This document shows positions 1-21,818 of a DNA stretch of 21,818 nucleotides, one piece after another; positions within the stretch are counted from its first letter, which is position 1; each line of letters opens with the position of its first letter. Position numbers and translations under genes: made by a program. The DNA comes from a virus, in the IMG/VR virus record IMGVR_UViG_3300030060_005255, positions 1 to 21,818 of that record. The stretch is one strand, 5' to 3'. A model generated the notes under the pieces. That model ran no database searches. It saw only the letters and a list, made by a program, of their open reading frames with translations, and was not told the origin of the DNA.

Positions 1-1
1 C

Positions 2-148
2 AGAAAACTCAATCAGGGGCACTACGATGAGGTGCCCGCTCAAATGGCGCGTTGGAACAGATCCGACGGCAAAGTCTTGGAGGGTCTGAAGAGGCGCCGC
101 AAGGCCGAGGGTCTGCTTTGGCAAGGGCTCGACTGGAAGGATGTCTAA
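2..148 (+). CDS. Endolysin, lysozyme type (3' end only)
   Basis: This is the last 48 codons of a gene entering from the left edge and stopping at TAA 146-148. The visible end reads RKLNQGHYDEV, then MARWNRSDGKVLEGLKRRRKAE, ending LLWQGLDWKDV. The pattern of an Asn-Gly turn, an RW-x-(8)-G-L-x-R-R-R-x-A-E helix and a Trp near the end is the C-terminal hallmark of glycoside hydrolase family 24 (T4/P21-type) lysozymes, which cleave peptidoglycan at the end of infection. The catalytic Glu and Asp lie outside the window, so activity cannot be judged. The last eight bases overlap the start of the large terminase gene, which suggests translational coupling of lysis and packaging genes. The family call is from recognition of the motif, not a search. 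Confidence 0.8.
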   Translation, partial: RKLNQGHYDEVPAQMARWNRSDGKVLEGLKRRRKAEGLLWQGLDWKDV

Positions 149-1625
149 TTTAGCCCTTAAAGACTTTGATATTCTTTCTGACCAAGAGAAGCAAGAGGCT
201 CTGGCCCTGCTTCAGCGCTACGAGACAATCGAGCAACAGGAAGACTGTCAAAAAGATTTTATTCGCTTTGTAAAAAGCCAGTGGCCCGAGTTTGTCGAAG
301 GGCGCCATCATCGCATCATTGGTGAAAAATTCAACCGGATTGCCCAAGGCAAGCTTAAGCGGCTTATTGTCTGCTTACCCCCTCGTCACACCAAGTCTGA
401 ATTTGCCTCCACCTTCTTCCCAGCATGGATGATGGGGCTCAAAGGCGACCTCAAAATCATTCAGACCACCCACACTGCTGAATTAGCAGTCAGATTTGGC
501 CGTAGAGTACGGAATATCATCGACTCCGATGAATATCAGACTGTTTTCCCCGACCTGAAGCTACAGGCCGACAACAAATCAGCGGGTCGATGGACAACTA
601 GCAAGGGTGGTGAATCGTTTTACGCAGGTGTGGGCGGTGCAATTACAGGTCGCGGCGCCGACCTCCTTATCATTGACGATCCGGTCTCGGAGCAAGACGC
701 TCTAAGTCCGACCGCCATGGATTCAGTTTACGAGTGGTACACCTCTGGGCCACGGCAGCGTCTTCAGCCCGGCGGTATTATCGTGATTGTAATGACCCGC
801 TGGAGCACCAAAGACCTCGTGGGTCGCGTCTTGAAAAAACAAGGCGATGATTATGCAGATCAGTGGGAAATTGTGGAGTTTCCCGCCATCATGCCCGAAT
901 CCGATACGCCACTTTGGCCAGAATTTTGGAAAAAAGAGGAACTTTTGAGTGTCAAAGCCTCTTTGCCTCTGTCCAAGTGGAATGCTCAATGGATGCAAGA
1001 TCCGACAGCGGAAGAGGGCTCCATTGTTAAGCGGGAATGGTGGAACAAGTGGGAGCCAGATTATGTGCCCGAATATGAATACGTCATCCAAAGTTATGAC
1101 ACCGCTTTTTCGAAGAAAGAAACGGCGGACTATAGCGCCATCACAACGTGGGCAGTTTTCAAGCCAAGAGATAGCGAGCCCGACGCCATCATTTTGCTCG
1201 ATGCAAAGCGTGTCAGAGCTGATTTTCCAGAACTGAAAAAGCTGGCTTGGGAGGAGTATAAATATTGGGAGCCTGACTGCGTATTGATCGAGGCAAAGGC
1301 ATCTGGCACCCCGCTCACACAGGAGTTACGGCGTATAGGCATACCTGTCACCGCCTATACACCGAGCAGGGGGCAGGATAAGATTGCCAGAATGAACTCT
1401 GTGGCCCCTATTTTCGAGTCTGGCATGGTTTGGGCTCCAGAAGAGGCATTTGCGGAGGAAGTGATTGAAGAAATGGCTTCTTTTCCGTATGGAGACCATG
1501 ATGACTACTGTGACTCGGCCACAATGGCCTTGATGAGGTTCCGACAGGGCGGTTTTCTGTCACTTGGAGACGATTATCAAGTAGAAATTCACCCTATGAG
1601 ACGTGACAGAAAGGTTTATTACTGA
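141..1625 (+). CDS. terL: Terminase large subunit (packaging ATPase and nuclease)
   Basis: This is the motor that pumps phage DNA into the prohead and cuts it to length. The 494 residues show both expected domains. In the ATPase domain there is a Walker A-like LPPRHTKSE at 79-87, a Walker B LLIIDD at 175-180 and the coupling motif MTRW at 218-221. The C-terminal RNase H-like nuclease has its three acidic positions: D320 in QSYDTAF, E384 in VLIEAK, and the GDHDDYCD cluster at 451-458. The length is normal for the family. The start overlaps the endolysin stop by eight bases; GGAAGG sits directly against the ATG, so initiation may depend on coupling. The stop overlaps the portal start by one base (TGATG). 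No small terminase subunit lies in the window. Confidence 0.97.
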   Translation: MSNLALKDFDILSDQEKQEALALLQRYETIEQQEDCQKDFIRFVKSQWPEFVEGRHHRIIGEKFNRIAQGKLKRLIVCLPPRHTKSEFASTFFPAWMMGLKGDLKIIQTTHTAELAVRFGRRVRNIIDSDEYQTVFPDLKLQADNKSAGRWTTSKGGESFYAGVGGAITGRGADLLIIDDPVSEQDALSPTAMDSVYEWYTSGPRQRLQPGGIIVIVMTRWSTKDLVGRVLKKQGDDYADQWEIVEFPAIMPESDTPLWPEFWKKEELLSVKASLPLSKWNAQWMQDPTAEEGSIVKREWWNKWEPDYVPEYEYVIQSYDTAFSKKETADYSAITTWAVFKPRDSEPDAIILLDAKRVRADFPELKKLAWEEYKYWEPDCVLIEAKASGTPLTQELRRIGIPVTAYTPSRGQDKIARMNSVAPIFESGMVWAPEEAFAEEVIEEMASFPYGDHDDYCDSATMALMRFRQGGFLSLGDDYQVEIHPMRRDRKVYY

Positions 1626-4132
1626 TGGCCATCGAGCGGAAAGAGTTAGGCACTGACACCAACCCAGATGTGAAGCCAATGGGCAACGCCATGACGGTGA
1701 TCGCAGAACCATCGCGACAGGATCAGATTCGACAGGCAGCAGAAATTCTTGTCGCAGATGACGCCATCCTGATTGACGATGAAATCGATGCTCCAGTCAT
1801 GGAGGCGGCGCAAGCCCCGTTTACGGCCAACTTAGTTGATCAAATCGATGACGCTGACCTGATGGTCGTATCAAAAGAGATTTTGGCTGGAATCGAGCAA
1901 GATAAAGAAAGCCGTGCCGAGTGGGAACGGACGTATCTTGACGGACTGAAGTATCTCGGCATGAAATTTGACGAGGCAAGAACCTCTCCCTTTCAAGGCT
2001 CCACTGGCGTCATCCATCCAATACTTGCCGAGGCTGTCACGCAATTTCAAGCGCAAGCATACAAAGAGATGCTCCCCGCGAAGGGGCCCGTCAAAACAGA
2101 AGTTGTAGGAGCAAGAACGCCTGAGTCAGATGCGCAGGCGGCTCGCGTCGAAGAGTTTATGAACTTCTACATCCTAAATGTGATGCAGGAGTTCGATCCA
2201 GAGCTGGATATGCTGTTGTTTTATTTACCGCTCGCGGGCTCTGCGTTCAAAAAAGTATACTTTGACACGGCAGTCAATCGAGCCATGTCAAAATTTATCG
2301 AGCCGCAAGACTTGATAGTGCCCTATGAAGCGTCTGATCTCACCAGCGCCGAGAGAGTCACCCACGTCTTACAGATGTCAAAGAACGAAATCCGTAAGCA
2401 GCAGCTCAACGGGTTTTATGCTGATATCGACATTTCCGAAAACGGATATTCACTGGCAAGGTCAGAAATAGAAGAGGAAATTGACAGCATTGAGGGCATG
2501 GAGCCCAGCAGTCAAAACACTCGGGATCACACGGTTTACGAAGTGCATACTGTTCTCGATCTCGCGGGCTTTGAGGACATGGGGCCTGATGGTCAACCGA
2601 CTGGCCTCAAGCTGCCTTACATCGTCACCATTGACGATGTAAGCAAAAAAGTTCTTTCGATAAGGCGCAATTATTTAGAGACCGACGCTCTCAAAACTAA
2701 GATTAATTATTTTGTGCAATACAAGTTCCTACCGGGTCTCGGATTTTACGGCCTCGGGCTGAGCCACATGATCGGAGGACTTGCCAAAGCGAGCACGTCC
2801 ATACTGCGCCAGCTCATCGATGCGGGAACGCTTGCAAACTTGCCTGCTGGATTCAAGGCTCGCGGTATGCGGATTAGGGATGAGGACGAACCTCTTCAGC
2901 CCGGAGAGTTCCGCGACATTGACACAACGGGCGGCAATCTTCGCGAAAACCTGATACCCCTTCCAATCAAAGAACCGAGCAATGTGCTTATGAGCTTGCT
3001 CGGCTTACTGGTGGAATCTGGCAAACGGTTTGCATCAATCGCAGACATGAATGTCGGCGATATGAATCAGGCGATGCCGGTCGGAACGACTGTCGCCCTA
3101 CTTGAGCGCGGCACAAAAGTCATGTCGGCAATCCATAAAAGATTGCATTATAGCCAGCGCGTTGAGTTTCAACTGTTGGCAAGAGTCTTCGCAGAGTTCT
3201 TGCCTCCGAGCTATCCATATCAAACAGGATCAGGCACAGCAGAAATAAAGGTGCAGGATTTTGACGGACGTATCGATGTCATTCCCGTAAGTGACCCCAA
3301 TATTTTTAGTCAGAGCCAGCGGATAACGATGGCTCAAGAGCTGCTGCAGCTCGTGCAGTCCAACCCCCAAGTCCATGGGCCACAAGGAGTTTATGAAGCC
3401 TATCGCAGAATGTATGCCGCTTTGGGTATCGATAATGTCGAGGGCCTGCTTCAGCCCCCCGCACCTCCGCCACAGCCTATGCCAGTGGACGCTGGCCTAG
3501 AAAACGCTGGCCTACTCGCGGGACAGCCACAGCAGGCGTTTCCTAATCAAAATCACAGGGCCCATGTGGATGCGCATAGGAGCTTATTCCTAACCGAGAT
3601 CGTCAAAACGACGCCTCAAATACAAGCTCTAATTATTTCTCATTGTTGTCAGCATCTTCAATTCATGGCCACAGAGCTTGCGACGCAACAGTTGCCTCCA
3701 GAGATTACACAGCAGACAGAACAAATAGAGCAATTAGCTCAGTCTGGTCAAGTGCCACCAGATCAGTTAGCCCCCATGCAGCAACAGGTAACCATGATGA
3801 TTGAGCAAATGTCTGCACCGATATTGGCGCAGCTCACCCAAGAGTTTTTGCTCAGTATCGGTCAAGCTAACGCAGAAGACCCGCTTGTTGCGATTCGTCA
3901 ACAAGAGCTTGACATTCGTTCTGCAGAGCTACAGCAAGATCAAAACCAGTTTGAGCAGAAGGAAGAAGCAAGAGCAAATGAAAAGCTGCTTGAGGCGGAA
4001 ATTGCCAAACAACGGATCGACGCGACTCGAAACAACAACGACGAAAAAATGGATTTGGCGATGGACCGCTTGCGGAATCAAACCGATTTGAAGTTGCTTG
4101 AGCTGCAAGCGAAGTATGGTATTCGATTATAG
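1625..4132 (+). CDS. Portal protein
   Basis: The portal forms the ring at one capsid vertex through which DNA enters and leaves; terminase docks on it. Evidence is its position directly after terL (start and stop share one base), its size (835 residues) and a portal-like core with segments such as SPFQGSTGVIHPILAEA (121-137), GLGFYGLGLSHMI and a later GTTVALLERGTKVMSAIHKR helix. The size and style recall the large portals of P22-like podoviruses. The last 200 or so residues are rich in Gln and Glu. Residues 750-835 form one long charged helix or coiled coil, as in the C-terminal barrel of P22 portal. The acidic N-terminal 90 residues look disordered. Portals diverge strongly, so the family assignment is by context and pattern. 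Confidence 0.88.
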   Translation: MAIERKELGTDTNPDVKPMGNAMTVIAEPSRQDQIRQAAEILVADDAILIDDEIDAPVMEAAQAPFTANLVDQIDDADLMVVSKEILAGIEQDKESRAEWERTYLDGLKYLGMKFDEARTSPFQGSTGVIHPILAEAVTQFQAQAYKEMLPAKGPVKTEVVGARTPESDAQAARVEEFMNFYILNVMQEFDPELDMLLFYLPLAGSAFKKVYFDTAVNRAMSKFIEPQDLIVPYEASDLTSAERVTHVLQMSKNEIRKQQLNGFYADIDISENGYSLARSEIEEEIDSIEGMEPSSQNTRDHTVYEVHTVLDLAGFEDMGPDGQPTGLKLPYIVTIDDVSKKVLSIRRNYLETDALKTKINYFVQYKFLPGLGFYGLGLSHMIGGLAKASTSILRQLIDAGTLANLPAGFKARGMRIRDEDEPLQPGEFRDIDTTGGNLRENLIPLPIKEPSNVLMSLLGLLVESGKRFASIADMNVGDMNQAMPVGTTVALLERGTKVMSAIHKRLHYSQRVEFQLLARVFAEFLPPSYPYQTGSGTAEIKVQDFDGRIDVIPVSDPNIFSQSQRITMAQELLQLVQSNPQVHGPQGVYEAYRRMYAALGIDNVEGLLQPPAPPPQPMPVDAGLENAGLLAGQPQQAFPNQNHRAHVDAHRSLFLTEIVKTTPQIQALIISHCCQHLQFMATELATQQLPPEITQQTEQIEQLAQSGQVPPDQLAPMQQQVTMMIEQMSAPILAQLTQEFLLSIGQANAEDPLVAIRQQELDIRSAELQQDQNQFEQKEEARANEKLLEAEIAKQRIDATRNNNDEKMDLAMDRLRNQTDLKLLELQAKYGIRL

Positions 4133-4141
4133 GAGGCCCTC

Positions 4142-4351
4142 ATGCCACTCAAAAAAGGTAAATCTCAAAAAACCATCAGCGACAACATCAAGACTGAAAT
4201 GAAAGCGGGCAAGCCCCACAAACAGGCAGTCGCTATTGCCATGAAAACCGCCAAAGGAATGAGTCAAGGTGGCGAAGTGAAGCGCGTCAGGAAACAAGTT
4301 CGCGGCGGTGGCGCTGCCACGAAAGGACTCAATTTTTATGAGATCGAATGA
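4142..4351 (+). CDS. Small basic phage protein with C-terminal GGxV/RGxGA motif
   Basis: A 69-residue basic protein. Its N-terminal part, PLKKGKSQKTISDNIKTEM followed by KPHKQAVAIAM, is a pattern I remember from many marine phages; I believe it falls in DUF6496, without a known function. The C-terminal part, GGEV (43-46) then VRGGGAA (53-59), recurs in an unrelated small protein at 11032-11214. A strong Shine-Dalgarno AGGAGG (4131-4136) begins inside the portal stop codon, five bases before the ATG, so it should be well translated. The stop overlaps the next start by four bases. A DNA-binding or capsid-interior role is possible from its charge but is only a guess. Confidence 0.75.
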   Translation: MPLKKGKSQKTISDNIKTEMKAGKPHKQAVAIAMKTAKGMSQGGEVKRVRKQVRGGGAATKGLNFYEIE

Positions 4352-4533
4352 TGGATGATATCGATCTTGCAAATCGCTTGAAAAAAACCATTGAGGACAG
4401 GAAACAGCTCATTCAAGAAACCCTGATGAGCGGCCGACTCTCTGATATGGAAATGTACAAGAGTATACTCGGCGAGATTAATGCGCTAACCTTAATAGAA
4501 CAGACCATTTCTGAATATTTTAAGGGGAGTTGA
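4348..4533 (+). CDS. Small conserved phage protein, helical, function unknown
   Basis: Sixty-one residues, predicted all-helical from the spacing of Leu, Ile and charged residues (NRLKKTIEDRKQLIQETLM, then SILGEINALTLIEQTISEYF). The start overlaps the previous stop by four bases (ATGA). I remember similar short proteins between portal and capsid genes of uncultured marine phages, none with a known role. The position between portal and co-chaperonin suggests a head assembly or neck accessory. Two adjacent ATG codons (4348, 4351) make the exact start uncertain by one residue. Confidence 0.7.
   Translation: MMDDIDLANRLKKTIEDRKQLIQETLMSGRLSDMEMYKSILGEINALTLIEQTISEYFKGS
4522..4529 (+). promoter_or_regulatory. 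Ribosome binding site deciding the TTG start of the co-chaperonin
   Basis: AAGGGGAG lies within the last codons of the preceding gene and ends five bases before TTG 4535-4537. No in-frame ATG occurs until codon 28 (4616), and no comparable site precedes that one. This supports TTG as the real start. Confidence 0.65.
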
Positions 4534-4534
4534 G

Positions 4535-4945
4535 TTGGGAGTTGAAGAGGCTTATGTACCACCGGATCAGGTTGTTCTGGATCCAACTATTTTGGAAAAA
4601 AGCGCAATCGAGAGGATGCCAGATCCTACGGGGTGGAGAATGTTGGTCCTGCCGTGGGCAGGCGTTGCAAAAAGTAAAGGCGGCATACATCTGACGAAAA
4701 GCACAATGGATCGAGAGGCTCTGGCCACTGTCATAGCTTATGTGGTCAAGATGGGCCCGTTATGCTACAACGACACGGAGAAATTTGGAGATACGCCTTG
4801 GTGCCGAGAAAAGCAGTGGATTATGATCGGTAGGTACGCAGGTGCTAGATTCAAATTGGAGGACGGTCAAGAAGTCAGAATAATCAATGATGACGAGTGT
4901 ATAGGCACGATTTTGAACCCAGCAGACGTGGTGAGCATTTTATGA
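4535..4945 (+). CDS. GroES-like co-chaperonin (starts at TTG)
   Basis: This is a phage-encoded lid for the host GroEL chaperonin, like T4 gp31 in role. The 136 residues hold the GroES plan. A first strand WRMLVLPW (34-41) is followed by a mobile loop with the GroEL-binding GGI tripeptide (49-51, KGGIHLT), then a strand with VIAYVVKMGP (67-75). An extended hairpin with GDTPWCREKQWIMIGRYAG (85-103) follows, and the C-terminal VRIINDDECIGTI (114-126) matches the closing strands. No ATG is available before codon 28, so the start is TTG at 4535, placed five bases after a good GGGGAG ribosome site. About 30 extra residues precede the GroES core. Lying between portal and scaffold, it probably serves folding of a phage protein such as the capsid. 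It overlaps the next gene by four bases. Confidence 0.88.
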   Translation: MGVEEAYVPPDQVVLDPTILEKSAIERMPDPTGWRMLVLPWAGVAKSKGGIHLTKSTMDREALATVIAYVVKMGPLCYNDTEKFGDTPWCREKQWIMIGRYAGARFKLEDGQEVRIINDDECIGTILNPADVVSIL

Positions 4946-5895
4946 TTGACAACGAAGCAAGACAGCCAGAAGAAGAAATACAAATAGAAATTACAGATCA
5001 GCCCGATGCGGAGCCGCAAGGCTCTGAGGATGAGCTGACAGAATATTCGAAACGTGTCTCCCGTCGCGTCAACAAGCTAAACGCAAGAGCGAGGGAGGCG
5101 GAAGAGAGAGCGGCTGCTGCAGAGCGATTAGTACAAGAGAGAGAGCAACAACTGCATCAATTCAGAAATATCGCGGCTGAAAATGAATCTGCCGCGCTTG
5201 TTGCAGAAGAAGAAAAAATAAAAGCACAGGAATCGCAGGTAGACGAAATTTTCCGTCAGGCGGTCCAGAGCGGCGACGCTGACCTACAATCGAAAGCTAC
5301 CACTTTGAAGAACGAGGTAGCAATTCGCAAAGAAAAATTAAATACCGCGAAGGCTAGAAGGCAGGCGCAAGAACAACAGCAGGCTCAATATCAAACTTAT
5401 GAGCAGGCTCCGCAACAACAGCCTCAGCCTCAAGCCGAGCCTCAAGCCCAAGAGCCTACACAAGAGGCTTTAGCTTGGCACGAAAAAAATCCTTGGTATG
5501 GCGACGCGGAAAGCGAAGAGCACAAAGAAGCCACACAGTTTGCGTATTTTACGCACTACAATTTGATCAGCGAAGGGTTTGAGCCTGACTCAGAAGATTA
5601 CTATGAGGCACTAGATTCCCGTGTCGAAAGGGCTTATCCTAACTTACCAAGACAGGGCACAAGTGCTCCGTCACAAGAGATCGAGCAAAGTGAGAGTCAA
5701 CCCGCCGTGCAACGAGTTGCCTCCGCCACAAATAGTGGTCGATCACAAACACGAGTGAAGAAGGACGGTGTTCGTTTCACCAATAGTGAAATCGACCGGA
5801 TTAGCGGATTAAAGCCGCATAATATGACCGACGAACAATGGTTAAAAATTGTGGCAAAAGAGAAGCAGAAAATCCAAGCGAGAGAGGCTAGATAA
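4942..5895 (+). CDS. Putative scaffolding protein
   Basis: Probably an internal scaffold on which capsid protein assembles before DNA packaging. The evidence is position (between portal and capsid genes) and build. An acidic N-terminus (1-32) is followed by a long Glu/Arg/Ala-rich coiled coil (35-142), a Gln/Pro linker (143-175), a central segment NPWYGDAESEEHKEA (183-197) with an EGFEPDSEDYYEALD stretch (211-225), and a basic helical tail (NMTDEQWLKIVAKEKQKIQ, 294-312). A basic C-terminal helix is the usual coat-binding end of scaffolds such as that of P22. I chose ATG 4942, which overlaps the co-chaperonin stop as ATGA, rather than an in-frame ATG at 4897 that would lie 48 bases inside the upstream gene. 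Length is then 317 residues. No protease gene is visible, so the scaffold may exit intact. Confidence 0.7.
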   Translation: MIDNEARQPEEEIQIEITDQPDAEPQGSEDELTEYSKRVSRRVNKLNARAREAEERAAAAERLVQEREQQLHQFRNIAAENESAALVAEEEKIKAQESQVDEIFRQAVQSGDADLQSKATTLKNEVAIRKEKLNTAKARRQAQEQQQAQYQTYEQAPQQQPQPQAEPQAQEPTQEALAWHEKNPWYGDAESEEHKEATQFAYFTHYNLISEGFEPDSEDYYEALDSRVERAYPNLPRQGTSAPSQEIEQSESQPAVQRVASATNSGRSQTRVKKDGVRFTNSEIDRISGLKPHNMTDEQWLKIVAKEKQKIQAREAR

Positions 5896-6365
5896 TGGCT
5901 GAAACAAAAAAGAACACTCGGTCCAGCCGTGAGAGCGGAGCGCACGATAATCAGGCTCGGCGAAAACCATGGCGTCCAGTGCGGAAGTTAGAGACTCCAC
6001 CCCCTCCACCCGGCTTTGTTTACAGGTGGATTCGTGAGTCGATGCTGGGGAACGAAGACAGAGCGAATGTTTCGCGACGTCTGCGCGAAGGTTGGGAATT
6101 AGTACGCGGTACTGATCTCCCTCCTGAGTGGCAGCTCCCAACAGTAGATAACGGCCGACATGAAGGCGTCATTTATAACGAAGGTTTGTTGCTGGCCAAG
6201 ATTCCACAAGAGACAGTCGATGAGCGTAATGCCTATTACTCTCAAAAGACTGAACAGGCGAATGCAGCTTTGGACAACAATATGTTCAATGAAGCGTCGC
6301 AAGATTCTCGATATGTGCAATATGATCCTGACCGCTCAAGCCGTGTTTCTTTTGGCAAGCAGTAA
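5895..6365 (+). CDS. Conserved phage head-module protein, function unknown
   Basis: A 156-residue protein with a basic, disordered N-terminus (1-30), a proline run PPPPPGFVYRWIR (35-47), a motif RLREGWELVRGTDLP (62-76) and a segment GVIYNEGLLLAKIPQE (90-105). It ends in a Ser/Arg tail finishing SSRVSFG. I recognise the arrangement of proline run, WIR, LREGWELVR and LAKIP from marine phage genomes, where it regularly sits just before the capsid genes without an assigned function. The start shares one base with the stop of the scaffold candidate, implying coupled expression. A minor head or assembly role is inferred only from position. Confidence 0.72.
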   Translation: MAETKKNTRSSRESGAHDNQARRKPWRPVRKLETPPPPPGFVYRWIRESMLGNEDRANVSRRLREGWELVRGTDLPPEWQLPTVDNGRHEGVIYNEGLLLAKIPQETVDERNAYYSQKTEQANAALDNNMFNEASQDSRYVQYDPDRSSRVSFGKQ

Positions 6366-6380
6366 AAGGAGAAGTTCATC

Positions 6381-6968
6381 ATGGCAAATAAAGATGCCGC
6401 ATTTGGACTAAAGCCAGCTCGGATGATGGGCGGTGCTCCGTATTCTGGAGGTCAATCTCGTTATAGGATCGCCAACAATCAGTCGGGAGCTATCTTCCAA
6501 GGTGACTTGGTAAAGCAACTGACTGGCGGTACTGTTTCACGAGCGGCCGCTAGTTCTACTGTGCCCGTTGTCGGAGTATTTAACGGCGTGCAGTATACGG
6601 ACCCAACCTCGAAAGAGACGGTTTTTGCAAACTCTTATCCCGGCAGTATTGCTGCGGATGACATTATCGCTTTTATCATTGATGACCCCAACGTCGTATT
6701 CGAGATACAGGCTGACGATACGTTTCCAGTCGCTGACCTGTTCGGAAATTTCGACCTAGTGGATCAGTCAACTACTGGCGACACCACTTCTGGCAGATCG
6801 AACATGGAGCTTGATGTAACCACTGGTGCTACCACCACGACGTTGCCGTTCAAGGCTATTGACATCAGTCAGGATCCCGACAACTCAGACGTAGCGAGCG
6901 CAAACACCAATGTTATGGTTGTAATTCAAAACCATATTATGGGTGTCAAAGGCGCTGGCTTAGCATAA
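6381..6968 (+). CDS. Putative capsid decoration (head-stabilising) protein
   Basis: A 195-residue, Gly/Ser/Thr/Asp-rich, probably beta-structured protein directly upstream of the major capsid gene. The N-terminus FGLKPARMMGG (8-18) is followed by a first strand region with VVGVFNGVQY (62-71). An acidic, Thr-rich middle (about 95-150) leads to a C-terminal VMVVIQNHIMGV strand pair. Position and composition fit an outer capsid decoration protein; I know this type from marine phages as a structural protein. A good AAGGAG site (6366-6371) lies nine bases before the ATG, the first clear non-overlapping start in the head block, consistent with high expression. There is no sequence proof of decoration as opposed to a minor capsid role. 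Confidence 0.65.
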   Translation: MANKDAAFGLKPARMMGGAPYSGGQSRYRIANNQSGAIFQGDLVKQLTGGTVSRAAASSTVPVVGVFNGVQYTDPTSKETVFANSYPGSIAADDIIAFIIDDPNVVFEIQADDTFPVADLFGNFDLVDQSTTGDTTSGRSNMELDVTTGATTTTLPFKAIDISQDPDNSDVASANTNVMVVIQNHIMGVKGAGLA

Positions 6969-6973
6969 GGAGG
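6967..6973 (+). promoter_or_regulatory. Strong ribosome binding site of the major capsid gene
   Basis: AAGGAGG, a full anti-Shine-Dalgarno match, starts in the stop codon of the decoration gene and ends seven bases before the capsid ATG. It is one of the strongest sites in the window, as expected for the most abundant virion protein. Confidence 0.75.
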
Positions 6974-6980
6974 CTAGGTA

Positions 6981-7901
6981 ATGGCTATTTCACGAGCACA
7001 ACTAGCCAAGGAATTAGAACCAGGATTGAACGCTTTATTTGGAATGTCCTACTCCGATTATGGACCCGAGGAATACTCAGAGATCTTCAGCATCGAAGAC
7101 TCGGATCGCGCGTTCGAAGAAGAAGTGTTGATTACTGGTTTTGGTTCTGCGCCAGTTAAGTCTGAGGGTGCAGGTGTTGTTTTTGATACCGCATCAGAGG
7201 GCTTCACTGCACGCTATACGCACCAGACGATTGCTTTGGCATTTTCTCTCACCCAGGAGGCCATCGAGGATAATCTTTACGATTCCTTGGGTCGCCGGTA
7301 TGTGAAGGCGCTTGCGCGTTCCATGGCAAATACGAAAGAAGTCAAAGGTGCGGACGTCCTCAACAATGCTTTCGACACCAACTTTGCTGGTGGCGACGGG
7401 CAACCGTTGATCTCAACCGCTCACCCGCTTGCGGGCGGCGGCACCGAAGCTAATCGCGCTGCGACCATGGCAGACCTCAATGAGACTTCTTTGGAAGATA
7501 ATCTCATCGACATCAGCACATTTACTGATGATCGCGGGCTGCTTATTTCGGTACAGGCGACCAAGCTAGTTATACCACCCCAGTTGGTTTTCGTTGCAGA
7601 CAGGATTCTGAACTCGACCTTACGGCCGGGCACTGCTGACAATGACGTCAACGCTATCAGGAACACAGGCGTGTTGCCGCAGGGCTACACGGTCAATCAT
7701 TATCTGAGTGACCCTGACGCTTATTTCTTGTTGACCTCGGTCACGGAAGCAGGCGAAGGCTTGAAAATGTTCCAGCGCACGGCGATGGAAACCAGCATGG
7801 AGCCTGATTTTTCCACCGACAACATCAGATACAAAAGCCGGGAGCGTTATAGTTTTGGCTTTTCTGATTGGCGTGGGATTTACGGCTCTCAAGGGGCTTA
7901 A
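6981..7901 (+). CDS. Major capsid protein
   Basis: This is the shell subunit, expected to have the HK97 fold. The 306 residues show the alternating helix and strand pattern of such proteins. A stretch DGQPLISTAHPL (139-150) resembles the Mu gpT-type capsid family, and VIPPQLVFVADRIL (197-210) is the typical 'stored value' strand and helix of a capsid A domain. The C-terminal segment has IRYKSRERYSFGFSDWRGIYGS (282-303), resembling the final strands of that family. No long N-terminal delta domain is present, which fits the separate scaffold candidate upstream. The strong ribosome site and the terminator just after the gene mark it as the end of a highly expressed head unit. Confidence 0.9.
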   Translation: MAISRAQLAKELEPGLNALFGMSYSDYGPEEYSEIFSIEDSDRAFEEEVLITGFGSAPVKSEGAGVVFDTASEGFTARYTHQTIALAFSLTQEAIEDNLYDSLGRRYVKALARSMANTKEVKGADVLNNAFDTNFAGGDGQPLISTAHPLAGGGTEANRAATMADLNETSLEDNLIDISTFTDDRGLLISVQATKLVIPPQLVFVADRILNSTLRPGTADNDVNAIRNTGVLPQGYTVNHYLSDPDAYFLLTSVTEAGEGLKMFQRTAMETSMEPDFSTDNIRYKSRERYSFGFSDWRGIYGSQGA

Positions 7902-7926
7902 TCCAAGCAAGACTCCTAAGAGTGTT

Positions 7927-7950
7927 GGGGCCTTCGGGCCCCTTTTTTTT
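7927..7950 (+). terminator. Rho-independent terminator after the capsid gene
   Basis: A perfect six-pair GC stem (GGGGCC with GGCCCC) closes a TTCG tetraloop, an unusually stable loop when flanked by C and G as here, and is followed by eight T residues and, one base later, eight more. It begins 25 bases after the capsid stop. Downstream virion genes must therefore be read by partial read-through or from a new promoter. Confidence 0.95.
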
Positions 7951-7957
7951 ATTTTTT

Positions 7958-7984
7958 TTGCGGAGTAAACTGATTGAGTCTAAT
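7958..7984 (+). promoter_or_regulatory. Weak promoter candidate downstream of the terminator
   Basis: TCTAAT (7979-7984) matches the bacterial -10 box at five of six positions. The best partner upstream is TTGCGG (7958-7963), with a short 15-base gap and only three matches. It lies in the only real intergenic space of the window (7902-8027), between the terminator and the next gene, which is where a restart promoter would be expected. The gap is poor for sigma-70, and a phage-specific promoter would not look like this. Confidence 0.25.
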
Positions 7985-8027
7985 GGTCATTGCATAGAGC
8001 GATGGCTGGTTCAAAAGGAGAACTGCT

Positions 8028-8738
8028 ATGACAACCCATTTTACCTCTGGCGTAACAAACGTAGGCGCGGGCAGCACGCTCGGCAAAGCCAAGATGCCTG
8101 CCCCTGCGAAGTACCACGTTTATCACAATGACTTCGACACCTACTTGGCAAGCGACTGGACAATTACCACCACTGAGGGTGGCTCGGGCAACGCTTCCGA
8201 GGCTTTGGTCGATGGTGACGGGGGCCTATTAGCCCTAACGTGCGATGACGCGGATAACGATAACGACTTCCTTCAGCTCGTGAAGGAAGGCTTTAAGTAC
8301 GAGGCTGACAAGCAGTTGGCGTTTAACGCACGATTCAAGACATCTGATGCCGACGCCTCTGATGTCGTGATGGGTTTGCAAATTACGGATACGAGCCCGC
8401 TTGATACCACGGATGGGATTTTCTTTCTGCTCACAGACGGCTCGACTACTTTGACGTTCATTGTCGAAAAAGACAGCACGCAGAGCACTCTGGATTTGCC
8501 GACCGCGATGGCGGATGACACCTTTATGACAGTTGGCTTCATGTATGACCCAAAGGGTCAGAAATTTCACGTCTATCAGAACAATACTGAGGTCGGCACC
8601 GTTGCCTCTACGAATGCTCCAGATGACGAAGAGTTGACAGTCAGCTTTGGTATTCAGAATGGCGCAGCAGCCGCGAAAGTTTTGACTGTGGATTACATTA
8701 CCGCAATGAAAGAGCGGACAGCAGCCACTGAACTCTAA
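8028..8738 (+). CDS. Beta-sandwich (lectin-like) virion protein
   Basis: A 236-residue acidic protein. After a short N-terminal tail it reads as alternating beta strands with a jelly-roll or concanavalin-like rhythm: VYHNDFDTYLASDWTIT (31-47), a GDGGLLALTC strand, KQLAFNARFKTSDA, a DVVMGLQITDTSPLDTTDGIFF segment, then MTVGFMYDPK and LTVSFGIQNGAAAAKVLTVDY. This layout resembles laminin-G/LamG-type carbohydrate-binding sandwiches. I recognise it as a common marine phage structural protein. It probably sits on the capsid exterior, where it could bind glycans, but no ligand residues can be named. It has its own AAGGAG site (8015-8020), seven bases before the ATG, and is the first gene after the terminator. 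Confidence 0.68.
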   Translation: MTTHFTSGVTNVGAGSTLGKAKMPAPAKYHVYHNDFDTYLASDWTITTTEGGSGNASEALVDGDGGLLALTCDDADNDNDFLQLVKEGFKYEADKQLAFNARFKTSDADASDVVMGLQITDTSPLDTTDGIFFLLTDGSTTLTFIVEKDSTQSTLDLPTAMADDTFMTVGFMYDPKGQKFHVYQNNTEVGTVASTNAPDDEELTVSFGIQNGAAAAKVLTVDYITAMKERTAATEL

Positions 8739-8752
8739 ATCGGAGACTAGAC

Positions 8753-9157
8753 ATGGCTGACGCAGTTACATCTCAGACCATACAAGACGGTCAGCGAAAG
8801 GCCGTCTTAAAATTTACGAACGCGAGTGACGGTACGGGAGAGTCTGCGGTAAAAAAAGTAGACGTCTCTGCACTGACTTCCAACGCGCAAGGTGAAGCCT
8901 GCACTGGTGTGACCATCAATAAAATTTGGTGGCAATGCACTGGCATGAGCGTAAAGATCGAGTTCGATGCCTCAAGCAACGTGCTGGCCATTGGTTTGTC
9001 AGAAAACTCGAATGGTCATCACGACTATTCTGATTTTTCTGGCATACCGAATAACGCTGGCAGCGGTAAAACAGGCGACTTGGACTTTACAACGGTCGGT
9101 CACTCCAGTGGTGATAGCTACATGATTATTTTGGAACTGATCAAGAGTTTCGGTTAA
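8753..9157 (+). CDS. Conserved small virion protein, beta-rich
   Basis: A 134-residue protein with a compact beta pattern: KAVLKFTNASDGTGESA (16-32), a KKVDVSAL strand, INKIWWQCTGMSVKIEFD (55-72), a short HHDYSDF loop and a final SYMIILELIKSFG strand ending at the stop. I remember this pattern (an 'SQTIQDG' start, 'TNxSDGTGE', 'WWQC') as a recurring structural protein in uncultured marine phages, close to capsid genes. A GGAG site sits seven bases before the start. It pairs with the preceding lectin-like protein and is probably a capsid surface or vertex component; the exact role is unknown. Confidence 0.65.
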   Translation: MADAVTSQTIQDGQRKAVLKFTNASDGTGESAVKKVDVSALTSNAQGEACTGVTINKIWWQCTGMSVKIEFDASSNVLAIGLSENSNGHHDYSDFSGIPNNAGSGKTGDLDFTTVGHSSGDSYMIILELIKSFG

Positions 9158-9159
9158 TA

Positions 9160-9444
9160 ATGGCAACGACCAAAGATGTCAAACGACTCCCCTCTGGGCG
9201 GCTACAGTACCGAGGGGAGACTTTTGCTGGCTACAACAAGCCAAAACGAACGCCCAACAAGGCAAAGAAAAGTGCGGTCCTTGCCAAAAAGGGGAATAAG
9301 GTCAAGCTGGTCAGGTATGGCGATAGCAAGATGACGATCAAAAAAAGTCAGCCTGCTAGGCGTAAATCTTTCCGAGCGCGGCACAAATGCGACACGGCAA
9401 AAGATAAATTTTCGGCTCGATACTGGTCCTGCAAGGCTTGGTGA
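9160..9444 (+). CDS. Small lysine/arginine-rich phage protein
   Basis: Ninety-four residues, very basic. Two conserved-looking blocks stand out. The first is FAGYNKPKRTPNKAKKSAVLAKKG (22-45). The second is a C-terminal block with VKLVRYGDSKMTIKK (48-62) and RRKSFRARHKCDTAKDKFSARYWSCKAW (67-94), including His75, Cys77 and Cys92, a possible but incomplete metal site. I recall the 'KRRSFRARH...D...A.YW' block from phages and some large viruses as an uncharacterised domain. No ribosome site is evident; the ATG lies three bases after the previous stop, so re-initiation is likely. Charge and abundance of Lys suggest nucleic-acid contact, possibly inside the virion, but this is inference. Confidence 0.72.
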   Translation: MATTKDVKRLPSGRLQYRGETFAGYNKPKRTPNKAKKSAVLAKKGNKVKLVRYGDSKMTIKKSQPARRKSFRARHKCDTAKDKFSARYWSCKAW

Positions 9445-9456
9445 AAGGAGACACAA

Positions 9457-10569
9457 GTGAGTCTTTTAGATAGATTTAAGGAAAAACAAGGCGCTCAGCC
9501 TGTTGGGCAAACCCCTAGGACAATATTTGCGGGGCAAACATTCGGAAGTAATTCTGGGATGCGGCCTAGCGGATTACTGAGTTTAGGCTTGTTGAATATG
9601 GGCTCTCCGAGATCTGGAGGGCGCAGGCAAGATCTGCCCTCTATCGGACGTTTTGAAAGACGGCCCGAAGCTCGGGCGGAAATGTTAAGTAATATGCTTT
9701 CGCAAATTGCTTCTTTTTCGCGCCCTCCTTCAGAACCCATGGGTATGCAGCAAGGCGGTCTTGTCCAGCAGGTCATCGCGGACAGACAGCGCGTTCTCGA
9801 TTCTTTTACGCCAAATCCCTACGATCAATATCAGTATCTGATGGAGAATCCAGCGACGCGGCAGGCGCCTACGGATACTGAAGTGGTTCCAGACGTAACT
9901 GGCGGAGTCATGCCCGCAGATCCCACGCCCGCAACACCGGCTGACACTTTTAACAATCTTCTGACCACCGTGCAGAAGGCGACAGGCGGATCCGACCCAG
10001 CTCCGATGAGCCCTTTGGAGGCGCGGATTGCTGAGCTAATGGAAAACAGGGGTATGACACAGCAAGAGGCTGCGGCTAATCAGGCTTTTGCTGCTCAACA
10101 GGGCGCAGATCTTAATAACGACGGGGCCATTACTAACGCTGAATATGCTTTGTTTATGCGTAGTCAAGAGCCTACGGTGTCTACGATGCCAGTCGGAGAT
10201 CCGGTGCCCTTAACGCCAAATCCAATGGGCAGTGGCTTTCTTTCAAGTGTGTTCAACAGCGAAGGTATTCAGCAGGCTATCGATGACGCTATAGCGTCGA
10301 TGGGAGATCGCTCTGGAGGGGTGGACGCGCCCGCAACTGCGCCTGCCACGCCAACAATCCCAGAAAACCTGCAAGAACGAATCGCAGCCCTGACAGGCGG
10401 TGCGGGCGGTTTTGGAGGCATGATCCCAAACATTGATGTGGATCGACTCAGAGAGCTGATGGCAGAACTTTACGGAGGACAAACGCCTCCAGTCAGAGGC
10501 CCTGAGTTCAGACCCCCACCTCCGAGGCGAATCGTAGTAGATCCAAGAATGGGCGAAGGGATGAGATAA
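9457..10569 (+). CDS. Low-complexity virion-module protein with one EF-hand loop
   Basis: A 370-residue protein I cannot assign. It starts at GTG, six bases after AAAGGAG (9444-9450). It is rich in Gly, Pro, Met and Gln and mostly looks disordered. Recognisable points are MGMQQGGLV (95-103), a helix with IAELMENRGMTQQEAAANQAF (191-211), a perfect EF-hand loop DLNNDGAITNAE (218-229) with Asp/Asn at positions 1, 3 and 5, Gly at 6 and Glu at 12, the segment LQERIAALTGGAGGFGG (305-321), and a proline-rich basic tail (350-370). The phrase RIA-x-LTG also begins the protein at 17477-19288, hinting at a shared module. It is probably a calcium-binding structural or internal protein, but this is not shown. 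Confidence 0.68.
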   Translation: MSLLDRFKEKQGAQPVGQTPRTIFAGQTFGSNSGMRPSGLLSLGLLNMGSPRSGGRRQDLPSIGRFERRPEARAEMLSNMLSQIASFSRPPSEPMGMQQGGLVQQVIADRQRVLDSFTPNPYDQYQYLMENPATRQAPTDTEVVPDVTGGVMPADPTPATPADTFNNLLTTVQKATGGSDPAPMSPLEARIAELMENRGMTQQEAAANQAFAAQQGADLNNDGAITNAEYALFMRSQEPTVSTMPVGDPVPLTPNPMGSGFLSSVFNSEGIQQAIDDAIASMGDRSGGVDAPATAPATPTIPENLQERIAALTGGAGGFGGMIPNIDVDRLRELMAELYGGQTPPVRGPEFRPPPPRRIVVDPRMGEGMR

Positions 10570-10781
10570 TGCCAAAGGCCAAGGCTAAACCTAAAGCGAA
10601 AAAAAAAGCGAAGTCTCGTGTAAACGAAGCAGGCAACTACACTAAGCCTGCACTTCGCAAAAGGATTTTTAATCGTATCAAGGCGGGCGGCAAGGGCGGA
10701 AGGCCGGGCCAATGGAGTGCTAGGAAAGCGCAAATGTTGGCGTCTGCTTACAAAAAAGCTGGGGGAGGATACAAGGACTAA
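10569..10781 (+). CDS. Small basic protein with conserved YTKPALRKRI / PGQWSARKAQ block
   Basis: Seventy residues. A Lys/Ala tail (PKAKAKPKAKKKAKSR) precedes a compact conserved block: NYTKPALRKRIFNRIKAG (23-40), GGRPGQWSARKAQMLASAYK (43-62), ending KAGGGYKD. I know this block well from marine phages and giant viruses, often beside or fused to the domain encoded by the next gene; it has no known biochemical function. It is strongly positive and may contact DNA. The start shares one base with the preceding stop. A run of nine A residues (10599-10607) encodes three lysines. Confidence 0.78.
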   Translation: MPKAKAKPKAKKKAKSRVNEAGNYTKPALRKRIFNRIKAGGKGGRPGQWSARKAQMLASAYKKAGGGYKD

Positions 10782-11035
10782 TGGCTCTCAAGAAGTCACA
10801 GAAGTCTTTGAAAAAGTGGACCAAGCAAAAGTGGCGAACAAAATCTGGCAAGCCAAGCACTCAGGGCTCGAAAGCTACTGGAGAAAGATATTTGCCTGAG
10901 AAGGCAATTAAAGCCATGTCAGATAAAGAGTACGCTGCCACCACTCGCAAAAAGCGAGCAGACACCAAAAAAGGCAAGCAGTTCTCGAAGCAGCCAAAAA
11001 AGGCGGCGAAAAAATCAAGGAGATTTCGTAAATGA
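10781..11035 (+). CDS. Small basic protein, DUF5872-like
   Basis: Eighty-four residues. The core is KSLKKWTKQKWRTKSGKPS (8-26) then ATGERYLPEKAIKAMS (32-47), which I associate with DUF5872, a domain of unknown function in phages and large eukaryotic viruses. The remaining tail is almost all Lys, Arg, Ala and Gln (KKGKQFSKQPKKAAKKSRRF), histone-tail-like in composition. The start shares one base with the previous stop and the end overlaps the next gene by four bases, so three small basic proteins are made in coupled fashion. The domain number is from memory and should be treated as likely, not certain. Confidence 0.76.
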   Translation: MALKKSQKSLKKWTKQKWRTKSGKPSTQGSKATGERYLPEKAIKAMSDKEYAATTRKKRADTKKGKQFSKQPKKAAKKSRRFRK

Positions 11036-11214
11036 AGATTGACGAAAAAAAAGCTGACCTTAACAAAGACGGCAAGCTATCTGGCTACGAGCGCAAGCGC
11101 GGCGAGGCTATTGCCAGAAATATGAACAAGGGTGGCGTTGTGGAAGTGCAAGCGAGAGGCTGCGGTGCGATGATGAACAATCGCAGACGAAAAACCAGAA
11201 TCCCAAGATCGTGA
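11032..11214 (+). CDS. Small EF-hand/dockerin-like protein with GGxV/RGxGA tail
   Basis: Sixty residues. Residues 9-20 (DLNKDGKLSGYE) are a canonical 12-residue calcium loop: Asp1, Asn3, Asp5, Gly6, Leu8 and Glu12. They are followed by a basic helix RKRGEAIARNM, the arrangement of half a dockerin or one EF hand. The C-terminal part, MNKGGVVEVQARGCGAMM (31-48), carries the same GGxV then RGxGA motif as the protein at 4142-4351, and ends in an Arg/Lys tail. ATGA overlap with the preceding gene plus an AAGGAG site (11017-11022) nine bases upstream support this start. A single EF hand would need to pair, either as a dimer or with the loop in the 9457-10569 protein. Confidence 0.74.
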   Translation: MKIDEKKADLNKDGKLSGYERKRGEAIARNMNKGGVVEVQARGCGAMMNNRRRKTRIPRS

Positions 11215-11221
11215 GGTTGTT

Positions 11222-11476
11222 ATGAAGATGAAAGCCAAAGGCATGAAAAAAGGCGGCATGATGAAAGCCAAGGGCATGAAAAAGGGCGGCATGATGAAGT
11301 CTAAAGGCTATGCCAAGGGCGGTGCTATGAAAGCGAAGGGCATGGCCAAAGGCGGAATGATGAAGACAAAGGGCATGGCCATGGGCGGCGCTATGAAAAC
11401 TAAAGGCGGCGCGGGCGGCGGCAAAAAGAAAATGCGTCCGCCAAACAAAAAGAAGAGTGGTTTGTTTGGCAGATAA
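11222..11476 (+). CDS. Met/Lys/Gly-rich 11-residue repeat protein
   Basis: Eighty-four residues, almost entirely Lys, Met, Gly and Ala. After MKM come five complete copies of an 11-residue unit with consensus K-[AST]-K-G-[MY]-[KA]-[KM]-G-G-[MA]-M and a sixth degraded copy, then a GGGKKKMRPPNKKK linker and a SGLFGR end. It has no Asp or Glu, so it is extremely basic. I remember similar Lys/Gly/Met strings in marine phages at this position, never characterised. Possible roles are condensing DNA inside the head, a membrane-active or metal-binding peptide; none is shown. Five bases separate a GAGG-type ribosome site from the ATG. The stop directly abuts the next ATG. Confidence 0.72.
   Translation: MKMKAKGMKKGGMMKAKGMKKGGMMKSKGYAKGGAMKAKGMAKGGMMKTKGMAMGGAMKTKGGAGGGKKKMRPPNKKKSGLFGR
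11231..11428 (+). repeat. Tandem 33-base repeat, six units, in frame
   Basis: Units begin at 11231, 11264, 11297, 11330, 11363 and 11396. Units 1 and 2 differ at only two of 33 bases, both third codon positions, indicating a recent duplication. Later units are progressively more divergent and the sixth is degenerate. All changes preserve the reading frame and the Lys/Gly/Met pattern. Confidence 0.9.
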
Positions 11477-12166
11477 ATGGCGTATTTGCAAAGTAACATC
11501 CCGCACTTCAAGTGCTGGGTGCGCAGGGAGTACACGCATAATCACCAGAAATACCACGGCGAATTTATTCACGCCATGGCTATTGCTGTCACGACCATGC
11601 CGACGAGGTGCCTGAGCTTTCAGTTAATTTTTACTGGAGCAGAAACCTACGACGAAGATGACGAAGCCAACGTGCATGGCGGCGCCATGTGGGCCCGTAT
11701 GCCTATTACGGCTTTGGTCGGCGATACTCCTTTAGAGGACTGGCCAGAGCCCATGCCTGTTTGGGCGGCTCAACCGTGGGACTGCAGCTCGCATCATCAC
11801 GCGGTTTATGTGCTCGATAGAGCAACGCCCTGCCCATGGCTCGCCATAATCGATGGAGAAATGTACCCCGCCAAATACTACTTTACAGTGGATTATGCTG
11901 AGAACGAAATCGCTGACGATCCTGCGCAGCACAAGCAAAGTCACGTTCTGGAGTTGTTGGATGCGGGCCCATGGACTGGAAATATTGTCGCCTTACCCAA
12001 TAATCGGGTGCGGGTCACTCACCCTGCTTGGTTTGAAACCGGAGAGGGCGCTCCAGACTTTAGACCCTCTCAACATATCCATTATTCGAAATCTGATTTA
12101 GACTACACGCTTGACGTAAATCAGATTTTTAACAACCTTTACGCAGGTGCGGACGATGGCGACTAG
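11477..12166 (+). CDS. Conserved His-rich phage protein, function unknown
   Basis: A 229-residue protein that I recognise as highly conserved among uncultured marine phages but cannot assign. It holds 14 histidines, many clustered: EYTHNHQKYHGEFIH (18-32), CSSHHHAVYVLD (103-114), HKQSH (152-156) and QHIHYS (199-204). Other notable segments are GGAMWARMPITALVGDTP (68-85), CPWLAIIDGEMYPAKYYFTVDY (119-140) and TGEGAPDFRPSQ (188-199). The sequence looks globular and enzyme-like or metal-binding rather than a fibrous structural protein. It sits between the small basic genes and the neck genes. The ATG directly follows the previous stop without a clear ribosome site, so re-initiation is likely. The end overlaps the next gene by 11 bases. 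Confidence 0.72.
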   Translation: MAYLQSNIPHFKCWVRREYTHNHQKYHGEFIHAMAIAVTTMPTRCLSFQLIFTGAETYDEDDEANVHGGAMWARMPITALVGDTPLEDWPEPMPVWAAQPWDCSSHHHAVYVLDRATPCPWLAIIDGEMYPAKYYFTVDYAENEIADDPAQHKQSHVLELLDAGPWTGNIVALPNNRVRVTHPAWFETGEGAPDFRPSQHIHYSKSDLDYTLDVNQIFNNLYAGADDGD

Positions 12167-12851
12167 CGGCAGCAGGGATTTCGAACTTGACGTGGCTGAC
12201 TATGTAGAGGAAGCCTTCGAACGCTGCGGGCTGGAGCTGCGAACTGGTTATGATCTACAGACCGCTCAACGGTCTTTGAACCTGATGCTGGCAGAGTGGG
12301 CCAATCGCGGACTTAATCAGTGGACCATCAATCAGAAAACAATAAGTGCAGTAAAGGACACTATTGTATACACGATTGATACAACTGATCCCACGTCCGT
12401 CATTGATGTGCTGGATGTGTTCGTGCGCGAAACGGTACAGGGTTCTGTCACCGATATACCGCTCAGCAAGCTATCACGAGCTGAGTACGCGCATATAGCA
12501 ACCAAGTCGACTACAGGCAAGCCCAATCAATATTTCGTTGACAAGCAAATTTCTCCGACCATCAGCATTTACCCTGCGCCAGACAAAAACTCGGCTTACG
12601 TTCTGCACCTCAATGTTCTCAGCAGGATAGAAGACGCTGACGCAGGGGCGAACACTATGGATGTGCCTTTTCGCTTTTTCCCATGCCTAGCCGCTGGCCT
12701 TGCTTATTACATAGCCCTCAAAAGAGCACCGGAAAAAGTGCCGCTGTTGAAACAACTTTACGAAGAGGAGTTCGAGCGGGCGCTGTCGCAGGATCAAGCG
12801 AGAGCGAGCTTCCGTGTTGCTCCTGACCTCACGATCTATCGGATTGCCTGA
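12156..12851 (+). CDS. Head-to-tail adaptor, P22 gp4-like
   Basis: Probably the first ring that binds under the portal after packaging and closes the head. The N-terminal helices FELDVADYVEEAFERCGLE (8-26) and DLQTAQRSLNLMLAEWANRGLNQWTI (30-55) fit the helical bundle of neck adaptor proteins. A beta region with DVLDVFVRE follows, then KPNQYFVDKQISPTISIYPAP, and a C-terminal helix VPLLKQLYEEEFERALSQDQ. I chose ATG 12156 (231 residues) over a GTG nine bases upstream because the following MATSGSRDF start is typical. It overlaps the previous gene by 11 bases and shares a base with the next. The gp4 comparison is from pattern and gene order. Confidence 0.75.
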   Translation: MATSGSRDFELDVADYVEEAFERCGLELRTGYDLQTAQRSLNLMLAEWANRGLNQWTINQKTISAVKDTIVYTIDTTDPTSVIDVLDVFVRETVQGSVTDIPLSKLSRAEYAHIATKSTTGKPNQYFVDKQISPTISIYPAPDKNSAYVLHLNVLSRIEDADAGANTMDVPFRFFPCLAAGLAYYIALKRAPEKVPLLKQLYEEEFERALSQDQARASFRVAPDLTIYRIA

Positions 12852-13174
12852 TGACTTTTGCTGCCGGTAAAAACGCATACGGGATTTGTGACATCACCGG
12901 ATTCCGGTACAAGCTGAAGGATATGCGTAAAACTTGGAATGGTTTGCTTGTGGGTCCAGATCAATGGTCGCCTAAAGAACCGCAGATCAAACCGAATCCG
13001 ATACAAGCAGATCCCGAGGCAGTTCGCGACGCTCGAATAGACCCATCAAGTAACGGAAATGATGGTAACTTTTTTATGGTGTATACAAATGTGGGCACAG
13101 GTATTTTAGGCACACAACTTACATCCTTTGCTATTACGTCCTCTGTGGGAAATGTTGAGGTGACCATCACATGA
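12851..13174 (+). CDS. Small neck-region protein with a decayed zinc-ribbon-like motif
   Basis: One hundred and seven residues. The N-terminal segment AYGICDITGFRYKLKDMRKTWNG (9-31) then LLVGPDQW matches a recurrent phage motif whose usual form is CDxCGFRYxxxxLxxxWxGLxVC, a zinc-ribbon-like knuckle. Here only Cys13 remains: the second Cys of the first pair is Thr16 and the later Cys is Gly35. The fold may persist without metal. The C-terminal half (FMVYTNVGTGILG, then TSFAITSSVGNVEVTIT) looks like beta strands. It overlaps both neighbours (one base upstream, four downstream) inside the adaptor genes, so a minor neck or tail role is likely. Confidence 0.7.
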   Translation: MTFAAGKNAYGICDITGFRYKLKDMRKTWNGLLVGPDQWSPKEPQIKPNPIQADPEAVRDARIDPSSNGNDGNFFMVYTNVGTGILGTQLTSFAITSSVGNVEVTIT

Positions 13175-13818
13175 GTTTTACGCTGTCATCGCTCAAAACA
13201 ACGATCCAAGATTATCTGCAGGTAGATGAGACCACCTTCAACAATAATCTGGATCGATTCATCAAAGAGAGCGAAAACCGTATATTCAAGCTGGTGCAGT
13301 TGCCCGAGCAGCGGAGAAATGTCACAGGTAATACGACCACAAGCAAAAGGTTTCTGGCCACACCATCAGACTTTTTCGCGCCGTTTTCCCTAGCGATTAT
13401 CACTGGTGGTAAATATCACTACTTACTTTATAAGCATCCCAGCTTTATGAAGGAGTTTAATTCGAGCACCACTGCGACAGGCAGACCGAAGTATTATTCT
13501 CTTTTTGATGACACCGCTTTCGAGTTGAGCCCCGTGCCAGACTCGGGTTATGACGTGGAGCTGCATTACTTGTATAAACCGCCGTCTCTTACGGTGGGTT
13601 CTGATTCGGGCAGCACGCTTCTCTCTACCGACCATCCAGATCCGTTGCTGTACGGTGCGTTAGTCGAAGGCGCTGTATTTCTCAAGGAGCCTCCAGATGT
13701 CATCCAGACGTTTGAGGCAAGATTTAAAGAAGGGATTGCGAGGATGAAAAACGTGTCCGAGGGGCGTGCTACTCGCGATGAGTATCGGTTCGATTTGTTG
13801 AGGATGGGTGTGAGCTAG
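13171..13818 (+). CDS. Phage adaptor / tail-tube-like connector protein
   Basis: A 215-residue neck protein candidate. The N-terminus holds a helix with TTFNNNLDRFIKESENRIFKLVQLPEQRRN (20-49). A strand-rich region with RFLATPSDFFAPFSLAI (60-76), YKHPSFMKEF (87-96) and YDVELHYLYKPPSL (126-139) leads to a final helical part, LLYGALVEGAVFLKEPPDV then FEARFKEGIARMKNV. This order, with a middle 'LP.DF....SL' strand and a closing helix 'YEERFKEAL', is what I remember of SU10/T7 gp11-type adaptor proteins in marine podoviruses. It lies after the gp4-like gene, as expected for a second connector ring. It overlaps the preceding gene by four bases (ATGA). Confidence 0.75.
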   Translation: MSFTLSSLKTTIQDYLQVDETTFNNNLDRFIKESENRIFKLVQLPEQRRNVTGNTTTSKRFLATPSDFFAPFSLAIITGGKYHYLLYKHPSFMKEFNSSTTATGRPKYYSLFDDTAFELSPVPDSGYDVELHYLYKPPSLTVGSDSGSTLLSTDHPDPLLYGALVEGAVFLKEPPDVIQTFEARFKEGIARMKNVSEGRATRDEYRFDLLRMGVS

Positions 13819-13819
13819 A

Positions 13820-14542
13820 ATGTCAAAAATCAGGGAGCTGGAGGGCAAGAAAATTGCCATCCTTGGGTTGGGCGCGTCACAGATTGATTACGTTATTGGG
13901 GTAGAAAACTCCGCAGAGTGGGACGAGGTGTGGTGCATCAACGCCGCGCTGAGCGTTTTCAAGTGTGACCGTATTTTTATGATGGACCCTGCAAGTCGAT
14001 ACCTCGACACGGAGGACGCGGGCGGTCAAACGGACGTGATGCGTCGAATGCTGCCCGAGGTACAGGCCCCGATTTACAGTTGCGAATTGGATGAACGTGT
14101 TCCTGCTCTGGTCGAGTATCCAATCGTAGAGGTGATCGAAGATCAGAAATGTGCATACTTAAATAACACGGTCGCCTACGCGATTGCGTTTGGGTTGTAT
14201 AACAAAGTAGGCCACATGGACCTTTTTGGGATGGACTTCAGTTACAAACACAACCTGCATTTCGCAGAGGCGGGCCGAGGGTGCGTTGAGTTTTGGGTAT
14301 CCCGCTGCATAAGTGAGGGTGTGTCAATTGGGGCAAGCCCCCGTTCAGCGCTTTTGGATTCTAATGTGGACCCTCACGAGCGCCTGTATGGTTATCACAG
14401 ACTCGATGACCCGTTGATGGCGGTGAACGATGTGGACGGTCAGTGGATTATTTGTAATCGCAGTAAGTTTGCTGAAGCACAGCAAAAATACAACTTACAG
14501 CGTATAGAGTTACCGAGAGCTGCGGAGCCTTACAAGGGATGA
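13820..14542 (+). CDS. Rossmann-like putative enzyme (DUF115/glycosyltransferase-like)
   Basis: A 240-residue protein that does not look structural. It begins with a strand-turn-helix KKIAILGLGASQIDYVI (10-26), typical of a nucleotide-binding Rossmann fold. DEVWCINAALSVFKCDRIFMMDP (35-57) then looks like a second strand and a DxD-like site, NNTVAYAIAFGLY (115-127) is a conserved helix, and LFGMDFSYK (135-143) is followed by EAGRGCVEFWVSRC (150-163) and a SALLDSN strand end (176-182). I recall homologues in many marine phages, always unassigned. The layout resembles DUF115/MptE-like and GT42 sialyltransferase-type proteins, so binding of a nucleotide or nucleotide-sugar is my inference. It lies amid neck genes and overlaps the next gene by four bases, so it is co-expressed with virion parts. 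Confidence 0.7.
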   Translation: MSKIRELEGKKIAILGLGASQIDYVIGVENSAEWDEVWCINAALSVFKCDRIFMMDPASRYLDTEDAGGQTDVMRRMLPEVQAPIYSCELDERVPALVEYPIVEVIEDQKCAYLNNTVAYAIAFGLYNKVGHMDLFGMDFSYKHNLHFAEAGRGCVEFWVSRCISEGVSIGASPRSALLDSNVDPHERLYGYHRLDDPLMAVNDVDGQWIICNRSKFAEAQQKYNLQRIELPRAAEPYKG

Positions 14543-14829
14543 TTTCTAACATAGCGGATGTTGCACTCGGCGACGTGTGGGTTGAGACCTCTAATAATGG
14601 TGGCCACGATCCCGAGTTTTGGGCGCGAGTTACCACAGACAGATTAGTAAGCATTTCTGAGCAGGCGGACCCACACATCAGGATGCAGGCGGAGGCTTTC
14701 AGACAGCAGGTTTATAATGTTATTCTGAACGGCATGAAAAGTGCAATCTTCAGTGATCGCACTACGGTGGCTCAAAAATTGCGTGGACAGGGGCACGCGG
14801 ATTTCGCTGATATATTGAAGGAGTTATAA
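14539..14829 (+). CDS. Small conserved phage protein, function unknown
   Basis: Ninety-six residues, mostly helical by pattern, with RVTTDRLVSISEQADPHIRMQAEAFRQQVYNVI in the middle (30-62) and a C-terminal helix FADILKEL. It begins inside the preceding stop (ATGA overlap), which here gives the start. I remember similar short helical proteins between adaptor and tail genes in marine phages, with no assigned role. A minor neck or tail assembly protein is the default guess. Confidence 0.66.
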   Translation: MISNIADVALGDVWVETSNNGGHDPEFWARVTTDRLVSISEQADPHIRMQAEAFRQQVYNVILNGMKSAIFSDRTTVAQKLRGQGHADFADILKEL

Positions 14830-14832
14830 GTC

Positions 14833-15264
14833 ATGGCGATCACCCAAGCAGTCTGTACCAGTTTCAAGCAAGAGCTGTTGGTCGGCACCCATAATTTCAC
14901 CGCAAGCTCAGGCAACACTTTCAAGCTGGCGCTCTACACCTCAAGTGCGACATTGGGCGCCAGCACCACAGCTTATGTCACAACTGGGCAGTCGAGCGGC
15001 ACAAATTATACGGCAGGCGGAGCAAACCTTACTTCGGTAACTCCTGTCGCGACAGGAACCACGGCCGTGTGTGATTTCAGCCCAGATTTAACATTTGGCA
15101 CAGCTACCGTCACGGCGAGGGGCTGCCTTATATACAACTCCTCTGCCTCGAACAAGGCTGTCTGCGTCTTAGATTTCGGTGCAGATAAAAGCTCTACAGC
15201 GGGCAATTTTACGGTGGTCTTCCCCAGCCCGACCGCGACTGGCGCCATCATCAGGTTGGCCTGA
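14833..15264 (+). CDS. Conserved beta-rich virion (tail-region) protein
   Basis: A 143-residue protein with N-terminal AITQAVCTSFKQELLVGTHNF (2-22), then strands FKLALYTSSATLGASTTAY (30-48), TGQSSGTNYTAGGANLTSVT (51-70), TARGCLIYNSSASNKAVCVLDFG (94-116) and a final NFTVVFPSPTATGAIIRL (124-141). I recognise it as one of the commonest structural proteins of uncultured marine phages. It often lies beside T7-like tail genes, as here, directly upstream of the nozzle candidate. The single-domain beta build with Gly/Ser/Thr turns suggests a tail or fibre attachment role, not shown. It starts three bases after the previous stop. Confidence 0.72.
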   Translation: MAITQAVCTSFKQELLVGTHNFTASSGNTFKLALYTSSATLGASTTAYVTTGQSSGTNYTAGGANLTSVTPVATGTTAVCDFSPDLTFGTATVTARGCLIYNSSASNKAVCVLDFGADKSSTAGNFTVVFPSPTATGAIIRLA

Positions 15265-15270
15265 TGGGCC

Positions 15271-17166
15271 ATGCCACTTACAAACCTAGAATTTAAGGCA
15301 GGGATCGATAAAGAGGCCACGGACTACTCTTCCAAGGGAGGTTGGGTGGATGGCAACTTGGTTAGATTCCGCAAAAGCCGCGTCGAAAAAATTGGCGGCT
15401 GGATTAAGCTGGGCACTAATGCTTTCCTTGGCGTTGCCCGCGCTCTGCATAGTTGGATTGAGCTGGGCGGCGTTCGGTATCTTGGACTCGGCACTACGTT
15501 CAAATACTACATCGAGTCGGGCGATCTCTATTACGATGTAACTCCGATTCGCTCCACTACTTCAGCGGGCGATGTCACTTTTGCCGCAACGAACGGCTCC
15601 TCCACAATTACGGTCACCGATACAAGTCACGGAGCAGTCAACGATGACTTTGTGACCTTCAGTGGCGCCGCGTCTCTTGGTGGTAATGTGACGGCCGCTG
15701 TGCTAAATCAAGAGTATCAAATTGTACTCGTAACAGACGGTAATACTTATACGATTACAGCAAAGGATACCTCTGGCGCAACCATCACCGCCAGCGCCTC
15801 TGACTCTGGTAACGGCGGATCGAGCACCGTAGGAACGTATCAAATTAATGTCGGGCTAGATGTGTATGTGCAGGCTACAGGATGGGGTGCGGGAACGTGG
15901 GGCGCTGGCACTTGGGGTTCAACAAGTGCAATCGCAAACACCGGCCAGCTCCGATTATGGACACATGACAACTTTGGCGAAAACCTGATTATAAACCCAC
16001 GCGGTGGCGGTATTTTTAGATGGCTAGAGAGTGGAGGCTTGTCTACTCGTGCCGTGGCGCTTTCTGGCGTCTCTGGTGCAGATCTTGTGCCGACAGTCGG
16101 CCTGCAAGTGATTACGTCAGAGATTGATCGTCATTTGATTGTATTAGGTGCCGATCCGATCTCTGGCGCTTCTCGGTCAGGATCGATTGATCCGATGCTA
16201 ATTGCGTTTTCGGATGGTGAAAACGAATTAGATTTTAATCCCACCGCCACAAATTCTGCTGGCTCTGTAAGAATTTCAGCAGGGTCTTTCATCATAGGTG
16301 CAATAAAAAGTCGGCAAGAGATTTTAATCTGGACGGACACCAGCTTGTATTCGATGCAGTTTATTGGGCCTCCATTGACTTTTGCGGTAAATCTCGTCAA
16401 TGAGGGAGCTGGATTGGTGGGACCGAAGGCTGCTGTAACAGCCCCGATTGGCGTCTTCTTCGCAAGCAAAACGGGCTTCTTTGTCTACACTGGCGCAGTA
16501 AAAAAACTGCCGTGTACCGTACAGGAATACGTTTTTAATGATCTAGATCTGGGTCAAGCGTTCAAATGCCACATGGGTCTGAACAGTGAGTATGGAGAAA
16601 TGTGGTTTTTCTATCCGAGCAAAGAGGATGGCACGCAAGAAATATCTCGCTACGTCATTTATAACTACGAGGAAAACCATTGGAGCATTGGGTCGTTAGT
16701 TCGTTACGCATGGCTAGATGCAGGAATTGAAGACGTTCCTTTTGCTACTGCGACCGATAATTCTCAGCAATTTGTTTTCCAACACGAGGTTGGTTACGAC
16801 AATCTAAATGCGGGAATGTCTAATGTGTTCATTGAATCTGGAGACATTGACATCAGCGCTGGCGAGAATTTCAGCTTTGTGAAAAAGGTGATACCGGATG
16901 TACGCTTTATTACAGACACTGGCATCAGCAATAATCCAGCGGTCAATTTTGTTTTGAAAAGCCGCGATTTTCCTAGTGACTCTTTGACAACAGAAAGCAC
17001 ATCTCAGATATTGAGTGACACACAGTTTAAAAATTTGAGAAGCAGATCACGCCAGATTGTGGTGCGATTTGAGTCAGATGATGATTTGAGCACAACTGAC
17101 GCAACAGGTTACAAATGGCGTCTCGGCACTACCCGTGTCGATTTGCAACCTAGTGGACGTCGATAA
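15271..17166 (+). CDS. Tail nozzle / hub protein (T7 gp12 or P22 gp10-like)
   Basis: A 631-residue protein, the largest in the tail block, probably the tube extending below the adaptors. The N-terminal part GIDKEATDYSSKGGWVDGNLVRFRK (11-35) is the usual opening of this family. Residues 92-190 are an extra beta domain (strands VTFAATNGSSTITVTD, DFVTFSG and YTITAKDTSG) inserted into it. A double Trp-Gly repeat WGAGTWGAGTWG (205-216) follows. Then come blade-like strands (GQLRLWTHDNFGENLIIN, GIFRWLESGG, REILIWTDTSLYSMQFIG) suggesting a beta propeller, as in gp10/gp12 nozzle proteins. The C-terminal third looks beta sandwich. It overlaps the next gene by one base. Which of the two families applies cannot be settled by eye. 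Confidence 0.78.
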   Translation: MPLTNLEFKAGIDKEATDYSSKGGWVDGNLVRFRKSRVEKIGGWIKLGTNAFLGVARALHSWIELGGVRYLGLGTTFKYYIESGDLYYDVTPIRSTTSAGDVTFAATNGSSTITVTDTSHGAVNDDFVTFSGAASLGGNVTAAVLNQEYQIVLVTDGNTYTITAKDTSGATITASASDSGNGGSSTVGTYQINVGLDVYVQATGWGAGTWGAGTWGSTSAIANTGQLRLWTHDNFGENLIINPRGGGIFRWLESGGLSTRAVALSGVSGADLVPTVGLQVITSEIDRHLIVLGADPISGASRSGSIDPMLIAFSDGENELDFNPTATNSAGSVRISAGSFIIGAIKSRQEILIWTDTSLYSMQFIGPPLTFAVNLVNEGAGLVGPKAAVTAPIGVFFASKTGFFVYTGAVKKLPCTVQEYVFNDLDLGQAFKCHMGLNSEYGEMWFFYPSKEDGTQEISRYVIYNYEENHWSIGSLVRYAWLDAGIEDVPFATATDNSQQFVFQHEVGYDNLNAGMSNVFIESGDIDISAGENFSFVKKVIPDVRFITDTGISNNPAVNFVLKSRDFPSDSLTTESTSQILSDTQFKNLRSRSRQIVVRFESDDDLSTTDATGYKWRLGTTRVDLQPSGRR

Positions 17167-17480
17167 TGAGCAGATTACTGCCGACGCGACTGCCGCTTGC
17201 AACGGGCGCGGAGGGCGTCGAAGCAGAGACATTCAACAGGCTTGTTCGCATTCTCGAAATCAACCTCGGAGCAGTGGATTTCACCATCTCTCCACACTTC
17301 AACTCGACCGAGATCTCTCAGCAGCAATTTGCCACGGGAGCCATTATCTTTAATACTACGCTTAGCATTCATCAGGCGTTCGACGGCACTCAGTTTCGAA
17401 ACCTGTATGAGCATCAAAGCTACCCTAGCGGAGTCGGAGTGACGTCCGCAGTGGGGTCTGTAACGGTGAGCACGCCATGA
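17166..17480 (+). CDS. Small protein downstream of the nozzle, function unknown
   Basis: One hundred and four residues. The first half has FNRLVRILEINLGAVDFT (23-40), a helix and strand; the second half is beta-like with GAIIFNTTLSIHQAFDGTQFRNLYEH (58-83) and a SAVGSVTVST end. It starts in the stop of the nozzle gene and its stop lies inside the next start (ATGA), so it is tightly coupled to both. I recall comparable short proteins at this spot in marine phages without a function. A small tail-tip or linker protein is possible. Confidence 0.66.
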   Translation: MSRLLPTRLPLATGAEGVEAETFNRLVRILEINLGAVDFTISPHFNSTEISQQQFATGAIIFNTTLSIHQAFDGTQFRNLYEHQSYPSGVGVTSAVGSVTVSTP

Positions 17481-19288
17481 ATACATTTTTACAACAGAGA
17501 ATTGCTTCCCTCACGGGGATGCCTATGGGAATGGCCGAAGGCGGTCCAGTAGATGCTGACCTACTCGACACGTCGGATCCCGAGGTGCAGCAGGGATTAG
17601 CAGAAAGCGCGATGATGCCACAGGATCCTAACGAGGCTCTGCGTCAGACTATTGAGGGTCTGATGGGCGCGGCCCAAATGGCGGAAGATCCGACAGACCG
17701 ACGAGCTGCGGAGGGCTTGGCCGAAGCTGCAATGGTCGGTTCTCAAGCGCCAATGGCTGACATGGCTATCCAATTGGCTCAAGCGGGCAGGGGCCCAGAT
17801 ACTCAGCTTGCGCACGTCGCGCCCGGTGAGGTCATCTTGCCTCCCCAAGTCATGGCGGATGCTGAGTTCGAAAAGATTGTTGGCGACCGCTTTGCTGAGC
17901 TGGACATGAATCCAGAGGAGTATGTGGTGGGCGCAGGCATTGCCTCGCTTAATCCGGTCACTGGTCTTGAAGAGTTTGGTTTTCTGAAAAAGGCTTTTAA
18001 AAGCGTAAAAAAAGTAGTTAAGAAAGTAGTCAAGCCGGTGGCGCAAGTCGCGCAATTTATACCCGGCCCTTGGCAACTTCCTGCCGCCTACGTCTCCAAG
18101 GGTTTTAATGTCTACGATGCATTTAAATCTGGCAATCCTCTCGGCGGCATAGCGGCGCTTGGGATGCCAATGCCCGGCGGTAGCGGTGGTGGCTTTCAAA
18201 TACCGGGTTTCGGTGGCGGCACCTTCTCCTTTCCTTCTGGCGGGGCTCCTAATATGAGTGGCGGAATTTCTGATCTTTTGAGTGGTGCTTATGATTATGT
18301 GTTTGATGCGGGTGATGGCAAAGGTCTGCTGACCAACTTGGGACAAACCTTTGGTATCGGAGGCGGTAGTAAGACCGCTGGCGATATTTTAGTTGAGGCC
18401 GTAAAAAACAATCCAGAAATTCAAAAATCAATTTTAGAAGGTGCGCAAGCAGGGCTTACCACAGAAGAAATTTTATCCAAATTGCAACAATCTGGTGTTA
18501 TCAGCCCCTACGCTGACAAAGGATTTTTTGGCTCTATCGGAGAGTTTGTTTTTGCGGGTGACGATGACAAGAATGCTTTGCAAAACCTCCTCAGCGGCTA
18601 CAATCAATATCAGCAAATGACGCAGGGCGGTCAGCAGGGACAGCAATTCATGCCACAGCAGGGCGGTGGCGGCTCTAATCTGATGTCGATGCTGGGTCTT
18701 GGCGGTCAAGGCGGCATGGGGATTGGGGGACTGCTGGGCACAGCGGGCTTGGCTGGCTTGGTCGGCAAGCTGGCGTATGACGAAGCCAAGGATCGCAAAG
18801 GCGTACCTCTGACTCCGCTGACGCAGATGAACGCAATGGGTCGGTACAACATAGAGCAGGAGATTGCTCGCCGCACTGGCCAGCCTAGCCCGAATCCAGT
18901 TGAGTTTGGCTTGTTGCCCGCTGGCACTATCCCATCGCTGTCAGGAGGCGCCCCTGCGCCCATGCAGGCGAGATATGGCGGGCCAGTCATGGCCTTTGCG
19001 GAAGGTGGAGACGTAGATCAAGAGGTCTTCGTCCGCATGACCGGCGACATAGACGGCAAGGGCACGGAAATCAGCGATGACATTCCAGCCATGTTGTCAG
19101 ACGGTGAGTTTGTGATGACGGGCCGAGCTGTTCGAGGCGCGGGCGCCTTTGATATGAACAACGACAACGGCATTATCACGCTCAAGCCAGCGAATGGAGA
19201 ATCCAGAGAGAAAGGCATCGACCTGATGTACAAGATGATGGACCTTTTCTCAGAGTTCGCGACTGCACCGCAGGCGAAGGGGGCATAA
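17477..19288 (+). CDS. Putative internal virion (ejection) protein with cationic membrane-like segment
   Basis: A 603-residue Gly/Gln/Ala-rich protein. The order is: MGMAEGGPVD near the N-terminus (17-26); an Ala-rich helical region (35-105); HVAPGEVILPPQVMADAEF (113-131); a strikingly cationic amphipathic stretch KKAFKSVKKVVKKVVK (171-186) running into the hydrophobic FIPGPWQLPAAYV (194-206); Gly-rich repeats (230-262); a helical middle (300-345); a Gln/Gly linker; a hydrophobic Gly/Leu/Ala segment (400-433); and a C-terminal domain YGGPVMAFAEGGDVDQE (500-516) with DIPAMLSDGEFVMTGRAVRGAGAF (535-558). I recall that last block from many phage structural proteins. Cationic plus hydrophobic segments fit a protein ejected with the DNA that enters the cell envelope, as P22 gp7, gp16 and gp20 do. 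This role is inferred. Confidence 0.7.
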   Translation: MNTFLQQRIASLTGMPMGMAEGGPVDADLLDTSDPEVQQGLAESAMMPQDPNEALRQTIEGLMGAAQMAEDPTDRRAAEGLAEAAMVGSQAPMADMAIQLAQAGRGPDTQLAHVAPGEVILPPQVMADAEFEKIVGDRFAELDMNPEEYVVGAGIASLNPVTGLEEFGFLKKAFKSVKKVVKKVVKPVAQVAQFIPGPWQLPAAYVSKGFNVYDAFKSGNPLGGIAALGMPMPGGSGGGFQIPGFGGGTFSFPSGGAPNMSGGISDLLSGAYDYVFDAGDGKGLLTNLGQTFGIGGGSKTAGDILVEAVKNNPEIQKSILEGAQAGLTTEEILSKLQQSGVISPYADKGFFGSIGEFVFAGDDDKNALQNLLSGYNQYQQMTQGGQQGQQFMPQQGGGGSNLMSMLGLGGQGGMGIGGLLGTAGLAGLVGKLAYDEAKDRKGVPLTPLTQMNAMGRYNIEQEIARRTGQPSPNPVEFGLLPAGTIPSLSGGAPAPMQARYGGPVMAFAEGGDVDQEVFVRMTGDIDGKGTEISDDIPAMLSDGEFVMTGRAVRGAGAFDMNNDNGIITLKPANGESREKGIDLMYKMMDLFSEFATAPQAKGA

Positions 19289-19289
19289 C

Positions 19290-21818
19290 ATGAGTCAGCA
19301 ACCCGGAACCCCCTACTCTTTCCCCGATGGCACACCCGAGATTCTAGATCTTCCCTACGGCCCCGCCATGGGTCAGTACTTTGACGCAGAAGGCAGACCG
19401 GGAAGTTATGTTGATCTTGGTTACGGTTCTCAAAGGACGGGTTTCCAGCCTCAAGGGACCGGCGGTGGTCAAGGGTCGCAACTTCCTGATTGGGTAGTAC
19501 CCCCACCGCCCGGCTCCATGAACACGATGATGGTAAGCTCCGTGACAAATCCGTACACGGGCGAAACGGTTACGGTGCCTTCTGGCGGTTATTCTGTGAA
19601 TGATGAAGCCGCAAGAGCGGCGGCAGAGAATCCACAGCCAGCTCAACCGCCCGCTACTCAAGATCAAGTGGCGCCCCCGCAGGTTAGCAACGAGGCGCCT
19701 TTTGTCAGCGGCATAGCACGCCGCGATGTCTCGATGGACCCCATCATTCAGCAGTTGCTGTTTGGGGATGCCACGCAGACTGGCTTCTTGCCCGGCGCTT
19801 TTCGAGCAGCAGAGCGCACGTTCTTTGACGATCAGGGTAGGCCAATCGTCATACCGCAGGCCATTGCTGGACTCACTGCCGACCAACAGCTCGCCGCCGA
19901 TATTGCGCGGTCTCAGGTCGGTCAACAGCTTCCATTTCTGAGTGCGGCAGAGCAGGCGTACGGACGCGGACTGGCGGCTCTTACCAGCGGACTTGACGAG
20001 CAGAGAGATTTCGCTCGCGGCGCCTTGACGGATTATTCCAGTGAGCTGCAGGAAGCATTGGGTTTAGGACGCAGAGCTGCTGGCAGATTTGGCGAAGATC
20101 TGGGGCAAATTGAAGGTCTGGCAGAACAGGCAGAAAGAGATCTTGGTCGTAGGGTTGAAGATGCCACTGGCACCTTGCGCGGCGGTGTTTCTACGCTGGA
20201 GCAACAGCTCGATAGGGCTTTGGGTAGAGAGCAGCTCGCAATTGATGACTTCAGCGGTGATCTTGGTGGCTCTCTCGCAGAGCGAAGGCGTGCTATTTCT
20301 GGATTACAGCCGGGCCTTGGGCGGTCTGAGCAGGCGCTTCGATCTGCAATCGGTGGGCTTGATCGCCGCTTAGGAGCGTCAGAACTCGGCTCAGCCAGAG
20401 GGGTCAGTGATCTCGGATCTAGGCTGAGTGAGTCGGAGGCCAGACTGAGAGCGACCACGGGTGGCTTTGATCCAAGGATGACAGGAGAGTTTTACGATCC
20501 CTTCGAGCAGGCGGTGGTGCAGCAAACCATCGAAGATGTTCTGGAGGGTGCTGATCAAGCGGACATCGCACAGCGGGCGCGAGACATCCAGACAGGTGGT
20601 GAGTCTGCATTTGGCTCCAGAGCCAGACTGACGGCCGAGGAGCGAAGAGAAGCGCTGGGTCGCGGTCTGGCAGACAGAATATCTGCAATTCGCTCTGGAG
20701 GCTTCCAGCGGGCGCAGCAGACGGCGCTTGGTGAGTTTGCTCGTCAACAGGCCGCGCAAAGACAGGCCGCAACAGGATTGGCGTCTTTGGCTGGTCAACG
20801 CTTTGGCGCAGGGGAGCAACTGGCTACGAGACTCGGCACAGGCGCTCAGCAAAGATTTGGTGCAGGCAGCAGGTTGGCGGATCAAATTGGACAGCGTGCT
20901 CAACTTGAAAGCGGTGCAGGTGAGCGTATGGCGGGCGCATTGAGCGACGCCGCACAACAAAGGCTTGCCGCGCAACAACGATTCAGTAGCCAGATTGCGG
21001 GCTTGGCTGGTCAAAGATTTGGCGCCGCCAAAGATTTGACAGGTCAGCAGATGTCTGCGGCTTCGGCACAACAGGCTGCATCACAGGCACGACAGGCCAC
21101 CCTCGGTCAAACAGCCGCACAGAGACTCGCCTCTCAGCAACAACTGGCTCAACAGCAGAGTAATCTTGCCAATCAACGCATGGCTGCACAGCAGAATTAT
21201 TCAAATATGTTAGGTCAACAAGCACAGTTGCGGCAGGGCGCTCAAACTCAGTTTGGTCAGCAGATGACGGGGTTAGGTCAGAACGTAGCGGCGGCAGGTG
21301 CTCAGGACGTGGCAAGCTTGCAGGGTATTGGCGGACAACAGCAGGCTCTAAATCAGGCTCAGCTCGATGCGCAGAGGAATGCTTTGTTGCAGGCTCAGCA
21401 GGCACCGATGCAACAATATCAAAGCCTATTGCCTTTCGTTCAGCTTGCCGGACAGCAAACTGGTCCAAGCCAGATAGGTACAGAGTTCGCCCCTATGCCG
21501 AGCGCGTTGCAGGCAGGCTTGGGTGCTGGTCTGGCAACACTCGGAGCCTTGGGCAACTTCTTTGGCCAAGGACAACAGGCGGCTATGCAGCAGCAAGCGC
21601 TGGATCAGGGCCAGCAGGCGCTGAACATACAAGCTCAGCAAGCTGGGGTAACCCCTCCGCCACCCGCAAGTAATCAAATAGATTCTCTGACACAATTAGC
21701 ACAAGCAGGATTCCAGCTATTCCCACCACAAGGGCAACAGCAGGAGATCCCTAATTTTGCACCGTATCTGCCACAACTTCCCGAGAACACTCCAAACTTC
21801 GCGCCTTACTTGCCCGGT
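19290..21818 (+). CDS. Large Ala/Gln-rich internal virion (ejection) protein candidate, 18-residue repeats, 3' end cut off
   Basis: An open frame from ATG 19290 to the window edge, 843 codons without a stop. After a Pro/Gly/Gln-rich N-terminus (1-145) and a segment with FDDQGRPIVIPQAIAGL (178-194), residues 224-385 form nine 18-residue helical repeats. A conserved non-repetitive core follows (about 393-471, with GEFYDPFEQAVVQQTIEDVL, then FGSRARLTAEERREALGRGL), then twelve more 18-residue Ala/Gln repeats (485-700). A Gly/Leu/Ala-rich hydrophobic segment (ALQAGLGAGLATLGALGNFF, 738-757) and a Pro/Gln tail with NFAPYLP twice end the visible part. I recall the core from marine phage structural proteins. 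Long helical Ala/Gln build and position fit an ejected conduit protein in the style of P22 gp20 or T7 gp15/gp16; a fibre is the alternative. The start is one base after the previous stop. Confidence 0.8.
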   Translation, partial: MSQQPGTPYSFPDGTPEILDLPYGPAMGQYFDAEGRPGSYVDLGYGSQRTGFQPQGTGGGQGSQLPDWVVPPPPGSMNTMMVSSVTNPYTGETVTVPSGGYSVNDEAARAAAENPQPAQPPATQDQVAPPQVSNEAPFVSGIARRDVSMDPIIQQLLFGDATQTGFLPGAFRAAERTFFDDQGRPIVIPQAIAGLTADQQLAADIARSQVGQQLPFLSAAEQAYGRGLAALTSGLDEQRDFARGALTDYSSELQEALGLGRRAAGRFGEDLGQIEGLAEQAERDLGRRVEDATGTLRGGVSTLEQQLDRALGREQLAIDDFSGDLGGSLAERRRAISGLQPGLGRSEQALRSAIGGLDRRLGASELGSARGVSDLGSRLSESEARLRATTGGFDPRMTGEFYDPFEQAVVQQTIEDVLEGADQADIAQRARDIQTGGESAFGSRARLTAEERREALGRGLADRISAIRSGGFQRAQQTALGEFARQQAAQRQAATGLASLAGQRFGAGEQLATRLGTGAQQRFGAGSRLADQIGQRAQLESGAGERMAGALSDAAQQRLAAQQRFSSQIAGLAGQRFGAAKDLTGQQMSAASAQQAASQARQATLGQTAAQRLASQQQLAQQQSNLANQRMAAQQNYSNMLGQQAQLRQGAQTQFGQQMTGLGQNVAAAGAQDVASLQGIGGQQQALNQAQLDAQRNALLQAQQAPMQQYQSLLPFVQLAGQQTGPSQIGTEFAPMPSALQAGLGAGLATLGALGNFFGQGQQAAMQQQALDQGQQALNIQAQQAGVTPPPPASNQIDSLTQLAQAGFQLFPPQGQQQEIPNFAPYLPQLPENTPNFAPYLPG
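19959..20444 (+). repeat. Protein-level 18-residue repeat array 1 (nine units, 54 bases each)
   Basis: Units start at residues 224, 242, 260, 278, 296, 314, 332, 350 and 368 of the last gene. In every unit position 4 is Gly or Ala, position 8 is Leu, Phe or Tyr, and position 12 is Leu or Val. Position 5 is Leu, Ile, Val or Ala in eight of nine, and position 2 is often Arg. DNA identity between units is low, so the repeat is old. Confidence 0.75.
20742..21389 (+). repeat. Protein-level 18-residue repeat array 2 (twelve units, 54 bases each)
   Basis: Units start at residues 485 to 683 in steps of 18. Position 5 is Ala in ten of twelve units, position 17 is Ala in nine and Gly in two, position 13 is mostly Leu, Ile or Met, and several units open with QR and a hydrophobic residue. 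The best-preserved opening is QRFGA at residues 503, 521 and 575 (20796, 20850, 21012). DNA between the 20787 and 21003 copies is still visibly similar over about 24 bases. Confidence 0.75.
21750..21815 (+). repeat. Duplicated octapeptide PNFAPYLP encoded by different codons
   Basis: The octapeptide occurs at 21750-21773 and again at 21792-21815, separated by QLPENT. All eight codons differ between the copies while every amino acid is identical. The array may continue beyond the window edge. Confidence 0.85.

What the first reader, a model, noticed from the sequence alone, without database searches (positions are those of the whole stretch)
19959..20444. Nine-unit 18-residue helical repeat in the last virion protein (array 1)
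Laying the translation out in rows of 18 from residue 224 puts small residues (Gly/Ala) in column 4, Leu/Phe/Tyr in column 8 and Leu/Val in column 12 in all nine rows, with an aliphatic residue in column 5 in most. Eighteen residues are exactly five turns of a straight alpha helix (3.6 per turn), unlike heptads (3.5) or hendecads (3.67) that supercoil. The same face would stay aligned for about 160 residues, suiting a long straight helix packed into a tube or sheet. A phage ejection conduit built this way would be an unusual, possibly undescribed architecture.
Basis: partly seen in the sequence, partly recalled or inferred. Interest (0 to 1): 0.85.

Follow-up and report, generated by a model that had tools for sequence, protein, structure and literature searches.

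The report
Phage protein hairpin with matched arms
A structural protein of uncultured short-tailed phages carries two distant helical repeat arrays that lengthen and shorten together, 18 amino acids at a time and almost to the residue in 139 relatives, which shows that they are the two arms of one long straight helical hairpin, probably part of the machinery that carries phage DNA into the cell.

Summary
The 18-residue repeat is real and at the stated place (residues 224-385; z = 12 at period 18; helical period 3.61). Comparing relatives shows what it is. A second 18-residue array (about residues 478-693) lies beyond a conserved segment. In 139 distinct relatives from uncultured-virus contigs and a few metagenome-assembled genomes, both arrays change length together, from -126 to +162 residues, while the segment between the anchors stays at 30 residues. 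Counting a 1-2 residue linker difference, 137 of 139 match exactly and 2 are off by one. Some relatives differ by 18n+7, again in both arms. Paired insertions sit at mirrored distances from the invariant GGESAFGSRARL motif. Array 1 is therefore one arm of a long antiparallel helical hairpin (about 35 nm in the window, 16-59 nm across the family), not a lone helix. Gene order (SU10-like portal and adaptors, nozzle, then this gene and two more large genes) and weak matches to PHROG 4287, 'DNA ejection protein', suggest an ejection protein; a conduit role is inferred. It is not the last gene of the block. Known parallels: chemoreceptor hairpins with symmetric heptad indels, 18/5 coiled coils, 11/18-residue tape measure repeats, N4 gp51. 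The model is low-confidence; no oligomer was tested.

The parts
19290..21818 (+). gene of the hairpin protein (P0001, 843 aa in the window, cut by the window end; 873 aa in L001)
19734..19940 (+). conserved N-terminal block, residues 149-217 (MDPIIQQLLFG...AAERTFFDDQGRPIVIP...ARSQVG), before the base of arm 1
   Evidence: invariant columns in A1 and A5; HMM block b1
19959..20444 (+). array 1: nine 18-residue units, residues 224-385, first (Leu-striped) arm of the hairpin
   Evidence: length covariation
20448..20513 (+). linker, residues 387-408 (RATTGGFDPRMTGEFYDPFEQA), a break in the helix; holds all but two of the one- or two-residue length differences between the arms
   Evidence: helix break in the model
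20514..20594 (+). tip-side helix of arm 1, residues 409-435 (VVQQTIEDVLEGADQADIAQRARDIQT); anchor-to-anchor distance constant at 30 residues
   Evidence: helix in the model
20595..20630 (+). hairpin apex, residues 436-447 (GGESAFGSRARL), nearly invariant turn motif
   Evidence: mirrored indels place the apex at residue 437; modelled turn at the same motif; invariant columns
20721..21368 (+). array 2: about twelve 18-residue rows, residues 478-693, Ala/Gly/Gln-rich second arm
   Evidence: 18-residue harmonics, columns, lockstep length
21390..21560 (+). conserved C-terminal block, residues 701-757 (QAQQAPMQQYQSLLPF...ALQAGLGAGLATLGALGNF), with a Gly-rich hydrophobic segment; the part that matches PHROG 4287 in relatives
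17477..19288 (+). upstream neighbour P0002 (603 aa), with a C-terminal motif shared with tape measure proteins; same place in cultured relatives
15271..17166 (+). nozzle / P22 gp10-like 'stabilization' protein P0003, marks a short-tailed phage

Best explanation
The protein is an internal virion (ejection) protein of an SU10-like short-tailed phage, built around a very long straight antiparallel helical hairpin. Array 1 runs out from a conserved N-terminal block, the chain turns at GGESAFGSRARL (about residue 437), and array 2 runs back to a conserved C-terminal block with a Gly-rich hydrophobic segment. Both arms have 3.6 residues per turn (18/5), so one face stays aligned along the rod. Because the arms pack in register, length changes persist only when both arms change equally at the same distance from the tip, in 18-residue units or, more rarely, with an extra 7-residue step. 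Shown by sequence comparison: the periodicity, the matched arm lengths, the mirrored indels and the apex. Inferred: that the arms pack within one chain, that several hairpins form a bundle or tube, and that this lies in the trans-envelope DNA conduit, whose length the hairpin would set.
For: Arm lengths match in 139/139 relatives over -126 to +162 residues with a constant 30-residue tip; after linker correction 137/139 are equal to the residue. There are 15 distinct arm-2 lengths, hence at least 14 changes on any tree, and 37 on a quick tree of the non-repeat blocks. Gap positions are mirrored: in 34 pairs sharing no sequence, t2-t1 has SD 8.1 residues against 39.6 for random placement (0 of 20,000 simulations); Spearman 0.60 for antiparallel, -0.08 for parallel; apex at residue 437. 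L016 and L029, at 91-94% DNA identity over most of their alignment, differ by one 108-base gap in each arm. The AF2 model puts a turn at GGESAFGSRARL between long helices. Lengths of neighbouring proteins do not follow arm length (|rho| <= 0.22). Cultured relatives in the same gene place have short hairpins, also nearly matched: DSL-LC04 47/104 and HTVC027P 41/96 residues against 203/262 in the window. Ejection role: PHROG 4287 'DNA ejection protein' in 26 of 56 relatives and nearly full length in DSL-LC04; gene order.
Against: The AF2 models are weak (mean pLDDT 47.6 and 57.7, pTM 0.17 and 0.25), so packing of the arms is not shown by structure. PHROG 4287 does not match the window protein itself, rings in two of 14 control cellular genomes, and part of its score may come from Ala/Gln-rich composition. 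No fold match in PDB; best viral match E = 4.6e-3. The same length data would arise if arm 1 of one subunit packed against arm 2 of another. The mirrored-gap pairs are not all phylogenetically independent, and many share one gap position.
Confidence: 0.62

Rival explanations
1. The same hairpin serves inside the capsid as a static internal core or DNA-organising scaffold on the portal, and is not ejected as a conduit.
For: Arm lengths of 16-59 nm are also of the order of a capsid radius or diameter; in N4, gp51 is seen as a helical hairpin on the portal wing in full virions (PMC12633501).
Against: In N4 that hairpin disappears from empty virions and its DEV counterpart is a tube after ejection (PMC12633501); PHROG 4287 is named DNA ejection protein.
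Confidence: 0.2
2. A tape-measure-like protein: the arrays measure the length of a tail tube, as 11/18-residue repeats do in long-tailed phages.
For: Tape measure proteins carry 11- and 18-residue spacings and change length in such units (PMC3271669, PMC5099701); the upstream protein P0002 carries a motif of tape measure PHROGs.
Against: No tail tube, sheath or long-tail gene was found among the window proteins scanned; portal, adaptors and nozzle are of SU10/short-tail type. I recall no tape measure with two arms that change in lockstep about a turn.
Confidence: 0.08
3. An external fibre or tail needle: a trimer of long helical hairpins projecting from the tail, whose length tunes reach to the receptor.
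For: Elongated helical trimers occur in phage needles (general knowledge); arm length varies while neighbouring proteins do not follow it.
Against: Gene place between the nozzle/P0002 and two large downstream genes matches the ejection cassette of cultured relatives; no fibre or needle family matched P0001.
Confidence: 0.08
4. The arms do not touch each other in one chain; array 1 of one subunit packs against array 2 of a neighbour in a domain-swapped or sheet-like assembly.
For: Equal lengths and mirrored gaps follow from any antiparallel in-register pairing, within or between chains.
Against: A short conserved turn motif at the mirror point and a modelled turn there make the intrachain hairpin the simpler reading.
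Confidence: 0.15

Closest known systems
Cytoplasmic hairpin of bacterial chemoreceptors (MCP), length classes by symmetric heptad insertions/deletions (PMC5907407, citing Alexander and Zhulin)
   Same: Long antiparallel helical hairpin with a strongly conserved tip; length varies by symmetric indels in the two arms, so relatives fall into discrete classes.
   Different: MCP units are heptads (7 residues, left-handed supercoil) and the protein is a cellular signalling receptor; here units are 18 residues (18/5, straight), the protein is a phage structural protein, and the length range is wide (-126 to +162 residues per arm). No homology was found.
Ejection proteins of short-tailed phages: N4 gp51 / DEV gp72, T7 gp15 (PMC12633501, PMC8954989)
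   Same: N4 gp51 is seen as an alpha-helical hairpin beside the portal wing in virions; the counterpart forms a helical periplasmic tube after ejection; T7 gp15 forms a tube about 20 nm long.
   Different: No sequence match found; 18-residue repeats with lockstep arm lengths are, to my knowledge, not described for them.
PHROG 4287 'DNA ejection protein' and cultured syntenic proteins (DSL-LC04 294 aa, HTVC027P gp83, Roseobacter phage CRP-901 gp33)
   Same: Gene place after the nozzle/tape-measure-motif protein, similar C-terminal block, tip motif GAFGG[ST]R in DSL-LC04 and CRP-901, and nearly matched short arms in DSL-LC04 and HTVC027P.
   Different: The window protein has about nine more 18-residue units in each arm and does not itself reach the PHROG threshold.
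Siphophage tape measure proteins with 11- or 11-11-18-residue repeats (PMC3271669, PMC5099701)
   Same: Phage virion helix with 11/18-residue spacing and length changes by units.
   Different: Single array marked by Trp/Phe and linked to tail length; no paired second arm described in the passages read; no long tail here.
18/5 coiled coils (7+7+4 stutter; PMC4786415)
   Same: Eighteen residues over five turns, nearly straight helices.
   Different: There the 18/5 step is described as a delocalised stutter; here it is an array of nine to eighteen consecutive units in an antiparallel pair.

Membership tests
Antiparallel helical hairpin with symmetric indels (MCP-like architecture, not homology) | Arm lengths vary together about a fixed tip | tested here: met
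   139/139 relatives, tip constant at 30 residues; 137/139 exact after linker correction
Antiparallel helical hairpin with symmetric indels (MCP-like architecture, not homology) | Indels at mirrored distances from the tip | tested here: met
   SD of t2-t1 8.1 against 39.6 for random placement; antiparallel rho 0.60, parallel -0.08
Antiparallel helical hairpin with symmetric indels (MCP-like architecture, not homology) | Solved or confident model structure showing the two arms packed | tested here: inconclusive
   AF2 mean pLDDT 57.7, pTM 0.25; helices and turn in the expected places only
18/5 straight coiled coil | 3.60 residues per turn in both arms | tested here: met
   median best period 3.609 (arm 1, 72 sequences) and 3.596 (arm 2, 120 sequences)
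18/5 straight coiled coil | Knobs-into-holes packing with a partner helix | not testable with these tools
   needs a structure
PHROG 4287 DNA ejection protein | Profile match of the window protein | tested here: not met
   no match at E 0.01 nor E 1
PHROG 4287 DNA ejection protein | Profile match of close relatives and syntenic cultured proteins | tested here: met
   26 of 56 relatives, best 9.1e-09; DSL-LC04 6.9e-09 over residues 10-288 of 294; composition bias possible
Podophage ejection proteins (T7 gp15 / N4 gp51 type) | In the virion and released with the genome | not testable with these tools
   needs virion proteomics before and after release, as done for SU10 (PMC9509320)
Podophage ejection proteins (T7 gp15 / N4 gp51 type) | Gene in the cassette after the tail/nozzle genes, followed by other large virion genes | tested here: met
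   two large genes of about 450-500 and 770-900 aa follow in the five relatives laid out; same order in DSL-LC04
Tape measure protein of long-tailed phages | Tail tube and long tail present | tested here: inconclusive
   among the window proteins scanned, only SU10-like portal/adaptor and nozzle types and no tail tube were found, but not every ORF was scanned and the record is a fragment

The most novel reading that the evidence does not exclude
A modular, length-quantised molecular rod: a large group of uncultured short-tailed phages tunes the length of its DNA-ejection conduit (about 16 to 59 nm) by adding or removing mirrored pairs of straight 18-residue coiled-coil units, in effect a double-sided tape measure for crossing host envelopes of different thickness.
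Probability: 0.27. Interest if true: 0.82.

Novelty: new variant of a known kind. Interest (0 to 1): 0.62.

Why it matters
It gives a structural solution (antiparallel in-register hairpin, apex, unit size) for a protein without known structure from sequence arithmetic alone, in a family with over 500 relatives in public viral contigs. It offers a natural series of lengths in which an ejection-type rod varies almost fourfold while neighbouring proteins do not follow it, so the open question of what sets the length of a podophage trans-envelope conduit becomes testable. It also provides natural templates for straight antiparallel coiled coils extendable in 18-residue steps, and an evolutionary puzzle: two distant indels that must occur together.

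Tried and rejected
(1) Fourier peak at exactly 18 residues: absent; the signal lies in harmonics. A first version of that script timed out. (2) AF2 on a mixed-length alignment (A1): pLDDT 47.6, not used. (3) Foldseek of the second model: no PDB match; viral matches E >= 4.6e-3, among them three weak 'internal virion protein' matches at E 0.8-9.7, treated as chance. (4) Sequence search of solved structures: nothing below E = 0.18. (5) Pfam: no credible match. (6) tblastn of P0001 in cultured phages: none; L107 gave only an E = 1 match; relatives in cultured phages were found by gene order instead. (7) Length of neighbouring proteins as a partner ruler: no correlation. (8) Recent DNA-level duplication: no tandem repeats in the window gene, two short ones in L006. 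(9) CRP-901 gp33 has an 18-residue array but its arms looked unequal by eye and were not measured. (10) Genome collection: only four loci, from metagenome-assembled genomes.

Full report
What was checked. The window is a 21,818-base IMG/VR virus record. The finding lies in an ORF at 19290-21818 on the + strand, 843 residues before the window ends; a 97% identical relative, L001, completes it to 873 residues. Against shuffles the column agreement is z = 12.0 for a period of 18, with the expected echoes at 9, 27 and 36 and little elsewhere; hydrophobicity peaks at 3.61 residues per turn. No DNA tandem repeat is left.

What kind of phage. The window proteins that were scanned include a large terminase subunit, an SU10-type portal, a major head protein, two SU10-type adaptor proteins and a nozzle or P22 gp10-like protein. 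This indicates a short-tailed phage; no tail tube was found among those scanned. Nozzle relatives occur in cultured phages such as DSL-LC04, CRP-901 and HTVC027P. Order in the window: nozzle, a 104-residue protein, P0002 with a motif of tape measure families, then P0001. In the five relatives laid out, two more large genes follow (about 450-500 and 770-900 residues), so P0001 is not the last gene of the block. DSL-LC04 has the same arrangement, ending in a 'DNA transfer protein'.

The key result. A search of viral contigs with P0001 gave 34 relatives; alignment queries matched 561, 549 and 161 candidate stretches, of which the best 80 each were kept; four more came from metagenome-assembled genomes. 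Profile anchors were placed before array 1, on both sides of the conserved middle, and after array 2. In 139 distinct relatives the two arrays change length together: -126/-126, -119/-119, -108/-108, -101/-101, -90/-90, -83/-83, -72/-72, -54/-54, -36/-36, -29/-29, -18/-18, 0/0, 18/18, 36/36 and 162/162 residues relative to the window, apart from small offsets of -1 to +2 in arm 1. The middle stays at 30 residues throughout. All but two of the offsets lie in a linker just before the middle; with it counted, 137 of 139 relatives match exactly and two differ by one. In 41 relatives the change is 18n+7, in both arms. Fifteen distinct arm-2 lengths mean at least 14 changes on any tree; a quick tree of the non-repeat blocks needs 37. 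Lengths of the neighbouring proteins do not follow arm length.

Orientation. If the arms pack antiparallel about the middle, paired indels must lie at equal distances from the turn. They do: over 34 pairs that share no sequence, the difference of the two distances has SD 8.1 residues, where random placement gives 39.6 (0 of 20,000 simulations as tight); the antiparallel rank correlation is 0.60 and the parallel one -0.08. Many of these pairs share one gap position, so they are not all independent. The implied mirror point is residue 437, inside GGESAFGSRARL, a nearly invariant motif. The clearest case is L016 against L029: DNA identity is 91-94% over most of the aligned length (87% in one stretch), and within the hairpin they differ by exactly 108 bases in each arm at mirrored places. 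The AF2 model of a short relative, made from 56 sequences, has helices at 65-110, 139-168, 183-238 and 242-327 and a turn at 169-182, the same motif. Its confidence is low (pLDDT 57.7, pTM 0.25), so it is only consistent with the hairpin.

Straightness and size. The best helical period is 3.609 in arm 1 and 3.596 in arm 2 across relatives, i.e. 18/5, between heptads (3.5) and hendecads (3.67); PMC4786415 gives about 3.63 for an ideal straight helix and lists 18 residues over 5 turns among known periodicities. At 0.15 nm per residue the arms are about 35 nm in the window and 16 to 59 nm across the family (arithmetic). Array 1 is Leu-striped and charged; array 2 is Ala/Gly/Gln-rich.

Function. 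PHROG 4287, 'DNA ejection protein', matches 26 of 56 relatives, best 9.1e-09, and covers nearly the whole syntenic protein of DSL-LC04, whose short arms are also nearly matched (47/104 against 203/262 in the window). hhalign links the family profile to DSL-LC04 and HTVC027P in the C-terminal block. Against this, the window protein itself is not matched, and the profile rings in two of 14 control genomes, so composition may help the score. N4 gp51, an ejection protein, is a helical hairpin beside the portal in virions and has a tube-forming counterpart in DEV (PMC12633501); T7 gp15 forms a tube about 20 nm long (PMC8954989); SU10 releases five ejection proteins (PMC9509320). The most likely role is therefore an ejection protein whose hairpins line or stiffen the trans-envelope conduit. 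That step is inference.

Comparison with the known. Symmetric insertions in both arms of a helical hairpin are textbook for chemoreceptors, in heptads (PMC5907407). Eleven- and 18-residue spacings are known in tape measure proteins (PMC3271669, PMC5099701). The literature searches made here did not turn up 18-residue units paired across a hairpin in a phage protein, but the library holds only openly licensed papers. The finding is thus a new variant of known kinds, with unusually clean sequence evidence.

Confidence. Hairpin with in-register antiparallel arms: about 0.9. Ejection or internal virion protein: about 0.7. Hairpin length sets conduit length: about 0.3.

Noticed in passing
window 17477-19288: P0002 ends in PAMLSDGEFVMTGRAVRGAG, a motif shared with tape measure PHROGs and with the syntenic proteins of DSL-LC04 and HTVC027P, although these phages look short-tailed.
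   Followed up: partly
window 11222-11476: Small low-complexity basic ORF made of Lys/Met/Gly repeats (KAKGMKKGGMM).
   Followed up: no
window 12147-12851 and 13171-13818: Two different SU10-type adaptor proteins in one gene block.
   Followed up: no
L254:12392-13777 (Roseobacter phage CRP-901 gp33): Syntenic protein with the GAFGGSR tip motif and its own 18-residue array (RFGAEDVMRG...), apparently with arms of unequal make-up; a possible counter-example or a different hairpin.
   Followed up: partly
L164, L159, L029 and other relatives, N-terminal to the conserved block: The N-terminal region before the conserved block is very variable in length (about 20 to 780 residues) and Pro-rich in the two examples read in full (L144, L164).
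   Followed up: no
relatives with arm change 18n+7 (e.g. L144, L107, L122): Extra 7 residues in both arms, mirrored about the tip, suggesting that 18 = 7 + 11 and that sub-steps are allowed if paired.
   Followed up: partly

Follow-up and report, generated by a model that had tools for sequence, protein, structure and literature searches.

Mirrored changes in two 18-residue repeat arrays point to a long helical hairpin in a phage virion-cluster protein

Chemoreceptors (MCPs) fall into classes that are named by the number of their heptads; their cytoplasmic hairpin keeps a conserved tip, while its length varies through symmetric, paired gains and losses in the two arms (PMC5907407, which cites Alexander and Zhulin). 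Among phage proteins, close described systems include the long helical ejection proteins of the periplasmic-tunnel type. To these belong N4 gp51, a helical hairpin next to the portal (PMC12633501), DEV gp72, seen as a channel assembly in its recombinant, post-ejection form (PMC10925440), and the T7 gp15-type ejection proteins (PMC8954989). A third comparison is offered by tape measure proteins of long-tailed phages, whose repeat number varies in units of 11 residues (PMC3271669). Little is known about the internal virion proteins of short-tailed phages. We describe here a phage protein family in which the paired-indel principle of the chemoreceptors recurs with a different unit and, probably, in a different role.

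The window analyzed here is the whole of the viral IMG/VR record IMGVR_UViG_3300030060_005255 (21,818 bases). It carries genes for a terminase, an SU10-type portal, a capsid protein and a virion structural protein of family phrog_3287. Because the last of these is common to short-tailed phages, the gene content indicates that the window most likely belongs to a short-tailed marine phage. The protein of interest, which we refer to as the hairpin protein, is encoded by the last open reading frame and reaches the window's end after 843 residues; its complete counterpart in a relative 97% identical to the window (L001) has 873 residues. Its parts and its two relevant neighbors are:

15271 to 17166, + strand: virion structural protein, PHROG match to phrog_3287; several relatives are annotated as stabilization protein
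17477 to 19288, + strand: neighbor gene, 603 amino acids; approximately residues 500–560 match several tape-measure profiles
19290 to 21818, + strand: gene of the hairpin protein
19698 to 19877, + strand: conserved N-side base, residues 137–196, GFLPGAFRAAERTFFDDQGRPIVIPQ, with invariant alignment columns
19878 to 20471, + strand: arm 1 (array 1), residues 197–395, 18-residue period, one hydrophobic stripe
20472 to 20741, + strand: conserved, non-repetitive core, residues 395–484, with VVQQTIED and SAFGSRARL; proposed hairpin tip
20742 to 21389, + strand: arm 2 (array 2), residues 485–700, twelve 18-residue Ala/Gln/Gly units, one hydrophobic stripe
21390 to 21569, + strand: conserved C-side base, QAQQAPMQQYQSLLPF onward, with invariant alignment columns; proposed to adjoin the N-side base in the fold

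The core contains many invariant columns in the family alignment, and the spacing from VVQQTIED to SAFGSRARL is constant among the relatives wherever both motifs were found. Between the window and L001, the core shows no amino-acid change over 89 codons, arm 2 shows 23 synonymous and 2 non-synonymous codon changes, and arm 1 shows 35 and 6, respectively. The gene is under purifying selection.

The first-pass annotation of this DNA had called positions 20742 to 21389 an array of 18-residue units, and both the call and the coordinates proved right. Upon arranging the encoded residues in rows of 18 from residue 485, we found Ala in column 5 of ten of the twelve rows and Ala or Gly in column 17 of eleven, exactly as it had counted. 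Column 13, given there as mostly Leu, Ile or Met, holds Leu, Ile, Met or Val in nine of twelve rows. The suggested comparison with composition-matched shuffles confirmed periodicity beyond composition: none of 2000 shuffles matched the signal at lag 18, ten Ala in any single column occurred in 0 of 5000, and eleven Ala/Gly in any single column occurred in 0.08% of 5000. In array 2, BLOSUM62 self-similarity had its maxima at lags 18, 36 and 54 (z of 7.0, 6.2 and 5.7), and array 1 (residues 197–395) was similarly high there (6.4, 6.8 and 6.3). By the same test, residues 1–196, the core (395–484) and residues 701–843 carry no 18-residue signal, bearing out the claim that the core between the arrays is non-repetitive. 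Tandem Repeats Finder detected no DNA array in the gene; the repeat therefore exists at the level of the protein, not of the DNA. Since Ala and Gln make up 99 of the 216 residues of array 2, one could imagine a low-complexity composition that is periodic in appearance only. The shuffles, the signals at lags 36 and 54 and the length data described below contradict this idea, to which we give virtually no weight.

We next averaged the arms over 64 distinct relatives, from which L076 was excluded for its differing phase. At 100 degrees per residue, each arm has a hydrophobic moment of 0.53, that is a single stripe. One column of arm 2 is 97% Ala/Gly/Ser, and neither Trp nor Cys occurs among the 31,587 residues. 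As the first-pass annotation had stated, the arrays differ in composition: charged residues amount to 29% in arm 1 vs 9% in arm 2 (relatives' mean). Because 18 residues correspond to five turns at 3.6 residues per turn, the hydrophobic stripe runs along each arm without winding round the helix.

To compare unit numbers, we collected relatives from IMG/VR, first with a protein query and then with an alignment query; a genome collection of 84,980 species contained four matching loci. Two distances were taken in each protein, one separating a conserved N-side motif and the core (N-side distance), the other separating the core and a conserved C-side motif (C-side distance). The first set comprised 96 proteins including the window's, 77 of which had all three landmarks (of the other 19, 18 are cut by a contig end and one, L096, is a distant short relative). 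Each of the two distances spans more than 450 residues across the relatives, corresponding to arms of about 5 to 31 units, and the N-side distance exceeds the C-side distance by 10, 11 or 12 residues in all 77. Divided by 18, the C-side distances in this set leave a remainder of 13. The exception is L076, in which each arm is longer by 7 residues (two helical turns); the same +7 phase, again in both arms, is found in 29 newly fetched loci.

A held-out test started from a different lead sequence. Among the best 80 of the 561 relatives that this second search returned, 31 had been seen before, all 42 new measurable loci obey the 10–12 rule, and 7 were unmeasured. Of these seven, L290 and L293 give a difference of 10 with a looser motif; L248, L250 and L251 give 11, 12 and 12 when the N landmark is located by eye; in L252 the C motif is missing, and L259 is a truncated protein. 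Combining both sets, all 119 loci that could be fully measured, representing 104 distinct proteins, fall within 10–12, a range that is reached in 9.7% of cases when arms are swapped between these proteins. A tree built from the conserved parts requires 32 or more changes of arm length but 6 of the difference, each amounting to one or two residues, and none of the 119 loci shows a one-armed change of a whole unit. The first-pass annotation proposed repeat expansion to either side of the conserved core; this is supported, and unit numbers do vary between relatives. The pattern poses an evolutionary question: two separate arrays in one gene have kept equal length through at least 32 changes. We considered whether another gene sets arm length and rejected this idea, because the lengths of three neighbor proteins (Spearman –0.11, –0.30 and –0.07) and of the protein's own C-terminal tail do not correlate with it.

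The positions of the length changes are as closely matched as their sizes. We aligned arms 1 and arms 2 separately for all pairs among 65 distinct proteins and obtained 190 pairs of unequal length with at least 70% identity in both arms. Where each arm holds a single gap, the depth of the gap from the core agrees within 18 residues in 111 of 111 pairs (Pearson 0.99); these pairs often share events and do not represent 111 independent changes. For example, a 36-residue gap between L016 and L029 lies at depths 95–131 and 92–128 in the two arms, and 54-residue gaps lie at 145–199 and 146–200 between L038 and L039 and at 134–188 and 126–180 between L052 and L066. Agreement remains high when the identity threshold is lowered to 60% (265 of 273) or 50% (294 of 320). 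Overall, gap overlap is 0.71 vs 0.16 under random placing, and 189 of the 190 pairs exceed their own null. In pairs with several gaps, the gap number is equal on the two sides in 17 of 66, and in 16 of those 17 the gaps match in size and depth; the unequal numbers in the other 49 may reflect alignment ambiguity within repeats or may be real. Between L059 and L069, each arm has three gaps, of 72, 108 and 36 residues, and every gap in arm 1 has its counterpart at a corresponding depth in arm 2. Within L069, units 11–12 of arm 2 recur as units 17–18 (18/18 and 17/18 identical), and units 12–13 and 18–19 of arm 1 look similar by eye, below the 15/18 threshold. From these sequences, a six-unit duplication on both sides is likely.

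Matched arm lengths together with indels at equal depth from the core suggest that array 1 pairs with array 2 in one structure. This bears on the suggestion of the first-pass annotation that the arrays are perhaps two helical tubes, each in surroundings of its own. Their unlike content of charged residues would suit such an arrangement, but independent tubes would be expected to show neither the 119 matched lengths nor the mirrored gaps, which makes this reading very improbable. A tape-measure or scaffold-like protein, with the arrays end to end and each measuring half of a symmetric structure, would explain the 18-residue steps, which resemble the gain and loss of tape-measure units, and would fit the tape-measure-like C-terminal stretch of the adjacent 603-amino-acid protein. 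End-to-end arrays, however, require no changes at mirror positions, and the lengths of the three neighbor proteins do not track arm length. Moreover, the tape-measure units in the published account (PMC3271669) have 11 residues and belong to long-tailed phages, whereas here two mirrored arrays occur among short-tail genes. We regard this explanation as improbable.

Rather, an antiparallel helical hairpin would demand just this combination of matching arms, mirrored gaps and a kept helical phase, and we conclude that arrays 1 and 2 very probably form a single such hairpin with the core at its tip. In this fold, array 1 would extend from the conserved base, the core would turn at the tip, and array 2 would return alongside array 1 to the second base block, so that unit k of arm 1 would adjoin unit k of arm 2. 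Each 18-residue unit would make five turns of an untwisted 3.6-residue helix and present the same face as the one before. With the same face in every unit and k beside k, units would be gained or lost in pairs only. A helix rises by 0.15 nm per residue. The arms would thus act as a spacer that sets how far the tip stands from the base, in steps of ~2.7 nm (18 × 0.15 nm), giving calculated lengths of ~13 nm for L029 (5 units), ~32 nm for the window (12 units) and ~84 nm for L069 (31 units). Several copies of the protein would form a conduit or spoke in DNA delivery. Taken as one explanation, a long antiparallel α-helical hairpin that serves as a base-to-tip spacer in an ejection protein building such a conduit or spoke appears probable. 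More speculatively, the hairpin could be an evolvable ruler with a conserved tip and 2.7-nm steps, in which 5 to 31 unit pairs have been duplicated or lost together at equal depth, either by a coupled process or under very strong selection.

The likeness to the chemoreceptor hairpin is one of principle. Paired symmetric indels are found in the window clade, with equal lengths at mirror positions. By contrast, the chemoreceptor unit is a 7-residue heptad of a supercoil, while the unit here comprises 18 residues at 3.6 per turn and is untwisted; a heptad (3.5) periodicity is found neither in the window clade (period 18) nor in arm 2 of the sister clade described below, which prefers 3.6. Chemoreceptors are membrane receptors, whereas the hairpin protein is encoded in a phage virion gene cluster, and no MCP signaling-domain Pfam family came up for the window protein (E 0.01) or in the family lists of 16 members (E 0.1). 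In searches of an open-access library, we found no description of paired repeats of this kind in a phage protein.

AlphaFold2 predicted helices at low confidence for both the window protein (58-row alignment, mean pLDDT 61, pTM 0.23) and the short relative L028 (36 rows, mean pLDDT 52, pTM 0.20), and neither monomer model yielded a trusted hairpin. The first-pass annotation had weighed its helical arrays against a non-helical fiber shaft; these low-confidence predictions favor helices over a β fiber shaft. Foldseek returned nothing below E 0.001 against the PDB and one match against BFVD (A0A516MFM1, 703 amino acids, E 1.9e-5).

The coupling of the arms extends to a sister clade. Cultured phages related through the structural gene (DSL-LC04, HTVC023P, HTVC027P, MinM2, DB2 and CRP-901) encode nearby a protein of 280–460 residues with a related core, and all six of these syntenic proteins match the phrog_4287 'DNA ejection protein' profile (1.4e-4 to 7.4e-20). 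The phrog_4287 proteins of DSL-LC04, HTVC023P and HTVC027P share with the window clade the gene position and the coupled arms, and have a related core (GAFGGSR vs SAFGSR) and similar base blocks. Unlike the window clade, which adds pairs of 18-residue units, the sister clade frequently has short arms, whose length varies in steps of differing size, each made up of whole turns. Across 117 sister-clade loci, the core was located in 116 and all three profile landmarks in 108; the 54 distinct length pairs give r = 0.97 between arm 1 and arm 2, with a slope of 1.04. An earlier measurement with plain motifs (70 of 117 loci, r 0.81) was dropped for false C-side landmarks in favor of the profile landmarks. 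Exceptions to the lock are L127, L136/L137, L145, L146, L157, L184, L191 and L201. In L127, L136 and L137, arm 1 holds AQMGPAQQVS-type repeats of non-helical appearance, so the hairpin may not include the additional length. The arm 2 lengths fit best to a period of 3.6 (p about 0.0002 vs ±3 jitter), with 3.5 not favored; whole-turn spacing in arm 1 is weak. Since the sister-clade arms are coupled and arm 2 changes by whole turns, the coupling rule seems, from these sequences, to predate the 18-residue unit.

The probable role of the hairpin protein is read from its surroundings and from analogy. Annotated or matched neighbors place its gene among internal virion genes, near one whose DSL-LC04 counterpart is annotated as a DNA transfer protein. 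In the window clade, phrog_4287 matches 3 of 16 members of the family alignment (best 4.9e-5) as well as L076 (1.5e-6) and L029 (7e-5); here and in the cultured phages, Q/A-rich composition may raise the scores. The window protein matches no PHROG family at E 0.01, hence neither phrog_4287 nor a tape-measure profile. Together with the likeness to N4 gp51, DEV gp72 and T7 gp15, gene order and phrog_4287 lead us to favor, by a modest degree, an internal virion DNA-ejection protein. No sequence match to the three known proteins was found, and the available parts of their descriptions mention no paired repeat units; the hairpin protein, for its part, is known from sequence and monomer models.

A straight 84-nm hairpin as in L069 would be too long for an ordinary capsid of about 55–60 nm. 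For the longest members, we therefore doubt that the protein lies inside as a straight rod; it could be bent or could sit outside the virion. In the latter case, the same hairpin could project as a helical whisker or tail appendage and make contact through its tip, since the longest arms suit an outside fiber better than the capsid interior. A tblastn search with L076 at E 10 had a single phage as its result, Salinivibrio phage CW02 (two records, E about 1), where the match is annotated 'putative tail fiber'. Contact tips usually vary, however, and here the tip is the most conserved part of the protein; gene order and the phrog_4287 matches also indicate ejection proteins. An external appendage is therefore unlikely, and the internal ejection protein remains our preferred reading. 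The natural series of hairpin lengths offers a way to measure how reach affects DNA delivery. A sequence record alone has in this case strongly suggested an architecture, with arms in register and tip and base fixed, along with predictions of which changes are permitted.

Other searches returned little. Neither the window protein nor L029 had a tblastn match in 50,697 phage records, and seven proteins had none in NCBIfam. The family profile searched against PDB sequences gave CHMP2A (ESCRT-III, 7zcg) as its sole, weak match, to arm 1 at E 4.5e-4, and revealed no sequence relation to the solved periplasmic-tunnel members. CHMP2A is a helical hairpin membrane protein; the match is probably an effect of composition.

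Several further features of these genomes deserve mention. The product of 17477 to 19288 has its tape-measure-like stretch despite the short-tailed look of the phage, as does its DSL-LC04 counterpart. The 'tail tape measure protein' of DSL-LC04 (L097, 15716 to 17995) contains near-identical tandem repeats of the YAGMDLSSAQGTLGGPS type. Short PTGAQ/PTGTQ repeats follow the C-side base in L018 and L023, and in L018 PVAQQ repeats precede the N-side base. In the window, positions 13820 to 14542 encode a 240-amino-acid protein that is kept in the structural module of many relatives and has no Pfam or PHROG match. Finally, positions 11222 to 11476 encode an 84-amino-acid protein with a Lys/Gly/Met-rich 11-residue repeat (a 33-base DNA repeat, 4.6 copies), beside which lie the small Lys-rich open reading frames 10569 to 10781 and 10781 to 11035.
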